NCBI GenBank assembly: GCA_027920525.1
Contig: CP115858.1
Coordinates: 3,100,001 to 3,164,000, forward strand
Direction of reading: 5' to 3'
DNA: 64,000 nucleotides
Source: Chryseobacterium daecheongense
GTDB lineage: Bacteria > Bacteroidota > Bacteroidia > Flavobacteriales > Weeksellaceae
The position numbers and the translations under genes are program-made. The notes under the pieces were generated by a model, which was not told the origin of the DNA, ran no database searches, and saw only the letters and a list, made by a program, of their open reading frames with translations. Below, piece after piece: positions 1-64,000 of this stretch (position 1 is its first letter; every line of letters starts with the position of its first letter).

Positions 1-801
1 GTAGCGGCGATGAATGCTACTCCTACACAGATTTTAGTTTCTCTTGCCGTTTCCAACCGGTTTCCTGTAGAAGCTTTAGAGGAAATCTATTCCGGTATAC
101 AGGCTGCTTGCGTGAGATATAAAGTAGATTTAATAGGAGGAGATACCACCAGTTCTAATACAGGGTTGGTAATGAGTATTACCGCTATAGGAATTGAAGA
201 TGAAGAGAATCTGGTTAAAAGAAGTGGTGCGAAGCCGAACGATTTATTGGTCGTAAGCGGAGATCTTGGAGGAGCCTATATGGGGTTACAGATTTTAGAA
301 AGAGAGCATGCCGTTTTCCTGGCAAATCCGAATATGCAGCCGGAAATGGAAGGATACGATTATATTCTGGAAAGACAATTAAAGCCAGAGGCAAGAACAG
401 ATGTTAAAACGATCCTTAAAGAGCTGGATATAAAACCAACTTCTATGATCGATATTTCTGATGGGCTTGCTTCTGAAATACTGCACCTTTCTGACCAGTC
501 AAAAGTCGGATTCAGGCTATATGAAGAGAAGATCCCTATGGATAGCCTTACGATCTCAACTGCTGATGAAATGAATTTGAATCCTGTTGTAACAGCATTA
601 AGTGGAGGTGAAGATTACGAATTATTATTTACAATCGCACCGGCAGATTTTGATAAAATAAAAAACCACCCTGATTTTACGATTATAGGACATGCTGTAG
701 ATAAGGAGGACGGGAATTTTATGGTGGCCAGAGGTTCCAACCAGTTGATATCGCTTACAGCGCAAGGCTGGGATGCTTTTTTGGGAAACCAGCAGGGATA
801 A
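1..801 (+). CDS. thiL: Thiamine-monophosphate kinase, 5' end outside window
   Basis: ThiL phosphorylates thiamine monophosphate to the diphosphate, the last step of thiamine diphosphate synthesis in the cytoplasm. The frame is open from base 1, so the true start lies upstream and only the C-terminal part (267 codons) is present. Visible family features are NATPTQILVSLAVSN near the start, the IGGDTT segment, the DISDGLASE substrate/metal segment, and SGGEDYELLF near the C-terminus. The PurM/AIR-synthase-like fold is expected from the family. It is followed directly by a strong hairpin terminator, so it ends its transcription unit. The assignment is firm; only the start is unseen. Confidence 0.93.
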   Translation, partial: VAAMNATPTQILVSLAVSNRFPVEALEEIYSGIQAACVRYKVDLIGGDTTSSNTGLVMSITAIGIEDEENLVKRSGAKPNDLLVVSGDLGGAYMGLQILEREHAVFLANPNMQPEMEGYDYILERQLKPEARTDVKTILKELDIKPTSMIDISDGLASEILHLSDQSKVGFRLYEEKIPMDSLTISTADEMNLNPVVTALSGGEDYELLFTIAPADFDKIKNHPDFTIIGHAVDKEDGNFMVARGSNQLISLTAQGWDAFLGNQQG

Positions 802-832
802 TAAAGTAATACTTAATTTTCAATATTGTTAG

Positions 833-862
833 AAGCCACAGTACTAGTACTGTGGCTTTTGT
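833..862 (+). terminator. Rho-independent terminator after thiL
   Basis: A perfect palindrome (AAGCCACAGTAC and its complement, 833-858) runs into a short T-run, about 30 bases after the thiL stop. Confidence 0.8.
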
Positions 863-1035
863 ATCGTATTGCTGCGCTGAGACTAAGCCGCATGAGATCA
901 TAAATAAGGATAGGAACAAGCGTATGGCATCTATTGGTCATGCAGTTATTTCAGGTCATCACAAGATGTACACACTTAATCAAGTATTTTTTGTTTCGCT
1001 TTTTGAATACACTCTCTTTGTGAAAATTTTACATT

Positions 1036-1944
1036 ATGAAGAAGGGTCTTTTGATTGCCTTTTATGGTTTTACTCATTTAAGTTGCCTGCTCAACGCACA
1101 ATCCGGATTATCCGGAGAATTAAAAACGGAATATATTCCTTATTCAAGTTACATCCGCCCTGAGGATAGTATGAAAACGGATTCCAAAAGTGATTTTAAA
1201 AGAATGGATATAAGCTTCAGCATTCCTCTTTCCATGAAAAAAATAAGTGAAGGAAAAATAAAATCATGGTCATTACTTGTTAATGGATCTTATGCTAAAC
1301 TGTCCCATAAGAACTATGAAACTCATTTATTTCCTGATCAGATGCTGAATGCGCAGGTTGGATTACAGCATATAAGACCTTTGGGTGGAAAATGGAGCAT
1401 GATGGTTACCGCTTCAGCCGGCGTTTATACCGACCTTGAAAATGTAAACTTTGATGATGTTTTAGGCCAGGGAGGTTTATTGTTTATAAAAAACTTTACT
1501 CCTAATCTTGCGCTTGGAGCAGGCCCTGTGCTTACTACTGCATTTGGAGTACCCATGATTATGCCTTGGATCTATTTCGATTGGAAAACGGGAAATAAAA
1601 TCAAATTCAACATCAACTTTCCTGAAGGAATGGAGGCGGGCTATCAGTTTTCAGATAAATTTGCTATCAAGGCAGTCGTTGGATTAAACGGGATGACGGT
1701 AGAAAGGAATAAAGGAGGAAAATCCACGCTGCTTGGCTATCAGCAAATTACAGCAGGGATACGGCCTGAATTACAGATCAGCAAAAATGTAAGTCTACGT
1801 CTTACCGGAGGAACTGCTCTCCTGAGGAGCTTTAGTGAAAATGACCGTAAGATCAAAAGCATATTTAAATCAAAAAAGATGGAAGATCCTCGTTTTGCTT
1901 CCACCTTTTATATGGCTGTTTCTCTTCGCTGGAATCTCCCTTAA
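1036..1944 (+). CDS. DUF6268-type outer-membrane beta-barrel protein
   Basis: 302 aa with an N-terminal signal peptide (MKKGLLIAFYGFTHLSCLLN then AQ, about residues 1-22). The rest alternates polar and hydrophobic residues with many aromatic strand ends (for example GPVLTTAFGVPMIMPWIYFD), as expected of a transmembrane beta-barrel. From memory it resembles the DUF6268 family of Bacteroidota barrels, whose function is unknown. The stop is one base from the end of the convergent LytTR regulator gene, so the two genes are tail to tail with no space for a terminator. An overlapping ORF beginning at 852 is in another frame and lacks coding character. Confidence 0.7.
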   Translation: MKKGLLIAFYGFTHLSCLLNAQSGLSGELKTEYIPYSSYIRPEDSMKTDSKSDFKRMDISFSIPLSMKKISEGKIKSWSLLVNGSYAKLSHKNYETHLFPDQMLNAQVGLQHIRPLGGKWSMMVTASAGVYTDLENVNFDDVLGQGGLLFIKNFTPNLALGAGPVLTTAFGVPMIMPWIYFDWKTGNKIKFNINFPEGMEAGYQFSDKFAIKAVVGLNGMTVERNKGGKSTLLGYQQITAGIRPELQISKNVSLRLTGGTALLRSFSENDRKIKSIFKSKKMEDPRFASTFYMAVSLRWNLP

Positions 1945-1945
1945 T

Positions 1946-2683
1946 TTATTTACTTATGAGCTTCTTATAGACTACCTGGTTAAGCAATTCTTCTTTACGG
2001 GTTCTCGAAATAGGAAGCTCTGTTTTATTAATATAAAGCCTGCCTCCTGCAATCATTTCAATATGAGTGATATTGATGAGAAATGATTTATGGATTCTAA
2101 AAAAATGCTCAGGGGATAAGGACTCCTCGATAGCTTTCATTGTCTGATGAATGACAAGTGTTTTATCTTTAAAATGCAGTTTGGTGTAGTTCTGCATGCT
2201 TTCAATATATAAAATATCTACCCAGGAAACCTTAATAAAGGTGTCGGATTGACGTACGTATAAGTAAGGATCATCCAGAGAAATATTTCTTTTGGATCTT
2301 TCAAATAAAATGAATTGCTGCTGTGCCTTATTTACTGCCTGGTAAAAACGATTAAATGCTATAGGTTTTAAAAGGTAATCTACAATCTGTAGTCTGTAGC
2401 CCTCTAAGGCATATTCTGAGTAAGCAGTTGTGAAAATACATAAGGGCGGATTCTCCAGTTGTTCCAAAAAATCAAGGCCTGTAAGATAAGGCATATTAAT
2501 ATCCAGAAAGATGAGGTCAATTTGATTCTCTTGTATTTTGTTATTAGCCTCTAATGCGGTAGCACAGGTATCCACCACTTCCAAAAAATCAATTTGATCC
2601 GCCATGTCTTTTAGATAGAATCTTGCCAAGGGTTCGTCATCTATAATCAGACATTTCATTTTGGGAATATTATTGTTTGTCAT
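1946..2683 (-). CDS. LytTR-family response regulator
   Basis: 245 aa. Residues about 8-125 are a receiver domain: acidic IDDEP pocket, phospho-acceptor in LIFLDINMPYLTG, and a conserved Lys in YLLKPI. The C-terminal about 100 residues are a LytTR DNA-binding domain (YVRQSDTFIKVSWVDILYIES, then FFRIHKSFLINI). It should bind direct-repeat promoter sites once phosphorylated by the kinase encoded immediately upstream; the two genes overlap by 14 bp and are certainly co-transcribed. Target genes cannot be told from sequence; the neighbouring barrel genes are candidates only by position. Confidence 0.92.
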   Translation of the reverse strand: MTNNNIPKMKCLIIDDEPLARFYLKDMADQIDFLEVVDTCATALEANNKIQENQIDLIFLDINMPYLTGLDFLEQLENPPLCIFTTAYSEYALEGYRLQIVDYLLKPIAFNRFYQAVNKAQQQFILFERSKRNISLDDPYLYVRQSDTFIKVSWVDILYIESMQNYTKLHFKDKTLVIHQTMKAIEESLSPEHFFRIHKSFLINITHIEMIAGGRLYINKTELPISRTRKEELLNQVVYKKLISK

Positions 2684-3734
2684 TTTCCTTAGAGAGATTT
2701 AGGATTAAAGAAATTTTGTAAACATGATTATCAGACTCCACATTGAGAGAGTATGAATCCGGGTACTGAAGGTCAAGTCTTTTCTGTACATTATTAAGCC
2801 CTATTCCATGAGCACCATCTTTACTTTTATGCACAGTTATACTGGAGTAGGAATTTTCCACATAAAAAGAAAGTTGGTTATCTTCTTCCTTACATGAAAT
2901 TAAAATATAACCTTTATGCCCCGGCAAGCGGCAAACATATTTAAAGGCATTCTCAATAAAAGGAACGAGAAGAAGGGGAGCAATAGTCGCTTTATCGGTG
3001 GAAAGTTCCCAGGTTGCTTTTACATCCAGTTCATTTCCCCAACGCAATTTTTCAACTTCTACAAGATTTTGTAGGTATTCAACATCTTTTTTTAGCAGGA
3101 CCTGATTCTGATTACAGTGATAAAGCTGATACCTCAGTATATCTGAAAACTTTAGCAATAAAAATGAAGCAAGCTCAGTATTGGTTTTCATCAAGATATG
3201 AATATGATTGAGAATATTGAAAACCAAATGGGGATTTATCTGGTCCTGTAATAGCTTAAGCTGATTTTCCAGATGGGCTTGTTGCAAAAGAATGTGATCC
3301 CTTTCAATTTTTCCGTGTTCCTGATAAAATGTTATTCCGCACGCTGTTCCATTAATAAGAAAGGATGCAGGAAGAGCTAAATAAAATCCTTTCCATAAAA
3401 TAGGGAGGTGACTTTTAAAACCAGGAGCTAGGGGTGTTCTGGAATCTACTTCTATATAAGCAAAAACAAAAGAGTAAATAAAGCTCAGTAAAAGAATCAT
3501 AATCGTTGCCTGGAGTAGGAATTTTTTCATTTTCCTCTCTTTTAAGGCTTGCGGGAGTAAGTTTTTTGTTAAAAACTGAGTGAAAATAAAGGAGCTTATT
3601 ACAATGGCTAACGTCTGGATAAGTGAATTGTATCTGCCGGAATCTGCCTGGAAATTAATCCACATGGTTATCCCGAAAATCAGCCAGAAACCAATAACAA
3701 ATAGATGTTTTCTTACGATAAAAGATTTAAGCAT
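2670..3734 (-). CDS. LytS/YehU-type sensor histidine kinase
   Basis: 354 aa. Several hydrophobic segments in the first about 130 residues form the membrane anchor. The His_kinase motif QINPHLVFNILNHIH holds the phosphorylated His, followed by an HATPase domain with an N-box (LLVPFIENAFKYV) and a G-box (HGIGLNNVQKRL). No separate extracellular sensor domain is visible, so the signal may be sensed within the membrane. It overlaps the response-regulator gene by 14 bp and forms a two-component pair with it. The specific signal is unknown. Confidence 0.9.
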   Translation of the reverse strand: MLKSFIVRKHLFVIGFWLIFGITMWINFQADSGRYNSLIQTLAIVISSFIFTQFLTKNLLPQALKERKMKKFLLQATIMILLLSFIYSFVFAYIEVDSRTPLAPGFKSHLPILWKGFYLALPASFLINGTACGITFYQEHGKIERDHILLQQAHLENQLKLLQDQINPHLVFNILNHIHILMKTNTELASFLLLKFSDILRYQLYHCNQNQVLLKKDVEYLQNLVEVEKLRWGNELDVKATWELSTDKATIAPLLLVPFIENAFKYVCRLPGHKGYILISCKEEDNQLSFYVENSYSSITVHKSKDGAHGIGLNNVQKRLDLQYPDSYSLNVESDNHVYKISLILNLSKENDKQ

Positions 3735-3753
3735 ATTTTGATAGGGTAAAAAA

Positions 3754-3782
3754 TTAGAAACTGCAGGAAATGCAGTTTCTAA
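3754..3782 (-). terminator. Hairpin terminator after outer-membrane barrel gene
   Basis: TTAGAAACTGCA, a GGAAA loop, then TGCAGTTTCTAA form a 12-bp stem between the 3804-4400 gene and the kinase gene. It would end leftward transcription from the barrel gene, though the flanking T-run is weak. Confidence 0.6.
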
Positions 3783-3803
3783 TGGTAAAGATAATTTAAG
3801 TTT

Positions 3804-4400
3804 TTAGAACAGGAAGTATCCGATTCCAAGCGAGAAGCTGTGAGGTTTGGATTTAAATTCTTTGCTGATGCTGGTGAGTCCTGTTTCGTACCTCAGATCA
3901 ACGGTGAAGTTTTTATAATCCACACCAATTCCACCGGTAATACCAATATTGGATTTATCGAATTTTTTTAAACCTTCGCGCAGTGCTTTTGAGGTAGAAA
4001 TATTATCATTAAATCCATAACTGTAAACTCCTCCGGCAAAAGCTCGGACATTAAAATCTTTGGAACTTACGATCTTATAACCTGCTACAACAGGGATATC
4101 GATTGAATTCCATTTCAATTGCGAAGAACTTCCATCTTTTAAGTCATATGATGTTTTTCTTTTGTTGAATATAGCTTCTCCCTGAAGGTATATCCGGTTA
4201 AAGTCTACTCTTGCCATAAGTCCCGCCTGATATCCCATTCCATATTTTCCGCTCAGGTCAGAAGAGGCAGAAGATGTTTTAGTGAAATTTGTACCGGCTT
4301 TAACTCCAATATGAACGATTGGTGTTTGTTGTGCGTTGGCTTCTACTGAGCAGGTAATACAAAGCAATAAAGAGCTTACTGCTAAAAAACGTTGTTTCAT
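3804..4400 (-). CDS. Outer-membrane beta-barrel protein (PorT-like)
   Basis: 198 aa with a Sec signal peptide (about residues 1-23, ending SVEANA before QQTP). The mature part begins HIGVKAGTNFTK and contains repeated amphipathic strands such as YGMGYQAGLMARVDF, the usual pattern of Bacteroidota small eight-strand barrels. It ends SLGIGYFLF with a terminal Phe, typical of BAM-assembled outer-membrane proteins. It appears monocistronic, with its own hairpin downstream. Function unknown. Confidence 0.8.
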   Translation of the reverse strand: MKQRFLAVSSLLLCITCSVEANAQQTPIVHIGVKAGTNFTKTSSASSDLSGKYGMGYQAGLMARVDFNRIYLQGEAIFNKRKTSYDLKDGSSSQLKWNSIDIPVVAGYKIVSSKDFNVRAFAGGVYSYGFNDNISTSKALREGLKKFDKSNIGITGGIGVDYKNFTVDLRYETGLTSISKEFKSKPHSFSLGIGYFLF

Positions 4401-4627
4401 AATAATAAATAGTATTAAATCTGGTGCAAAACAACAGCAGTGAGCGTGAAAATGAAATTTTATTTGATGAAGAGCATGGGTGTTTTGATAAAAGGAAGCT
4501 TTTGTATCGGGTTGAGCTCATCTTCGTTAATAGGTATTTTATGTAATCATTGATAAAATATCCTAATTGTACCATTATCTAAAAATGCCAGGCAATAACA
4601 AAAGCTATTCTTTGTGTATAAAAAAGA

Positions 4628-4647
4628 CTGCCTTAGTTTAAGGCAGC
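4628..4647 (-). terminator. Terminator after RCC1-repeat gene
   Basis: CTGCCTT / AAGGCAG stem with a short loop, flanked by AAAAAG and CTTTT. It lies about 40 bases beyond the stop of the leftward gene ending at 4687. Confidence 0.75.
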
Positions 4648-4686
4648 CTTTTAATAACTAATATCAGTTAAATGAGTATCGTCAAC

Positions 4687-6159
4687 TTACTTATCTTCAT
4701 ACACAGGAACCAAAATATTTGATCCAGACTCGTTCAGTCTTCCTAATTGTCTGTAAGCGCCTTGTCCTGCTCCGTATAGTACATTTCTTTTATTGGAAGC
4801 AGGAAGATACATATTGTTGTATCCCAGACTAACTCCGCTATATTCAAAACCATTAAGGTGAGCTGGGGTAATGCTTGTAACGGTGTTTAAGGTATTTGTA
4901 TTTCCAGTCCCAAAACGACCGTTGGTATTGAGTCCAACACCATAGATATTATTCTGGTTGGTGATAAAAGCGACACCATTATTCATTGAGAATTCTGTAA
5001 AACGTTCTCCTGATTGAAGGTTAGGAGTTAAATTTGTAGGTCCTGAATATACGCTTCCTCCTCCAAAATATAACATATAACCAAAAGCAAAGAACCTTCC
5101 CTGATCAGTGATAAATCCACCTCCATAATTGGAGTAGTCATCAACTTGTACTTTCACTACTTTTTCTCCTGAATTCAAGGTAAATTGAGAATTAAGAAGA
5201 GTAGGGGTAGTAGCGGTTCCTACATTAGTTGGAAGCCCTATTCTTCTGTACGTTGTACTATTAAGTCCCCATGTGTAAACATTTCCATCACTGGTAACTG
5301 CGATGGCTCCATAGATAAATACATCCATATCTATAACTTCCATCCCGTTAAAGAAATTAATTTTTGTAAAGGTATCGGCTTGGCCGGTTGTTGTTCCGTC
5401 ACCCAAAACACCATACCCATTATATCCTGTTACATAGAGTTGATTATCCTCCCCTAAAACAAGAGAATTGTATTGTCCGGTTCTTGCTTTTTTAGCTTTA
5501 ACACCTCCGGGAAGCGCAACTTGTCGTGGGGAAGCTACAGTAGTGGTATTTCCGGTTCCGTTCTTTCCATAGCTATTTTGTCCCCATACCCAGAGCTCGC
5601 CACTTGTGGTAATAGCCATTCCATTATATCGTCCCATAGTAAGCTCCTTACAAGAGCGGCCTAAAATAAGAGATGGGTATTTTGATCCAGCTGTTAAAGC
5701 TCCTAGCTGATTGGAAGATTGAAGTCCCATACCATAAACATAATTGTTTTTATAAGGGTCTATGTATGTTGCTGCATAGAGGTCAGCAGCAGCGACCTTA
5801 TTAGCTCTGGCTGGCTTATTACCATTATAGGTTATTTCTGTTTGGATTAAGTTTTCAACTTCTGTTTCATCTATAAGACAAGAACTCCACCCTTGGGAAT
5901 CATCTGTTGTTTTCAACCTAAGGCATCGTTTGTTATTATCATAAACAACAGTAGCTTCTACTGGAGTTGTATTGCTGTTGCTTACTGCAACATCGGTAGA
6001 GTCCACGCGAGGCATTACCAAACCCATTTGTTTGCTTGGTATGTTTTGTAAATGCAGAATTCCTTGTGGGGAGGTGGTATTTACCCCGACCTGAGCATAA
6101 GTTATGCTGGATAAAAAGATTGTTGTCACCAACAATAGTAGGTTTTTTAATTTAGTCAT
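4687..6159 (-). CDS. Secreted RCC1-repeat protein
   Basis: 490 aa. A signal peptide (about 1-22, ending ITYAQ) is followed by VGVNTTSPQGILHLQN, a segment that opens many Flavobacteriia surface proteins. Residues about 130-480 contain repeated RCC1-like units with the pattern W/YGxGxNxxGxLGxGxT, for example GELWVWGQNSYGKNGTGNTT and NIYGVGLNTNGRFGTGNTNT, predicted to form a seven-bladed propeller. In eukaryotes RCC1 is a Ran exchange factor, but bacterial secreted versions have no defined role. No T9SS C-terminal domain is evident, so the final location (periplasm or surface) is uncertain. Confidence 0.85.
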   Translation of the reverse strand: MTKLKNLLLLVTTIFLSSITYAQVGVNTTSPQGILHLQNIPSKQMGLVMPRVDSTDVAVSNSNTTPVEATVVYDNNKRCLRLKTTDDSQGWSSCLIDETEVENLIQTEITYNGNKPARANKVAAADLYAATYIDPYKNNYVYGMGLQSSNQLGALTAGSKYPSLILGRSCKELTMGRYNGMAITTSGELWVWGQNSYGKNGTGNTTTVASPRQVALPGGVKAKKARTGQYNSLVLGEDNQLYVTGYNGYGVLGDGTTTGQADTFTKINFFNGMEVIDMDVFIYGAIAVTSDGNVYTWGLNSTTYRRIGLPTNVGTATTPTLLNSQFTLNSGEKVVKVQVDDYSNYGGGFITDQGRFFAFGYMLYFGGGSVYSGPTNLTPNLQSGERFTEFSMNNGVAFITNQNNIYGVGLNTNGRFGTGNTNTLNTVTSITPAHLNGFEYSGVSLGYNNMYLPASNKRNVLYGAGQGAYRQLGRLNESGSNILVPVYEDK

Positions 6160-6870
6160 TGCTTGTGTTTTTAATTGGTTATATAATATTATTAAGAAGA
6201 ATTGTCTTCTTCTTTTTCTTTTATATTATTAAATCACAGGAGAAGGATTTTTTTTATGTCGGATTTTTACCGCAAATACATATTTTGCATTAAAAATGAG
6301 CTACTTAATTTATTTTAGTGCTAATTAACGATGCTAAAAAGAATAAGCAATTTGGTACAATCGTGGGAACTAATAAATCTATCTCCTTTTTTTTATAAAA
6401 ATTTTTTTTCAGCGCGAAAATATAAAATATATTTAAGCTAAATGACTGTAAAAAATTATCTATTTTATTGATATAAAGCGTTTTGTATTTATTGTTTCGG
6501 TGTAATTAATCAAAAAAATAAACTACAAAAGCTTTTATTGTTTATAAAACATCTAATTTTTATCAAAAACATGATTTATATCATGTCTTTTTAGTTGGTT
6601 TTGTGAAAGTAACTATTATAGGTTGTGGTGAGTCTTTTTAGTTGAAACTTATTTCGGTTTTAGTTCCATTACGAATAATTGAATTATATGCTTGTTTCTA
6701 CTTAAAAGGAATAAAGATTTATGGTAATAAAGGACTAACCAGGCGCAAACCAGCTGTCGCTAGTGAGTGCAGGATGAGTTTTCTAAAACGAAGAGCACTT
6801 GTGTTTTGATAAAGGGCTTTATGTAAATTAGTTTCCCCTCAATGATTTTATCTGATGAGTAGGCAAAAAA
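6160..6870. other. Long gene-free interval
   Basis: About 710 bases of very AT-rich DNA between the RCC1 protein start and the peptide gene terminator. I see no ORF with coding character, no tRNA and no clear repeat. It must contain the promoter of the leftward 4687-6159 gene; no unambiguous TAnnTTTG element on that strand stood out. Confidence 0.5.
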
Positions 6871-6894
6871 AATCGGAAAAGTAATTTTCCGATT
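6871..6894 (-). terminator. Terminator after the Cys-rich peptide gene
   Basis: AATCGGAAAA / TTTTCCGATT stem with a GTAA loop, eight bases beyond the stop of the 6902-7141 gene. Confidence 0.75.
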
Positions 6895-6901
6895 GATATT
6901 A

Positions 6902-7141
6902 TTAAAACGGTTCTTCTTCACAAATCATCCCTTGGGGACAGCCGCTTCCGGGATTTCCACCACTACCGGGGCTGCCGATACTTACACAGGTTCCCGGGTT
7001 ACCATCGTCCTGCATTTCACATGCCTTACCATAAGTGCATTCACAATCTGTCCAACAATATGCGGAGTCTCCGCTGCTGTGGCAGCCATTTCCTCCGCTA
7101 CCCAGAATTGTTAGCAAATCTTTTCTAAATAGTTTTTTCAT
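6902..7141 (-). CDS. Cys-rich peptide with double-glycine-type leader
   Basis: 79 aa. The N-terminus MKKLFRKDLLTILGSGG matches the leader of Bacteroidota bacteriocin-like precursors (basic, K-L-x-R-K-x-L pattern ending in a double Gly), which C39 peptidase transporters remove. The remaining about 60 residues hold eight cysteines and many Gly, Ser and Pro, an even count that would suit disulfides or another modification. No transporter, peptidase or modifying enzyme lies nearby, so maturation would have to be in trans. The gene has its own terminator. The product's activity is unknown; bacteriocin is an inference from the leader only. Confidence 0.7.
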   Translation of the reverse strand: MKKLFRKDLLTILGSGGNGCHSSGDSAYCWTDCECTYGKACEMQDDGNPGTCVSIGSPGSGGNPGSGCPQGMICEEEPF

Positions 7142-7260
7142 AATGTAATTTGATTTTTTGTAGTAATAAATATATTAAAAAAAACACCTTCACTTTAAAA
7201 TATAATTATTTATAAGTAAAATACTTACAGGCTAAATGATGTTGTTATGCTCCAAAAGCA

Positions 7261-7290
7261 AGAAACCACAACAATTGTCGTGGCTTCTCT
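7261..7290 (-). terminator. Terminator after lipoprotein gene
   Basis: Imperfect stem (AGAAACCACAAC with GTCGTGGCTTCT around an AATT centre, read on +), about 20 bases beyond the stop of the leftward gene ending at 7311. Confidence 0.65.
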
Positions 7291-7310
7291 TTTATTTAAG
7301 TGATAATATA

Positions 7311-8627
7311 TTAAAATTCGATCTCTTTGTGATATAGAGGATATTCTCTTTGGAAAAGGGGAATGGTTCCTTCATATCTTAGTGGGAAGACTCCAAATCC
7401 ATAAAACATGTCTGCCTGGATTTTTGCCTTTAGGTCAATAATCCCCTTCCTTTGTGGTATAAGCTGTACACCTAAGGCAGCAATAGTTGAGGCTCTGCCC
7501 CTTAGTCCTGAATTGGCAATAGGTACTGTTAGAAATTGTAAGCCAACAGCGCCTTTTGCTTCCAGACCTATTTCCGCAGATAACGTGCCTTCCAGAGAAG
7601 TGATGCTGAAATCAGATCTTTTTTCCAAGCTGATGTTTAGAGCCGGGTTTTTTGAAACCAGGAAATTAGCTGTCCCTCCTACATCAAGAAGGTTTACTTT
7701 TGCTTTGCCGGTCGCCCCGATTCCAAGAAAAGGACCTGCAGATATTGTAGGACTCAGTACAAGCCCGGTCGGACCTAATACGATAGGTACAATTGGAATG
7801 CTTACAAAATCTGTAGTACTTACCGTGTAACCTACTGATGCTTGAATATCCGCAGTGGACTGTAAAACAATATCATCCATGATAAAGTTTACAGAAAAGT
7901 TGGTCAGATGTCCCCATGAAAATGTAATATTGTAATCAATTTTAGGAGTTACACCGCCTTTTACATTTACGCTTGAAGCTAATCCTACCGGACCAACTTG
8001 TTGATTAATAGGAAAAGTCCTGTTAAAGTTGAAACGATTAAAAGTAACCAGTTTCTGATCACTTAGACTTTTAGCTTCTATATTGATGATTTTATTATTT
8101 AATTCCTGGGAAATAAAGCCTTCAACCGGAACATAATTTACCATCCTCCCATTAACACTGATGGGAGCTTTGCCTGAGGGATCATAAACACCACTCAACG
8201 TTCCACTATATATAAATTCTTCAAGTTTAGCGCTTGATGTCTGCACAAAATACTGATTATTTGTTTTAGTTACAGATTGTACTTTAGAAAGGATTGTCTT
8301 TACCTGATCTCCTTCTATTTTTGTTCCAACTAAAACACTCCCGGCCTGAATGTCATCAGTTTGATCGGTTGCTTTATTAAAGGTAATATTCTGATTATCC
8401 AGTTTGGAAATTGCTGATACGGATTCATCATCAAGAATAATGACATTTTTCTGTAAAGTAAGATTTCCCAGAGTTTTGAAGCCACCGGATTCTGTTTGAG
8501 GTGCTACCGGGTCCTCGTTCAAATTGTCCTGTGAACACGAAGTTAGAATTACTGCTGTGAATATAGAAAGAATTATAAGGTTAAAAAATCTTCTATAAGT
8601 TCTGAAATTGTTAAAGTTGTTTTTCAT
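7311..8627 (-). CDS. Predicted lipoprotein, unknown function
   Basis: 438 aa. A long basic N-terminus and hydrophobic stretch end in ILTSC, a lipobox with Cys near residue 32, followed by SQDN; it lacks the surface-export signal that I could recognise with certainty. The C-terminal half is rich in beta-strand patterns with small residues (GPFLGIGATGKAKVNL, GLEAKGAVGLQFL), suggesting a beta-rich, perhaps barrel or lipid-binding, fold. I do not recognise the family. It sits alone between two terminators. Confidence 0.7.
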   Translation of the reverse strand: MKNNFNNFRTYRRFFNLIILSIFTAVILTSCSQDNLNEDPVAPQTESGGFKTLGNLTLQKNVIILDDESVSAISKLDNQNITFNKATDQTDDIQAGSVLVGTKIEGDQVKTILSKVQSVTKTNNQYFVQTSSAKLEEFIYSGTLSGVYDPSGKAPISVNGRMVNYVPVEGFISQELNNKIINIEAKSLSDQKLVTFNRFNFNRTFPINQQVGPVGLASSVNVKGGVTPKIDYNITFSWGHLTNFSVNFIMDDIVLQSTADIQASVGYTVSTTDFVSIPIVPIVLGPTGLVLSPTISAGPFLGIGATGKAKVNLLDVGGTANFLVSKNPALNISLEKRSDFSITSLEGTLSAEIGLEAKGAVGLQFLTVPIANSGLRGRASTIAALGVQLIPQRKGIIDLKAKIQADMFYGFGVFPLRYEGTIPLFQREYPLYHKEIEF

Positions 8628-8760
8628 AAGCGAAAGATTTTTAGTTCTTCCAAGTTACAGATTAATTTTATTTAATCACTATGAAGAGAAGTAGAAAATA
8701 AAAAAACCGTTATGCATATAATAATTTGTTAATGAGATGATTGTGTGTGAAAAAGAAAAA

Positions 8761-8785
8761 GCCTCCGTTCAAACAGAGGCTTATT
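8761..8785 (-). terminator. Terminator after pepT
   Basis: GCCTC / GAGGC stem flanked by A- and T-rich runs, about 30 bases past the pepT stop on the leftward strand. Confidence 0.65.
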
Positions 8786-8811
8786 ATTTAATATTTAAAT
8801 CAAATGCTTTA

Positions 8812-10059
8812 TTACTTCTTTACAATATTGATTATAACTTCAGTAGCTTTTTCCATGCTTTCTAATGCAACATATTCATAAGGGCCATGAAAATTGATTC
8901 CACCAGCGAAGATATTTGGACAAGGAAGTCCCATATAAGATAATTGTGCCCCATCTGTACCTCCTCTGATCGCTTTTATCTTAGGCTCAATATCAGCTTC
9001 CCTCATTGCTTTGGCTGCAAGATCAATGATATGCATTTTTCCTTCGAACTGCTGTTTCATGTTACGATACTGTTCCTTAATCTCAATTTCTGCAGTCCCT
9101 TCACCGTGTTTTTCATTAAATGCTGCAACTTTTTGCTCAATGAATTTTTTTCGTGCTTCAAATTTTTCATCATCATGATCACGGATTATATATTGAAGCT
9201 TGGCTTCAGAAATATCAGCAGTAATATCCATCAGGTGATAAAACCCGTCAAATCCTTTAGTTGTAGATGGTGTTTCGTTCGCTGGAAGAGATTGTGCAAA
9301 CTCAGCAGCTAAAAGACTCGCATTGATCATTTTTCCATATGCATAACCAGGGTGTACGCTTAATCCATGGATTTTTACAACAGCTCCAGCAGCGTTAAAA
9401 TTTTCATATTCTAACTCCCCAACTTCACCTCCGTCCATTGTATAAGCCCATTCTGCTCCGAATTTTGCTACATCAAACTTATGAGCACCTCTTCCGATCT
9501 CTTCATCAGGTGTAAAACCAATCGCAATTCTTCCGTGTTTGATCTCAGGGTGAGCGATAAGATATTCAGCAGCCGTAACAATTTCTGCACATCCGGCTTT
9601 GTCATCAGCTCCGAGAAGGGTATTCCCATCTGTTGTGATCAAAGTTTGCCCAATATATTTTTTTAAACTTTCAAATTTTGAAGAGGAAAGAGTGAATCCG
9701 GTTGCCTTATTAAGAAGGAGGTCTCCTCCGTCATAGTTATCCCAAACCTGAGGATTTACATTTTCACCACTGAAGTCGGGTGAAGTATCATAATGTGAAA
9801 TAAATCCAATGGTAGGTTGGTCATTATTCTCAAGATTAGATGGAACATAACCCATAATATAACCATTGTCATCAATAGAAACATTCTCCAGACCGATTGT
9901 TTTTAATTCCTCAACAATATAATTAGCGATGTCCCATTGCTGCGGAGTAGAAGGAGTTGCTTCACTCTCTGCATCACTTGTTGAATATATTTTTACATAG
10001 TTAAGAAAACGATTCAATAACTTCTCTCTCCATAATTGGTTGAATTCTATAGTACTCAT
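8812..10059 (-). CDS. pepT: Peptidase T (tripeptide aminopeptidase)
   Basis: 415 aa, full length for PepT. It removes the N-terminal residue from tripeptides in the cytoplasm using two zinc ions (M20 family). Visible metal-site motifs: GFISHYDTSPDFSG (His and Asp), LLGADDKAG (bridging Asp), and the catalytic acid pair in FTPDEEIGRGAH. The lid/dimerisation domain follows (VKIHGLSVHPGYAYG) and the last His ligand is in NFHGPYEYV. The start MSTIEFNQLW lies about 20 nt downstream of a TAACTTTG promoter element. Monocistronic. Confidence 0.95.
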   Translation of the reverse strand: MSTIEFNQLWREKLLNRFLNYVKIYSTSDAESEATPSTPQQWDIANYIVEELKTIGLENVSIDDNGYIMGYVPSNLENNDQPTIGFISHYDTSPDFSGENVNPQVWDNYDGGDLLLNKATGFTLSSSKFESLKKYIGQTLITTDGNTLLGADDKAGCAEIVTAAEYLIAHPEIKHGRIAIGFTPDEEIGRGAHKFDVAKFGAEWAYTMDGGEVGELEYENFNAAGAVVKIHGLSVHPGYAYGKMINASLLAAEFAQSLPANETPSTTKGFDGFYHLMDITADISEAKLQYIIRDHDDEKFEARKKFIEQKVAAFNEKHGEGTAEIEIKEQYRNMKQQFEGKMHIIDLAAKAMREADIEPKIKAIRGGTDGAQLSYMGLPCPNIFAGGINFHGPYEYVALESMEKATEVIINIVKK

Positions 10060-10078
10060 TATCCGGTATAAATTTTAA

Positions 10079-10086
10079 CAAAGTTA
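10079..10086 (-). promoter_or_regulatory. -7 element for pepT
   Basis: TAACTTTG on the minus strand matches the Bacteroidota TAnnTTTG consensus 20 nt before the pepT ATG. The short palindrome AGCAAATTTGCT (10086-10097) abuts it upstream. A clear -33 box is not seen. Confidence 0.5.
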
Positions 10087-10160
10087 GCAAATTTGCTGCT
10101 CAGAATACATTATTTGCGGCTGAATATCAGTTATTGAAATTTTGAATCATATATAAATAA

Positions 10161-10187
10161 TTGAAAATCAAAATTATGTTAGCTTTG
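10161..10187 (+). promoter_or_regulatory. Candidate promoter for HMG-CoA lyase gene
   Basis: TTG (10161) and TAGCTTTG (10180-10187), spacing 16, slightly short of the usual 17-23. It lies about 60 nt before the chosen ATG. Confidence 0.45.
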
Positions 10188-10245
10188 TATTGATCGTAGA
10201 TAAACTTGTTAAGTTTTATTATATTTGAGAAAATCTAAAGTGAAA

Positions 10246-11094
10246 ATGTTTCTTACCGAATGTCCTAGGGATGCCATGCAAGGCTGGGGGGAATTTATTC
10301 CCACAAATAAAAAAATTGATTACATCAACTCTCTGATGGAAGTGGGATTTGATGTGTTGGATAGCCTCAGTTTTGTCTCTCCAAAAGCTATCCCGCAAAT
10401 GGCTGACTCTGATGAGGTTGCTGAAAATATAGACAAATCTTTATCAAATACGAAGATTTCTGCCATTATAGGAAATTACAGAGGAGCTGAAAAAGCACTA
10501 AAGCATCAGTCTGTAGATATTCTGGGGTTTCCTTTTTCAATATCTGAAACTTTTCAACACAGGAATACCAACAAAAATCAGGAAGAAGCTTTTAATGAGA
10601 TCATTAAAATGCAGGAGCTTGTAAAATCAGAGAATAAAGAACTGAATATTTACTTTTCCATGGCTTTCGGAAATCCATACGGAGAAATGTGGAAGTTGGA
10701 AGATGTAGAGTTTTGGGCTCAAAGATTTTCGGAGATCGGAATTGAAAATATTTTGTTGTCCGATACAACAGGTGTTGCAACTCCCGAAAAAATTGCCCTT
10801 TTATTCGAAAAAATACCCTTAAAACATCCTGAAATTAATTTTGGAGGACATTTTCATAACCGATATGAAGATTCTTATTCCAAATTAAAGGCGGCTTATG
10901 ACCAGGGGTGCAGAAGATTTGATAGTGCTATTAAAGGAATTGGAGGATGTCCTATGGCGGAAGATGATCTGGTAGGTAATATGCCTACCGAGCAGGTAAT
11001 TAACTTTATGAGTGTAGAGAAGATAGACCATAATCTTAATCTTTTAAACTTCGAGAGCTCATATAATAAAGCAAAAGATATTTTTCATTTTTAG
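10246..11094 (+). CDS. Hydroxymethylglutaryl-CoA lyase
   Basis: 282 aa from the ATG. It cleaves 3-hydroxy-3-methylglutaryl-CoA to acetoacetate and acetyl-CoA, the last step of leucine degradation. The TIM-barrel HMGL-like domain fills the protein: ECPRDAMQGWGEFIP at the start (catalytic Arg and metal Asp), the LLSDTTGVATP strand, GGHFHNRYEDSY (metal His pair) and the Cys-containing IGGCPMAEDDLVGN loop. The frame is open seven codons upstream to a TTG, but the ATG is chosen because homologues begin at this MFLTECPRDAM position. Related DRE-TIM lyases are an alternative, but the GGCP loop favours this assignment. Confidence 0.88.
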   Translation: MFLTECPRDAMQGWGEFIPTNKKIDYINSLMEVGFDVLDSLSFVSPKAIPQMADSDEVAENIDKSLSNTKISAIIGNYRGAEKALKHQSVDILGFPFSISETFQHRNTNKNQEEAFNEIIKMQELVKSENKELNIYFSMAFGNPYGEMWKLEDVEFWAQRFSEIGIENILLSDTTGVATPEKIALLFEKIPLKHPEINFGGHFHNRYEDSYSKLKAAYDQGCRRFDSAIKGIGGCPMAEDDLVGNMPTEQVINFMSVEKIDHNLNLLNFESSYNKAKDIFHF

Positions 11095-11110
11095 AATATA
11101 AAATCAATCA

Positions 11111-11163
11111 GTAGGCGGGTCTTAGCCCGTATTTGAATTATTATATCATTCGGCTTTAGCCAG
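11111..11163. repeat. Small paired hairpins, possible REP-like element
   Basis: CGGGTCTTAGCCCG (11116-11129) and GGCTTTAGCC (11152-11161) share a CTTTAGCC/CTTAGCC core in the space between two genes. No second copy is in this window, so the repeat status is only suspected. Confidence 0.3.
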
Positions 11164-11186
11164 AACCTAATTAACAAAAGAATTGT

Positions 11187-12029
11187 ATGTCCCCGATTAT
11201 TTCAGCTTCACAATTAAGAAATTTAGAAACTCAAAATCTAATCATCCTTGATGCACGAGTAGGTAAAGATATATACCAGAGTTATTTGGAAAAGCATATT
11301 AAGGGAGCGCGATTCATCAATCTAGATACAGATCTTGCTGAAATCGGAGAAGATGCAGCTTTTGGAGGAAGGCATCCTTTACCCGGGATTGAAGAATTTG
11401 GTAGAACATTGGCAGCCCTGGGGATTTCTGAAGATAGCCATGTGGTTATCTACGATGATAAAAATGGTGCCAATGCGGCTGCACGAGCATGGTGGATGTT
11501 GCGTTCTTTTGGACTTAAAGATGTTCAGGTTTTAGATGGTGGGTTTCAGGCGGCTGAAAGAGAAGGTGTGGAATTTGCATCAGGAGAGGAGGTTTATGAA
11601 AAAACTGCACCTATGAAAAATCAAAGATGGCTTCTGCCAACATCAAGCCTGGAAGATGTTGAAAATGAATTAATAAACAACTCTTCAACAGTAATTGATG
11701 TACGGGATGCTTACCGTTATAAAGGAGAGTCTGAACCGATTGATCTGACAGCGGGGCATATTCCCGGAGCAATTAATATTCCTTTTTCTGAAAATCTTGA
11801 TGAAAACGGGAATTTCCTTAAACCAGAAGTTTTAAAAGAAAAATATTCAAAATTATTAAAGGACAAATCTCAAAACCTGATCATTCACTGTGGTTCAGGG
11901 GTCACGGCATGTCATACCATATTAGCTTTGGACTATGCCGGCTTACCAATCCCTGATCTTTATGTAGGTTCATGGAGCGAATGGAGCAGAAGAGAAGGGA
12001 AAAAAATAGCAACAGAGACTGAAAAATAA
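11187..12029 (+). CDS. 3-mercaptopyruvate-type sulfurtransferase
   Basis: 280 aa with two rhodanese domains (about 1-130 and 150-280). The active loop HCGSGVTACH carries the catalytic Cys and has the CG[S/T]GVT form typical of 3-mercaptopyruvate sulfurtransferases rather than the CRKGVT loop of thiosulfate rhodaneses. The first domain has the usual inactive-domain features (LDARVG, HIKGARFINLD, PLPGIEEF). It transfers sulfane sulfur in the cytoplasm to thiol acceptors or cyanide. A strong terminator follows. Confidence 0.9.
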   Translation: MSPIISASQLRNLETQNLIILDARVGKDIYQSYLEKHIKGARFINLDTDLAEIGEDAAFGGRHPLPGIEEFGRTLAALGISEDSHVVIYDDKNGANAAARAWWMLRSFGLKDVQVLDGGFQAAEREGVEFASGEEVYEKTAPMKNQRWLLPTSSLEDVENELINNSSTVIDVRDAYRYKGESEPIDLTAGHIPGAINIPFSENLDENGNFLKPEVLKEKYSKLLKDKSQNLIIHCGSGVTACHTILALDYAGLPIPDLYVGSWSEWSRREGKKIATETEK

Positions 12030-12056
12030 AACCGCAGAAATTCCTGCGGTTTTTTT
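12030..12056. terminator. Bidirectional terminator between convergent genes
   Basis: AACCGCAG / CTGCGGTT stem with flanking A- and T-runs. It begins right after the sulfurtransferase stop and can also serve the leftward operon ending at 12074. Confidence 0.85.
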
Positions 12057-12073
12057 ATTTTCTATTCTGATTT

Positions 12074-12400
12074 TTAGAGCATTCCTAGTTCGAATTTGGC
12101 TTCCTCGCTCATCATATCTTTATTCCAGCTTGGCTCAAAAGTAAGTTCTAAATCAACACTGTTTACTCCTTCTACACTTTGAACCTTATCCTTTACCTCT
12201 TGCGGTAATGTTTCTGCAACCGGGCAGTTTGGAGTTGTAAGAGTCATGATGATCTTAACATCGCCATCCTCAGAAATCTGTACATCATACACAAGTCCCA
12301 ATTCATAAATATCCACAGGGATTTCAGGATCGTATACGGACTTAAGTACTCTTATAATTTCTTCTCCTATATCAGCAATTTGATCGTCTGTAAATTTCAT
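12074..12400 (-). CDS. DUF59/MIP18-type iron-sulfur assembly protein (SufT-like)
   Basis: 108 aa, single MIP18 (DUF59) domain: SVYDPEIPVDIYELGLVYDV, then MTLTTPNCPVAETLP with the conserved Cys. Family members help mature Fe-S proteins (SufT, PaaD-related). In many Bacteroidota such a gene is in the suf locus; here it is the last gene of a four-gene leftward block with an exonuclease and CsaA, about 46 kb from the suf genes in this window. Start chosen at MKFTDDQIAD. Confidence 0.88.
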   Translation of the reverse strand: MKFTDDQIADIGEEIIRVLKSVYDPEIPVDIYELGLVYDVQISEDGDVKIIMTLTTPNCPVAETLPQEVKDKVQSVEGVNSVDLELTFEPSWNKDMMSEEAKFELGML

Positions 12401-12403
12401 TTT

Positions 12404-13108
12404 TTAATCTTGATTGATATTTCTTTTCAACAAATCTTCCTGCCGCATGCGGCGAAAAACATTTGCCAAAGTTAAGACATCTTTTTCACAATAGTCAACT
12501 ATTCTTTGCAAGTCTTTCTCTATGTAGTAGATTGATGAAACCATTGAGCCATCTATATCATCTTTAGGCGTTGGAATTCCAAAAACATGCGCTAGCAATT
12601 CAAGGGAAATAAACGTTTTATAATCTCCGAATTTCCAAAGGTCCATCGTATCGATATGAGGAATTTCCCAAGGTTTTTTTCCGAACATCTGAAAAGGAAC
12701 CGGAGGTTGCATTCCATTGATCAGAAAACGTCGTGCAATCCAGGGAAAATCAAACTCTTTTCCATTGTGTGCACATAAAATTACATCCCGTAGCCTTGGA
12801 CTGTTGAATATTTCTCCGAACTCTGTAAGGAGCTTTTTTTCATCATGATGAGCAAAGCTTTTTATCTTTAAAGTGTCATTCTTTTCTACCATTCCTATGG
12901 TAATGCAGATGATTTTCCCAAATTCTGCCATTATTCCTGCTCTTTCAGAATAAAATTCTTCGGCAGAAATATCATCTTTCCGTTGAAATCTGGTTTTTTT
13001 ATCCCAAAGCTTCTGGTCTGTTTCAGATAAGTCGTCCCATGATCCTGCATTCGGAACTGTTTCAATATCAAGGAATAAGATCTTTTCTAAAGGAATGTGT
13101 TGTATCAT
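12404..13108 (-). CDS. DnaQ-like 3'-5' exonuclease (PolB-exo type)
   Basis: 234 aa with an RNase H-fold DEDDy-type exonuclease domain: ExoI ILFLDIETVPNA (Asp, Glu), ExoII CAHNGKEFDFPWIARR (Asp), and ExoIII DYCEKDVLTLANVF (Tyr and Asp). This is the predicted exonuclease family related to the proofreading domain of B-family polymerases (PF10108 in my recollection). No polymerase domain is attached. It probably trims single-stranded DNA or RNA; the exact role is unknown. Three bases separate it from the DUF59 gene, so they are co-transcribed. Confidence 0.85.
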   Translation of the reverse strand: MIQHIPLEKILFLDIETVPNAGSWDDLSETDQKLWDKKTRFQRKDDISAEEFYSERAGIMAEFGKIICITIGMVEKNDTLKIKSFAHHDEKKLLTEFGEIFNSPRLRDVILCAHNGKEFDFPWIARRFLINGMQPPVPFQMFGKKPWEIPHIDTMDLWKFGDYKTFISLELLAHVFGIPTPKDDIDGSMVSSIYYIEKDLQRIVDYCEKDVLTLANVFRRMRQEDLLKRNINQD

Positions 13109-13122
13109 AAGTATTTTATATT

Positions 13123-13470
13123 TTATCCCACCTGCATTCCATTTTTTACAGGTAGCGAAGGTGCTAAAAGAGTAACATCACTTTTGTTCTCACCATACAA
13201 TCCTAAAACAAGGCATTCACTAAAAAAGTTGGCAATTTGTTTTTTCGGAAAGTTCACAACAGCTAAAATTTGTTTTCCAATTAGGTCTTCTTTTTGATAT
13301 AATGCTGTGATCTGAGCAGAAGATTTTTTAATACCGAGCGGGCCAAAATCAATTTCCAACTGGTAGGAAGGATTCCTTGCCTTTTCAAAATCATTAACGG
13401 AAATAATAGTTCCGCATCGTATATCTATTTTCTCAAAATCTGCCCAGGAGATATCTGGTTTTATTATCAT
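13123..13470 (-). CDS. csaA: CsaA-like tRNA-binding protein
   Basis: 115 aa, a single OB-fold tRNA-binding domain of the EMAPII/Trbp111 type. It opens ISWADFEKIDIRCGTIISV and has the SAQITALY and LAVVNFPKKQIANF segments typical of CsaA, a dimeric protein described as an export-related chaperone and tRNA binder. Its ATG overlaps the stop of the upstream metallopeptidase-like gene by four bases, indicating translational coupling. Confidence 0.9.
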   Translation of the reverse strand: MIIKPDISWADFEKIDIRCGTIISVNDFEKARNPSYQLEIDFGPLGIKKSSAQITALYQKEDLIGKQILAVVNFPKKQIANFFSECLVLGLYGENKSDVTLLAPSLPVKNGMQVG

Positions 13471-13976
13471 GATATTTGGTTTATTAATTGTTCAACTTCT
13501 AATTTCTGCCCTGCATATTTTTGCTGTAATTGAGAATTTTCTCCCATTCTTCTGTAGTATTCCAAAGCTTTATTTCCAAAAAATTTTTTATGAAAATCCG
13601 AAACTTCAGGAATTTGTGGAAAAATCCGATGAAAAAGCATTTCCGAATATGCCTGAAATTCCCTTTCATTTTTATCTTCAATAAATTGACCAGGAGCTTT
13701 CTGCCTTACATGAAGCATTTCATGAGCCAGCATATTCAGAATAAGATTTAAATCAAAATCGAATAAGTTTCTGGGGATCATTACCTTTTGAGGGTGACCC
13801 AATTGTCCTTCAGCAGTCAATAACATGGAATTAGGGGAGAGTTCCTCCCGGAATCCAAAGCCGGCAAAGTTTTCATGCTCCAGGTTAAAAGTGCGGATCA
13901 GATAATTGGCCGCATCTAATATCTGATCATGTTCCTTATATGCCTCAAGATGTAAACTAACCTGTTCAAGGTTCAT
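13467..13976 (-). CDS. Putative zinc metallopeptidase-like protein
   Basis: 169 aa. The segment NMLAHEMLHVRQ is a canonical HExxH zinc motif, and the downstream acidic helix (NEREFQAYSEMLFH) could supply a third ligand. No signal peptide, so it is cytoplasmic. I cannot place it in a named family; an SprT- or IrrE-like minimal peptidase is possible, or a protein that keeps the motif without activity. First gene of the block, overlapping csaA by four bases. Confidence 0.75.
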   Translation of the reverse strand: MNLEQVSLHLEAYKEHDQILDAANYLIRTFNLEHENFAGFGFREELSPNSMLLTAEGQLGHPQKVMIPRNLFDFDLNLILNMLAHEMLHVRQKAPGQFIEDKNEREFQAYSEMLFHRIFPQIPEVSDFHKKFFGNKALEYYRRMGENSQLQQKYAGQKLEVEQLINQIS

Positions 13977-14016
13977 TCAGATGATGTTTTTAACAAATAT
14001 ATTAAAATAATAAAAA

Positions 14017-14946
14017 CTATATTCTAACTACAATCTTTCCTTTTGTACGATGGGTCTCAATTTCTCTGTGCGCCTCTGCTATCTCCTCCATGGACAAGAT
14101 TTCTCCAACAAAAATCTTTAATAATCCTTTTTCGATCAGTTCTGATAGTTTCATCAGGCTTTCCCTTTTAAAAGTAAGCATGGTCCACATCAGATTGATA
14201 TTGCGTTTTTGTGCCAGTTCAATTGCTTTAGGATCATCTTTAGTATAGGAAGGTAAACAAACGACTTTTCCTCTGGGCTTTACACAATTGATTGATCCAT
14301 ACAATACTTCTCCACCCATAGTATCAAGGGCAGCATCAAGACCGGATAAGATTTCCTCAAACCTTTGATTTTTATAGTCAATAGGCTGATCCACACCAAG
14401 CTCTTTAATGAACTCAATATTTTTACCGGAGGCTGTACCACTCACTGAAGCACCGGCTATTTTAGCCAATTGAACGGCAAAATGACCAACTCCTCCCGCT
14501 GCGGACTGAACCAGAATGTGTTCGCCAGACTGAACTTTTAAATGATCATGAATAGCCTGATAAGCGGTGAGACCAGCTAAAGGAGCAGCTGCTGCTGCTT
14601 CAAAAGTGATATTTTCAGGCTTTTTTACGAATACTTCCGGACTGACGGCAATATATTCGGCATAAGTTTGAGTAGCTAATCCAAAAACAGCATCTCCGAC
14701 CTCAACGTTCTGAACATTCTTTCCCACTTCCTCAACAATCCCACTGAAATCTTTTCCTAAAATGGCAGGAAACTTAAGCGTTTTCGATGAAATATGTGAG
14801 CCAGCTCTGATTTTTGTTTCTACAGGGTTAATTCCTATGGCTTTTACTTTTATTAAAACCTGATCAGAAGTAATTACCGGCTTTTCTATCTCTGCGATTT
14901 TAAGTTGGTCGGCCGTTCCAAATTCATTGATTATAATGGCTTTCAT
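14017..14946 (-). CDS. NADP-dependent quinone/zinc-type oxidoreductase (MDR family)
   Basis: 309 aa. N-terminal GroES-like domain (VKAIGINPVETKIRAG, ILGKDFSGIVEEVG) then a Rossmann domain with a nucleotide loop in SAAGGVGHFAVQLAK. The zinc-ligand cysteines of alcohol dehydrogenases are absent, which places it with quinone-oxidoreductase-like medium-chain reductases. It probably reduces quinones or enones with NADPH; substrate unknown. Stands alone. Confidence 0.88.
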   Translation of the reverse strand: MKAIIINEFGTADQLKIAEIEKPVITSDQVLIKVKAIGINPVETKIRAGSHISSKTLKFPAILGKDFSGIVEEVGKNVQNVEVGDAVFGLATQTYAEYIAVSPEVFVKKPENITFEAAAAAPLAGLTAYQAIHDHLKVQSGEHILVQSAAGGVGHFAVQLAKIAGASVSGTASGKNIEFIKELGVDQPIDYKNQRFEEILSGLDAALDTMGGEVLYGSINCVKPRGKVVCLPSYTKDDPKAIELAQKRNINLMWTMLTFKRESLMKLSELIEKGLLKIFVGEILSMEEIAEAHREIETHRTKGKIVVRI

Positions 14947-15092
14947 ATTATTTTTTTATGATAATCTAATGTATGGATTTTATTGGTTTTTTAAAAAGCA
15001 TTGCAGGATATTTTAGATATGCAAAGGGGTAATTATTTCGAAGCCTGAATTTACTGGTTTATTATTAAAGTATTGATATTGTGATTTTTTTT

Positions 15093-15118
15093 AACTGATA
15101 ATCAGTTGCTTACTTTTG
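15093..15118 (+). promoter_or_regulatory. -7 element with palindrome in the spacer
   Basis: TACTTTTG (15111-15118) matches TAnnTTTG. The perfect palindrome AACTGATAATCAGTT (15093-15107) fills the spacer just upstream, where a bound repressor would block RNA polymerase. The start codon is about 108 nt downstream, leaving a long leader. Confidence 0.5.
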
Positions 15119-15226
15119 CGTTTTCATTTTTATTTTAAAAGTTGTGCAAGATTTTAAGAAAAGAGGGTTTATATAAGTGAGTACTCAAAATAAATAAAAT
15201 AGTGTTTAATGCAACAAATTTAAAAA

Positions 15227-15802
15227 ATGAAGAAATTTATAGTACTTAAAGCTTTTATGGCTGTGTTGATTGGTTTTATGGGACTTAGCTTAATATCATG
15301 TAACAATGACGGACCAGATATTCCACCAGTAAAATTACAAGATGTTATTGGAAATTATAAAGGAAGGCTAATAACAAGTCAGGGAAACAATAAAGCTGAG
15401 GCGGTAGTAAGTTTTGCTGTGAAGAAAGACACCATAAAGTTCGCAGACCTTCCCGTAAAAGAAATTGTGAAAGCCGTAGTAAAAGACCCTGCAAAAACTG
15501 AAGCTGCTCTTACGGCAATAGGAAAAATAAAATATAACCTTAATTATACAGCTGTGGTAAATGCAAGTTATAATGCAGTGGAATTAACTTTTACTCCTAA
15601 GACTTTAGAGCTCAATATTCCAATGGATGGAGCGGTGAAAAAAACAATTGTGACATTTACAGCGAAAGAAAAAGGATTTTATGTTGGCCAGAACTATGCA
15701 ATGAAATTTGGTTTGGTCGCAGAAAAAATTACGGTAGACGGAACAGTGCTGACACCGTATGAAATGATTAAATATGATTTTCCATATTGTATAAAAAATT
15801 AA
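15227..15802 (+). CDS. DUF4840-like lipoprotein
   Basis: 191 aa. Signal peptide with lipobox (LSLISC, Cys at about residue 25) then NNDG. The body has GNYKGRLITSQGNN, repeated amphipathic beta patterns and a basic-hydrophobic C-terminus; from memory this matches the DUF4840 domain found in Bacteroidota lipoproteins. Function unknown. It is monocistronic, with a palindrome-bearing promoter and a terminator. Confidence 0.75.
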   Translation: MKKFIVLKAFMAVLIGFMGLSLISCNNDGPDIPPVKLQDVIGNYKGRLITSQGNNKAEAVVSFAVKKDTIKFADLPVKEIVKAVVKDPAKTEAALTAIGKIKYNLNYTAVVNASYNAVELTFTPKTLELNIPMDGAVKKTIVTFTAKEKGFYVGQNYAMKFGLVAEKITVDGTVLTPYEMIKYDFPYCIKN

Positions 15803-15824
15803 GTAATAGTTAGATGCAAAATTA

Positions 15825-15862
15825 AAATAGGTTGCGCTTTGCAATGTTGCAACCTATTTTTG
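15825..15862 (+). terminator. Terminator after DUF4840 lipoprotein gene
   Basis: AAATAGGTTGC / GCAACCTATTT stem around a 13-nt loop, followed by TT-rich DNA, shortly after the stop. Confidence 0.7.
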
Positions 15863-15910
15863 CATTAAGATTTATCAATCATTAAACGAGGCGTCAGGGA
15901 AACATAATCA

Positions 15911-16477
15911 ATGGAGGCAAATAAGGAGCAGATTTTAGTTAATCGTCTTCTCTTAAAAGAAGAAGCTGCATGGAAGGAGCTTTTCGGAGCATATTCCGGG
16001 AATCTTTCTTATGTGTGCTCTCGCTATATCATTGATAAGGATGACGTCCGTGACGTACTACAGAATAGTTTTATCAAAATGTTCCGCTCAATAGATTCAT
16101 TTGAGTATCGGGGAAGCGGATCGCTTAAAGCCTGGATTACCCGTATTGTGGTCAATGAATCACTAAAACATATCAGACAACATTCAGATTTTAAAGTAAT
16201 GATGAACGATTCTGATATTCCTGATATAACGGACGATGAGGAACCGGAAATAGAAGAGATGCCGCAGGAGGCTATGATGGAAATGATCCGTTCACTTCCG
16301 GAAGGCTATAGGACTGTTTTTAATCTCTATGTATTTGAAAATAAAAGCCATAAACAGATTGCGGAATTGTTGGGGATAGCAGAGAATTCTTCGGCGTCGC
16401 AATTTCACAGAGCTAAAGCTATGCTTGTTCAGAAAGTTAAAGAATATAAAATATTAATAAAAGCGCAATATGAGTAA
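15911..16477 (+). CDS. ECF sigma-70 factor
   Basis: 188 aa. Region 2 is at about 25-90 (YVCSRYIIDKDDVRDVLQNS, SFEYRGSGSLKAWITRI) and region 4 at about 120-180 (LPEGYRTVFNLYVFENKSHK, IAELLGIAENSSASQFHRAK). An acidic linker (DIPDITDDEEPEIEE) joins them. It directs RNA polymerase to a small regulon in response to a signal. Its last codons overlap the next gene by eight bases, and that gene encodes the probable regulator. Confidence 0.93.
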   Translation: MEANKEQILVNRLLLKEEAAWKELFGAYSGNLSYVCSRYIIDKDDVRDVLQNSFIKMFRSIDSFEYRGSGSLKAWITRIVVNESLKHIRQHSDFKVMMNDSDIPDITDDEEPEIEEMPQEAMMEMIRSLPEGYRTVFNLYVFENKSHKQIAELLGIAENSSASQFHRAKAMLVQKVKEYKILIKAQYE

Positions 16478-17864
16478 TCAATGGTTAAACGATCTGCGCA
16501 GGAAGATGGAAGATCACGAAGGTGATGTTCCGGATGGATTATGGGATAACATCAAAGATGAATTATTCGATAAAGATGAGGATAAAAATATTGTTGGGCT
16601 TTTTACTGAAGCAAATAAAGCGATCGATAGTGAAGACTCAGATTCAAATAAAAAAAGAGGGGCATTCATTTATCGTATTGCCGGTATAGCCGCTGCGATT
16701 GCATTATTTTTTATTGTGGGCAAACAACTATGGGAAGTAAACAATAATGTTAAACCCAAAATTGCCAAGTCAGAAGATAAGGGTTCTGTTGAAAGTAATT
16801 CTCAGACGCCAGATAATCGCATTTCCTCATTTAACGAAAAAGGAGAGTCCGATGTTAAGGAATTTGGGCAGAAGAAATATCGTACCCCGGATCAGGATAT
16901 TTTTTCAACGAATGTATATGCATATGGGAATAGGAGTGGTGTAAGAAATGTCCAGTATAGATTGATAAACGAAGGAACGGATTTGTTGGCTGGCCTGCAC
17001 ACACAATATGCTCCTGTAATTCAAAATCAGATTCCTGGGATTCGTGAAATGAAGAATCTTTTACCTATTAATAGAGAAGAGGAGATTAACAAACTTATTT
17101 CTGAAACGGATTTAGGGGTACAGGACAAATCATTAGCAAATACATTAAAAGAAAAAAAACAGAAGAACAAAAAGTCATGGATGCTGAGTTTACTGACAGG
17201 TAAAGCCTCATCAAACTCACAACAATTTCCGGGATATGCTACAATCAGCGGAGGTCCGTTAACTCTTGATCAGGTATGGAGTGCATCTGCTTTTTCTGAA
17301 GATCCATTTGTAAAAGTTCTTGTGGCTAACCAGAGTCAAAATGTAGAAGCAACGGTAAGGCATAAAGTTCCTCTGAATCTTGGCGTTTCTCTTTATTATA
17401 ATCTGGGTAAAAAGTGGGGTATAGGGACTGGTTTAAACTATACTAAACTATCTTCTGAACTTCATTCCGGAAGCCAGTCGAACTTTGTAAAAAGTGAACA
17501 GACAATACATTATTTGGGCATTCCTGTTCAGGTTAACTACAACGTTATCCAGAAAGGGAATTTTACGGGTTATGTTACCGCAGGAGCGCTTGCTGAAAAA
17601 TCCGTTGGAGGAAGCTTTAAGACACAATATATTGTTGATAATGAAGTGAATGGTGAAACAAAAGAAAAGCTTGGAAACCAGCCGGTACAGGTTTCACTAA
17701 ATACAGCTTTAGGGCTGCAGCTAAAACTTGTTGACAAAATAGGCATATATGCAGAGCCCGGTATAGGCTATCATTTTAAAAACGATGGTGCTTTGAATAC
17801 AATCTATAAAGAGAAGCCTTTGAATTTTAATGTCAAATTCGGAATAAGAGTATTACTTGATTGA
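16470..17864 (+). CDS. Anti-sigma-like membrane protein with outer-membrane barrel-like C-terminus
   Basis: 464 aa. The acidic N-terminal about 60 residues (RKMEDHEGDVPDGLWDNIK) resemble the cytoplasmic sigma-binding segment of Bacteroidota anti-sigma proteins. A single transmembrane helix follows (about 68-88, IAGIAAAIALFFIVG). After a 200-residue linker the C-terminal about 190 residues have a porin-family barrel pattern (NLGVSLYYNLGKKWGIGTGL, VSLNTALGLQLKLVDKIGIY). An inner-membrane helix and a barrel in one chain is topologically odd; the barrel-like domain may stay periplasmic and sense, or reach the outer membrane. The eight-base overlap with the sigma gene argues strongly for a sigma/regulator pair. 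Confidence 0.75.
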   Translation: MSNQWLNDLRRKMEDHEGDVPDGLWDNIKDELFDKDEDKNIVGLFTEANKAIDSEDSDSNKKRGAFIYRIAGIAAAIALFFIVGKQLWEVNNNVKPKIAKSEDKGSVESNSQTPDNRISSFNEKGESDVKEFGQKKYRTPDQDIFSTNVYAYGNRSGVRNVQYRLINEGTDLLAGLHTQYAPVIQNQIPGIREMKNLLPINREEEINKLISETDLGVQDKSLANTLKEKKQKNKKSWMLSLLTGKASSNSQQFPGYATISGGPLTLDQVWSASAFSEDPFVKVLVANQSQNVEATVRHKVPLNLGVSLYYNLGKKWGIGTGLNYTKLSSELHSGSQSNFVKSEQTIHYLGIPVQVNYNVIQKGNFTGYVTAGALAEKSVGGSFKTQYIVDNEVNGETKEKLGNQPVQVSLNTALGLQLKLVDKIGIYAEPGIGYHFKNDGALNTIYKEKPLNFNVKFGIRVLLD

Positions 17865-17908
17865 TTTGTGAGGACCGAAAAATAACAACCAAAATTAAAT
17901 TAATATCT

Positions 17909-18883
17909 ATGAAAACAAAACTAATTTTTTTATCACTGTTTTTACTTTTAAATCTCTTAAAAGTAAGTGCGCAGTGTTCATTTACACCTACCATTACCAG
18001 TCCTAGATTAGGAGCTCAATTTCCCAATAAAGTCGTGTTTTGCAACACGGAATCAGAAGTACTTTCAACACAAACTTATGGTAGTTATCAATGGTACAAA
18101 CAGGCGTGGACATGGCAGTCCCCCAATACTAATCCTTGGGTTCCTATTTCTGGGGCTACCTCCCAGACTCTGACGATTAATGGTTCAAGTGATATGCTTT
18201 ATTATTTTAAAGTAGAAGCTACCCTTAATGATTGTACAGCACAAAGCGCAGAAATTATGGCTGATGGATATGCCTATGCACTTCCGGCTATGATGACGAC
18301 ACTCACACCGGGAACTTACGAAGATATAGGTCCGGGAGAATATAATGTATGTAATGGTGCATCGGTACAATTTGATGATATTTTTCCGGTTGTGTATGGA
18401 GTTCATACATGGTACAAATGTGCACCGAGCAATATACCACCGGTTTCAGGAGATGGGTGCATCATTTCTGGAGCTACCGGAGATACTTATGTAGCGACAG
18501 AATCAGGTGAGTATGGCTTCTATGCATGTACGGCTTATTGTCCTGATCAATGTGAATTCCTGGGATTACAATCTTTTGTAAAGCTAAACTTTGGAAACTG
18601 GAACTTTTGTAATCTTGGAACCGGAGAAGTTGATCCTAAAAAAGGGAATGAAATGAGTATTTATCCAAATCCTGCGACTCAGCTTATCTTCATTGGGAAA
18701 GATTCGGATAAAGTTTATAAAGAAGTTTCTATAATTGATGCATCAGGAAGACTGGTTTTACAAAAAAAGAACCATACCTATAATCAGCCTATCGATGTAA
18801 GCAGTCTTGCTACAGGCAATTATATTATTGTTTCCAAAGATTCTAAAGATAAAATGTACAAAAATAAGTTCATTAAAAAGTAA
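17909..18883 (+). CDS. T9SS-secreted protein with Ig-like region
   Basis: 324 aa from the ATG at 17909; the frame extends 16 codons upstream, but only from this ATG is there a proper signal peptide (MKTKLIFLSLFLLLNLLKVS, then AQC). The middle has Cys-containing Ig/PKD-like segments (WVPISGATSQTLTINGSS; CIISGATGDTYVATESGEYG). The last about 75 residues are a type A T9SS sorting domain (MSIYPNPATQLIFI, IIDASGRLVLQKK, LATGNYIIVSK). It should be exported across the outer membrane and anchored or released. Downstream of the sigma/regulator pair by 45 bp, it may be in the same operon. Confidence 0.88.
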   Translation: MKTKLIFLSLFLLLNLLKVSAQCSFTPTITSPRLGAQFPNKVVFCNTESEVLSTQTYGSYQWYKQAWTWQSPNTNPWVPISGATSQTLTINGSSDMLYYFKVEATLNDCTAQSAEIMADGYAYALPAMMTTLTPGTYEDIGPGEYNVCNGASVQFDDIFPVVYGVHTWYKCAPSNIPPVSGDGCIISGATGDTYVATESGEYGFYACTAYCPDQCEFLGLQSFVKLNFGNWNFCNLGTGEVDPKKGNEMSIYPNPATQLIFIGKDSDKVYKEVSIIDASGRLVLQKKNHTYNQPIDVSSLATGNYIIVSKDSKDKMYKNKFIKK

Positions 18884-18935
18884 AATATGAGTGCCCCTTT
18901 ATAACTCATGTTAGTTTTTTCAATAATTGTGGAGT

Positions 18936-18967
18936 CGGTGCAGAATTTATTCTGCACCGGTTTTTTT
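18936..18967 (+). terminator. Terminator after T9SS protein gene
   Basis: CGGTGCAGAA / TTCTGCACCG stem with a TTTA loop followed by seven or more T residues. Confidence 0.9.
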
Positions 18968-19049
18968 ATCCGGAAACAGAACCAATATAGCGTGATGAGT
19001 CCTTCTTTTTTTGTAAGAAATGAATTATATTTAACGAGATGTAATTAAA

Positions 19050-19520
19050 ATGGGGATAGAAAAAGCAAAGCTTCACTTGAAAAAATGGAATAAGGATTCC
19101 GAAGTGATAATATTCGATACCTCCAGTGCCACGGTGGAGCTGGCTGCAGCAGCATTGAACATTAGTGGAAATAAAATAGCAAAATCTATTTCATTGTACG
19201 ATGAGAATAATGATGTTATTTTAATTGTAGCCGCAGGGTACCGGAAGATCGATAATAGAAAGTTTAAAGATGAATTTGGATTAAAGGCAAAGATGCTTGC
19301 TTTTGAAGATGTGGAACCTTTGGTAGGACATCCTGTTGGTGGTGTTTGTCCGTTTGGTGTCAATTCGCAAGTGTCGGTTTTTTTAGACATTTCGCTTAAA
19401 GATTTTGAGTTTGTGTATCCGGCTTGTGGAAGTGCTAACTCAGCTATAAAACTTTCTATTTCTGAATTAGAGGTTTTATCTGGTTTCAAAAAATGGGTTG
19501 ATGTTACGAAAGGCGGTTGA
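19050..19520 (+). CDS. YbaK/EbsC-family aminoacyl-tRNA deacylase
   Basis: 156 aa. The YbaK/ProX-type editing domain hydrolyses mischarged tRNA (Cys-tRNAPro or Ala-tRNAPro in characterised members). Motifs: KSISLYDENNDVILIVAAG, the conserved basic GYRKIDNRKF, and HPVGGVCPFG near residue 93 with the family Gly-rich loop. Ends with YPACGSANSAIKLS. Cytoplasmic, no partner gene nearby. Confidence 0.9.
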   Translation: MGIEKAKLHLKKWNKDSEVIIFDTSSATVELAAAALNISGNKIAKSISLYDENNDVILIVAAGYRKIDNRKFKDEFGLKAKMLAFEDVEPLVGHPVGGVCPFGVNSQVSVFLDISLKDFEFVYPACGSANSAIKLSISELEVLSGFKKWVDVTKGG

Positions 19521-19617
19521 AAACAACAAAGGAAATACATAAATTCTTGCCAGAGTTTTTAATGATGAATATTTCATTCATTTATAAAAAATGATATATT
19601 TACATTAAAACACACTT

Positions 19618-20225
19618 ATGCTGATCAAAATTTATGGAAGCGCAATTCATGGAGTTGCGGCACAAACGATTACTATTGAAGTTAATATTGATACAGGTGG
19701 CGTTGGCTATCATTTAGTTGGTCTCCCCGACAATGCGATCAAAGAAAGCAGCTATAGGATTTCTGCAGCATTAAGAAATGTCGGTTTCAAGATTCCCGGT
19801 AAAAAAATTACAATTAATATGGCTCCCGCAGATCTTCGGAAAGAAGGTTCCGCATATGACTTAAGTATTGCGATAGGGATTTTAGCTGCATCAGACCAAA
19901 TTCTTGCTGAAAATATCCACAACTATATCATTATGGGAGAACTTTCATTGGATGGAAGCTTACAACCTATTAAAGGAATTTTACCCATTGCAATCCAGGC
20001 GAAGGAGGAGGGTTTTAAGGGGATTATTTTACCCATGCAAAATACCAGAGAAGCTGCTGTGGTGGAAGGAATTGATGTTTATGGAGTCAGTAATATCAAA
20101 GAGGTGATTGATTTTTTTAATGAAGGAATACCCATTGAAAAGGTTGTTTTGGATATAAAAAAAGAATTCCAGGAAAAAGTAAATCAGTTTCCTTTTGATT
20201 TTTCAGAAGTAAAAGGGCAGGAAAC
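19618..20225 (+). pseudogene. comM: comM (yifB) 5' fragment, interrupted by transposon
   Basis: ComM is a hexameric AAA+ helicase that drives branch migration when transforming DNA integrates. This piece starts at the normal ATG (MLIKIYGSAIHGVAAQTI) and covers the N-terminal Lon-protease-like fold, ending in FSEVKGQET; the reading frame then runs seven codons into the transposon end and stops at 20247. In intact ComM the next segment is the Walker A loop, which is missing from both fragments. The other half is at 33200-33877. Confidence 0.93.
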
Positions 20226-20270
20226 TGTCAATTCCAAAAGAAGATGATAATCCACAATTCGAAATGATAA
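20226..20270 (+). repeat. Transposon left end with two TnsB-type sites
   Basis: Terminal repeat TGTCAATTCC...GATGATAA (20226-20250). The cores GATGATAA at 20243-20250 and AATGATAA at 20263-20270 are 20 bp apart and point inward. They match three inward cores in the right end. Confidence 0.75.
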
Positions 20271-20450
20271 AATAACAAATAAATTCGAAATTTCACCTTT
20301 AAAAAAGGTTTCGTATTTTGAGTAATTAATTTTTTCATATTTTAAATCAATTTAATAAATTGATTATATCTTTGATTTTCAGTGATTTATATTTCATGTT
20401 GGATAGGATAAAATTAAAAACTGAATAAAACTATGATAAAATTTTATATT

Positions 20451-20482
20451 TTTTGGTGGTTTTGTTTTTTTTCGTACATTTG
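20451..20482 (+). promoter_or_regulatory. Promoter for the first cargo gene
   Basis: TTTTG (20451-20455), 19 nt, TACATTTG (20475-20482): a near-consensus Bacteroidota promoter about 100 nt before the gene at 20580. The interval 20271-20450 is otherwise transposon end DNA without a gene. Confidence 0.65.
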
Positions 20483-20579
20483 TAATGTCTAAATAGACAG
20501 CAAAAAAAAATCTTCTTGTTGCAGCAAGAAGATGGAAGATGGTCATTGAAGGGTGAGATACTTTATAATTTGTAAAATA

Positions 20580-21233
20580 ATGGATTTTAACACACAAAGT
20601 ATTTCCCCAAATGGGAGAACAAATATACACAATAAAAGTGTATTTGACAAGGAAATCACTAATAAAAAATACAGTGATTTTGTGAAATATGCCTATACAG
20701 GCATTATAGAAGGTTATGCAAAGAGTCAGAAATATATAATTGATAACCCTTTTGAATTTTTTAATAAAAGACATCAGGCATCAACTATAAATTCGATGGT
20801 ATTTGCAAATTTTTATTCTAAACTTAGTTCAGATTTCAAGGCTTTTGATATGACCTTAAAAATAAGCACTTATGGCATGACTTATTTTTTATTGGATAAT
20901 AAAGCCCTATTCTGTTTTAAAGCTATGGATAAAAATGGGAAAATTAAAAATATCTCAACTGAGAGATTTGAGAACACAACAGCAGGAAATGATGTCTCAT
21001 TAAAGAAGTCCGTCAGAAAAGAGTTGCAAAGAAGAGGGATTGAGCATCAACCTCCAATTTTTTATTTTGTATATATGCCTAATGAAAATGGAGGAATTAC
21101 TGTAAAATTAGTTAGATTTGAAAATGATGAATTAGCTTATGAGTTAAATTTATCTGAGTATTTTATATCTGGAGAAAGCCTAGGTATAAAGTTAAAAAAT
21201 CAAGCCCAAGACGGAGATTCTAAAGTTGGGTAA
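20580..21233 (+). CDS. Unknown cargo protein paired with XRE-ImmA/IrrE gene
   Basis: 217 aa from the ATG; a GTG nine codons upstream is possible but less likely. The N-terminal quarter is polar; residues about 45-100 are helical with many Tyr and Lys (VKYAYTGIIEGYAKSQKYII), and the C-terminal half looks alpha/beta (IFYFVYMPNENGGITVKLV). No signal peptide, membrane helix or catalytic motif that I recognise. It has its own strong promoter and precedes the XRE-ImmA gene by 58 bp, so the pair is probably one unit in which this protein could be the effector or the protease substrate. That role is inference. Confidence 0.7.
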   Translation: MDFNTQSISPNGRTNIHNKSVFDKEITNKKYSDFVKYAYTGIIEGYAKSQKYIIDNPFEFFNKRHQASTINSMVFANFYSKLSSDFKAFDMTLKISTYGMTYFLLDNKALFCFKAMDKNGKIKNISTERFENTTAGNDVSLKKSVRKELQRRGIEHQPPIFYFVYMPNENGGITVKLVRFENDELAYELNLSEYFISGESLGIKLKNQAQDGDSKVG

Positions 21234-21291
21234 GTATTAATATTTCTCATCCTTCAATCATCATCTATTTATTAACAATGAGAAAAACAAT

Positions 21292-22359
21292 ATGAATGCA
21301 ACAATCTTTAATAATGCAACTTTAAGATTGGCAAGAGATTATTTTGGATTAAGCCAGACAGCTTTTGGTAAAAAGATTAATACAAAACAATCTATTATTA
21401 GCAACATTGAAAATGGAGAAAGGCCTTTAGAGTTAGAGCAGATTCAAAATCTTAGTGATCAGTTTACTGCTAAATTCTTTAAAAGTGAGATAAACTTGCC
21501 GTCTCAAAAATTGTTTTACAGAAAATTAGCATCAACAAGTAAAAGCCTTGTAAGTGCATTTGAAGCGAGACTTACTTTAATATCTATGACCGTAGCTAAC
21601 CTTTTAGATATTATTGATATTCCAGAAAACAAAATTCCTATAATAGATCTTGAAGATCATAATTTCAACTTTGAATACTTGGCTAGTGAAATTAGGTTAA
21701 AATTTGGAGTTTTACGAGGTCCAATTGATGACATTGTAAGCTTACTGGAAAAGAATGGAATTATTATACATTTTTTTGATTTTGATTTTATCAGTGGTGA
21801 TAATAGAAATTTTGATGGAGTTAGCACTTATGTAAATGGAGTTCCACTAATTTTAATTAATAATAAAATTCCAAATTCAAGAAAAGTATTTACGATAGCT
21901 CATGAGCTTGCGCATCTAATTTTTCATTTTGACTTTATCATTCCTGAAAGCAGAAATAAAGAAAAAGAAGCTGATGCCTTTGCTGCTGCTTTTTTGGCAC
22001 CTAAATCAGAGGTACAATCAGTTTTCAAAAGATTAAATAAAGAAAAGCTTTTCAGTCTAAAAAAAGTATGGAAAATGTCAGCTGCAGCTATTTTATATAG
22101 AACTAAGGATATTGGAAATATTACACAAGATTGGTATAACAAATGTATATTTTGGTTATCTCCTTATAGAAAACTAGAACCATTCGAATTTGAAATTAGT
22201 CAACCTACACTTTTAAGAAAAGTTATTAAGTTGGCTCAAGATGAAACTGATTTTTCCTTCTTAAAGCAATTGGGCTTTAAAGAAAATGTTGTTGAAGAAT
22301 TATTTTCAACAATTATACCTAAAAAAACTATTTTACGGAAACTATCCATCGAACTATAA
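21292..22359 (+). CDS. XRE-family regulator with ImmA/IrrE metallopeptidase domain
   Basis: 355 aa. An N-terminal helix-turn-helix of XRE type (about 10-60: LARDYFGLSQTAFGKKINTK, SIISNIENG) is joined to an ImmA/IrrE zinc-peptidase domain with HELAH at 204-208 and a downstream acidic helix (NKEKEADAFAAAFLAP). In ImmA, IrrE and related proteins such a protease cleaves a repressor after a stress or phage signal. Here DNA binding and protease are one chain, as in many defence and toxin-antitoxin-linked regulators. Last gene of the two-gene unit, followed by a hairpin. Confidence 0.88.
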   Translation: MNATIFNNATLRLARDYFGLSQTAFGKKINTKQSIISNIENGERPLELEQIQNLSDQFTAKFFKSEINLPSQKLFYRKLASTSKSLVSAFEARLTLISMTVANLLDIIDIPENKIPIIDLEDHNFNFEYLASEIRLKFGVLRGPIDDIVSLLEKNGIIIHFFDFDFISGDNRNFDGVSTYVNGVPLILINNKIPNSRKVFTIAHELAHLIFHFDFIIPESRNKEKEADAFAAAFLAPKSEVQSVFKRLNKEKLFSLKKVWKMSAAAILYRTKDIGNITQDWYNKCIFWLSPYRKLEPFEFEISQPTLLRKVIKLAQDETDFSFLKQLGFKENVVEELFSTIIPKKTILRKLSIEL

Positions 22360-22373
22360 CATGAAAAAAGAAT

Positions 22374-22400
22374 ATAAGCCACTCAAAGAGTGGCTTATTT
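22374..22400. terminator. Bidirectional terminator between convergent cargo genes
   Basis: ATAAGCCACTC / GAGTGGCTTAT stem with an AAA loop. It separates the XRE-ImmA gene from the convergent recombinase gene and can serve both. Confidence 0.8.
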
Positions 22401-22415
22401 ATATATTAATACTAT

Positions 22416-22991
22416 TTAGCTAGCAGAATTATCCCTTTTGTCAATTCTATAAAAAGTAGCCTTGCTGATACCAGCCTGTTTACAAGCTTTATCAATAGGA
22501 ATATTTTTGTTATCATATAAATGCTTGACAAATTGATATTTTTCTAGGCTTTTTTGACTAGATCCTGTAGGCCTTCCTAAAAGTTTTTTCCTTTTTCGGG
22601 CTCCCTCTAACCCAGTCTTTGTTCTTTCACTAATTAAATTTCTTTCAAATTCAGCTACAGCCCCAAAAATCTGAATAATAAATCTTCCGTTTGCTGATGT
22701 GGTATCAAAAGCAGGTTCTGTTATACTTTTAAAAAGAACACCCTTTTGATTGAACTTTTCAATAAGTTCAATCATATTTTTAAGAGATCGAAAAATCCTA
22801 TCTGTTTTATAAACTATTATGGTATCATCCTTTCTTAAATAAGAGAGCATTTCATTTAATCCTGATCTATCTTCACGAACTCCACTTGCTATGTCTGTGA
22901 AAATTTTTTCACAACCATTTTCTTTTAAGATTTCTACTTGAGTAGAAATGTTCTGTTCTGAAGTTGAAACTCTGGCGTAACCTACAGTCAT
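22416..22991 (-). CDS. Small serine recombinase (resolvase/invertase type)
   Basis: 191 aa. Catalytic domain at 1-140 with nucleophile Ser9 in GYARVSTSEQN, the arginine-bearing VYKTDRIFRSLKNM, and AEFERNLISERTKTGL leading into helix E. A C-terminal helix-turn-helix (IPIDKACKQAGISKATFYRI) binds the recombination site. The length is that of Tn3-type resolvases and Hin/Gin invertases. In replicative transposons such as Tn5053 (TniR) this enzyme resolves cointegrates. A TnsA-active Tn7 would not need it, so its presence here bears on transposition mode. A res site was not identified. Confidence 0.92.
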   Translation of the reverse strand: MTVGYARVSTSEQNISTQVEILKENGCEKIFTDIASGVREDRSGLNEMLSYLRKDDTIIVYKTDRIFRSLKNMIELIEKFNQKGVLFKSITEPAFDTTSANGRFIIQIFGAVAEFERNLISERTKTGLEGARKRKKLLGRPTGSSQKSLEKYQFVKHLYDNKNIPIDKACKQAGISKATFYRIDKRDNSAS

Positions 22992-23284
22992 AATTTTTAG
23001 TTTAAAAAAATGATCCTTTTAAGAGACAAAAAGAAATATAGAATTTTACAAATTCAGGTAGTATTATTTTCCGTCTCATTTAATTGTTTAGTAAAAATAG
23101 GTTTTTTAAAACTAATTTTAAATCCAAGTATAGTATTGCAAATCATTTTTGAAATGATTAGTTTTAGCATAAGCCTAAATACGAGGAAACAAAAATTAAG
23201 GTATGTTTCTTAATAAAAGTCAAACCTATATTGAAGATGTAAAACTCTATATAAATATTTAATCGAAAATACTAATTAAACTAT
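22992..23284. other. Intergenic region with inverted repeat; possible recombinase site
   Basis: About 290 bases between the divergent recombinase and HEPN genes. It holds AATCATTT-TTG-AAATGATT (23141-23159), a perfect 8-bp inverted repeat. In serine-resolvase systems res sites commonly lie upstream of the recombinase gene, but I cannot identify a three-site res array. An ORF of 67 codons at 23010-23213 is composed of AT-rich, Ile/Leu/Phe-rich sequence and is not called. Confidence 0.35.
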
Positions 23285-24730
23285 ATGGACTCTTTAGATA
23301 ATTTATTTGAATACATTCAGAAACTACAGAAAGATGTAGATGAAAGCTTTGAAGATGTAGATTTCTATAATTCTTTTTCCTTTATAGAAATGTTTGAGAA
23401 AGAACGTGAAATAAATTTTTCATGTTATGAACTAGATATTTTTGAACAAGTAGCTATCATAAAAAAGAATCCAGACAAGAATCGTTTTGAAATAGAAATT
23501 AAAAATATTTTTTTTGATGTTAAAAAATTATACTCTCTGGACCTTATTATAGATAAAAAAAATTATCATATAGAGGGAGTTCAATTTTGTACTAGGCCTG
23601 CAAAATTTATTAAAAATGAAGAAAATAATGTTTTTGAAGGTCAAATAATCTTTTATTCATATATAACAAGCCTATGCTCAGGCGATTTTTCATTAAATTG
23701 TTTTAACAGATGTGTCATTGAAACTCCTAAATTCATTCTTTCGGATTATCTTCAGTCTAATAGTTTTAGATTTGAAGGAAGCTTAAGAGCTACAGGGAAT
23801 TTTCGTTTTACTTTTAATAAACAGGAGTTTAGAATTATAAATTTTAATAATGGAAAAAGTGATTATATAATAATAGATTCATTAGACATGATAAATCATA
23901 ATGAATTTCAATTAATTGTTAATTCAATTCTGATTTGTGTTGGTTTTATTACCACGAACTATTATCAAAATGAATGTTATTATTTTCAATCAGCACAAGA
24001 AAATTTCCTTAATCCAGATGTATATTATAAAACATTGAGTAAATCTATTCTGCCAGAAGCTAATTATAATCCAATTTATAGAAATCCTTATGAAGATGAA
24101 TTAATAGTTTTCAATAGAGAAAATTTCGAAAGTTTAATAGGTCATGTTTATAGAAATGACGAATTTAATTATCTGATTTTATTATTTATAGAAGCTAATA
24201 ATGCTACATTAACATTACAGCCTGCAGGATATTCAGTTGCACTTGAAAAGCTTACAAATATTATTGCATTGGAAAACAATAATTTACAGCCCATTGAAGA
24301 TAAGAAAAAAGCAAGAATTTTTATTAAAAAATTGAATGCGGTTTTAGAGGACTGTAAAAATTTTATTGATGAAAATGGTTCACAAGATGCTTTCCAAATT
24401 TTACAAAAAAACATTCAGAATATTAATAAACCAACAAATAAAGAGAAACTATTAAAACCATTTGAAATATATAATGTTTGTTTAACAAAAGAAGATAAAA
24501 AAGCTATTGGTGCTAGGAATGATTTTTTACATGGAAGAACCTTGCGGGGTGAAGATAATAAAATTGCACAATTAGAAATATTCGAAACTTCTTTAAGGCT
24601 TAATAAAGTGTTAAATATGCTTATATTAAAATATATAGGGTATAAGGGAAATATGATTAATTATGTTAAATATTATGAAAAGATATTAAGAAAGAATATT
24701 GAGGAAGATTTATTTGTAAATCTGAATTGA
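23285..24730 (+). CDS. ApeA-like HEPN protein, predicted anti-phage RNase
   Basis: 481 aa, soluble. The N-terminal about 280 residues are rich in beta-strands (IIFYSYITSLCSGDFSLNCF; FRFEGSLRATGNFRFTFNKQ). The C-terminal about 200 are helical and carry ARNDFLHGRTLRG, where Arg411 and His416 form the RNxxxH signature of HEPN ribonucleases. This order (long beta-rich N-terminal domain, then Apea-like HEPN) is that of ApeA, a single-gene abortive-infection protein that cuts RNA after sensing phage. The link to ApeA is from architecture and motif only; the trigger is unknown. Confidence 0.75.
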   Translation: MDSLDNLFEYIQKLQKDVDESFEDVDFYNSFSFIEMFEKEREINFSCYELDIFEQVAIIKKNPDKNRFEIEIKNIFFDVKKLYSLDLIIDKKNYHIEGVQFCTRPAKFIKNEENNVFEGQIIFYSYITSLCSGDFSLNCFNRCVIETPKFILSDYLQSNSFRFEGSLRATGNFRFTFNKQEFRIINFNNGKSDYIIIDSLDMINHNEFQLIVNSILICVGFITTNYYQNECYYFQSAQENFLNPDVYYKTLSKSILPEANYNPIYRNPYEDELIVFNRENFESLIGHVYRNDEFNYLILLFIEANNATLTLQPAGYSVALEKLTNIIALENNNLQPIEDKKKARIFIKKLNAVLEDCKNFIDENGSQDAFQILQKNIQNINKPTNKEKLLKPFEIYNVCLTKEDKKAIGARNDFLHGRTLRGEDNKIAQLEIFETSLRLNKVLNMLILKYIGYKGNMINYVKYYEKILRKNIEEDLFVNLN

Positions 24731-24905
24731 TACTAGTATCTAAAGTTGTATTATAATACTTTTATCAAGTATTTTCATATATTATTGAAATGTTACCATA
24801 ATCTCAAATAAAATACTACAAAAAATAACTTTTTCGGTATAGTGGTCAATATTAATTTTAATTAATATCTTTAATTATTTATCAATAAAATATTATTAAA
24901 TAACC

Positions 24906-25754
24906 ATGGATATAAACAAAATTAAAATGTTGACATTAAGAGCATTAATGTCAGAAGAGTTTCTTATGCATTCCTTAGTTCTAAAAGGAGGGAATGCTTT
25001 ACAACTTGCATATGAAATAACAAACAGAGGATCTATAGATATTGATTTTTCAGTAGAAAGAGAATTTACAGAAGAAGAAATAAAGAAAATGCCTATAGTA
25101 TTAGATATGATACTTGATAGAGTATTTCGTAAAGAAAACTTAAAAGCGTTCGATATTAAATTTGAATTAAAGCCAAAGAACAATGTTATTCCTGAATGGA
25201 AAGGTTATATCATATTATTTAAGCTTATTGAGCTAGATAAATTTATTGAATTTGGGGATGATATCGATAGCATTAGGAGAAATGCTATTTCTGTTCATGA
25301 TAATAGTTCCACACAATATTCGGTGGATATTAGTGCTTATGAATATGTAGAAACAGCAACAACAAAAGAGGTTGAAGGTATTCTTTTAAGAGTTTATACT
25401 TTGGAAATGATTCTCCTGGAAAAGATTAGAGCATTGTGTCAAACTATGCCTGAATATAAAGAAATTGTACCTAGTGCCAAAGAAAAACAAAGAGCTAGAG
25501 ATGTATATGATATATATACTATATATAGTCAAGCAGAATTAAATTTAGAAGAAGATATTCTGAGGGAAATTTTCAAAGCGAAGCAAGTACCTTTATCATT
25601 AATTAATAAATTGGAAAGTTTAAGAGAACATAACAGAGATGACTGGAATAGAGTTATACAGACTGTTTCTGCGGATGAAGAATTAAAAGAGTATGATTAT
25701 TATTTTGACGAGTTATTAAAAATAGCCAGTCAATTTAAAGACCTTTCGGAATAA
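24906..25754 (+). CDS. AbiEii-type nucleotidyltransferase toxin
   Basis: 282 aa. DUF1814/AbiEii family: nucleotide-binding loop VLKGGNALQLAYE near residue 22 followed by GSIDIDFSVE with the metal-binding acidic pair, and the C-terminal RALCQTMPEY...RARDVYDIY helix with conserved Lys, Arg and Asp. Family toxins such as MenT and AbiEii transfer nucleotides and stop growth during phage infection. The gene is convergent with its apparent antitoxin and overlaps it by 20 bp, unlike the usual AbiEi-AbiEii operon. The 175 bases before it have no clear promoter. Confidence 0.9.
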   Translation: MDINKIKMLTLRALMSEEFLMHSLVLKGGNALQLAYEITNRGSIDIDFSVEREFTEEEIKKMPIVLDMILDRVFRKENLKAFDIKFELKPKNNVIPEWKGYIILFKLIELDKFIEFGDDIDSIRRNAISVHDNSSTQYSVDISAYEYVETATTKEVEGILLRVYTLEMILLEKIRALCQTMPEYKEIVPSAKEKQRARDVYDIYTIYSQAELNLEEDILREIFKAKQVPLSLINKLESLREHNRDDWNRVIQTVSADEELKEYDYYFDELLKIASQFKDLSE

Positions 25755-26589
25755 ATAGCTTCCACTTGCTATTATAATCTTTGTGCAGGATATTATATGT
25801 TAAATAAAAGTCAATGTCTGAATCCATATTAAGAAATGGTTCATAGTCTTTTTCATTATATCCTGCTTTTTCCAAATAAAAGCCGATGACTTTATGATAT
25901 GGATAAGTAAAATCCATTTCTACATAATAATCAAATAATTTCTGTGTATCTAATTTATCTTTAGCTTCTTCAAAAGATTGGAGAACTTGAGTAATCCCAC
26001 CAGCATAGAAAGGTCTTACAGAAACATCGATTAATGTTCTTTCGATATTTGATACTAAATATTTGTTTCTAAAAGGTTCTATTCCTAAGAGATTATGGTT
26101 TTGACCATTAATGAAATTAATTGTAAACCCTTTATATTTTCTTTTATCCTGAGTTATTCTGGGAGTCTTACTAAAGGCGATGTCAACATTTTCTTGAATT
26201 AAGAATGTGTCATTTTGATGACGTAACCCTTTTCTCTCCCAAGTTAGATATACCTGCTTAGGAAGTTGTATTGTTAAGTTATGTATCGCTAATGCAGAGT
26301 AGTGGCTAAAAAAAGCAGATCTAGATCGAGTTGATGCAATATCATATTGATCAATTTTACTATCTTTTAGATAATAGAATTCAGAATTTGATTGACCTTG
26401 AAGTCTATTTTGAACTATATAATGTTCAAGAAGAAATTCTTTAATTTTTTTTCTTGAAGCACTTTTAATTCCTTTAATTTGTTTAATTGATGAAACTAAT
26501 CTTTCAAATTCTTCTGTTGTAAGCACTTTATAATCATTTTCTTCTAAAGCATCTTCAATTTCAACAGTATATTTTTCGAATTTAGCCAT
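25735..26589 (-). CDS. AbiEi-type antitoxin/transcriptional regulator
   Basis: 284 aa from MAKFEKYTVEIE. The frame opens 11 codons earlier (to 26622), but those codons consist of the palindromic operator, so the internal ATG is chosen. N-terminal residues about 20-75 resemble a winged helix; then SRSAFFSHYSALAIHNLTIQ and FINGQNHNLLGIEPFRNKYL...SNIERTLIDV are typical of the AbiEi C-terminal antitoxin domain. AbiEi proteins repress their own promoter through inverted repeats, matching the operator modules just upstream. Tail overlaps abiEii by 20 bp. Confidence 0.85.
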   Translation of the reverse strand: MAKFEKYTVEIEDALEENDYKVLTTEEFERLVSSIKQIKGIKSASRKKIKEFLLEHYIVQNRLQGQSNSEFYYLKDSKIDQYDIASTRSRSAFFSHYSALAIHNLTIQLPKQVYLTWERKGLRHQNDTFLIQENVDIAFSKTPRITQDKRKYKGFTINFINGQNHNLLGIEPFRNKYLVSNIERTLIDVSVRPFYAGGITQVLQSFEEAKDKLDTQKLFDYYVEMDFTYPYHKVIGFYLEKAGYNEKDYEPFLNMDSDIDFYLTYNILHKDYNSKWKLFIPKGL

Positions 26590-26601
26590 ATATTTAATTA
26601 T

Positions 26602-26664
26602 ATAATAATTGCATATATGCAATTATTATGGGGCAAAGTTAGTTATTTTTTTTGACAAAGTCAA
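26602..26664 (-). promoter_or_regulatory. Promoter-operator module A (drives abiEi)
   Basis: Minus strand: TTG (26662-26664), 20 nt, TAACTTTG (26634-26641), then after 4 nt a perfect 28-bp palindrome (26602-26629) centred on GCATATATGC, at the expected transcription start. The abiEi ATG is 12 nt further. Confidence 0.85.
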
Positions 26665-26677
26665 ATTTATTTCTGTT

Positions 26678-26747
26678 TAAGTAATTAATTGCATATATGC
26701 AATTAATTACTTACTGTGAAGGTACGAATTTTTATTTAAAAAGTCAA
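26678..26747 (-). promoter_or_regulatory. Promoter-operator module B (divergent copy)
   Basis: A longer 36-bp perfect palindrome (26678-26713) with the same GCATATATGC centre. Its promoter is degenerate: TTG (26745-26747), 20 nt, TACCTTCA (26717-26724). Confidence 0.7.
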
Positions 26748-26798
26748 TAATGATATGAATAGCAATTAGGAAAAGAGAGAAAATTAGTTTTTGTAATA

Positions 26799-26861
26799 AT
26801 AATAATTGCATATATGCAATTATTATGAAGCAAAGTTACATTTTTTTTTCGACAAAGTCAA
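26799..26861 (-). promoter_or_regulatory. Promoter-operator module C
   Basis: 28-bp palindrome (26799-26826), 4-nt gap, TAACTTTG (26831-26838), 20 nt, TTG (26859-26861); the same layout as module A. Confidence 0.8.
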
Positions 26862-26924
26862 TGATTATGAGTGAAAAACAAAAAAAAAGACATTATTTAA
26901 CCTTTAAAAATTAATTTCTCTATT

Positions 26925-26987
26925 ATACTAATTGCATATATGCAATTAGTATGATGCAAAGTTAAAGTTTTTTTTTGACAAAGTCAA
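26925..26987 (-). promoter_or_regulatory. Promoter-operator module D
   Basis: 28-bp palindrome (26925-26952), 4-nt gap, TAACTTTG (26957-26964), 20 nt, TTG (26985-26987). One arm base differs from A and C but the opposite arm changes with it, so the symmetry is kept. Confidence 0.8.
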
Positions 26988-27025
26988 TAGTATTATATGA
27001 TAATATTTTTATTAAAGACAATTTT

Positions 27026-27056
27026 TTTGAATGGCTCAATTTTTTTGATATTTTTA
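27026..27056 (+). promoter_or_regulatory. Possible promoter for the TnsE-like gene
   Basis: TTTG (27026-27029), 19 nt, TATTTTTA (27049-27056), differing from consensus at the last base, 24 nt before an ATG at 27081. Confidence 0.4.
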
Positions 27057-27080
27057 TCATTACCTATTGTAATTCACAAG

Positions 27081-28805
27081 ATGTTACCAAAAATTGCACA
27101 AAGACTTCCTAAAAAGCTCAGGCTTCCTGATTGGGTATATGAAGAAGCCGATAAAGTAGACTTTAAAAATAAATTTTGGTTTATTTCATGGCTTGGCAGA
27201 AGCTATTATATTAATGATGTTATTTATAGAGAGGTTTATATTACGTTATGTAATAATACTTATTTTAAGTTTCAAAAAAATTTGAAAACATTCTGTATCC
27301 CTTTTAGAGAAGAATATACAATTAGGCATAGACAAGGTAATTATTATGAATACTTAGGAGATTTTCTACAATCAGCTCATAATCATGAAAAGATTAATAT
27401 TGTAAAAGATATTCTTATTAATCGAATACATAATGGAACAATACTAAATATTGAGAATACACTAGGAAACGGAAAAACATTTTACCCATTGCTTAATTCC
27501 CGGCTTTACGGAGATGTACCATGTTATCAGGTTGATATAGAGAATTTGAAATTTATAATACCGTTTAACGTAATACAGGCTTATTTTTACTCGTTATCCT
27601 CTTTAACTCTTTATTATTTAATATATGGAGTTTTTATTCCGGGTATAGTAAAACCATATGAATTTGATGATTATGCAGTTGTTGCTTATAGGTCATCACT
27701 CATCAATAAACCAGAGGCAAGAATATTAGGCAAATTTTACTTCTTGAACAAAGGTGATATTAAAAGGCTGTATAATATAAGACGAAGCTTTTTAAAGGAA
27801 TTGTTTGATAAACAGAGAAATAATAAGGATTTAAAGTCTTACATACTTTACTCATTGCCCTTTGAAAAAGATGCTATAATAAAAATGGATCTTCATTATC
27901 ATCCCGTTGATAAGGATGGTGTAATTAATATGGTTTATGCTATTGACAATGTATCATTACCTTCCGGTGAAGCATTGTTTGAGGTTGAGAATTTTATCTT
28001 AGATGATCAAGATGCAGCTTTGAAAATTGAAGATGAGAATGCAAATGAAATAATTCAAGGAACAAGCGTGGGATATAATCATAATAATAATGGAGAACTT
28101 GTAGCAGATACACTTTATACAAATAATGAAGCTATTCTGGATGTTATTGTTAATGATGAAGGACCTAAGTTTTTGGAATCTCCAAATATTACAGACGCTA
28201 TACCAACAGTTATTAAAAATAATACAAGCTTTGAAAATAGTTTTATTAAACATATCAGAGATTATGATGAACTAACATCTAATCATAGTAATGATAGTGA
28301 CACAGGTCTTGTAAATTTGATTTCTGGTATTTCTGAGAATTCTGATTACATGCGTATTATCTTATCAGCTTTTGATCTTTTAGAAAAAGATAAAGATTTT
28401 GCTTGTGATTATATTTATTTGAAAAGACAAGGTAATAGCGTTTTTTCTTATGATCCATTAAATTTTACAAAAAATGGTTCCATTGTCTTTTTTAGAATTG
28501 AATATCAATATCAACAATATTGTATTATAGCAAGTAATAACGAATCAAAGAGGATAGGAATTATAAAATATATTGGGGAAGGTGGTTTTGACTCAGAACA
28601 TGATGAAGGGTTAAAAAATGGAATAATAAAAGTAAGAAGAGACCATAAATCTAATTGGTCATTACTAAAAACATCAAAATTAAAACTCTACAATTTTATG
28701 GTTGTAGATTCGCTTAATAAAATTAAAAGAGAAACTTTTGAAGATAGTGTGGAAAGCCTTTATAATCGAATAGCTAAAGGGATTAAAGATCTAACAGGGA
28801 AATAA
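27081..28805 (+). CDS. Divergent TnsE-like transposition protein (tentative)
   Basis: 574 aa from the ATG at 27081; the frame opens at 26997, but the extra 28 codons are an AT-rich pseudo-membrane segment overlapping a promoter. Against Tn7 TnsE recalled from memory the layout agrees: an N-terminal WFISWLGRSY...YREVYITL segment like the TnsE opening, a KFIIPFNVIQAYFYSLSSL helix like HIPQLELARSLFL, an acidic low-complexity middle, and a C-terminal AFDLLEKDKDFACDYIYL block like AAFDELL...FACRVLF. TnsE directs Tn7 to replicating or conjugating DNA. Similarity is weak and hand-made. The gene converges on tniQ with a 23-bp overlap instead of following it. Confidence 0.5.
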   Translation: MLPKIAQRLPKKLRLPDWVYEEADKVDFKNKFWFISWLGRSYYINDVIYREVYITLCNNTYFKFQKNLKTFCIPFREEYTIRHRQGNYYEYLGDFLQSAHNHEKINIVKDILINRIHNGTILNIENTLGNGKTFYPLLNSRLYGDVPCYQVDIENLKFIIPFNVIQAYFYSLSSLTLYYLIYGVFIPGIVKPYEFDDYAVVAYRSSLINKPEARILGKFYFLNKGDIKRLYNIRRSFLKELFDKQRNNKDLKSYILYSLPFEKDAIIKMDLHYHPVDKDGVINMVYAIDNVSLPSGEALFEVENFILDDQDAALKIEDENANEIIQGTSVGYNHNNNGELVADTLYTNNEAILDVIVNDEGPKFLESPNITDAIPTVIKNNTSFENSFIKHIRDYDELTSNHSNDSDTGLVNLISGISENSDYMRIILSAFDLLEKDKDFACDYIYLKRQGNSVFSYDPLNFTKNGSIVFFRIEYQYQQYCIIASNNESKRIGIIKYIGEGGFDSEHDEGLKNGIIKVRRDHKSNWSLLKTSKLKLYNFMVVDSLNKIKRETFEDSVESLYNRIAKGIKDLTGK

Positions 28806-29769
28806 GCCAATAGTCTATATCTTTATTGTAAATATTAAGATATGATTTAGTCAAGTTAAGATCCTTTGGTAAATTTTTAGCTATAGTAAAATCTTTTATG
28901 AATTTATAAATAATAGGAAGAGTTTCCTTCCTTTCTTGTAAGGTCCAAAAGCCAGTTTCCTCTTTTATCGGGAGGGAATTAAAATTATATGTATTTGCTA
29001 AAAGAATATTTAATTTCTGATTAAACTTATTTTTTCTGGTACCTCTAGCTGTTCTACATAATAATATAAGCCCATTAATGAATGAAAATGAATAGTTTGT
29101 ATAATAATTAAACCCCTTATCCAAAGTCGAATTTATAAAACTTTGATATTCCATTTCTAAAGGTGTAGCCTTTTGAGGGGCAAAATTAGATAAATCCATT
29201 TTACAATACCAACATAGTGAAAATATAAAGGAAAGGTCCGGAATAGATTGATTTCCGCTACTATAAATAAGATGGTAAGAGATTGGCTTTTGACAATTAG
29301 GACATCTGTCAATTAATGATGATTGACATTTGGTACAAACGATGGTGGAAAATAATCGCCATTCTTTTTTATAATAAGGATTTGTAGATAAACATTTGGG
29401 GCAACACATAGTACCAAATCTTTTTCGCTTTCTATTGTTTAATCCTAAACTTAAAATATGGCTTTTTCTATTTGAATAATTATTAAAATAAACATCATTA
29501 TATGAAGTGAGAAATAATCTATCAATTTCTTTGCTAGATAGTGGAGTATGATTTAATAAAAAATTGACAACATAGTCCGGTTTAAGGTAGTCGATATCTC
29601 TTCCAAAAATTGGTGCATTATGACCAAAATTATGCTTTATAAAGGTTAATGGTTTTACGCAATGATTAATGGCTAATCGACAATACCATGAGCTAAATAG
29701 TTCGTCAGTTTCAGGATTAATATATGCAGGAAATATATTCTTTTTGAATTTTTTAATGTAAACCATCAA
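28783..29769 (-). CDS. tniQ: TniQ/TnsD-family target selector
   Basis: 328 aa. N-terminal TniQ segment (INPETDELFSSWYCRLAI...FIKHNFGH) and a zinc-ribbon cluster of CxxC pairs at about 125-200: CCPKC, CTKC, CPNC and CWYC. TniQ/TnsD proteins bind the attachment site and recruit TnsC; with the insertion in comM, this is the likely reader of the comM site, which is inference. It is short compared with Tn7 TnsD (about 508 aa), so the C-terminal DNA-binding part is reduced. Overlaps the tnsC stop by four bases. Confidence 0.9.
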   Translation of the reverse strand: MMVYIKKFKKNIFPAYINPETDELFSSWYCRLAINHCVKPLTFIKHNFGHNAPIFGRDIDYLKPDYVVNFLLNHTPLSSKEIDRLFLTSYNDVYFNNYSNRKSHILSLGLNNRKRKRFGTMCCPKCLSTNPYYKKEWRLFSTIVCTKCQSSLIDRCPNCQKPISYHLIYSSGNQSIPDLSFIFSLCWYCKMDLSNFAPQKATPLEMEYQSFINSTLDKGFNYYTNYSFSFINGLILLCRTARGTRKNKFNQKLNILLANTYNFNSLPIKEETGFWTLQERKETLPIIYKFIKDFTIAKNLPKDLNLTKSYLNIYNKDIDYWLISLLDL

Positions 29770-30650
29770 ACAAAATATCTTTTTTTTCTGTCTTGAGGTG
29801 AAATATAATCAATATTCAGTATTATCTCTTTAGTTATTTTTTCTTCTCCACTTTTAATAGCTTCAATACTACAAAGTTCAAGTATTCTTGCAACTTCTCC
29901 AATCAGACCATCACTCATTACAAGAAGTTTCATTGTCATCGAATTTTCTGTGAGCATTGATTCCTTTTTTAATGGAATTAGAGCTTCAAAACTTGCTAAG
30001 AGACGCTTAAATTCCATATCATTAGACCACTTGGGTAAAACTCTTGGTTCAAAGCGATTTGCTAATTGATGATCACTTTGTATGACATTGAAAGCAAGCA
30101 TTGTTCCTGCACATATAATGGGTATCTGTAAGTCATTTGATAAATGCTTAATAACATTTAAAAATTTTCTTTGTTTTGTTGGTGTACCTGCTAATACATG
30201 ATGAATCTCATCTATTATCAATGCCTTTGTTTGCAATTCTGTTAACATCTTTTTTACACGTAAATATCTTAAATCCAGTTTTTCAGATGTCTTATATGGT
30301 GCAAAAATATGTTCTAAAATTGCATTGTAAAATCTTCTTTCATCGGGTTCTGGTGGTGCTTGAACCATGATTACTGGGTTTATTACGTTCCCAGTTTTTT
30401 CATCATAAGATGCCTCATATCTTTGGTTAAATTTATTAAGAATGGCAGTTTTTCCGTTATTAGATTCTCCTACAAGCAAAATGTTGGTCATTCTAGTGCT
30501 TTTAGGATAAATCAATAGTTCATCCATTCTATTAATAATTTTAGTTGCTTGGCTGTATCCAATCCATTTTGGAAATCTACAAGACGAGATCCTTTCGTGT
30601 TCGGTTGCCCGTTCAACAAATTCTCTAGTATTTTTTGTTAAATGTTTCAT
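29766..30650 (-). CDS. tnsC: TniB/TnsC AAA+ ATPase, transposition regulator
   Basis: 294 aa. Walker A GESNNGKT at 61-68, Walker B ALIIDEIHHVL with Asp-Glu at 147-148, sensor 1 in LQIPIICAGT, and an arginine-rich LANRFEPRVLPKW segment of the TniB family. It forms ATP-dependent filaments or rings on target DNA, linking TniQ to the TnsA-TnsB transposase and giving target immunity. Shorter than Tn7 TnsC (555 aa) and nearer TniB of Tn5053 in size. Overlaps tnsB by 26 bp and tniQ by four. Confidence 0.93.
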   Translation of the reverse strand: MKHLTKNTREFVERATEHERISSCRFPKWIGYSQATKIINRMDELLIYPKSTRMTNILLVGESNNGKTAILNKFNQRYEASYDEKTGNVINPVIMVQAPPEPDERRFYNAILEHIFAPYKTSEKLDLRYLRVKKMLTELQTKALIIDEIHHVLAGTPTKQRKFLNVIKHLSNDLQIPIICAGTMLAFNVIQSDHQLANRFEPRVLPKWSNDMEFKRLLASFEALIPLKKESMLTENSMTMKLLVMSDGLIGEVARILELCSIEAIKSGEEKITKEIILNIDYISPQDRKKRYFV

Positions 30651-32454
30651 CGTCTAAATCTTCAAAGGGTTTAATTATCTCATTATCTTCAGGTATAAAA
30701 TTATTCAAGTCAATTTTTGAGGTATTGTTTTCATTTCTATAGTCAAAGGATTTAGGCTCTCTTCTTTGCCTTTTTGTTTTCAAAACGGACTTATTTTCAA
30801 TATTTGTCAATTCTTTGAATGCTTCAAAAATATTTTCTTCAGTAATTTCCTTATTTCTTTCTTTAACTTTTTTAAGAGAATCTCTATACTCCCATAAAGA
30901 AATAGCTGGATAAGTAGCATTTCTGAATGGAATATCAAAATATTCTTCTGTTACTGGATCTAGAAAATAAATTAAGCTTATATCTCTAGGATCTCTCTTA
31001 AAAATATAACCTTTATTGTTATCTTTTTTATGGATGTATGGTCTTAAAACATCAGCATAATAATATAGATGGTCAATAACTACTCCGTATTCCTGAATAG
31101 AGCGAACAACATAAGGCATAAAATCTAATCTTGTTCTTCTAATATCATTTATTCTAGGAAGGATACCCCGACCGGGTATATTTTCATTACCCATTATCCC
31201 ATCTTCATATTTTTTTAATGGAGAAATTCCAAGTGATGAGTGAGTTCTTGTATGATAGATTTTTGTAATATAGGTTATTAGCCAACGTTCAAGCTCTGAT
31301 AAAGTTAGAGATGAATTTTCTTCACTTTTATAATTTTTCCTTTCTTGTTCATTTGAAAATGTAGTTCCGGGAAGGTTATGTATTTCTGAAGCAAATGTAC
31401 CAAGCAACCGTTCTATATGTCCTCCATAATGTGGTGTTGCAATTGGTCTGTATTTTAAAGATATTCCATAGTTATCACATGCATCCCTTAACATTTTGCC
31501 ATGGAACTCTTTAGCGTTATCTAAATGTAGAGAATCCATTACTCCCCAACACGGCCAATTTGCAGAAACTCCGATTCTCTCTAGCCATAGTTCTTTAGGA
31601 AGAATTGAATTCGAAATACACATTCCAGTACCAATTGCTCCTGGTGGATCATAAGATAGGTAGAGGCCAATAACCATTCTGCTATATATATCTATAGCAA
31701 CTGTAATCCAAGGTCTTTTATAGGCTTTCCTCTCTAATTCATCAACTAATATTATATCTAATAGAGTATGGTCTATTTGTACGATTGATAGAGGAAAGGT
31801 TGCTTCCTCATAATTTGATTTTATAGGTTCATATTTATAACGTGCCTCCTTTATCCCTAATCTTTTTTTTATTTTTTCTTCATCTGATATTCCCTTAATC
31901 CTGCTTCTAATAGTATTGTCATGAGGAGAAGGAATTCCTAAATCATGACATGCTATTTTTACTTCTCTAATGACTTTCGTTATTGATCTCCTATTCTGAT
32001 TTAAATAAACTGAATTTATTTTGTCAGAAATAATTTCTTCCTGTTTATTAGTAAGCCTACTTTTGCCTTGACCTCCAGTTTTTCTCTTTCCAGCAAGAGA
32101 AGCTACAGTTTGGCCATTGTCATAAAATTTTAGCCACCTGTATATTGTAGGAACACTAACATTATTTTCAAAAGCAATACGATTTATCAATGAAAGATCA
32201 CCTCGATTGGAAAGTATGGGCTTTATAATATTAAAGCGGGCTTTAGCCTTTTCCCAATCTTTATCAGTAAGTATTTCCATGGGAATACAGCTTGAATCTG
32301 CGAATGGAGTTATGTCTTTTAAAGATACAGTATGGATTATATTAGAATGAATTTCAGAAATAGAAACTTTAGATGTACTTATTATTTTGATAATAATACA
32401 TTCTTTGTTATCATAAATGACCTTTTCACCCTTTGAAATATATGTTCTATTCAT
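30625..32454 (-). CDS. tnsB: TnsB/TniA DDE transposase
   Basis: 609 aa. N-terminal helix-turn-helix segments (RIAFENNVSVPTIYRWLKFY; SRLTNKQEEIISDKI) for binding the RTGATAA-type end sites, then an integrase-core fold with the triad Asp228 (VQIDHTLLD), Asp312 (LHLDNAKEF) and Glu348 (YGGHIERLLG), Asp-to-Glu spacing 36. A Mu-transposase-like C-terminal beta-barrel (about 445-520) and a charged tail for TnsC contact follow. All three acids are present, so 3'-end cleavage and strand transfer should be intact. Overlaps tnsA by eight bases. Confidence 0.95.
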   Translation of the reverse strand: MNRTYISKGEKVIYDNKECIIIKIISTSKVSISEIHSNIIHTVSLKDITPFADSSCIPMEILTDKDWEKAKARFNIIKPILSNRGDLSLINRIAFENNVSVPTIYRWLKFYDNGQTVASLAGKRKTGGQGKSRLTNKQEEIISDKINSVYLNQNRRSITKVIREVKIACHDLGIPSPHDNTIRSRIKGISDEEKIKKRLGIKEARYKYEPIKSNYEEATFPLSIVQIDHTLLDIILVDELERKAYKRPWITVAIDIYSRMVIGLYLSYDPPGAIGTGMCISNSILPKELWLERIGVSANWPCWGVMDSLHLDNAKEFHGKMLRDACDNYGISLKYRPIATPHYGGHIERLLGTFASEIHNLPGTTFSNEQERKNYKSEENSSLTLSELERWLITYITKIYHTRTHSSLGISPLKKYEDGIMGNENIPGRGILPRINDIRRTRLDFMPYVVRSIQEYGVVIDHLYYYADVLRPYIHKKDNNKGYIFKRDPRDISLIYFLDPVTEEYFDIPFRNATYPAISLWEYRDSLKKVKERNKEITEENIFEAFKELTNIENKSVLKTKRQRREPKSFDYRNENNTSKIDLNNFIPEDNEIIKPFEDLDDETFNKKY

Positions 32455-33088
32455 GTTTATCCCAAATTATAGTTTTGAGCGATAGCTTTTCCTCTTTATT
32501 AAAATTAAGTAAATTACAGTTAATTAAGTACCAAGTAACATAGAGAATTTCTGCTTTTCTTTCAAAAGTTTTTCCAACTTCTTCTAATAATTGACTGACA
32601 GTCAGTTTTTTGAATTTATCGACTATTGTAAATATTGTCTGAATATCCATATCATTAATAAACCTTCCTTTGTGGTAGTAATTACTTAAAAATTTATAAT
32701 TAAAAAGAAGATTTGAGTCTATGTCTCTATAATGTAGCATGCTAAATTTGATCGTATTTTTTCGAAGTGTTTTTTCAATTTCTAAAAGCTCTGAAGCTTC
32801 TTTAGTGCCAACATTTAATATGATTAATTCTTCTTTATCATTTTTATATTTTACATAATAATCAGGAACAAATTCTTTAATTATATTTTTAAAGAAATAG
32901 TTAACCTTGAAGGGCTGTTCACAATAACTTATGATATTATCATCTTTTTCTAAAATGTGCATGTAATCTTTTACTATTTGATGAGTTACTTTCTTTTCAG
33001 AGGTTTTCTGAATAATGAGCGAGTCTGTATTTATAAGATATTTTGTTAAATCAATCTCATAAGTCTTTTTTGAACTTATTATCACCAT
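32447..33088 (-). CDS. tnsA: TnsA-family protein with degenerate endonuclease site
   Basis: 213 aa. Residues about 30-125 fit the TnsA nuclease fold: YCEQPFKVNYF, then FVPDYYVKY, then LIILNVGTK, and residues 140-213 are a C-terminal winged-helix-like region (KLTVSQLLEEVGKTFERKAE) that contacts TnsC in Tn7. Aligned by hand to Tn7 TnsA from memory, Asp114 is kept (Asp76), but Glu63 falls on Ile38, Gln130 on Asn92 and Lys132 on Gly94; Lys96 is two residues off. It would then be unable to cut the 5' ends. Identity as TnsA rests on fold pattern plus position before tnsB. Its ATG is beside an end-binding site. Confidence 0.82.
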   Translation of the reverse strand: MVIISSKKTYEIDLTKYLINTDSLIIQKTSEKKVTHQIVKDYMHILEKDDNIISYCEQPFKVNYFFKNIIKEFVPDYYVKYKNDKEELIILNVGTKEASELLEIEKTLRKNTIKFSMLHYRDIDSNLLFNYKFLSNYYHKGRFINDMDIQTIFTIVDKFKKLTVSQLLEEVGKTFERKAEILYVTWYLINCNLLNFNKEEKLSLKTIIWDKHE

Positions 33089-33199
33089 GTATTATAATTT
33101 TAATGGCGTAGATGATTTATTAAGATCAGAATTATCACTTTCTTTTGTAAAGAATGAGGATATTTGTTCAAATTTTATCATCTACTTTACAAATTTACA
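33079..33199 (-). repeat. Transposon right end with three TnsB-type sites
   Basis: Read on the minus strand: terminal TGTAAATTTG...GATGATAA (33199-33175), then AGTGATAA (core at 33138-33132) and GGTGATAA (33086-33079). All point inward like the left-end sites. The innermost overlaps the tnsA start codon. Confidence 0.72.
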
Positions 33200-33877
33200 G
33201 GGGGAAGCTATCCACAGCCAGGAGAGATATCCCTCGCACATAATGGTGTTTTATTCCTTGATGAAATGCCTGAGTTCAAAAGAACAGTGCTTGAAGTGAT
33301 GCGACAGCCCTTAGAAGATCGTGAGGTTACCATTTCAAGGGCAAAGTTTACAGTAAACTATCCCTCGAGCTTTATGCTTATTGCATCGATGAATCCAAGT
33401 CCTAGTGGATATTTCCCTGATGATCCTAATAATACTTCATCCCTTGCGGAAATGCAGCGTTATATGAATAAATTATCAGGCCCTCTTTTAGATCGTATTG
33501 ATATCCACATAGAAATCCAAAAAGTTGAATTTGAGCAATTAACTGAAAAGAGAAAGGGTGAAAAAAGTGAAACGATCAGAACAAGGGTACTGAAAGCCAG
33601 AGACATCCAACAGGCCAGATATCAAGATTTAGAAATTAGTTACAATGCGCAAATGGGCTCGCGACAAATTGAGCAATTTTGTGCTTTAGATGAGGTTTCA
33701 TTTGCTCTGATAAAACAAGCGATGGACAAGCTGGGGTTGTCCGCAAGAGCGTATGACAGAATTCTGAAGGTTGCACGGACAATTGCAGATCTTGACGAAT
33801 CTGAGAATATTCTCTCACATCATATTTCTGAAGCCATACAATATAGAAGTTTGGATCGGGAATTTTGGAATGTTTGA
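33200..33877 (+). pseudogene. comM: comM (yifB) 3' fragment
   Basis: Resumes in the GGGSYPQPGEISLAH segment of the AAA+ domain, directly after the transposon ACA end, and continues to the natural C-terminus (SEAIQYRSLDREFWNV). Walker B (GVLFLDEMPEF), the sensor segment (IASMNPSPSGYF) and the C-terminal helical domain remain, but Walker A is lost. A spurious ORF reads into it from 33164 inside the element. It cannot make a working ComM. Confidence 0.93.
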
Positions 33878-33955
33878 TATGGACTTATATGGGGTAAAAG
33901 CCTTCATCAATTTTATATTGTAAATGCATCATACTGATATGCAAAATCTGTATGT

Positions 33956-34429
33956 TTAGTAAATGTTCTCTTCAACCGGTAAACAGAATAATTTATCTTT
34001 TTTTATTACAATAAGATCATCAAAATAAAAACTTGCCTCAACATTCTTAATCTCGGCTAATTTTTGACCTTCTTTATTTTTGCATGTAAGTGTAAAGGAA
34101 TGGGGAAGAACTCTTTTTAAGGTCCATATTTGAGTTTCGGAATCGGAATGAGGCTGCTCATCCAGTATAAGATCAAATAGCCACAAACAGTCTTCAAAAT
34201 TAACCATATCATTAATCCCTTCTGTAAATTGGTATTCCTCCTTATAGTCGTGTAAATCCTGAGCAACTGAATAAACATTATATAACTCATTCGCTGAGTT
34301 TCGACGAATATTGTGTTTGTTGTTCATGGTTTTAGTTTTTGTTATGGAAGAAGGTTTAAATTGACGGAAAGATTCAGATGCTTCAAAATGTTTGTAGTAA
34401 GCATGTGATGGTTCAACGAAATTTTTCAT
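33956..34429 (-). CDS. Possible DUF6876-like protein
   Basis: 157 aa from the first ATG; an internal ATG (MNNKHN, codon 35) could be the true start. The core FTEGINDMVNFEDCLWLFDL...IWTLKRV resembles the T-D-G-v...cyWL-D-i...W-L pattern of DUF6876 proteins of mobile elements and plasmids, as I remember it. No catalytic motif. It is divergent from the HTH-type gene at 34508, sharing a short promoter region. Confidence 0.6.
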   Translation of the reverse strand: MKNFVEPSHAYYKHFEASESFRQFKPSSITKTKTMNNKHNIRRNSANELYNVYSVAQDLHDYKEEYQFTEGINDMVNFEDCLWLFDLILDEQPHSDSETQIWTLKRVLPHSFTLTCKNKEGQKLAEIKNVEASFYFDDLIVIKKDKLFCLPVEENIY

Positions 34430-34460
34430 GTTTTTAGAATTTTATTTTAATTTTGTTTTA

Positions 34461-34468
34461 TATCTTTG
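34461..34468 (+). promoter_or_regulatory. -7 element for the HTH gene at 34508
   Basis: TATCTTTG fits TAnnTTTG, 40 nt before the ATG, in the 78-bp divergent interval. A -33 box is not obvious. Confidence 0.5.
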
Positions 34469-34507
34469 CACAAATATAGTCAAAATTTAGACCAAAATAA
34501 AATAAAA

Positions 34508-34999
34508 ATGGACAAAATAACAACCATAAAAGAAAGAATCCTATTTTATTTGGAGGAAAAGAGCATTAAAAAGGAGTCTTTTTACAGGGAAACAGGGATG
34601 TCCGCTTCTAATTTCAAAGGAGCAGGACTAAAAAGTGACCTTGGTATTGATAAGGTTGTTAAAGTTTTAGAGGTGTATCCGGAGCTGAATGCTCACTTAC
34701 ATTGGCTTATAAAGGGAGAGGGGGTATTGGATTTAAGTAATTCAGAGAAAGTATATGAGGTTGAAGAACAAGAATTACAACCTGATCATATGTTGAAGAG
34801 TAAAGATTTTAATGAAGATATAGGTGACCTATTAGCTAATATTTATGCCCAATACAATACACAGGATAAAAGCTTGCTGTTCATCCAGAACCAGATATCG
34901 AAAATGGAAAAGAAACTGGAAGCCTCTATCGCTAAGCAAAGCAAATATTTGGAAAGAATTTTAGCTCAGGTCGAGGAAAAAGAATCAAGATCAAAGTAA
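34508..34999 (+). CDS. Small HTH regulator with coiled-coil tail
   Basis: 163 aa starting MDKITTIKER; the 14 codons upstream overlap the -7 promoter element, so they are excluded. Residues about 5-70 look like a Bacteroidota phage-repressor-like HTH (LFYLEEKSIKKESFYRETG, then LNAHLHWLIKGEG). The last 60 residues (FIQNQISKMEKKLEASIAKQ) form a likely coiled coil for oligomerisation. Probably regulates itself and the divergent gene at 33956-34429. Target otherwise unknown. Confidence 0.7.
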   Translation: MDKITTIKERILFYLEEKSIKKESFYRETGMSASNFKGAGLKSDLGIDKVVKVLEVYPELNAHLHWLIKGEGVLDLSNSEKVYEVEEQELQPDHMLKSKDFNEDIGDLLANIYAQYNTQDKSLLFIQNQISKMEKKLEASIAKQSKYLERILAQVEEKESRSK

Positions 35000-35000
35000 G

Positions 35001-35258
35001 CTAGTTCTTGTTTACGATGATTTTTTCAGATCCTGATAATAATGTTTTAGTTCGGGTACTGAGAATGAGATAGCCGAGTTCGTTAGTAAAAAGCTCCAAA
35101 TCCTGCATAGTACCAATAAATCCATTATTGATCTCTTTTTTTACCAATCTCATTTTTTCAAGATATTGCTCTTCGGACAAAATTTCCGCAATGTAATCCT
35201 CCCAAAGTTTATCACTAAGAGCAACAAGAATTTTTAAACTTTCTCTGTGATTACTCAT
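35001..35258 (-). CDS. Small hypothetical protein
   Basis: 85 aa, helical and charged (LVALSDKLWEDYIAEILSEE), no signal peptide or membrane segment. Its start overlaps the end of the upstream membrane-protein gene by eight bases, so it is the last gene of a three-gene leftward unit. Convergent with the HTH gene; two bases separate the stops. Unknown function. Confidence 0.65.
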   Translation of the reverse strand: MSNHRESLKILVALSDKLWEDYIAEILSEEQYLEKMRLVKKEINNGFIGTMQDLELFTNELGYLILSTRTKTLLSGSEKIIVNKN

Positions 35259-35703
35259 TTTTTGTGATATCGTTACGTTTGTATAATATGGAAGAAAACC
35301 TTTCTAAGGTACTATTGTTAAATTTATCAATAACACTTATTTCTCTATAGTAGTTGTCTAATCGATAGATAAGATAAACAATTATAGCAATAATGGCGAT
35401 AATCGCTATATCAGCATATCCGGAAATTATATTTTTATTGAAAAATATAAACTTAATATAGGTCGCTAAGTGAAAATATCCGGAAACAAAAACCACATAG
35501 AAGGTATATCTATGAGCTTTGAATAATCCTCCTAATGCAAGGAGGATTATGCACGATGGGATTGATAGAAAATAGATTGCTGAATCTAAATCCAAACGCC
35601 TTTCGCCGGCATTATTTGCCAGCTGGACATTAACATCAATAAAATAACCCACAATATTATTCAGAAAAGGTAAGATCGCCGAAATCAACACGAATGCAGA
35701 CAT
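35251..35703 (-). CDS. Small membrane protein, unknown
   Basis: 150 aa from MSAFVLISAILPFLNN at 35703, placed 20 nt after the upstream lipoprotein stop. The frame is open to 35802, which would overlap that gene by 80 bp; I prefer the shorter form. Four hydrophobic segments (about 2-22, 45-65, 70-92 and 98-118, including ADIAIIAIIAIIVYLIY) predict an inner-membrane protein. No recognised domain. Confidence 0.65.
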   Translation of the reverse strand: MSAFVLISAILPFLNNIVGYFIDVNVQLANNAGERRLDLDSAIYFLSIPSCIILLALGGLFKAHRYTFYVVFVSGYFHLATYIKFIFFNKNIISGYADIAIIAIIAIIVYLIYRLDNYYREISVIDKFNNSTLERFSSILYKRNDITKNE

Positions 35704-35722
35704 CGTAATCTGAATAATCAGC

Positions 35723-35980
35723 TTACTTAGGCCTATCCGGCTTTGTCGGGTCGATTGTGTCGGCGGTACTGTTGCTTGTTCCATCTTTTGAATCTGGCTC
35801 ATTTGGTGTTTCTACTGGTTTTGTTACGGTATCGCTAACGATTTTTACATTTTTTGCCGCTTTTAAATCTGCTTTTGTGCCTTCCGATTGTAAAGCGGGA
35901 GCGTCTTCATTACTTCTGTCATCACATGCTACCAAAAGGGTCAGCAATGCGATCCCGGATAAAATTAATTTTAAGTTCAT
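35723..35980 (-). CDS. Small disordered lipoprotein
   Basis: 85 aa. Lipobox LLVAC with Cys at residue 19, followed by DDRSNEDAP and a Pro, Thr, Asp and Lys-rich disordered tail. First gene of the leftward three-gene unit. Likely anchored in the inner or outer membrane; function unknown. Confidence 0.7.
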   Translation of the reverse strand: MNLKLILSGIALLTLLVACDDRSNEDAPALQSEGTKADLKAAKNVKIVSDTVTKPVETPNEPDSKDGTSNSTADTIDPTKPDRPK

Positions 35981-35999
35981 AACAATATATTTTTTTTAA

Positions 36000-36370
36000 C
36001 AACTTAAAGATAAGTCTTAAAACTTAAATTTAGCTTAAAAAAAATAGACTAATTCTTTTCATTGTGTAATGATAATAAAATTTTCTGTTATAAAAACCTT
36101 ATATCACTGCGTAATGAAATCAAAAATAGTAAATAAATATTTACATTTTGCTATTTTTTAATAAAATTTTTATTTTAAAATAAATTAACTGTTTTTATTT
36201 TTCTTAAATAATCTTTTTTTAGCAATGCATATTATTGCTGAAAATTTAACTCCCTCATCTTATTTGTAACGATCTCGTATTGTCTTTATTCTATAAAACG
36301 GCGTAAAAATCACAAAATTTTATGGTGTGTAGAGGGAACTCAATCACTTATTTATTTCATTAAATGGTAT
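36000..36370. other. Gene-free AT-rich interval
   Basis: Roughly 370 bases between the lipoprotein start and the S46 peptidase terminator. It must hold the promoter of the leftward 35723-35980 unit; I see no ORF, RNA gene or repeat with support. Confidence 0.45.
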
Positions 36371-36373
36371 AAA

Positions 36374-36402
36374 AAAAGCCGTGAGAGAATCTCACGGCTT
36401 TT
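36374..36402 (-). terminator. Terminator after S46 peptidase gene
   Basis: AAAAGCCGTGAGA / TCTCACGGCTTTT stem around GAA, flanked by A- and T-runs; 18 bases from the stop at 36420. Confidence 0.9.
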
Positions 36403-36419
36403 AAAATTTTAAAAAAAGA

Positions 36420-38627
36420 TTATTTATTCTTTTTGGTAGATTTTACATGTTCAGCTTTTGCAGGACGGGTTTTAGTATCAGCTGGAGTGTTTTCACTTCT
36501 TACCAGCTTCAACTCGTCAATTAATCTTCTTGCGCCAGCATACTTATCGATAGTCCAAAGAACAAAACGTACGTCAACGTTGATTGTTTTTTGCCATTCC
36601 TGTTCAAAAACAATATCACCACTTAAAGCTTCACTGTTTCCATCAAATGCGATCCCTATAAGGTTACCGTCACCATCGATTACCGGAGACCCGGAGTTTC
36701 CGCCTGTAATATCATTATTAGAAAGGAAATTAACTGGCATGTAACCGGCAGCATCAGCATATTGACCGAAGTCCTTCATGTTGTAAAGATCAATTACTCT
36801 TTGAGGAAGATCAAATTCTTCATCACCTTTTTTATATTTTCCTACCAAACCGGTCATGTCAGTATAATAGTTATCTGTAACACCGAAGTAGTTTCTGTCT
36901 GTTCTGATAGGTAATTTGTCAACAGTTCCGTATGTTAACCTCATAGTAGAGTTAGCGTCCGGATAGAACTTTTTCTCAGGCATGGATTTCATTAAACCTG
37001 CTAAGAAAAGTCGATTGTTTTTAGCAAAGAAATCATCAACTTTTACAAACTTTTCAACTGCGATCTTTTGATCTTCAGCAAGGCTATTTGCTATTTTCCA
37101 AAGCGGATCTGAATCAAGTTTTAATGCATCCGGATTTAAAATAAAGTTAGTTACCGAGGTTTTATTGGCAAAAATAGATGAATAGGCTGTATTGGATAAT
37201 GTTTTAGCATTTAATCCTAATATAGTTGCAGATGCCACATCCGGATTTTTAACTCTTGCCTGATAAAGGCTTACCATAGCAGCAAGCATTTCCCCTTCCA
37301 ATGATGGGCTGAAATTATCATAAATTGATTTTACCGCAGCTTCTACTTTTGGTTTCATGGCAAGTCTTCCCTGCATATCTTGTCCTGCATAGGTCTTAAG
37401 TAAAGATCCTAATTGATAGGCAACGCTGATATATTTTGAGTTTCTGGAAAGTTGTGACATATAATTTCTTTCAACATTTCTCTCGGAAACCTGTTTGTAG
37501 TAGGCCTCAATATCTTCTAAAACTCCATCATATTCTGTATTTCCAGGTTGTGCAGACCACTGTCTGTAGGTTGCTTCGATCTTTTGTTTATCTGAGATTG
37601 TCCCATTTTTGATAACAGCATCAATAGTTCCTTGTCTGTTTTTCCAGTAATTAGCAACCGAAGCATACTGGGAAGCGTAATTCAACTGAGTAGCTTTATC
37701 TTTATCCATGTACTTTTTCATTACATCCATTGCTACTTTAGAAGCTTCTACCCAAGCCGGATAGTCCTTATCTACCATTTGCTGAATTCCATAAGAAGTT
37801 AAATAACGGTTTGTTCTGCCTGGGTAACCAAGGATCATAGAGAAATCTCCAGGCTTAATTCCTTTAAGAGAAACCGGTAGGAAATGTTTAGGCTTTAAAG
37901 GGGTATTGCTTGGAGAGTACTCAGCAGGGTTTCCTGCTGCATCAGCATACACTCTGAAAACCGTAAAGTCTGCTGTGTGTCTAGGCCATTCCCAGTTATC
38001 AGTATCACCTCCAAATTTACCTAATGATGAAGGAGGTGCACCTACCAATCTTATATCTTTATAATCCTGATAAACGAAATAATAAAACTCGTTTCCATTG
38101 AAGAAATCTTTTACTACTACTGTATACTTCCCGTTTTCAGAATTCTCAGCCTGAATTGCTTTAGTTTCAGCATCAATTATGGCTTTTCTTTCCTCACCGG
38201 TCATTTTGTTATTTAGTTTAGAATTGATTCTTTGCGAAGCATCATCCATTCTTACTAAAAATCTAACGTATAGATTCTTAGCATTGAATTCGTCTTTTTG
38301 CTTCATGGCCCAGAATCCATTCTTCAGATAGTCTTTTTCCGGAGTAGAAGCTGCTGCAACAGCACCATAACCACAGTGGTGGTTTGTGAAAATCAGTCCT
38401 TTATCAGAAACAATTTCACCGGTACAGAAGCCTCCAAAACTTACAATAGCATCTTTTAAACTAGAATTGTTTACGGAATAAATTTCTTCTGGAGTTAAAT
38501 GCAATCCTTCTTTTTGCATATCAACACCATTTAATCTTTTAATGAGCATTAGCAGCCACATACCTTCATCCGCTCTCATCTGGGCAAAGCCCAATAAAAA
38601 AGTGAATAGTAGAAATAGTCTTTTCAT
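36420..38627 (-). CDS. S46-family dipeptidyl-peptidase, DPP7-like
   Basis: 735 aa with a signal peptide (about 1-19). The trypsin-like fold is visible: catalytic His in FTNHHCGYGA, Asp in GDTDNWEWPRHTADF, and Ser in DITGGNSGSPVIDGDG. It removes dipeptides from oligopeptides in the periplasm, supporting growth on protein. After the Ser loop, IAFDGNSEAL has Gly where DPP11 has the Arg that selects Asp/Glu, so a hydrophobic (DPP7-type) P1 preference is inferred. Highly basic C-terminal tail (KSTKKNK). Monocistronic. Confidence 0.92.
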   Translation of the reverse strand: MKRLFLLFTFLLGFAQMRADEGMWLLMLIKRLNGVDMQKEGLHLTPEEIYSVNNSSLKDAIVSFGGFCTGEIVSDKGLIFTNHHCGYGAVAAASTPEKDYLKNGFWAMKQKDEFNAKNLYVRFLVRMDDASQRINSKLNNKMTGEERKAIIDAETKAIQAENSENGKYTVVVKDFFNGNEFYYFVYQDYKDIRLVGAPPSSLGKFGGDTDNWEWPRHTADFTVFRVYADAAGNPAEYSPSNTPLKPKHFLPVSLKGIKPGDFSMILGYPGRTNRYLTSYGIQQMVDKDYPAWVEASKVAMDVMKKYMDKDKATQLNYASQYASVANYWKNRQGTIDAVIKNGTISDKQKIEATYRQWSAQPGNTEYDGVLEDIEAYYKQVSERNVERNYMSQLSRNSKYISVAYQLGSLLKTYAGQDMQGRLAMKPKVEAAVKSIYDNFSPSLEGEMLAAMVSLYQARVKNPDVASATILGLNAKTLSNTAYSSIFANKTSVTNFILNPDALKLDSDPLWKIANSLAEDQKIAVEKFVKVDDFFAKNNRLFLAGLMKSMPEKKFYPDANSTMRLTYGTVDKLPIRTDRNYFGVTDNYYTDMTGLVGKYKKGDEEFDLPQRVIDLYNMKDFGQYADAAGYMPVNFLSNNDITGGNSGSPVIDGDGNLIGIAFDGNSEALSGDIVFEQEWQKTINVDVRFVLWTIDKYAGARRLIDELKLVRSENTPADTKTRPAKAEHVKSTKKNK

Positions 38628-38712
38628 TTTATAAAATAATTTTGTGTCGCTAATTTACTAATTTTTACGATATTCCGGCCGTGATTGGTATGAAAATGGA
38701 AGGATAGGCTGC

Positions 38713-39147
38713 ATGAAAAAAATATTTATAAGTCTATTAGGAGTATTGTTTTTAGGAATGATGATTAATTGTTCATCAGTTCCGGGTGAAAACCTATCAG
38801 TTCAAAGAGAATGGATGCTTATATCTTTTGGGAAATTTGATAAAGAAGAAATGGTTAAAAGCCGCGCGGGAATTAACCTTACAGGAGCAATGGAAGGAGA
38901 AAAGATTCGTGGAGGGGCATTCATGGGGTGTAATAAAATGTTTTTTACCGGAGAGTTCAGAAAAAATGGGAAAATGAAGATTTCCGGAGTTGGAAGTACA
39001 ATGATGGCTTGTCAGAATATGAAACTTGAGCGAGCGTTTGTTAATAGCTTTGAAAGGATTACGCGGTATTCAGTGGAGGGTCATTTTCTTTCTTTGTATG
39101 ATGATAAAGGTATAGTGATGAAGTTTGTTGCCTCAGATTGGGATTAA
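38713..39147 (+). CDS. META-domain lipoprotein (HslJ-like)
   Basis: 144 aa. Lipobox MMINC with Cys at residue 20, then SSVPGEN. The META domain shows REWMLISFG, GGAFMGCNKMFFTGEF and the METACQ-like MMACQNMKLERAF motif. HslJ homologues are linked to novobiocin resistance and envelope stress; this function is not certain here. Confidence 0.85.
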   Translation: MKKIFISLLGVLFLGMMINCSSVPGENLSVQREWMLISFGKFDKEEMVKSRAGINLTGAMEGEKIRGGAFMGCNKMFFTGEFRKNGKMKISGVGSTMMACQNMKLERAFVNSFERITRYSVEGHFLSLYDDKGIVMKFVASDWD

Positions 39148-39180
39148 CAGTAATTTTTTTGAAAAATGTACAGATAAAAT

Positions 39181-39206
39181 AAGTCCGCTAAGTAGCGGAC
39201 TTATTT
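39181..39206. terminator. Terminator between convergent genes
   Basis: AAGTCCGCTA / TAGCGGACTT stem between the META gene and the leftward gene ending at 39213. Usable in both directions. Confidence 0.8.
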
Positions 39207-39212
39207 CGGTTA

Positions 39213-39623
39213 TTAGTTTCTAGGAATAGTTTTTTTTATTTCTTCAAGTGTTGCCGTATTAGAAAGTCCCGTAACGGTTATTTTCTTATTAATAGGTTGA
39301 CTTGCTTTACGTGAACGCCGATTAGGAATTGTTGCTAAGACCTCATCAAAACTAGCTGTATTGGGAAGTAATTTTCCTGGATTGTCCGATGTGTTTTTAG
39401 GTTTTAGATTTTGTTTTTTAACTTCAAGTCCATAATCTGATACCAGCCCGCTGTGTGGAGGATTGTTTTTATTATACTGCTCATAATCTTTAATGAGCTT
39501 AGCTTCCTGTACCTTTGCATTTTTTAAAATAAGGGCCTGATCCTGCGACTCAGAAGTTTTATTTTCCTGGGCATATATACTTAGTCCTGATAATAATAAT
39601 GCGATGATATATAATGATTTCAT
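39213..39623 (-). CDS. Small secreted protein with duplicated motif
   Basis: 136 aa. Signal peptide MKSLYIIALLLSGLSIYAQ. The C-terminal third has two copies of an NTA-x-x-(D/E)E-(V/I)-x-x-TIP motif: NTASFDEVLATIPNRR and NTATLEEIKKTIPRN. No known domain. Last gene of a three-gene leftward operon of secreted proteins. Confidence 0.65.
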   Translation of the reverse strand: MKSLYIIALLLSGLSIYAQENKTSESQDQALILKNAKVQEAKLIKDYEQYNKNNPPHSGLVSDYGLEVKKQNLKPKNTSDNPGKLLPNTASFDEVLATIPNRRSRKASQPINKKITVTGLSNTATLEEIKKTIPRN

Positions 39624-39629
39624 AATTTT

Positions 39630-42176
39630 TTATTTAATGTTTACAAGTACTTTAATTTTTGCAGTTTCGCTCTGATTGTAATCCTGGAGAGCTTTTCCGA
39701 TTACCTGTCCAATTCTGACTTTTTTGAGATTTGCTTTCATGGCAACTCCTGGTTTTGAAGAGGTTACTAAAAGGTCTCCTCTTTTAATTTTTCCTCCTTC
39801 AAGACAAACCTTTGTGGGGATCACTCCGATAACTCCCATGGGAACTTTTCCGGACAGATCTGCATCGATATTTTCTTCAGTCAATAAAACCCCGGGTTTG
39901 GTTGCATAAACTCCTGCTACAAGTGTAGAGTAGGGCTTTGAGGACTTTTCTATCGTTCTGTCAGAGTCTGTTGAAATAACTAAAATGTCGCCGGGCTCAT
40001 ATTCAGAAACATTTCCTTCCACATCAAATGCTTCTGCAACGTCTGCACCGCTGTTTTGTGTTCCGCCATTAAAAAAACCTCTTCCTGCTTTATTGATCCG
40101 GGCTACATTAACTGATGCACTTTGATAGACAGAAATATTACCAGATGGGCCCTGATGATTGACAAGAAGTGTGGAGCCGGTACCAGTAGTGGTTATGTGT
40201 ACAACAGGTTGTCCGTTGGCATTATTAAAATTAGCAAATCTACCGGCCTTACCTGTTCCAAAATTGGGAATAAAACCTGAGATCGCATTACCTGTTCCGT
40301 CGCATGATGCTTCTATACCATCGCCGCTACCACCCGCATTGGCGGTAATCCCGTTTCCATTCCCTTCCGTAAGGGCTAATACAGCCGGCCCATTTCCACT
40401 GGCATTTGATGAATAAAATAAGCCTCCATAGCCACCGGTTCCTGATGAAAGACCAAAAATACCTGCAGTACCGAAATTAGCAAAAATGGAATTCACTTCA
40501 CCTTTTACTGCCGGTGAGGTACCGGTTGTGCGATCCACCTTGAAGTTTCCTGCAGTACCATTACCAACAGTTTTCACAGAGATTACTTCGGTATCATTGT
40601 CTTCATTGAAAATTTCAAATCTACCGGCACGCCCGGTTGCAAAAGATGGAACCCATGCGTATAAAGCATTTCCGTTTCCATCAATATTTGTTTCCACACC
40701 ATTACCGTTTTTGCCGGCATTGGCAGTGATTGCATTTCCATTTCCATCGGTGAGTGCCACCAGGGCCGGACCGTTTCCGGCCGTATTAGAAGCATGGAAT
40801 AAGCCTGCGAAACCTCCGGTCCCTGAGGATATTCCAAAAACACCGGCAGCTCCAAAATTGCCGAATATGGTTTTTACTTCACCTCTTACGGCAGCGGCGA
40901 CACTATTGGTATTATTAACGAGGAATGAAGAAGCATTTCCTTGTGTGTTATCAGGAATATTTCCATTTCCGTTGGTTTCGATTTCAAGCGTATTATTTTC
41001 ATTGGTTTGATTGAAATTTTCGAATCGGCCAGCTCGACCTTTACTGTTGTTGAGTCCAACCTGGCCTAAAACACCTATCGCTGTTCCGGTACTATTTGTT
41101 GCAATAAACCCCCTCACGCCATATCCTCCACCATCATTTCTTCCGACTACAGCACCAGCTATATCACTTGTTGTTCTTCCGACCACGGCTTCTCCGTTGC
41201 CGTTGTTATCACCTACAACACCTGCAGAGGATACTTGGCTTGTAATCCCATGTAGGGCAAAACCAGCTCCTGAAGTACTTCTCAATCCCGCACCGGTTCC
41301 TGTCGTAGAAATATTGACAACCGTTCCGTTACCCGCCGTTGAGGCAATAATCGCGCTGTTGGCATTGGAATTATTAGTTATTGAAATATTAGCAGCAACC
41401 CCGTTTGTACTTATTGCGGCAAGTCCTGTTCCTGCGTTGCTGTTTGCATATACACCGTATCCATTTCCCGATGCATTTCCATAAACACCCAGTCCATTAG
41501 GAGTAACTCCATATACTCCCCATCCGCTTCCGTTCTGACTGCCCCAGACCCCCACTCCTAATCCTCCTGTGCCATTATTGATTCCCCGGACTCCCGAAGA
41601 AAATCCACCGGCAGAAGTACTGGTTACAACACCCCTTATTGAAGCGATACTTGAAGTTGTTGTATTGTTGGTGCCTTCAATGGCTGCTCCATCACCATCA
41701 TTGGTTAAAGCAAAAAGACTGGCTGTGTTATTTACGGTAGCTGAATATGGAAGGGTAAAGCTTCCGCCACCGCCTCCTGCAGATTTTGCGTACATGGCAT
41801 AAGGAACGCTGAGAAGTTGGCTGGTGCCTGATATCGTATAGCTGGTTCCACCTGACGGATCTGTTTCTGTTTTCAAATAATAATTTCCAGTGGTCCAGTT
41901 AATCGCGGCAAATGTCCCAGTAAGAACAGTTCCTGTACCTATTTCAAGGCTGATTAAACCATTGGCATTGGTATTTCCGGTCAACCTTTCTGAGTATACC
42001 ACTGGGCCTGCGGCTGAGCCTTGAAGAACACTTACTTTTACTGCAATACTCTGATTGATGATCAGTTGTCCCGAAAGATTTCGGATAACGGCCTGATAGC
42101 TCATTTTTTCAGGTACTTGTCCAAAGGCTAAAAAACAGCCCAGTATAAGCCCTAGTATGAGTAGATTTTTTTTCAT
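39630..42176 (-). CDS. Large secreted repeat protein with tail-fibre-like C-terminus
   Basis: 848 aa. Signal peptide (about 1-19), then KMSYQAVIRNLSGQLI, a common opening of Flavobacteriia surface proteins. Residues about 150-690 are Gly, Asn and Thr-rich repeats such as GNGNAITANAG, GVFGISSGTGGFAGLF and GRAGRFEIFN, predicted to form a beta-helix or trimeric fibre like phage tail fibres. The C-terminal 130 residues (YEPGDILVIST...GDLLVTSSKPG) resemble the peptidase-like tail end of fibre proteins. Location: surface or extracellular, by inference. Confidence 0.8.
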   Translation of the reverse strand: MKKNLLILGLILGCFLAFGQVPEKMSYQAVIRNLSGQLIINQSIAVKVSVLQGSAAGPVVYSERLTGNTNANGLISLEIGTGTVLTGTFAAINWTTGNYYLKTETDPSGGTSYTISGTSQLLSVPYAMYAKSAGGGGGSFTLPYSATVNNTASLFALTNDGDGAAIEGTNNTTTSSIASIRGVVTSTSAGGFSSGVRGINNGTGGLGVGVWGSQNGSGWGVYGVTPNGLGVYGNASGNGYGVYANSNAGTGLAAISTNGVAANISITNNSNANSAIIASTAGNGTVVNISTTGTGAGLRSTSGAGFALHGITSQVSSAGVVGDNNGNGEAVVGRTTSDIAGAVVGRNDGGGYGVRGFIATNSTGTAIGVLGQVGLNNSKGRAGRFENFNQTNENNTLEIETNGNGNIPDNTQGNASSFLVNNTNSVAAAVRGEVKTIFGNFGAAGVFGISSGTGGFAGLFHASNTAGNGPALVALTDGNGNAITANAGKNGNGVETNIDGNGNALYAWVPSFATGRAGRFEIFNEDNDTEVISVKTVGNGTAGNFKVDRTTGTSPAVKGEVNSIFANFGTAGIFGLSSGTGGYGGLFYSSNASGNGPAVLALTEGNGNGITANAGGSGDGIEASCDGTGNAISGFIPNFGTGKAGRFANFNNANGQPVVHITTTGTGSTLLVNHQGPSGNISVYQSASVNVARINKAGRGFFNGGTQNSGADVAEAFDVEGNVSEYEPGDILVISTDSDRTIEKSSKPYSTLVAGVYATKPGVLLTEENIDADLSGKVPMGVIGVIPTKVCLEGGKIKRGDLLVTSSKPGVAMKANLKKVRIGQVIGKALQDYNQSETAKIKVLVNIK

Positions 42177-42181
42177 GGTAG

Positions 42182-42661
42182 TTATTTTTTTATGATTTTG
42201 AATGTTTTAATGTTTTTACCATCCTGATTAATTCTTATAATGTACATGGCAGATGGAAGAGAAGAAAAATTAAATTCAGATTTTGTCTGCATAATTTTTT
42301 CACTCCTGATCAACTTACCTTGTGCATCGAATAATTGATAATCTGAGTTCTTATAGCTGTTTACTGTAAAATCCAGATATAGATAATCTCTAAAGGGATT
42401 AGGATAGAGTAAAATACCGTCCTCTGCAGATGACGTTTCATGGGTGTCAAGGGTCGTAATTTCAAAAGCTTGCTGTACTCCTTCCATAACCTGGAATCCG
42501 CTTCCCTTAGAGAGATAAGTGACCTGGCCGACACTATAAGAAATAGAGCCATTACCTCCTGAGACAGTTGTTCCTGTAGTTAAAACAGCTGATTGAGCTT
42601 TAAGCTGTCCAGTTACAATAAACAATATGAAAAGGAAGCCGGAAATAAATGTTCTTTTCAT
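42182..42661 (-). CDS. T9SS-sorted secreted protein
   Basis: 159 aa. Signal peptide ends KAQ at about residue 23; a short beta domain (SGGNGSISYSVGQVTYLSKG, then EGVQQAFEI) is followed by a type A sorting domain (LLYPNPFRDYLYLDF, QLFDAQGKLIRSE, MYIIRI...KTFKIIKK). First gene of the operon, five bases before the 848-aa protein gene. Probably exported by T9SS and possibly a partner of that protein. Confidence 0.85.
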   Translation of the reverse strand: MKRTFISGFLFILFIVTGQLKAQSAVLTTGTTVSGGNGSISYSVGQVTYLSKGSGFQVMEGVQQAFEITTLDTHETSSAEDGILLYPNPFRDYLYLDFTVNSYKNSDYQLFDAQGKLIRSEKIMQTKSEFNFSSLPSAMYIIRINQDGKNIKTFKIIKK

Positions 42662-42811
42662 GTGAGTTTTTTTTGGTTAGTAGTTTATAAATTCGGGTTA
42701 ATGAATTTCGGAAGACTAAATTACCACATCCCGGATGCAGATATTGGGAAAATAGATAAACGACACGAAAAATCGACAAATGACAATCCGAAAAAGAAAT
42801 AGAGGAATACT

Positions 42812-43525
42812 TTAATTGGGCATGTTGAAAAATGCCAGATTATCTTTATAACTTCTTCCTATGGGAAGCTTAATCTTATGGGTAAGTTCCACTTCGTGAG
42901 AAGTTTTACTTCGGATAAGATATTTTGGAACGGCATAGCTGCGGTGTATTCTTACAAAAGAATCGAAGTGGTTTTGATGAAGAAGATTTCCAAGGGAATC
43001 GAGAATACAATGTTTTTTTTCAGAAGTTACAATTCTGGTGTAATCTTTTAATGCCTCCAGATAAAGAATATCTGTTATTTTGATTTGTAGAATTGTACTC
43101 CCTTCTTTGATTTTAATCGTATTTTCACCAAGCAAAATATCAAGACATTCACTCTTTTCCTTCATTTCAAGAAAATCCAAAAGTTTTTGTAACGAATGAT
43201 GAATACGATCCGTTTTTAAAGGTTTTTTAATAAAGTCGAGTATGTCCAGTTCGAAAGCCTCGGCAGCAAACTCACAGTGGGAACTCATGAAAATGCAAAT
43301 AGGGATTTTATAGGCTAATTTACAGAATTCAATTCCGCTCATTCCGGGGAGTTTGGTTTCAATAAACAGGACGTCTACTGGTAGATCAAGGTATGGAATT
43401 GCTTTTTCGGCTGAATCAAAAGATGCAACAATTTCTATATTATCATACTTATTGATATGATGTTGAAGAACCAGCCTGTCCAGTTCATCATCATCAATAA
43501 CCATACATTTAATATTGGCAATCAT
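42812..43525 (-). CDS. LytTR regulator with Glu in place of phospho-Asp
   Basis: 237 aa. Receiver domain keeps the acidic pocket (MVIDDDELD) and the conserved Lys (FIKKPLK), but the phospho-acceptor site reads DVLFIETKLPGMSG with Glu56 where Asp is expected. Glu often mimics a phosphorylated Asp, so it may be locked active, or regulated otherwise. LytTR DNA-binding domain follows (ITDILYLEALKDYTRI, FVRIHRSYAVP). No kinase gene is adjacent, in contrast to the pair at 1946-3734. It precedes the secreted-protein operon in the same direction with a gap of 150 bp, so these genes are candidate targets. Confidence 0.9.
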   Translation of the reverse strand: MIANIKCMVIDDDELDRLVLQHHINKYDNIEIVASFDSAEKAIPYLDLPVDVLFIETKLPGMSGIEFCKLAYKIPICIFMSSHCEFAAEAFELDILDFIKKPLKTDRIHHSLQKLLDFLEMKEKSECLDILLGENTIKIKEGSTILQIKITDILYLEALKDYTRIVTSEKKHCILDSLGNLLHQNHFDSFVRIHRSYAVPKYLIRSKTSHEVELTHKIKLPIGRSYKDNLAFFNMPN

Positions 43526-43688
43526 GATTCTCCGGATGTTAATTAGTTTTTATAGATCAATGTAAATAAAACAAAAATCTCCTTATAAAGTTATTAAAAT
43601 TATTTTGGTTTTTAGTGTTTTGTGTTTATTTTAATATTAAAATGCGTAATTTGGAGTAATAATCACAAAGTAGTGAACGGTGGTGGCT

Positions 43689-44690
43689 TTATACATCACA
43701 ATTGCTAATCCATTCAAAATTTTTGAAACGGGATTCTTTATTGTAAATATTGCTTAGGATAATCAGATTATTGGTTTGGTAAAATGTTGTAATTTCAAAG
43801 AGATGTTTATGAATTGTGTCAGGAGTGGCAATAATTATATTCTTCAGAATTTTTTTTAAATCATCATTTTCTGTAGGACTTAACATTTTTTCTTCTATAT
43901 CATTCGGATGTAATAATGGGGAGGGAGCTAGGCCTCTGCGTGCTTCAAGAAACTGGTAAGCCATGGATAAGGCATTTCTTTTTGCGGTGTCGTAATTTTC
44001 AGCGACTGAAACTGAAACGGCAATTTGTAAATGAGGTGTTTCGCTCAGATTACCACGCTTAAATTCATTTCTATAGATTTCCGTGCTTTCATTTTGCTTG
44101 TTGTCCATCAAAAAATGAGAGAAGGAATATCCTAATCCGTTTTTTGCAGCTTCCTTTGCCGAATTATTCCCTGAGCCCAGCCACCATATTTCTGGCATAT
44201 GTTGAAGGTTTTGAGGCTGAGCAATCAGATCACCATAACGCTCTTGCGTAATACTTGTATCATCTGAAATATAGGCTGCGATATCTCGGAGTTTTTCGCT
44301 GATATTACTTATTGTTGGAAGTTTATCGCCGTTCAGGGCCAGGGAAGATATTTTAAGACCGCCCGGTGCTTTTCCTAGTCCCAGTACAAAACGTCCGGGA
44401 AAAATTGACGCTAGTAATTTTGTGATCTCAGAAATTTTATATGCAGAATAATTTCTGAGCATGATCCCTGCGGTTCCAACTTTTATTTTTTGTGTTTTGC
44501 TTAAAATAACAGCGGCTAATATTTCGGGGCTTGAGCTTGCGTAACCAGGAGCTCCATGATGTTCGGAGAATAAAATGCTTTCATAACCAAGATGCTCTGC
44601 CCATTGGGCCAGTTCAATGCTGTTATGAAGGGTATCCTGCGTATGCTCTCCCATTACAACAGGAGATTGGTCCAGGATGCTCAATTTCAT
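43689..44690 (-). CDS. LLM-class flavin-dependent oxidoreductase
   Basis: 333 aa from MKLSILDQSPVVMGEH, the usual start of this family; the frame extends 13 codons upstream to an ATG at 44729. Luciferase-like monooxygenase fold with FSEHHGAPGYASSSPEILAA, VGTAGIMLRNYSAYKISEI and the PEIWWLGSGNNSAKEAAKNG flavin-binding segment. It oxidises an unknown substrate using reduced FMN. Monocistronic; no flavin reductase nearby. Confidence 0.88.
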   Translation of the reverse strand: MKLSILDQSPVVMGEHTQDTLHNSIELAQWAEHLGYESILFSEHHGAPGYASSSPEILAAVILSKTQKIKVGTAGIMLRNYSAYKISEITKLLASIFPGRFVLGLGKAPGGLKISSLALNGDKLPTISNISEKLRDIAAYISDDTSITQERYGDLIAQPQNLQHMPEIWWLGSGNNSAKEAAKNGLGYSFSHFLMDNKQNESTEIYRNEFKRGNLSETPHLQIAVSVSVAENYDTAKRNALSMAYQFLEARRGLAPSPLLHPNDIEEKMLSPTENDDLKKILKNIIIATPDTIHKHLFEITTFYQTNNLIILSNIYNKESRFKNFEWISNCDV

Positions 44691-45017
44691 TGTTTTTTTT
44701 GTAAAATCTTTTTCTGATTGGCTGGCCATACAATATTGTTTTAAAGCTGAAATTGAAGACTCAATATAATGAAAAATCGTTTTATGATCAGAATGATACT
44801 CTAAACGGTCATTCAGGTACTATTTTTGTTTTAATGGATTTGTAAGGTTTAATGTTTGAAAGTAATAAAAAAGCATTTGTTGATTATTATTTTTCCGCAA
44901 ATTAATAGTATTTAAAGCTTAAATTAACATTAAAATTTTAGATTGTCTTAAAAATCGTTTTGCTTTTTATCCCTAAAAAGGGTATCTTGTAAAACTCACA
45001 AACATAGATAGAACTTA

Positions 45018-46244
45018 ATGCTAGAAAAGAAAGAACATAATTACGAGAAAGCTGTTTTAGTAGGTGTTATTACTCAAAATCAGGATGAAGAAAAGCTGAT
45101 AGAGTATATGGATGAATTAGAATTTTTAGCTTTCACAGCAGGAGCAACGGTACAAAAGCGCTTCACTCAAAAATTAACTCAGCCGGACTCCAAAACCTTC
45201 ATTGGAAGTGGAAAGGCACTTGAAATAAAAGAATATGTAAAAGAAAACGAGATAGGAACAGTAATTTTCGATGATGAACTCTCACCATCCCAGCTTAAAA
45301 ACCTGGAAAGAGAAATGGAGGTGAAGATTCTGGACCGAACCAATCTTATTCTCGATATTTTTGCACAACGAGCACAAACTTCTTACGCTAGAACCCAGGT
45401 GGAACTGGCACAGTACCAATATCTCTTACCTCGATTAACGAGGATGTGGACCCACTTGGAACGTCAGAAAGGAGGGATTGGAATGAGAGGTCCGGGTGAA
45501 ACTGAAATTGAAACTGACCGTCGTATTATCCGTGACAGAATCACTTTACTGAAAGATAAGCTAAAGACGATAGACAAGCAGATGGCTACTCAGCGTAATA
45601 ATCGTGGGAAAGTTGTTCGTGCTGCGTTGGTAGGGTATACGAATGTAGGTAAATCTACTCTGATGAATTCACTTTCAAAATCTGAAGTTTTTGCAGAAAA
45701 TAAACTATTTGCAACATTAGATACCACTGTCAGAAAAGTGGTTATCGGGAACCTTCCGTTTTTACTTACCGATACTGTAGGATTTATCAGAAAATTACCG
45801 ACCCAGTTGGTTGAATCCTTTAAATCGACTTTGGATGAGGTGCGGGAAGCTGATTTGCTGATCCATGTCGTAGATATTTCTCATGAAAGTTTTGAAGATC
45901 ATATAGAATCCGTTAATCATGTTTTGATGGAAATTAATGCTCATCAGAAGCCTATGATTATGGTTTTCAATAAGATTGATGATTTTAGCTATGAGAAGAA
46001 GGATGAAGATGATCTGACACCTTCAACAAGAAAGAATGTTTCCCTTGAAGAATGGAAAAAGACCTGGATGGCAAAATCTAAATATCCAACGGTATTTATC
46101 TCGGCTTTGACAAAAGAGAATTTTCCGGAGATGAAGAAATTGATCTATGATGAAGTCATGAAAATCCATATTTCAAGATTTCCATATAATGACTTCCTGT
46201 TTGAGTATTTCGATAACGACGAGGAAGATGAAAACAACAATTAA
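45018..46244 (+). CDS. hflX: GTPase HflX, ribosome-associated
   Basis: 408 aa. HflX splits stalled 70S ribosomes under stress. N-terminal HflX domain, a coiled segment with QKGGIGMRGPGETEIETDRR, then the G domain: G1 GYTNVGKST, G3 DTVGFIRKLP, G4 NKID, G5 SALT. The C-terminus is acidic and Asn-rich. The preceding 290 bases (44730-45017) hold only its promoter region; TATCTTG at about 44982 could be the -7. It overlaps the next start by one base. Confidence 0.95.
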   Translation: MLEKKEHNYEKAVLVGVITQNQDEEKLIEYMDELEFLAFTAGATVQKRFTQKLTQPDSKTFIGSGKALEIKEYVKENEIGTVIFDDELSPSQLKNLEREMEVKILDRTNLILDIFAQRAQTSYARTQVELAQYQYLLPRLTRMWTHLERQKGGIGMRGPGETEIETDRRIIRDRITLLKDKLKTIDKQMATQRNNRGKVVRAALVGYTNVGKSTLMNSLSKSEVFAENKLFATLDTTVRKVVIGNLPFLLTDTVGFIRKLPTQLVESFKSTLDEVREADLLIHVVDISHESFEDHIESVNHVLMEINAHQKPMIMVFNKIDDFSYEKKDEDDLTPSTRKNVSLEEWKKTWMAKSKYPTVFISALTKENFPEMKKLIYDEVMKIHISRFPYNDFLFEYFDNDEEDENNN

Positions 46245-46873
46245 TGAAATATTACATTTTCCTTTTGCTGCTGAATATTTCGGTTTTAGGCTTCGGTCAA
46301 AAATCGAAAATTGATTTTAAAAGTATAGAGAAAAACCTTAAAAATCCCGAATCACTTTATAATTATGATAAATTGATTTTCAAGTACAAAGGGATTCCAA
46401 AGTCACTGGATAGTATAGAAGCTCAGTATTTGTACTACGGTAGAAATTTCGAATCAAATAAATTAAATACTTCAGATAATGATTTTAAAAGTCTTGCTGA
46501 AGCATTTAAAAATAATAATTTCGATGATTGCATAAGATTGGGTAAGGTTTTATATGGTAAGGATCCAACGAATATGGACGTACTGCTGATTTTGCTGCGT
46601 GCTTATGATTCTAAAAAAGATGTAAGTAATTTTACTCATCATCTCGCACAGCTTCGATTACTTGCCGACGCAATCAAAAATTCGGGAGATGGGAAAACCG
46701 AAAAAACCGCCTATCAGGTCAATTCTGTTGGTGACGAATATATTTTCCTGAATATTCTCAATATCGGAGAAGGCTATACAAAAAGTTCAAAAACAGTAAA
46801 AGAAGGCATTATTGACTTATGGGAAAAAGAAAATAACAAAATATATATCAAAGTCCTTTATTTGGACTTTTAA
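46244..46873 (+). CDS. DUF4919-like secreted protein
   Basis: 209 aa with a signal peptide (about 1-18, ending GFGQ). Helical, TPR-like middle (FKNNNFDDCIRLGKVLYGKD, MDVLLILLRAYDSKKDV) consistent with DUF4919, a Bacteroidota family of unknown role. Its ATG shares one base with the hflX stop, so it is translated from the same transcript. Confidence 0.78.
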   Translation: MKYYIFLLLLNISVLGFGQKSKIDFKSIEKNLKNPESLYNYDKLIFKYKGIPKSLDSIEAQYLYYGRNFESNKLNTSDNDFKSLAEAFKNNNFDDCIRLGKVLYGKDPTNMDVLLILLRAYDSKKDVSNFTHHLAQLRLLADAIKNSGDGKTEKTAYQVNSVGDEYIFLNILNIGEGYTKSSKTVKEGIIDLWEKENNKIYIKVLYLDF

Positions 46874-46888
46874 TTAAAAAATAACTTA

Positions 46889-48175
46889 GTGGAATTATAT
46901 TATTCATTTTCAGCGTTAATAGTTTTAGCATCCATATTCGCATATCTTAATTACAGATTTCTCAAACTTCCCAGTACTATCGGGATCATGGTAATTGCCA
47001 TTGTGGTTTCAATTTTCCTGGTTTTATTTGGTGAAACTGTATTGCCAAGAACTTTTGGGCATCTTCATAAATTGATGAACAGCATAGACTTCACTGAAGT
47101 GTTAATGGGCGCAATGCTTAATTTTCTATTATTTGCAGGAGGAATTCATATTAATATTAATGACCTTAAAGAACAATTCAGGCCCGTTCTTATTTTCTCC
47201 ACGGCAGGGGTTGTCATTTCTACTTTTATCGTAGGATTCGGAATGTTTTACCTGTTGCCTTTAGTGGGCATCCAACTTCCTTTTATCTATTGTCTTGTTT
47301 TCGGGGCTCTGATATCTCCTACTGATCCCGTGGCTGTTCTGAGTGTCTTGAAGCAGGCAAAAGTTTCTAAATCTTTAGAGACTAAGGTTGCGGGAGAATC
47401 TCTTTTCAATGATGGTATGGCTGTTGTTGTTTTTACCGTAGTACTGCAGTTAGCTGTCGGGAAAGAAGTAGATTTAGGAGTGGAAAGTATTGGACTGTTA
47501 CTGCTTAAAGAAGCTGGAGGGGGATTGTTATTGGGTGTTTTGTTAGGTTGGATTACTTCAAGGCTAATGCGTGAGGTTGATGATTATATTATTTCAGTTT
47601 TGGTTACCCTTTCTGTGGTCATGGGCGGATACCTCATCGCAAGGCAGATGCATATTTCAGGCCCTCTCACCATGGTTGCTGCCGGATTATTTATGGGGAA
47701 TTTTAACGTAAGATTCAAAATGAAATCAATTACTCAGGATTATCTTATTAAATTCTGGGAGTTAATTGATGAAATATTGAACGCTGTACTTTTCTTATTT
47801 ATAGGTTTTGAGCTGCTCATGATAAAGGATCTGAATCACTTTATTATTCCAGGGATTATTGCAATTATTGTTGTGTTGGTAGCAAGATTTATTTCAATAT
47901 GGGGACCTACAAAATTTATGTCTTTCCGAACAAGGTTTAGTCCCCAAACGATAAAAGTGCTGTTTTGGGGTGGAATTCGTGGCGGAGTTTCTATTGCGCT
48001 GGCAATGTCTATTCCTAAAAGTGAGTATAGCAATATTATTTTAAGTATTACTTATTGTGTGGTAGTATTTTCTATTGTAGTACAGGGACTTACCATTGCT
48101 AAGGTTGCTAATCCTAAAAAGATTGCAAAAGAAGAATTGGAACAGGGAAGCATTGCTTTAGATAAAGATGTTTAA
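46889..48175 (+). CDS. CPA1-type cation:proton antiporter
   Basis: 428 aa with about 12 hydrophobic segments. The ion-binding region has ALISPTDPVAVLSVLKQ and GESLFNDGMAVVVFTVV, where the ND pair is the CPA1 signature. It exchanges Na+ or K+ for H+ across the inner membrane. The start is GTG (46889), 13 bases after the DUF4919 stop, so it probably belongs to the hflX unit. C-terminal cytoplasmic tail is short. Confidence 0.9.
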   Translation: MELYYSFSALIVLASIFAYLNYRFLKLPSTIGIMVIAIVVSIFLVLFGETVLPRTFGHLHKLMNSIDFTEVLMGAMLNFLLFAGGIHININDLKEQFRPVLIFSTAGVVISTFIVGFGMFYLLPLVGIQLPFIYCLVFGALISPTDPVAVLSVLKQAKVSKSLETKVAGESLFNDGMAVVVFTVVLQLAVGKEVDLGVESIGLLLLKEAGGGLLLGVLLGWITSRLMREVDDYIISVLVTLSVVMGGYLIARQMHISGPLTMVAAGLFMGNFNVRFKMKSITQDYLIKFWELIDEILNAVLFLFIGFELLMIKDLNHFIIPGIIAIIVVLVARFISIWGPTKFMSFRTRFSPQTIKVLFWGGIRGGVSIALAMSIPKSEYSNIILSITYCVVVFSIVVQGLTIAKVANPKKIAKEELEQGSIALDKDV

Positions 48176-48188
48176 TTGATTGATTGTT

Positions 48189-48908
48189 ATGAGTAACGTA
48201 GTAAAAGAAATACAGGAAGCTCTAGCTGTTTTATCAATTCCCGAAAAAGCGGAATTCTTCCCGAAATTTTTTAAAACAGGAAAGGGGGAATATGGTGAAG
48301 GAGATATTTTTTTAGGTGTAAAAGTTCCTGACCAGAGAATTGTAGCGAAAGAATACTATTCCAAAATCTCTTTGAAAGAGCTCAGTGTTTTGCTTGCATC
48401 CGGTTTTCACGAATATCGGTTGACTGCATTATTTATGCTGATCAGTAAATTTGAAAAAACAAAGGTGGCAGAGGAGAAAAAAGAAATTGTAGATTTTTAT
48501 CTTAATCATTTGCCATACATTAATAATTGGGACTTGGTGGATTCAAGTTGCTATAAAATATTAGGGAGATATGCTTTTGAAAATCAACAAGAACACCTAT
48601 TAAGGGATCTTTCTCATTCTGATGAAATGTGGCATAAAAGAATAGCCGTAGTTGGAACAATGCATTACATTAAAAAAGGCTTTTTTCATCTGACAAAGGA
48701 ATTTGTAACGACGAATCTGAGCCATACGCATGATCTTATGCATAAAGCAAATGGCTGGTTATTAAGAGAGATGGGAAATAAAAATGAAGGAGAATTAGTT
48801 GCCTATCTCAATAAGTACTATAAGGAAATGCCCAGGACCTGCCTGAGGTATGCTATTGAAAAACTGGATGAGGAGCTACGACAGGATTATTTAAAAGGAA
48901 GGATCTAA
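48189..48908 (+). CDS. AlkD-like DNA alkylation repair protein
   Basis: 239 aa, from ATG 48189 (the TTG three codons earlier is less likely). HEAT-like repeats typical of AlkD: SGFHEYRLTALFMLISKF, NNWDLVDSSCYKILG and the MHKANGWLLREMGNK segment containing a conserved Trp/Arg. AlkD removes 3- and 7-methylpurines without flipping the base. The WDLVDSS segment matches the catalytic loop. Overlaps the next gene by one base. Confidence 0.9.
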   Translation: MSNVVKEIQEALAVLSIPEKAEFFPKFFKTGKGEYGEGDIFLGVKVPDQRIVAKEYYSKISLKELSVLLASGFHEYRLTALFMLISKFEKTKVAEEKKEIVDFYLNHLPYINNWDLVDSSCYKILGRYAFENQQEHLLRDLSHSDEMWHKRIAVVGTMHYIKKGFFHLTKEFVTTNLSHTHDLMHKANGWLLREMGNKNEGELVAYLNKYYKEMPRTCLRYAIEKLDEELRQDYLKGRI

Positions 48909-49237
48909 TGGATTGTTTATTTTGGAAAACAGGAACACATTATTTTTTACACCTGGTATTTCCTGTTTTGATAGCATATATATTTTATAGGGATCACTGG
49001 AAAAGAACTTACCTGATACTCTTAGCTACCATGTTAGTTGATCTGGACCATCTGTTTGCTAATCCCATATTTGATCCTGACAGAAACAGTATAGGATTCC
49101 ATTTTTTACATTCTTACTATGCAATTGCGGTGTACTTTTTGCTGCTTTTTTTTAAAGGAAATATAAGAATTGTTGGCATCGGGCTTTTATTGCATATGCT
49201 GACTGATTATCAGGATTTCAATCTTTGGTGTCATTAA
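48908..49237 (+). CDS. DUF6122-like small membrane protein
   Basis: 109 aa with about three hydrophobic segments. Several His/Asp pairs lie near membrane edges (HYFLHLVFPV, LVDLDHLFANP, FHFLHSYYA, LLHMLTDYQD), reminiscent of membrane metal-dependent hydrolases such as YdjM. I recall the family as DUF6122. One-base overlap with the AlkD gene. Confidence 0.75.
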   Translation: MDCLFWKTGTHYFLHLVFPVLIAYIFYRDHWKRTYLILLATMLVDLDHLFANPIFDPDRNSIGFHFLHSYYAIAVYFLLLFFKGNIRIVGIGLLLHMLTDYQDFNLWCH

Positions 49238-49302
49238 AATATCATTAATCTTTTCTCTTAATATTTTAATCTTCATTGATTTTTTGTATTTTGTAAACAC
49301 TT

Positions 49303-50373
49303 ATGAAATTAAAAGAACTTTTACATTATACCTTTATTTTCCCGGTTTTAGCCGTGGGATATTACTTTTCTGGTCTGATGGCAAACGGTGTCATCTTTGA
49401 AATAATAGCAGGAATTTTACTTACAGGAAGTGTGCTTTCGGCTGTTCATCATGCGGAAGTGGTAGCCCATAAAGTAGGAGAGCCATTCGGGACAATTATT
49501 CTTGCTCTTTGTATTACCATTATTGAAGTGGCGTTAATTATTTCTTTAATGATAGCAGGAGGAGATCAGGCGGTAACGCTGGCAAGGGATACTGTTTTTG
49601 CGGCTGTAATGATTATTCTGAACGGAATATTGGGGATATGTATTTTAGTAGGTGGAGTAAAGTATTATGAGCAATTTTTTGCGAGAACTTCTGCTACAAC
49701 CTATCTGGTAAGTATTGTGTCTATATTGGCGCTTACTCTTATTCTTCCCAACTTTACTTCAAGTGTAAACGGACCTTTTTACAATACGGCCCAACTGATC
49801 TTTGTTTCAATTGCCTGTCTTGTTATTTATGGTGTATTTCTTATGGTTCAGACAGTGAGGCACAGGAACTATTTCATTATTACATCAGATGACCCGGATT
49901 CACATTACATCCCTTCAAAAATAGCGACTCTTATCAGTTTTATATTTCTTGTTATCTGTCTGATTATTGTTGTCTTAATGGCGAAAGGGCTTTCTGCGAC
50001 CATCGAAAATATGGTTCAGAGTGTTGGAGCGCCAAAATCTTTGGTTGGAGTGATTATTGCAGCTGTGGTTTTGCTTCCGGAAGGAGTTGCGGCGATCAGG
50101 GCAGCCAGGAATAATCAGATACAATCAAGCGTTAATCTCGCATTAGGTTCTGCGCTGGCAAGTATTGGATTAACCATTCCTGCTGTGTCTATAGTTTGTA
50201 TCATGTATGACATACCTTTTGTATTAGGACTGGATAGAAAGGACATTATTTTGCTTTCTTTATCGGTATTTATCGTTATGCTCTCATTAAGCAGAGGGAA
50301 AACCAATATTTTATACGGAACTGTTTTATTGGTAAACCTGGCGGCTTATATTTTTACTGTAATCGTTCCTTAA
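49303..50373 (+). CDS. Calcium/cation:proton antiporter (ChaA type)
   Basis: 356 aa, about 11 membrane segments. CaCA-family signature blocks appear twice: GEPFGTIILALCITIIEVAL and LPEGVAAIRAARNNQIQSSV...LGSALASIGLTIP, each bearing the catalytic Glu. Substrate may be Ca2+, Na+ or K+ as for E. coli ChaA. Convergent with the hemoglobin gene, overlapping by four bases. Confidence 0.9.
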   Translation: MKLKELLHYTFIFPVLAVGYYFSGLMANGVIFEIIAGILLTGSVLSAVHHAEVVAHKVGEPFGTIILALCITIIEVALIISLMIAGGDQAVTLARDTVFAAVMIILNGILGICILVGGVKYYEQFFARTSATTYLVSIVSILALTLILPNFTSSVNGPFYNTAQLIFVSIACLVIYGVFLMVQTVRHRNYFIITSDDPDSHYIPSKIATLISFIFLVICLIIVVLMAKGLSATIENMVQSVGAPKSLVGVIIAAVVLLPEGVAAIRAARNNQIQSSVNLALGSALASIGLTIPAVSIVCIMYDIPFVLGLDRKDIILLSLSVFIVMLSLSRGKTNILYGTVLLVNLAAYIFTVIVP

Positions 50374-50753
50374 TTTAATTTTCTCGCCATTTCCATTTTA
50401 TAGGACATAAGTTTTGCGATGTTTTCAGATTTGTAGATGGCCATGTCCGCACTTTCACCGATGAAAAGCTCTTCTATTGTGCTTTTCCAAAGAAAGAGCC
50501 ACTGATCGAAGTGTTTTTTTTCCATTGCATGAAGTTCGTTGATGGGAAAGTGAACGGCCATTGGATTTCCTTTGTAGCTCATCTGGCCAAAAAGAATCGT
50601 TTCCCAGAAAGAATACATTTTAGGAAGGTGGTTATCCCAGTTTACCTTTGCAATATCATTAAAAAAGAACCCAATGGTTTCGTCTTTAACTACCTTTCCA
50701 TAAAATGAATTAACAAGGTGTTCTATATCTTCTCTTGATTCCAACTTTTTCAT
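50370..50753 (-). CDS. Group III truncated hemoglobin
   Basis: 127 aa. Compact 2-on-2 globin: FYGKVVKDETIGFFFND (B-helix Tyr/Phe distal pair), W-rich YSFWETILFG, and ELHAMEKKHFDQWLFLWK with a conserved proximal His. Trp in helix G is typical of group III. Probable role in O2 or NO chemistry in the cytoplasm. Convergent with chaA. Confidence 0.88.
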   Translation of the reverse strand: MKKLESREDIEHLVNSFYGKVVKDETIGFFFNDIAKVNWDNHLPKMYSFWETILFGQMSYKGNPMAVHFPINELHAMEKKHFDQWLFLWKSTIEELFIGESADMAIYKSENIAKLMSYKMEMARKLN

Positions 50754-50945
50754 AATTCAAATTTAGTGTAAATCAGGTAAAAAAGGGACTTGAAAATTGA
50801 TCAATCTCATTACCTGCTAGTTATCAGTCACAACTGCAATTAATAAAATATTTATAAGTGTTAAAATTGTTTAATTCGCAAAAATAAGCTACTAAACAGA
50901 GCGGTTTTTGTAAATTTAATAATTAAACACTAAAAAATAATAAAG

Positions 50946-51935
50946 ATGAGTAAAAAAATCAATTCTGTTTTAGTAATTATGTTATTGGGGATTTCTGTTT
51001 CTTGTTCAAGGGATGAAGTCAGTTCTATTGGTGATGATACAGAAAACACAAGTTATACTGATTTAAAAAGAACTTCAATGACTGAGGCGGAAATGCTTCA
51101 GAAGGGCTGGAAGATTGTAGATGAATTTAAGTTGCCGGGCAACACGAATGTGATACGTGGTATATCTGATGAAAAAAGCAAGATACCCTTTAAAGCAAAT
51201 CACTTGAAGGATATGGGATATGATATCAATTTTTCAGGTGAAAAAACAAGGCTCAAAAATATTTTCGCTTATTCAGGACAAGTTCCTGACGGAATTATTT
51301 TTAATCCGGATCTATCCGTTGATGGCGATATGCGAAATACAGCAGCAAGTCCGGATGTATCTATTGTTTTAGGAACCCCTGATGTAAAAATAAAGACAGA
51401 CGGAGTAGATCTACCTGATGATTCGTATACGACTGAAGCTATTAATAATGGTGACCGGGAAAGTGAGATTACAGTTACCTATTCTTATAAAAAAGGGTAT
51501 TCAACCTCATGGAAACGTACGGTTTCAGGATCATTTGAAGTAGGAGCTTCGGTATCCATAGATGTTCCGTTAGTTGCCAAAGCATCTGCCAGTACAAAAG
51601 TTGTTGTGGGAGGCGATACTACAGATGGAACCGAGAGCTCGGAAGAAATTACAGAAACAAGTACATATAAAGCTATTGTACCAGCTCATTCCAAAAAAAT
51701 AATTTCTGTTCTGACAAAGTTGAAAGGATCTTCGGTGGAGTATTCTGTGCCAATGAAGTTAACCGGAACTTTGCTGGCCAATTTTCCCAACCCTGCAAAC
51801 GGACATTACTACTGGGCTTTTCCCGTGGAAGATTTTCCTAACTTTATTTCAAACATACATGGAGAATCGGGTATTGTAAAGTCGGTGAGTAATGTAAGTG
51901 TAACTGTTCTTGAATCACCGGCCCAAAAAATATAG
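50946..51935 (+). CDS. Lipoprotein with possible aerolysin/ETX-MTX2-like pore domain
   Basis: 329 aa. Lipobox ISVSC (Cys near residue 20). The segment from about 170 has the pattern of aerolysin-family pore formers: ESEITVTYSYKKGYSTSWKR, an amphipathic Ser/Thr stretch (VGASVSIDVPLVAKASASTK), then SEEITETSTYKAIVPAHSKK and VEYSVPMKLTGTLLANF. In ETX/MTX2 proteins this arrangement forms the insertion hairpin and its scaffold. The resemblance is by pattern only; an ordinary beta-rich lipoprotein is the alternative. Monocistronic, with a terminator. Confidence 0.6.
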   Translation: MSKKINSVLVIMLLGISVSCSRDEVSSIGDDTENTSYTDLKRTSMTEAEMLQKGWKIVDEFKLPGNTNVIRGISDEKSKIPFKANHLKDMGYDINFSGEKTRLKNIFAYSGQVPDGIIFNPDLSVDGDMRNTAASPDVSIVLGTPDVKIKTDGVDLPDDSYTTEAINNGDRESEITVTYSYKKGYSTSWKRTVSGSFEVGASVSIDVPLVAKASASTKVVVGGDTTDGTESSEEITETSTYKAIVPAHSKKIISVLTKLKGSSVEYSVPMKLTGTLLANFPNPANGHYYWAFPVEDFPNFISNIHGESGIVKSVSNVSVTVLESPAQKI

Positions 51936-51961
51936 ATCGATCTAAAATAATATATAATATA

Positions 51962-51990
51962 GACAGGAACTGTAGAGTTCCTGTTTTTTA
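51962..51990 (+). terminator. Terminator after aerolysin-like lipoprotein gene
   Basis: ACAGGAAC / GTTCCTGT stem with a TGTAGA loop, then a run of T residues. Confidence 0.85.
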
Positions 51991-52024
51991 TTAAAAATGT
52001 TAAAAAAATGATTTATTCTATGCT

Positions 52025-52032
52025 TAACTTTG
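52025..52032 (+). promoter_or_regulatory. -7 element for the Kir channel gene
   Basis: TAACTTTG, 30 nt before the ATG at 52063; matches TAnnTTTG exactly. No clear -33 box. Confidence 0.55.
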
Positions 52033-52062
52033 CTCTTTAAAATAATTAAAAAAAGTGTAAGA

Positions 52063-53031
52063 ATGACCCGGGGATTCAGAAAAAAAATCCGTCAGACAAA
52101 TACGGAGAACAGTGGTTTTGGTAACAATGCCTCAGGGAGATTTATCAATAAGGATGGTTTTCCGAATGTTCAGCGAACAGGAGTCAATGTTTTTAATCGG
52201 CTAAGTTGGTATCATACGATGCTTAATTTATCCACATTTCGTTTTCTTTCGTATCTGGTAATTTCCTACGTGGTGGTCAATCTTATTTTTGCATTGGTTT
52301 ATTATCTGATCGGAGTACAGCATCTTACAGGAATTGATAAAAGTAATCCCCTCAATGAATTTATTGATGTGTTTTTTTTCAGTTCGCAAACATTTACGAC
52401 AGTAGGATATGGAAGAATTGCACCGGTTGGTTTTCTGGCGAGTCTGGTGGCTACTTTTGAAGCTTTTTTAGGATTGCTTACCTTTGCTATTGCAACAGGA
52501 CTTTTTTATGGAAGATTTTCACGACCCAGAGCTTACTTAAGGTTTTCTGATATTGCAGTGATTGCTCCTTTTAGAGATACATCTGCTTTAATGTTCAGGC
52601 TAGCGCCTTATAAAAATAATGCGCTTACAGATGCAGAGGTTATTGTTTCGGTAGCTATTGAAGTTATTGAAGATGGAGTTCCTAAAAGTAATTTTTACCG
52701 GTTGGATACCCAGCTGGGTAAAATTAATACATTGGCACTTAACTGGACTGTTGTTCATAAGGTTGATGAAAACTCACCGTTTTATGGCTTTTCTGAGGAA
52801 GATTTTAAAAATACAGATATTGAACTGATTGTTCAGGTTCGCGCTTTTGACGAGGTATTTTCCAATACTGTGGTTCAAAGGTCGTCTTATGTGACGGGGG
52901 AAATTATTTATGGAGCCAAGTTTGTCCCAATGTATTATCCGAATAAAGATAATCAGTCGACAATTCTGGATCTGGATAAGATTAATGAACACCAAAAAGC
53001 AGATCTTCCTGTTTTTAGCGAAAAGGGGTAA
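52063..53031 (+). CDS. Inward-rectifier-type potassium channel (KirBac)
   Basis: 322 aa from ATG 52063; the frame begins at a TTG 11 codons upstream that lies in the promoter element. Two transmembrane helices (about 60-90 and 130-155) flank a pore loop with selectivity filter TTVGYG. The C-terminal 170 residues are the cytoplasmic immunoglobulin-like Kir domain (RPRAYLRFSDIAVIAPFRD, ALMFRLAPYKNNALTDAEV). It conducts K+ through the inner membrane. Shares one base with the next start. Confidence 0.93.
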   Translation: MTRGFRKKIRQTNTENSGFGNNASGRFINKDGFPNVQRTGVNVFNRLSWYHTMLNLSTFRFLSYLVISYVVVNLIFALVYYLIGVQHLTGIDKSNPLNEFIDVFFFSSQTFTTVGYGRIAPVGFLASLVATFEAFLGLLTFAIATGLFYGRFSRPRAYLRFSDIAVIAPFRDTSALMFRLAPYKNNALTDAEVIVSVAIEVIEDGVPKSNFYRLDTQLGKINTLALNWTVVHKVDENSPFYGFSEEDFKNTDIELIVQVRAFDEVFSNTVVQRSSYVTGEIIYGAKFVPMYYPNKDNQSTILDLDKINEHQKADLPVFSEKG

Positions 53032-53519
53032 TGGATATAGAATTATACAGAAAACAAGCTTTACAAAAGCAAAAGGAGCATAAGAAATTTTTGGACGGAT
53101 TAAAGAAAAAGCCGCCCAAAAATCTTGATTATGTTGTTCAGGAAACCCATGAAGAAGTATTTGAGAAAGTGGATTGTCTTCAATGTGCAAATTGCTGTAA
53201 AACTACCGGGCCTTTATATACAGAGAAGGATATTGAGCGCATTGCTAAGCATCTTCGAATGAAGCCTGCAGATTTTGAATCAAAATTCCTGAGGATAGAT
53301 GAGGATAATGATAAGGTACTACAAAACTTACCCTGCTTTTTTCTGAATGATGATAATACGTGCTCGATATATGAAGTGAGACCTAAAGCCTGTAGGGAAT
53401 ATCCTCATACGGATAGAAAGAAGATTTATCAGATTAATTCGTTAATGGTAAAAAATACTGTTATTTGTCCGGCTGCGTTTGAATTTGTGGAGCGGATTAT
53501 GAAAAATTTAGGAAAATAA
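53031..53519 (+). CDS. YkgJ-family cysteine-cluster protein
   Basis: 162 aa. CLQCANCCKTTGP and the later CxxY/C-containing segments (CFFLNDDNTCSIYEVRPKAC, then CPAA) provide the eight-cysteine zinc/iron site of the YkgJ/Fe-S oxidoreductase-like family. Exact function unknown. Translationally coupled to the Kir channel gene by a one-base overlap. Confidence 0.88.
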   Translation: MDIELYRKQALQKQKEHKKFLDGLKKKPPKNLDYVVQETHEEVFEKVDCLQCANCCKTTGPLYTEKDIERIAKHLRMKPADFESKFLRIDEDNDKVLQNLPCFFLNDDNTCSIYEVRPKACREYPHTDRKKIYQINSLMVKNTVICPAAFEFVERIMKNLGK

Positions 53520-53638
53520 CCTATAATCAAAATTCATCTTAAAATAATATAAAGTACGTTAAATAAGACCTTTACATATAATTTAATAAAATAAATGGCG
53601 TTCTAGAAATACTAAACACCCATTTAAAATATTAGAAT

Positions 53639-53959
53639 ATGAAAAAGTTAATTTTCACAGCAGCATTTTCTTTAGTAGGAATGATTGCTGTATCAGCTCA
53701 GACTGAGACACAGAAGAAGGTTGATCCTAATCAGACTACAACCCAGACAACTCCACAAACGATGCAGTCTAATTCCAATACGACTACACCGAATCAAACA
53801 TTAAGTACAAGTACAACCACTACTGTTGATACTTCAGCCAACCCAACTAAAATGACTGATGGAACAACAAGTGTTAGTACTGAAACTGCTGTTGAGGCAA
53901 CAAAACCTTCTGAAGCGACTAAAGAAGAGAAGAAGGCTAAGAAGAAAAAGTCGAAATAA
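53639..53959 (+). CDS. Small secreted Thr-rich protein
   Basis: 106 aa. Signal peptide (about 1-21, ending SAQ) then an almost wholly Thr, Gln, Asn and Ser region (ETQKKVDPNQTTTQTTPQTM), and a Lys-rich tail (EEKKAKKKKSK). Predicted disordered; periplasmic or surface. No domain recognised. Followed by a hairpin terminator. Confidence 0.7.
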   Translation: MKKLIFTAAFSLVGMIAVSAQTETQKKVDPNQTTTQTTPQTMQSNSNTTTPNQTLSTSTTTTVDTSANPTKMTDGTTSVSTETAVEATKPSEATKEEKKAKKKKSK

Positions 53960-53982
53960 ATTGTTAAAAAGTTGAAATGAAG

Positions 53983-54014
53983 ATCCTGAAATTATGTATT
54001 TCAGGATTTTTTTT
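53983..54014 (+). terminator. Terminator after Thr-rich protein gene
   Basis: ATCCTGAAAT / ATTTCAGGAT stem followed by eight T residues. Confidence 0.9.
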
Positions 54015-54175
54015 GAGCATAAAATGTCTGGAAGCATATTATTCCCTGCCAAATGATGATGGGAGATGCACTTATCTTGTATGTTTTTACATAAAAAAAG
54101 CATTGAATATATCAATGCTTTCTCCTTTCACTTTTTACTTTTTTCCCATTATCCCCGGGAACAGGCTATAAGAAA

Positions 54176-54203
54176 AAAGGCCGGGAAGATTCCCAACCTT
54201 TAT
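54176..54203 (-). terminator. Terminator after gdhA
   Basis: Imperfect stem AAGG..GGGAA / TTCCC..CCTT with an internal loop, 10 bases past the gdhA stop on the minus strand. Confidence 0.6.
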
Positions 54204-54212
54204 ATTTTTATC

Positions 54213-55571
54213 TTACACAACTCCTTGAGCTAACATTGCTTCTGCAACCTTCACAAAGCCGGCAATATTTGCCCCTTTTACATAATTTACATAGCCGTCT
54301 TCCTCTTTTCCGTAGTCTCTACAAGCTTTATGGATTCCAATCATGATTTCCTTTAATCTTGCATCTACTTCTTCAGAAGTCCAGTTCAAACGAATTGAGT
54401 TTTGAGTCATTTCTAATCCTGAAGTAGCTACACCACCGGCGTTAGATGCTTTTCCAGGAGAGAATAATACTTTGCTGTCTAAGAAATAGTTGATGGCTTC
54501 TAACGTTGAAGGCATATTAGCAGCTTCAGTTACACATAAAACTCCGTTTTCAACCAATATTTTAGCATCTTCGAAATCCAATTCGTTTTGGGTTGCAGAA
54601 GGGATTGCCACATCACACTTCACTTCCCAAGGACGTTTCCCTGCATGGAATACAGCAGATGGATATTTTTTAGCGTAATCCTCAGCTCTGTTATTACCGG
54701 AAGCTCTCAATTCCAATAAGTAATCGATTTTATCTCCTTCAATACCGTCTTTATCATAAATATATCCGTCAGGACCTGAAATGGTAACCACTTTTCCTCC
54801 TAATTCAGATACTTTTTTAATTACTCCCCACGCTACATTACCAAAACCTGAAACAGAAACTATTTTGTCTTTAAAAGTTTGGCCAATGGTTTTCAGCATT
54901 TGCTCAGCAAAATACACAACACCATATCCCGTAGCTTCAGGACGGATCAATGAACCTCCATAAGCAAGTCCTTTACCAGTAAGAACACCGGTAAATTCAT
55001 TTCTGATTTTCTTATATTGTCCGAAAAGGTATCCGATTTCTCTTGATCCTACCCCGATATCTCCGGCTGGAACGTCAGTTTCAGGACCAATATGCTTGCA
55101 TAATTCAGTCATGAAAGCCTGGCAGAAACGCATTACTTCCATATCTGATTTTCCTTGTGGATCAAAGTCAGAACCTCCTTTACCACCTCCCATTGGAAGA
55201 GTAGTTAATGAGTTTTTGAAAACTTGTTCAAAAGCTAAAAACTTAAGAACAGATAAATTTACTGTCGGATGGAAACGAATTCCTCCTTTGTATGGTCCGA
55301 TTGCAGAGTTCATCTGAATTCTGAAACCTCTGTTTACCTGGATCTCTCCTTTGTCATCAACCCATGGAACTCTGAAAATAATAATTCTTTCAGCTTCAGC
55401 CATTCTTTCTAGAAGCTTCATTCCTGTATATTCCTTCTTTGTAGCGATAAATGGGATAACAGTAACTGCAACTTCTTTTACGGCTTGTAAAAATTCTGGC
55501 TCGTTAGGGTTTTTTGCCTCAATTTTTGCAATAAACTCCTGGATTTTCTGGTCAATATTATATTGTTCCAT
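54213..55571 (-). CDS. gdhA: NADP-specific glutamate dehydrogenase
   Basis: 452 aa, full length for hexameric bacterial GdhA. Converts 2-oxoglutarate and ammonia to glutamate. Visible: MNSAIGPYKGGIRFHPTVN, PMGGGKGGSDFDPQGKSD with the catalytic Lys, GDIGVGSREIGYLFG, and the nucleotide-fold VSGFGNVAWGV. Ends QGVV. A full promoter (TTG, 19 nt, TAAATTTG) lies just upstream and a hairpin follows. Confidence 0.95.
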   Translation of the reverse strand: MEQYNIDQKIQEFIAKIEAKNPNEPEFLQAVKEVAVTVIPFIATKKEYTGMKLLERMAEAERIIIFRVPWVDDKGEIQVNRGFRIQMNSAIGPYKGGIRFHPTVNLSVLKFLAFEQVFKNSLTTLPMGGGKGGSDFDPQGKSDMEVMRFCQAFMTELCKHIGPETDVPAGDIGVGSREIGYLFGQYKKIRNEFTGVLTGKGLAYGGSLIRPEATGYGVVYFAEQMLKTIGQTFKDKIVSVSGFGNVAWGVIKKVSELGGKVVTISGPDGYIYDKDGIEGDKIDYLLELRASGNNRAEDYAKKYPSAVFHAGKRPWEVKCDVAIPSATQNELDFEDAKILVENGVLCVTEAANMPSTLEAINYFLDSKVLFSPGKASNAGGVATSGLEMTQNSIRLNWTSEEVDARLKEIMIGIHKACRDYGKEEDGYVNYVKGANIAGFVKVAEAMLAQGVV

Positions 55572-55597
55572 ATATTAAGGTTGAATATTATTGCCAA

Positions 55598-55627
55598 CAA
55601 ATTTAATTTTTTTTTCAAGATTCACAA
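55598..55627 (-). promoter_or_regulatory. gdhA promoter
   Basis: Minus strand: TTG (55625-55627), 19 nt, TAAATTTG (55598-55605), 27 nt before the gdhA ATG. Confidence 0.7.
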
Positions 55628-55761
55628 CACCTTAATTGATGATTATTGAAAATTTAATAATTATGAGGGAAAATATTATTAAATTAATAATTAGCAGTTA
55701 AATTTTATTAAAAATTAAATGTTATTTGTGAAATAATGCAATATTAAGAAATAGTTAAATT

Positions 55762-56871
55762 TCAAATTGCCACAAATTGTCTCCCGGAAAGTGATTTCAC
55801 TTTCCCTAAAAGCTCTAATTCCAAAATTATGGGCAAAATTTTGTGTGTCGGAAGCGTAATTTGCTGGGCTAGATCATCTAAATTTATTTGTGGATTCTTT
55901 AGAATAAATTTATAGATTATATTTTGATTATCAGTTAGTTGTATGCTTGTGGAAGAATAAGGAAAAAGTTCTTCCATTTTTTCCTTGGGCTTGTTAAAAC
56001 CAAGGGTATAAATAAGGTCTTTTATTGTAGAAATTATTGCTGCTTTATTTTGAGAAATGAGCTGATTGCAACCTTGACTATGTAGATCGGTGACTTTTCC
56101 CGGGAGAGCAAAAACATCCCTGTTGTAGCCGTTTGCAAAAGTTGCTGTACTTACAGACCCTCCACCAAAAGCAGTTTCTACCACAATTGTAGCAGAAGAC
56201 AAACCCGCAATAATCCTGTTTCTCTGGATGAAATTTTCTCTGTCGGGTTTCCTGGAAGAATTAAATTCTGTAAAAAGAGCCCCTCCTTCATTAATTATTC
56301 TGTCAGCCAGTTTCTTATTTTTGGCCGGATATAAAGTATGGAAGCCATGGGCTAGAACACCAATCGTAGGGATTTTATGATGCAGAGACTGTTCATGAAC
56401 TTCCTTATCTGCTCCCAAAGCCAGGCCACTGACGGAAACAAAATTGCAGGATTGAGCTTCATGAAAAAAGTCGCTTATAAATTGTTTTCCATATGATGTG
56501 ATAGTACGTGTACCCACAATACTTAATGGTTGTAAGTTTTCATTGTAGGTTCCTTTTTGGTATAAAATAGCAGGAGCGTCTTCACATTCATGGAGTAAAT
56601 AAGGAAGTTCTTTCAGATGTTTTAACCTGATCTGAATACCGTTACGCTCGCAAAATTTTAATTCTTTTTCTGCGAAGTGTAAATGAGACAAATTGCCAAT
56701 ATCTGATACGATTTTGTGACCAAATCCATCCAGCTTTTTATATTCTTTTTTGGCTTGTTCCCAGGCGTTTTTAGCGCTCCCGAATGCTTTTGTGAGTTTA
56801 GAAAGGTTAATGTCACCAATGAGGTTACATTCGCGTAATGCGATTGAATAAAGGTGTTCTTCGGATATCAT
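55762..56871 (-). CDS. dprA: DNA-processing protein DprA
   Basis: 369 aa. DprA loads RecA onto incoming single-stranded DNA in natural transformation. SAM-like N-terminal region, then the Rossmann fold: LSIVGTRTITSYGKQFI, the VSGLALGADKEVHE and GGGSVSTATFANGYNRDVFA segments, and a C-terminal winged helix (PQINLDDLAQQITLPTHKIL). Full length, unlike comM in this window. Monocistronic. Confidence 0.95.
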   Translation of the reverse strand: MISEEHLYSIALRECNLIGDINLSKLTKAFGSAKNAWEQAKKEYKKLDGFGHKIVSDIGNLSHLHFAEKELKFCERNGIQIRLKHLKELPYLLHECEDAPAILYQKGTYNENLQPLSIVGTRTITSYGKQFISDFFHEAQSCNFVSVSGLALGADKEVHEQSLHHKIPTIGVLAHGFHTLYPAKNKKLADRIINEGGALFTEFNSSRKPDRENFIQRNRIIAGLSSATIVVETAFGGGSVSTATFANGYNRDVFALPGKVTDLHSQGCNQLISQNKAAIISTIKDLIYTLGFNKPKEKMEELFPYSSTSIQLTDNQNIIYKFILKNPQINLDDLAQQITLPTHKILPIILELELLGKVKSLSGRQFVAI

Positions 56872-56905
56872 GTGTGCTTTTTATCCAAATGTAACGAATT
56901 AAGTT

Positions 56906-57673
56906 TTATTTTTTTCTTAATTCATCCAAATGATCCCAGATATCATCTCTTTTTTTGTACGGCAGTTCTAAAAAGTCTTCAGGGTGATTTTCTTTATATT
57001 CCTGCCAAAGTTTGTCATCTTTTTCGCTATAATAATTGGGGAATTCCCAGATATATCTTTTCTTTTTTTCTCCTATGTTTTTAAATGCAAATGCAATAAT
57101 ACTTCCTACAACTGCTCCCGATAGATGGGCTTGCCATGATATTTTACTCGGTTCCTGAAGATTGTAAAATAGTTCCTCCGGAAACATTCCCCAAACTAAA
57201 CTGCCATAATAAAGTACGACCAGTAAAGAAATGGTGAGAAGCTTCATATTCCATTTGAAGACCCCGCTGAAAAAGAGGAAAAAAGCTAGAACATAAACAA
57301 TACCGCTCGCTCCAATTGTACATGTGTACATATATTCTCCTGTAAGAATATCTATGGGCGGAAGTAACCATAACAGCAAACCTGTTGCAAGCCAGCCTAT
57401 GACAAATACTTTATTAGCCACTAACGGGTAAAACTGATATAGAAGAAACATCAATACGGCGATCGGAATTGAATTGCTAATGATATGATCCATATTTCCA
57501 TGCAGAAGGGGAGAAGTAATTATTCCAAGCAAGCCTTCAGGTAGCAGAGGTATAATAGCTCCAAAACAGCTTTGAAAAAAGCCTTGTGTCTGTAAAAAGT
57601 ACCCCAGCCACATTGCTGTAAGCATCAGCAGTGGATTTATGATAGCTTTTCTGGAAATTGCGTTTTTAAACAT
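56906..57673 (-). CDS. Rhomboid-family intramembrane serine protease
   Basis: 255 aa with six membrane helices. LLHGNMDHIISNSIPIAV provides the oxyanion-region His and Asn, TIGASGIVY holds the catalytic Ser in GxSG form, and AHLSGAVVGSI holds the catalytic His. A long C-terminal cytoplasmic tail (PEDFLELPYKKRDDIWDHL) is unusual. Substrate unknown. Confidence 0.92.
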   Translation of the reverse strand: MFKNAISRKAIINPLLMLTAMWLGYFLQTQGFFQSCFGAIIPLLPEGLLGIITSPLLHGNMDHIISNSIPIAVLMFLLYQFYPLVANKVFVIGWLATGLLLWLLPPIDILTGEYMYTCTIGASGIVYVLAFFLFFSGVFKWNMKLLTISLLVVLYYGSLVWGMFPEELFYNLQEPSKISWQAHLSGAVVGSIIAFAFKNIGEKKKRYIWEFPNYYSEKDDKLWQEYKENHPEDFLELPYKKRDDIWDHLDELRKK

Positions 57674-57912
57674 GAAGAGATAATGTCAAATCAAAAGCCA
57701 ATAATAAATTTCGGAAATTTTGGCGATGATTTCCAGATACGAAGTTTTTTTTACGACAAAAGGTAATGATTTTTATCAAGATTTAAATTTTAAAGAAATA
57801 TAAAAGATTTGATTGCCTGAAAGTGGCTCGGTTTTCGTATGTTAAAGGATAATTTGTGAACAAAACAGGCTACCTGCTTTATAAATTATGGGTTCACACA
57901 AATTATATTTTA

Positions 57913-57920
57913 TACTTTTG
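57913..57920 (+). promoter_or_regulatory. -7 element for DUF3078 gene
   Basis: TACTTTTG, 23 nt before the ATG at 57943; fits TAnnTTTG. Confidence 0.5.
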
Positions 57921-57942
57921 TAATTGAAAAATTTTTTATTAT

Positions 57943-58866
57943 ATGAAGAAGTTTTTATTGCTTGTCGGTATTTCAATGCAGTTTTTTGTAAATGCTCAGG
58001 ACATAAAAAAAGATTCAATCGTTGTAGACACTGTTAAACATTGGTCGGTTTTAGGTAAAAATACATTAATGTTCAATCAGGCCGCTTTTTCAAATTGGGT
58101 TGGTGGAGGAGCCAACAATGTTGGCTGGCTTGCAGGTATCGATTATAATCTTACTTATGAAAAAGATAAGGACCTATGGGAAAACATTATTATCATGGGT
58201 TATGGACAGAATAATACAAAAGGAGTAGGAACAAGAAAGACACAGGATGTTCTCAATATTTCTACCAACTATGGAAGACAGTTTTCTAAAAGCTGGTATA
58301 TTTCTTCCGGGGCAAGCTTACAGTCTCAATTTTCAGCAGGATATGAAGACGGGAATAACCCGGAAGCAAAGAAAATCTCTAATTTCATGGCTCCGGGATA
58401 CTTTAACATGGGTTTGGGGGTTACTTACAGGCCAGATGATAATCTGACGGTAACATTGCGCCCGGTCAATGCAAGATGGACGTTTGTTCTGGATCCTGAC
58501 CTCCAGAAAGCGGGAAATTATGGCTTAAAAGCAGATGGCGACAGTTCTCTTCTGCAATTTGGTTTTTTAGGGAATGCTGTCTACAAAATTAAGCTTATGG
58601 AGAATATTAATCTGACTAATACTGCGTCGGTATTTTCAAATTACCTAGATCATCCGGATAGACTTGTTCTCGCTTATGGAGCAGTTGTCAATTTAAAAAT
58701 CAACAAATATATTTCTTCCAATATTACGGTGGATGTACTCTATGACCATAATCAAATCCAAAAGACACAGCTTAAACAGACTTTAGGAATTGGTATTGCC
58801 TATACTGTGAATAACGGGGTGAAGAGATCGGACAGGAAAGATAATCAATGGTGGATCAAGAAATAG
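57943..58866 (+). CDS. DUF3078 outer-membrane protein
   Basis: 307 aa. Signal peptide (about 1-18, ending NAQ). Opens HWSVLGKNTLMFNQAAFSNW then VGGGANNVGWLAGIDYNLTY, the DUF3078 signature of Bacteroidota, then antiparallel amphipathic strands to the C-terminus. Predicted outer-membrane barrel of unknown role. Monocistronic with terminator. Confidence 0.9.
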   Translation: MKKFLLLVGISMQFFVNAQDIKKDSIVVDTVKHWSVLGKNTLMFNQAAFSNWVGGGANNVGWLAGIDYNLTYEKDKDLWENIIIMGYGQNNTKGVGTRKTQDVLNISTNYGRQFSKSWYISSGASLQSQFSAGYEDGNNPEAKKISNFMAPGYFNMGLGVTYRPDDNLTVTLRPVNARWTFVLDPDLQKAGNYGLKADGDSSLLQFGFLGNAVYKIKLMENINLTNTASVFSNYLDHPDRLVLAYGAVVNLKINKYISSNITVDVLYDHNQIQKTQLKQTLGIGIAYTVNNGVKRSDRKDNQWWIKK

Positions 58867-58890
58867 AGAAACTATATATCATAATAAAAA

Positions 58891-58917
58891 AAGCACTTCA
58901 TACGAAGTGCTTTTTTG
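58891..58917. terminator. Terminator between DUF3078 gene and sufD
   Basis: AAGCACTTC / GAAGTGCTT stem with ATAC loop and flanking A- and T-runs; serves both convergent units. Confidence 0.88.
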
Positions 58918-58933
58918 GTATCAATTTATTTTC

Positions 58934-60262
58934 TTAGAATTCAATGTCTACTTCTAATTTCTCAGCCAATAATCTGGAAATTTTTTCTTTTAAAGGTTCA
59001 ATATCAATGTTTTGCATGGCATCATTGGCAAATGCATATAATAATAATGCCTGAGCTTCTTTTTTAGAGATTCCTCTTGCTCTCAGATAGAATAATGCGT
59101 CGTCATTCAGCTGACCTACAGTACAACCATGTGAACACTTTACATCATCTGCAAAGATTTCCAATTGAGGCTTTGTATCAATACTTGCTCCCTCGCTTAG
59201 CAAAACATTATTATTTTGCTGATAAGCATTGGTTTTTTGAGCTATTTTATCAACGAAAACTTTTCCGTTGAATACACCATGTGCCTTATCTTTAAATATC
59301 CCTTTATAGTTTTGATAACTTTCACAATTCGGCTGATTATGGTGAACTGCAGTATGGTGATCCACCAACTGATCTTTTCCGATAATCGTAATCCCGTTCA
59401 TAAATGAATTGATATTCTGTCCGTTATGAATGAAATCGAGATTGTTTCTTACCAGTTTTCCTCCAAAAGAAAACGTGTTTACAGTTGTTAAACTATCTTT
59501 TTCCTGTTTTGCAAAAGTGTTGTCAATCAGATAAGAAGTGTCATTATCATTCTGAAGCTTATGCCAGTCTGCTTTTGCATTGGGATAAGTGAAAATTTCA
59601 GTTACTGAATTTGTTAATACAAAAGTATCATCAAAATTATGGTGACTTTCAATAATTTCCACTTTTGCTCCGTCTTCTACGATAAGTAGGTTTCTTGTGT
59701 TGTAGAAGGTGTTTTCCTCTTGATTTTGTGAAAGATAGAAAACGTGGATAGGTTTTTCAATAACTACATTTTTAGGAACTTTCAGGAAGAACCCGTATTT
59801 GCAATAAGCAAGATTCAGGTCCGTGAAAGCTGATTTTTCTGCAGCAATTGTATTAAAGTATTTATCAAATACTTCTTTATGCTTTTCATCATTCAAAGCA
59901 TAGTTGAAGGACAAAAACTCTACATTCTCAATAGAAACTTTTGATAATTCTTTATGAAGTTTACCATTCACAAAAACAATCCAGTCAAAATTTTCTTCAC
60001 CAAGATGCAATTGCTCCAATTGCTCTTTAGTAATATTGTGACCTTCTTTAGGGAAAAAATTATAGTTTTTTTCCGTGATCTCTTTTAGGTTGGTATATTT
60101 ATATTCTTCGTCTTTTTTGGTTGGAAAACCAATACTTTCGAACGCCCGAAGAGCTGACTTTCTATCTTCATCCAGAAATCTGTGACGAAGACTTTCCAAA
60201 AACTCATCGTGGTTGTCAATAATTTGATCGTATAAAGCCATTACTGAAATTTCGGCCATCAC
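58934..60262 (-). CDS. sufD: SufD, Fe-S cluster scaffold component
   Basis: 442 aa (start at codon 1 or the adjacent Met). SufBD beta-helix domain from about 150: IEKPIHVFYLSQNQ, SEGASIDTKPQLEIFADDVK, CSHGCTVGQLNDDALFYLRA, where the Cys/His are near the SufB-SufD interface. Forms the SufB-SufC2-SufD complex that builds Fe-S clusters. Last gene of the suf block; about 105 bp gap before it from sufC. Confidence 0.95.
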   Translation of the reverse strand: MMAEISVMALYDQIIDNHDEFLESLRHRFLDEDRKSALRAFESIGFPTKKDEEYKYTNLKEITEKNYNFFPKEGHNITKEQLEQLHLGEENFDWIVFVNGKLHKELSKVSIENVEFLSFNYALNDEKHKEVFDKYFNTIAAEKSAFTDLNLAYCKYGFFLKVPKNVVIEKPIHVFYLSQNQEENTFYNTRNLLIVEDGAKVEIIESHHNFDDTFVLTNSVTEIFTYPNAKADWHKLQNDNDTSYLIDNTFAKQEKDSLTTVNTFSFGGKLVRNNLDFIHNGQNINSFMNGITIIGKDQLVDHHTAVHHNQPNCESYQNYKGIFKDKAHGVFNGKVFVDKIAQKTNAYQQNNNVLLSEGASIDTKPQLEIFADDVKCSHGCTVGQLNDDALFYLRARGISKKEAQALLLYAFANDAMQNIDIEPLKEKISRLLAEKLEVDIEF

Positions 60263-60367
60263 ACCTTTTTTATGTATTTAAAAATTGTATTACCATTTGC
60301 GGTTTTTCCGCTTGACTTTTAGTAATGATTGATAAAATCGGTACTAAAAATATTTCTTCTTATCTAA

Positions 60368-61111
60368 TTAGTTAAGAAGCCAATCGTAACCTTTTGCTTC
60401 CAATTCTAAAGCAAGAGATTTGTCACCAGTCTTTATAATTTTACCGTTAGCCAGTACATGAACAAAGTCCGGTTGGATATAATTAAGCAATCTTTGATAG
60501 TGGGTAATCAAAAGAACTGCATTTCCTTCGTTTTTAAAGTAATTTACTCCATCTGCAACGATTCTTAAAGCATCAATATCCAATCCTGAATCTGTCTCAT
60601 CAAGAATAGCTAATTTTGGATTAAGCATCATCATCTGAAAGATCTCATTTCTCTTCTTTTCACCTCCCGAAAATCCTTCGTTTAATGATCTTGAAAGGAA
60701 ATCTTTTTTAATTCCAAGTTTTTCAGATTTTTCACGAATCATAGCAAGCATTTCTTTTGCCGGCATTTCTTCGAGTCCGTTTGCTTTTCTGTTTTCGTTT
60801 AAAGCAGCTTTAATAAAGTTAGTAACAGAAACTCCAGGAATTTCTACCGGATACTGAAAAGAAAGGAATATTCCTTTGTGCGCTCTTTCTTCAGGAGCAT
60901 CCTCATTGATGTTTTCGCCCTCAAAAATAATTTCACCTTCTGTAACCTCATAATCTTCTTTTCCTGCGATAATAGAAGAAAGGGTAGATTTTCCTGCTCC
61001 GTTAGGTCCCATAATAGCATGGACTTCACCTGGTTTTATTTCAAGATTGATACCTTTTAAAATTTGTGCGCCATCTTCAATTCTGGCGTGTAAGTTTTTT
61101 ATTTCTAACAT
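60368..61111 (-). CDS. sufC: SufC, Fe-S assembly ATPase
   Basis: 247 aa ABC-type ATPase. Walker A GPNGAGKST, signature GFSGGEKKRNE, Walker B KLAILDETDSGLD. Drives conformational change in SufB and SufD during cluster assembly in the cytoplasm. A GNAT gene separates it from sufB by about 530 bp. Confidence 0.96.
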   Translation of the reverse strand: MLEIKNLHARIEDGAQILKGINLEIKPGEVHAIMGPNGAGKSTLSSIIAGKEDYEVTEGEIIFEGENINEDAPEERAHKGIFLSFQYPVEIPGVSVTNFIKAALNENRKANGLEEMPAKEMLAMIREKSEKLGIKKDFLSRSLNEGFSGGEKKRNEIFQMMMLNPKLAILDETDSGLDIDALRIVADGVNYFKNEGNAVLLITHYQRLLNYIQPDFVHVLANGKIIKTGDKSLALELEAKGYDWLLN

Positions 61112-61129
61112 TTTATTTGCTTAAACAAA

Positions 61130-61639
61130 TTATTTTTGAATTCTATATACTAAACTTTCCGGCTGATCCGAGACATCATTAAGTTTTCCTGTCTGCTCCA
61201 TTCCTGCTTTCTCCAATACTTTGATGGAAACTATATTGTTAGGGCGGACAACACCGAAAATTTCCTTTTCATTTAAATCATTGAAACCGAAGTCTATTGT
61301 CTTTTTTGAAAATTCTGTTGCATATCCTTTTCCCCAAGCTTCGGGAGCAAAGCGATATCCCAGATTTAATTTTTCTGTCTCACCATACATTTTATAGCTT
61401 AACCCTCCAAAACCAATAATTTTTTCCGGATTTTCTTTTTCTGAAACAGCCCAGGCTCCAAAATTATTTTGTTCCCAGTGTTCCAGCATTCTATTAAATG
61501 TACTTGTAGCCTTTTCAAGACTCATTGGTCCATTTGGATTATATAAATTAGTCTGCGGATCATTATTAATTTCAAAAAATCTTTCAAAATCGTCTTTTTC
61601 AGGTTTTCTTAAAATCAATCTTTCCGTAGTTTCCTTCAT
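61130..61639 (-). CDS. GNAT acetyltransferase within suf operon
   Basis: 169 aa. GNAT (RimJ/RimL-like) fold: TERLILRKPEKDDFERFF opening, LGYRFAPEAWGKGYATE with the acetyl-CoA loop (R/Q-x-x-G-x-G/A), and VSIKVLEKAGMEQTGKL. Acetylates an unknown amine or protein N-terminus. Two bases from sufB and 18 from sufC, so co-transcribed with the suf genes. A link to Fe-S biology is not shown. Confidence 0.88.
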   Translation of the reverse strand: MKETTERLILRKPEKDDFERFFEINNDPQTNLYNPNGPMSLEKATSTFNRMLEHWEQNNFGAWAVSEKENPEKIIGFGGLSYKMYGETEKLNLGYRFAPEAWGKGYATEFSKKTIDFGFNDLNEKEIFGVVRPNNIVSIKVLEKAGMEQTGKLNDVSDQPESLVYRIQK

Positions 61640-61641
61640 AA

Positions 61642-63090
61642 TTACCCTACCGAACCTTCTAATGATATCTCTAATAATTTCTGGGCTTCAATAGCAAACT
61701 CCATTGGAAGTTTATTTAAAACTTCCTTACTGAACCCATTTACAATCAAAGCAATAGCCCTTTCTGTATCAATACCTCTCTGATTGCAATAGAAGATCTG
61801 ATCTTCCCCAATTTTTGAAGTAGTAGCTTCATGCTCCAGCTGTGCAGTCGGGTCTTTGATCTCAATATATGGGAAAGTATGCGCACCGCACTCATTACCC
61901 ATCAGTAATGAATCACACTGTGAAAAGTTTCTTGCTCCTTTTGCAGAAGGCATTACTTTTACCTGCCCTCTATATGAGTTCTGAGATTTTCCTGCTGAAA
62001 TACCCTTGGAAATAATCGTTGATTTCGTATTCTTTCCGATGTGGATCATTTTAGTTCCTGTATCAGCATACTGGTGATTATTTGTCACCGCAATGGAGTA
62101 AAATTCACCTATTGAGCCATCTCCTTTTAAAATACAAGAAGGATACTTCCATGTTACTGCAGACCCGGTTTCAACCTGCGTCCAGGAGATTTTTGCATTT
62201 TTTTCGCAAAGTCCTCTTTTAGTCACAAAATTGAATACACCTCCCTTGCCTTCTTCGTTACCCGGATACCAGTTCTGAACAGTTGAATATTTAATTTCTG
62301 CATTGTCCATTGCTATTAATTCCACAACAGCTGCATGGAGCTGATTTTCATCTCTGGAAGGAGCTGTACATCCTTCAAGATAAGAAACATAACTTCCTTC
62401 ATCCGCAATAACAAGGGTTCTTTCGAACTGTCCTGTTCCAGCCTGATTGATACGGAAGTAAGTAGAAAGCTCCATCGGGCATCTTACACCTTTTGGAATA
62501 TAGCAGAAACTTCCGTCAGAAAAAACCGCGGAGTTTAATGCAGAATAAAAATTATCTCCTCTTGGAACTACTTTTCCAAGATATTTTTTCACCAGGTCTG
62601 GGTGATTTTTTATCGCTTCGGAAATAGAGCAGAAAATAATTCCTTTTTCTGCCAGGGTTTCCTGAAAAGTTGTTTTTACAGAAATAGAATCGATGACGAT
62701 ATCTACCGCAACTCCCGAAAGTCTTTTTTGCTCTTCGATATTGATACCTAGCTTTTCAAATGTTTTGAGAAGCTCAGGATCTACCTCATCTAGGCTTGCC
62801 AACTCAGGATTTTTCTTTGGAGCTGCATAATAACGGATAGCTTGGAAATCTGGTTTTTCATATTTAATATTTGCCCAAGTAGGTTCTACCATTTTAAGCC
62901 ATATTCTGAAAGATTCCAAACGCCATTCTGTCATCCATTCCGGTTCTTCTTTTTTAGCAGAAATGGCACGGATGATATTCTCATCTAAACCAATTGGGAA
63001 ATCTTCATAATCGATCTTGGTTTCCCAACCGAATTCATACTTTTTATTTTCTAAATCGACGCGTAAATCGTCTTCTGTATATTTACTCAT
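61642..63090 (-). CDS. sufB: SufB, Fe-S cluster scaffold
   Basis: 482 aa, full length. Assembles and hands over clusters in SufBCD. Characteristic [40 protein letters not shown], SSCxxxx-type scaffold region and [14 protein letters not shown]...[22 protein letters not shown] near the C-terminus. Confidence 0.96.
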
Positions 63091-63173
63091 TATTTTTTTT
63101 TAGATTTCAGATGTTAGATTTCAGATTGAAGAATAGGTCTTTTATCTGATATCCAGCATCTAATGTCTTTTCT

Positions 63174-63503
63174 CTATAGAGAAAAACTTTCTCCACAACC
63201 ACATGTTCTGGATGCATTCGGATTGTTAAAAACAAATCCTTTTCCATTCAAACCTCCTGAATATTCAAGAATTGTACCCGCTAAATAGAGGATAGATTTT
63301 TTGTCCACAACAATCTTAACATCGTTATTTTCAATAATCTGATCTGTTTCTGTTTTTTCGTTATCAAACTTTAAAACATATTCCAAACCAGAACATCCTC
63401 CACTTTTCACCCCCACTCTTATATAATCTTCAGCAGGGTCAAAGCCTTCTTCCGTCATTAGTTGGATGGCTTTTAACTTCGCTTGATCTGATACTGTTAT
63501 CAT
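63174..63503 (-). CDS. SufA/IscA-type Fe-S carrier
   Basis: 109 aa HesB-type carrier. The three cluster ligands are visible: GGCSGLEY and TCGCGESF. Transfers Fe-S clusters from SufBCD to target proteins. First gene of the suf block, preceded by a consensus promoter. Confidence 0.93.
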   Translation of the reverse strand: MITVSDQAKLKAIQLMTEEGFDPAEDYIRVGVKSGGCSGLEYVLKFDNEKTETDQIIENNDVKIVVDKKSILYLAGTILEYSGGLNGKGFVFNNPNASRTCGCGESFSL

Positions 63504-63531
63504 TGTATTTATTTAGAATGATTTAATCTTG

Positions 63532-63563
63532 CAAAAATACGAACTAATTTCCGCAATCTCAAA
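63532..63563 (-). promoter_or_regulatory. suf operon promoter
   Basis: Minus strand: TTTG (63560-63563), 20 nt, TATTTTTG (63532-63539), about 30 nt before the SufA-type gene start. No obvious Fur-type palindrome overlaps it. Confidence 0.65.
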
Positions 63564-63714
63564 TTGAAGATATCTATTTTAATAATTCTAATCACAAGAG
63601 GATCATTATACATATGATCACTGCTATTAAAAATGGATAAATTTTCTGCGGCAAAATTAGTGATTCTGGTTCGATTTAACTTTAGACAGTATTTTTTATC
63701 TATAAAGAACTATT

Positions 63715-64000
63715 ATGAAAAATAAATTACCGGTCTTTTTTGTGTTGTTTCTATTGTCTATGTCCTATGGACAGACGACACGTTATATTTATGAAACAGC
63801 TGTAAATCCGGATTCAATTAACCTGGTAGGGCTGAAGACTGAAAGGACTTTCCTCGATATCAAAGGCAGTCAATCGTTATTCATAAGTGAACATAAATTA
63901 GTAAGGGACTCTCTTGTGTCAAACTTTAAACGGGATGAAAGGATAAGTAATAAAAAAGAGGGTAAAGATTTTTCAAAATTAGGAATAGGAAAATCGGGAG
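63715..64000 (+). CDS. GLPGLI-family protein, 3' end outside window
   Basis: 95 codons visible. Signal peptide (MKNKLPVFFVLFLLSMSYGQ) then TTRYIYETAVNPDSI...ERTFLDIKG, which resembles the opening of GLPGLI proteins, a Bacteroidota family with a C-terminal GLPGLI motif that lies past the window edge. Secreted, unknown function. Confidence 0.6.
   Translation, partial: MKNKLPVFFVLFLLSMSYGQTTRYIYETAVNPDSINLVGLKTERTFLDIKGSQSLFISEHKLVRDSLVSNFKRDERISNKKEGKDFSKLGIGKSG

Follow-up and report, generated by a model that had tools for sequence, protein, structure and literature searches.

The window analyzed here, a 64,000-nucleotide stretch of the Chryseobacterium daecheongense genome, carries a comM-homing Tn7-like transposon (encoding TnsA, TnsB, TnsC, TniQ, and a TnsE-like protein) whose TnsA, as judged from its aligned active-site residues, very probably is nuclease-dead. 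The family to which it belongs is found in many Chryseobacterium species. Read from the alignment and trees, the loss of the TnsA active site is derived, and one origin is sufficient for it. The dead TnsA is still under purifying selection, and comparisons between species indicate that the elements encoding it have moved and were recently mobile.

A Tn7-like transposon interrupts comM

The transposon spans positions 20226 to 33199 (12,974 bp) and interrupts comM/yifB (Table 1); the extent of 22416 to 33088 given to it by the sequence-only reading was too short. The genes for TnsB, the TnsC/TniB ATPase, and TniQ overlap and form one operon on the same strand, as in Tn7-like elements in the broad sense, and repeat-like sites are present at both ends. 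The catalytic residues recognized earlier in TnsB (Asp228, Asp312, and Glu348) are the same in all 22 aligned family TnsB proteins. Fold comparison matched the C terminus of the 602-aa TnsE-like protein to the TnsE C-terminal domain; it alone gave a match, and profile and Pfam searches of this protein returned nothing convincing. The cargo includes defence genes. The 481-aa cargo protein looks like a cassette, because it is flanked by two crossover-site candidates.

Table 1. Features of the comM element and its flanks (window positions)
Feature	Position	Strand	Remark
comM/yifB 5' part	19618..20225	+	nt 1-608 of the intact gene of conspecific G222; ChlI domain
Element left end (L)	20226..20276		tip TGTC; two repeat-like TnsB-site candidates, at +6 and +26
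Cargo, 226 aa	20553..21233	+	no family match in Pfam, PADLOC, PHROGs, or NCBIfam
Cargo, HTH and ImmA/IrrE peptidase, RmrA-like	21292..22359	+	PADLOC
Small serine recombinase (RES)	22416..22991	-	Ser9 intact
Candidate res region upstream of RES	22992..23115		inverted arms 22997-23010 and 23102-23115; from sequence comparison
Candidate crossover inside candidate res region	near 23090-23115		from sequence comparison
Cargo, 481 aa	23285..24730	+	no family match
Second crossover-site candidate	24811..24830		point where homology with G257 and G298 restarts
AbiEii-like protein, abortive-infection pair	24906..25754	+	
AbiEi-like antitoxin/regulator	25735..26622	-	
TnsE-like core protein	26997..28805	+	convergent to tniQ; Met at 27081 is the start in most relatives
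TniQ, 328 aa	28783..29769	-	
TnsC/TniB AAA+ ATPase	29766..30650	-	PF05621, 231 bits
TnsB transposase	30625..32454	-	DDE residues D228, D312, E348
TnsA without active site	32447..33088	-	V39, D76, I90, N92
Element right end (R)	33089..33199		outer tip TGTAAATTTG (minus strand); repeat-like TnsB-site candidates 6 and 49 bp from tip
comM 3' part	33200..33877	+	begins at nt 859; nt 609-858 (250 bp) absent between the joints

Family genomes were scanned (296 and 316 of 320), with few candidates scored in each; the element counts are lower bounds. There were 22 comM elements in all (the window copy and 21 relatives), five of them TnsA-dead and 17 nuclease-intact.

TnsA has lost its active site and is maintained

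The TnsA homologue matched PF08722 with an E value of 1.4e-5 and 26.0 bits, slightly below the cutoff of 26.5, and scored 26.9 bits, slightly above it, in a second search. The reference for its alignment was a 273-aa protein annotated as Tn7 TnsA (plasmid pG527, locus L132), in which residues 63, 114, 130, and 132 are E, D, Q, and K. These positions correspond to V39, D76, I90, and N92 of the window protein, which lacks the set (E63, D114, Q/E130, and K132) that marks a cut-and-paste Tn7. The sequence-only reading had rightly seen that Asp76 is kept and that the other active-site residues are gone; its register for the latter (Ile38, Asn92 as Q130, and Gly94) was off by 1 to 2 positions. A profile match to PseTnsA led to the same columns: the structure-derived triad Glu34/Asp71/Lys87 (excerpt of PMC13228271) has spacings of 37 and 16, identical to those of V39-D76-N92, the matched chain being numbered 2 higher than the published triad by our own count. 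An AlphaFold model of TnsA (13 close sequences) reached a pLDDT of 48, too poor for a fold test, and Foldseek with this model placed Tn7 TnsA (1t0f) second at an E value of 0.12, too weak to count as evidence. Because the model was unusable, mapping to Tn7 TnsA and PseTnsA took the place of structural superposition.

Among 35 TnsA rows, E39, E90, and K92 are absent from all 18 rows of one clade, which includes the window protein and some near-copies, and the 17 other rows all keep E, D, E, and K. The loss, which an alignment of relatives had been proposed to check, thus is common to the whole clade and wider than the window copy. The 18 dead rows constitute one side of a single branch (support 100/100) and extend down to 53% identity with the window protein, their sources being named Chryseobacterium and Elizabethkingia; the active site is intact in the TnsA of a Methylobacter relative. 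In the TnsB tree, the five dead-core proteins (100/100) nest within the intact ones as sister to the G269 group (98/99), with Tn7 as a distant outgroup. This tree puts the loss inside the nuclease-intact comM-homing family and does not bear out the earlier view of the element as an intermediate between Tn7 and Tn5053.

TnsA dN/dS was 0.09 to 0.39 in all six dead pairs and 0.09 to 0.15 in the intact sister group (ten pairs); pairs whose synonymous sites are close to saturation gave the lowest values. The dead proteins, with values somewhat above those of the sister group, may be under partly relaxed constraint. Residue counts and dN/dS exclude the G298 TnsA, whose sequence falls in two frames. 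Faster divergence of the nuclease half in dead TnsA was set aside as slight (N/C ratios of 1.0 to 1.4, one 2.5, versus 0.6 to 1.0, one 1.6, in intact TnsA, with one identical pair excluded).

Evidence of mobility comes from the TnsA-dead elements G296 and G298, both of which have exact 5-bp target duplications, and from the window element and that of C. sediminis (G257), which are 96.8% identical across a 9,061-bp stretch, some 0.7 kb of which belongs to the comM 3' part, against 77% for the comM 5' parts.

The serine recombinase and an apparently exchangeable left module

Ser9, noted from the outset as intact in the small serine recombinase, is present in 14 of 14 aligned copies, and RES dN/dS, defined for 8 of 10 window pairs, was 0.02 to 0.07. 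Full-length copies occur in all five dead comM elements, and a recombinase occurs in 7 of the 17 intact ones (Fisher p = 0.04, relatedness ignored): four carry a full-length window-type copy, one a truncated window-type copy plus a 40% relative, and two a 47% type. For G263, the absence of a recombinase holds within the 37.9 kb read. Since the recombinase occurs beyond dead elements, TnsA loss does not explain it; the earlier proposal of resolution by the element's own recombinase is supported insofar as every dead element has one and is not supported as to specificity. Window-type recombinases are 86 to 94% identical across cores of different clades, and the G258, G215, and G260 types are more distant (36 to 47%). 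In family scans the best scores went to invertase and excision-recombinase families and to no named transposon resolvase, and the best plasmid relatives lie on Flavobacteriia plasmids.

Of 45 element pairs, 12 lose homology around the recombinase at a dyad that lies 112 to 120 bp upstream of the gene start and reads AAAACGNNCGTTTT where it is clearest. G298 and G282, for example, are 99.7% identical over 3,113 bp up to the dyad and have no matches across the next 3 kb. Breakpoints are elsewhere in the other 33 pairs: in two the homology runs through, in pairs that include the truncated G000b copy or are of low similarity it stops early, and in others it stops at 126 to 214 bp. The dyad is poorly preserved in the window, G296, and G261. 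Together, the dyads and breakpoints upstream of a RES gene with an intact catalytic serine mark a candidate res, with the family scans favoring invertase and excision names.

The left modules of G257 (dead core) and G269 (intact core) are 98.7% identical over 3,671 bp, compared with 68% for their tns cores. That the same left module accompanies a dead core in one of these species and an intact core in the other suggests module exchange, and the element seems to trade half its cargo with its relatives. Recombinase-bearing L modules without matches to the window tns proteins were seen in G282, G261, G260, and the window genome, within the stretches read.

Deletions of comM at the left joint

Both joints were available for 21 comM insertions, G263 having been dropped because its comM 5' part was not found and its left end was not reached. 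In thirteen, 99 to 670 bp of comM is gone beside the L tip and no target duplication is present; the other eight have exact 5-bp duplications, so that the target duplication of Tn7-like elements is seen at the family level; the window copy has none because its flanking comM is missing. The deletions were rejected as a signature of dead TnsA (3 of 5 dead versus 10 of 16 intact elements). Nor do they seem to require the recombinase, as G255, G218, and G283 are deleted without a recombinase match; an association (10 of 12 with a recombinase versus 3 of 9 without; p = 0.03, relatedness ignored) is discounted because the six recombinase-less, undeleted elements are one clade.

An L joint made by a second homing event is disfavored: of the 13 deleted L joints, 10 were tested with a profile trained on 9 comM sequences, and the attachment motif reached the 5% level in none, G215 coming nearest (0.055). 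The joints of elements outside comM scored high on this profile in G261 (1e-4), G260 (0.011), and G282 (0.035) and not in G198, G317, or G000b; high scores in 3 of 6 are suggestive and fall short of proof, G260 and G261 being one shared locus. No account of comM-side deletions was found in the literature searched, from which subscription papers were largely absent. These short deletions are a testable footprint of end chemistry.

Proposed mechanism and alternatives

Cointegrate-type transposition is expected because TnsA very probably is nuclease-dead and a PF08722 search of the window genome, which is 100% complete on one contig, picked up no second match at an E value of 0.001. A TnsA active-site mutant gives cointegrate-type transposition (excerpt of PMC8188705). 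We think it probable that the sublineage works as follows. The retained pseudo-nuclease presumably holds TnsB and TnsC together and leaves the 5' strands uncut; TnsB would nick and join the 3' ends only, yielding a Shapiro intermediate and, by analogy with the published mutant, a cointegrate. This would be resolved by the element's recombinase at a res just upstream of the RES gene or by homologous recombination. The same enzyme probably also recombines the res sites of one element with those of another, so that left modules (L end, cargo, and recombinase) pass between cores with dead and cores with intact TnsA; chimeras of this kind are observed, and the enzyme is the probable agent. Copy-and-paste movement of the window element, as the sequence-only reading had it, is likely on the strength of the nuclease-dead TnsA; the connection with the recombinase is looser than that reading made it.

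A tentative extension, which we rather doubt, makes TnsA a selected, purely structural pseudo-nuclease and the element obligately copy-in. The L end would attack its own flank, erasing the comM attachment motif (13 of 21 insertions) and thereby locking the element in and barring rivals, and the recombinase would swap L-end cargo modules between dead and intact cores.

The recombinase could instead be a plasmid-type resolvase housed in a swappable left module, shuffling modules and perhaps resolving plasmid or element dimers but playing no dedicated part in resolving cointegrates of the TnsA-dead lineage, a task left to RecA. This reading is a serious one, though we lean against it: it accommodates the intact carriers, the high similarity of window-type copies across cores of different clades, the sharing of one left module by dead and intact cores, the Flavobacteriia plasmid relatives, and the L modules lacking tns matches. 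The retention of a full-length, strongly constrained recombinase by every dead element speaks against it, and an enzyme that resolves dimers would resolve a cointegrate too if its res lies in the element.

The other alternatives concern TnsA itself. Cutting through other residues, or cutting of the 5' ends by a host nuclease, would give simple insertions; D76 is retained in all 18 dead rows, TnsA is under purifying selection, and low-frequency simple insertions without TnsA have been ascribed by their authors to host nicking or recombination (excerpt of PMC8188705). We nonetheless hold this to be improbable, since the equivalents of Glu63, Gln130, and Lys132 are all lost, with V, A, or T at the first position, and none of the 17 positions inspected yields a charged set that is new and conserved in the dead clade: E87 is found in intact rows too, and Lys96, raised earlier as a possible replacement, occurs in 5 of 18 dead rows. 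Dead elements might borrow TnsA in trans from co-resident relatives, intact copies of which occupy the same comM site in the same genus, some with related L ends; the lack of a second PF08722 match in the window genome makes this more improbable still. It is very unlikely that the elements no longer function and that their tnsA is decaying. In G298, tnsA and tniQ are each broken into two frames, possibly by sequencing error, but dN/dS is well below 1, the similarity of elements between species far exceeds that of their hosts' comM, and TnsB, TnsC, and TniQ are nearly full length in the window, G257, G253, and G296.

The lineage parallels in nature the TnsA active-site mutant made in the laboratory; it has persisted long enough to diversify and was recently mobile. 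It lets one ask what roles TnsA has beyond cutting and how Tn7-like elements shift from cut-and-paste to copy-in, and the left module shared by a dead and an intact core lends itself to a matched natural comparison. Neither a natural TnsA-dead lineage nor a Chryseobacterium comM element was found in the literature searched, which held few subscription papers.

Comparison with known systems

Like Tn7, the window element has TnsABC and a TnsE-like protein, and its family makes 5-bp target duplications. It differs in the loss of E63, Q130, and K132 from TnsA and in its TnsB (21.8% identical, 76 bits), and it homes to comM, whereas Tn7 targets glmS. The comM-targeting Tn6022 family of Acinetobacter shares TnsA, TnsB, TnsC, a short TniQ, comM insertion with target-site duplication, and a tnsE on the opposite strand, as far as the excerpted PMC10293859 describes; there, tnsE lies near the left end and a TnsF target selector is in an operon with tniQ, whereas here the convergent TnsE-like gene directly adjoins tniQ, and no TnsF gene was noticed alongside tniQ. 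AjTn6022, with its own TnsA, yields 39.1% cointegrates (same excerpt). The window element differs further in its TnsA without an active site and its serine recombinase module.

Tn5053/Tn402 elements (TniA, TniB, TniQ, and TniR) resemble it in their TniB-type ATPase, serine recombinase, and predicted replicative movement, and of the two named types compared its TnsB is nearest a TniA of the tniA-TniB-TniR type (36.8% over 421 positions, 320 bits). They are defined by the absence of TnsA, a recombinase beside tniABQ, and homing to res sites (excerpt of PMC7765201). The window element has a TnsA gene and a TnsE-like protein, it and its 21 relatives lie in comM, and its recombinase is in a swappable left module, unlike that of L131, which is beside the transposition genes. 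Also related are the tnsA-lacking Tn7-like branches with tnsR (Benler et al. 2021, excerpt of PMC8649781), which share the loss of 5' cutting, a resolvase, and a predicted replicative pathway. Those branches have no tnsA, whereas the window element retains the protein stripped of its active site; a survey that scores genes as present or absent would therefore class it as cut-and-paste. The presence of tnsA does not predict the transposition pathway.

Extent and gene content of the element

The intact comM (511 codons) of the conspecific genome G222 served as the reference for placing both boundaries of the window element (see the table). The sequence-only reading had assigned it 22416..33088, an interval that captured its right-hand part and fell short of its full extent. 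comM nucleotides 1 to 608 lie to the left of the element and nucleotide 859 onward to its right. The element tips are TGTC at the left and TGTAAATTTG at the right (minus strand), and repeat-like candidate TnsB sites are present at both ends. From left to right, the genes encode an unknown protein, an RmrA-like HTH-peptidase, a serine recombinase, a second unknown protein, AbiEii, AbiEi, a 602-amino-acid protein, TniQ, TnsC/TniB, TnsB, and TnsA. Three palindromes that precede the 602-amino-acid gene are perhaps AbiEi operators. The window genome is a single Weeksellaceae contig, and the two named relatives from the TnsA scan are both Chryseobacterium records, the same genus. No tRNA genes were found anywhere in the window.

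Coordinates of features in the window and of a second left end in the window genome
Feature	Coordinates	Strand	Remark
Element	20226-33199		12,974 bp
Serine recombinase gene	22416-22991	-	
Second candidate crossover site	near 24822		Homology to G257 (C. sediminis) resumes here
TTGCATATATGCAA palindromes	26620-27000		Three, similar flanks; between AbiEi and TnsE-like genes; also in G257 and G298
TnsE-like gene	26997-28805		602 amino acids
High-G+C segment	40001-42000		G+C up to 0.456 versus about 0.35 nearby
Second left end (L072/L082)	G000:C1:4441499-4441523	-	Outside comM

Loss of the TnsA active site

Alignment with the 273-amino-acid Tn7 TnsA of a plasmid record places V39, D76, I90, and N92 of the window TnsA opposite Tn7 residues 63, 114, 130, and 132 (E, D, Q, and K). 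This bore out the earlier description of a degenerate TnsA that retains Asp76, but with V39, I90, and N92, rather than its Ile38, Asn92, and Gly94, in place of the E, Q, and K of Tn7. A profile match to PseTnsAB identified the same active-site columns; the structure-derived triad of PseTnsA is reported as Glu34, Asp71, and Lys87 (PMC13228271). E35, E39, E90, and K92 (window numbering) are lost and D76 is kept in 18 of the 35 TnsA rows, which include the window and some near-copies and all belong to one clade, whereas all five residues are kept in the other 17. This clade additionally lacks a stretch of about seven residues that follows the K position. The active site of the window TnsA almost certainly has been lost; we refer to elements of this clade as dead and to the others as intact.

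The dead clade forms one side of a single branch of the TnsA tree (support, 100/100). In a TnsB tree rooted on the distant, long-branched Tn7 protein, the five dead-core TnsBs group at 100/100, nested within the intact TnsBs as sister to the G269 group (98/99). Loss of the active site thus is derived, and one event is enough. dN/dS was 0.09 to 0.39 for dead TnsA (six pairs) and 0.09 to 0.15 for the intact sister group (ten pairs), with synonymous sites near saturation in several pairs. By these ratios, dead TnsA is still constrained, perhaps more loosely than in the intact sister group.

Movement of the dead lineage and comM deletions

Two dead elements are flanked by exact 5-bp duplications at the comM site, GGTGG in G296 and GGGGA in G298; in G298, tnsA and tniQ each are split over two frames, possibly by sequencing error. 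The window and G257, both dead, share a 9,061-bp alignment at 96.8% identity, to which the comM 3' part contributes about 0.7 kb, whereas identity between their comM 5' parts is 77%. Because dead elements have moved, no second PF08722 match was found in the window genome, and a TnsA D90A mutant is reported to yield >95% cointegrate reads (PMC8188705), this lineage probably moves by copy-in transposition.

The right joint falls at comM nucleotides 853 to 862 in 21 of 22 comM elements, the exception being G215 (about nucleotide 1315). Exact 5-bp duplications flank 8 of the 21 elements for which both joints were located; six of the eight belong to one clade, but their duplications differ in sequence. 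Ordinary insertion thus is Tn7-like. No duplication is present in the remaining 13, and 99 to 670 bp of their comM is missing. The missing sequence adjoins the left tip, base-exactly in the window and elsewhere within the limits of 67 to 89% flank identity; in G215, comM sequence is missing on both sides. Most likely, the deletions are later transposase events, such as attack of the left end on its flank, or result from recombination after another insertion had occurred upstream. The comM of G222 is 94 to 98% identical to that of the window, and most simply the element inserted in the window, and 250 bp of comM were deleted there, after the split from G222. The deletions take out a motif about 30 to 50 bp to the left of the site, and the same motif precedes three of six non-comM left joints. 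At a homologous locus in two species (L066 in G260 and L067 in G261), a comM-like motif, AGRTCTCCAYATCATAC, lies before the non-comM insertion with approximately the comM spacing, within the 60 bp left of the left tip.

Probable exchange of left modules and the recombinase

Among 45 element pairs compared, 12 lose homology 112 to 120 bp upstream of the recombinase start. A dyad lies at this point; its clearest copies have the sequence AAAACGNNCGTTTT, but it is poorly preserved in the window, G296, and G261. Of the other 33 pairs, two continue through shared right-hand DNA, many stop early through low similarity or the truncation of G000b, and others break at 126 to 214 bp. The sharpest breakpoint is that between G298 and G282: as far as +112 they match at 99.7% identity across 3,113 bp, and the following 3 kb has no match. 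A left module is shared at 98.7% identity over 3,671 bp between G257, which has a dead core, and G269, whose core is intact; their tns cores are 68% identical. In the window, a 481-amino-acid gene is flanked by two candidate crossover sites. On the simplest reading of these breakpoints, related elements probably exchange left modules site specifically at a candidate res region upstream of the recombinase gene; our confidence is slightly tempered because just 12 of the 45 pairs break at the proposed site. The first 1.2 kb of the second left end in the window genome is 99% identical to the G257 left module. That end carries an 89% identical recombinase and, by eye, type I restriction-modification-like genes, and no match to a window tns protein was present in the 18.5 kb read beside it.

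A recombinase is found in 5/5 dead and 7/17 intact comM elements. Window-type copies are under strong constraint and are 86 to 94% identical between elements of different clades; G258 and G215 have a 47% type, and G269 has a truncated window-type copy and a 40% relative elsewhere. We slightly favor a role for the recombinase as resolvase of the element's cointegrate. Its closest plasmid relatives (80 to 86%; L128, L129, and L130) are on Flavobacteriia plasmids, and parA lies about 1.5 kb or less away on two of the three inspected (none is listed near the relative on the third), so the recombinase may derive from a plasmid maintenance system.

Relation to known systems

The TnsB core is closer to TniA of the tniA-TniB-TniR type than to Tn7 TnsB. 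First among the plasmid matches listed was a Methylobacter plasmid (L133) with a TnsA-TnsB-TniB set, intact TnsA residues, and a 41% identical TnsB. Benler et al. link replicative movement to the combination of tnsA absence with a resolvase, and they discount serine resolvases where the element carries tnsA (PMC8649781). Unlike their tnsA-lacking branches, the window lineage has tnsA, apparently dead. AjTn6022 is reported to make 39.1% cointegrates with its own TnsA (PMC10293859), so cointegrates alone are not distinctive of the dead lineage, and the intact sister group is the control needed for judging them.
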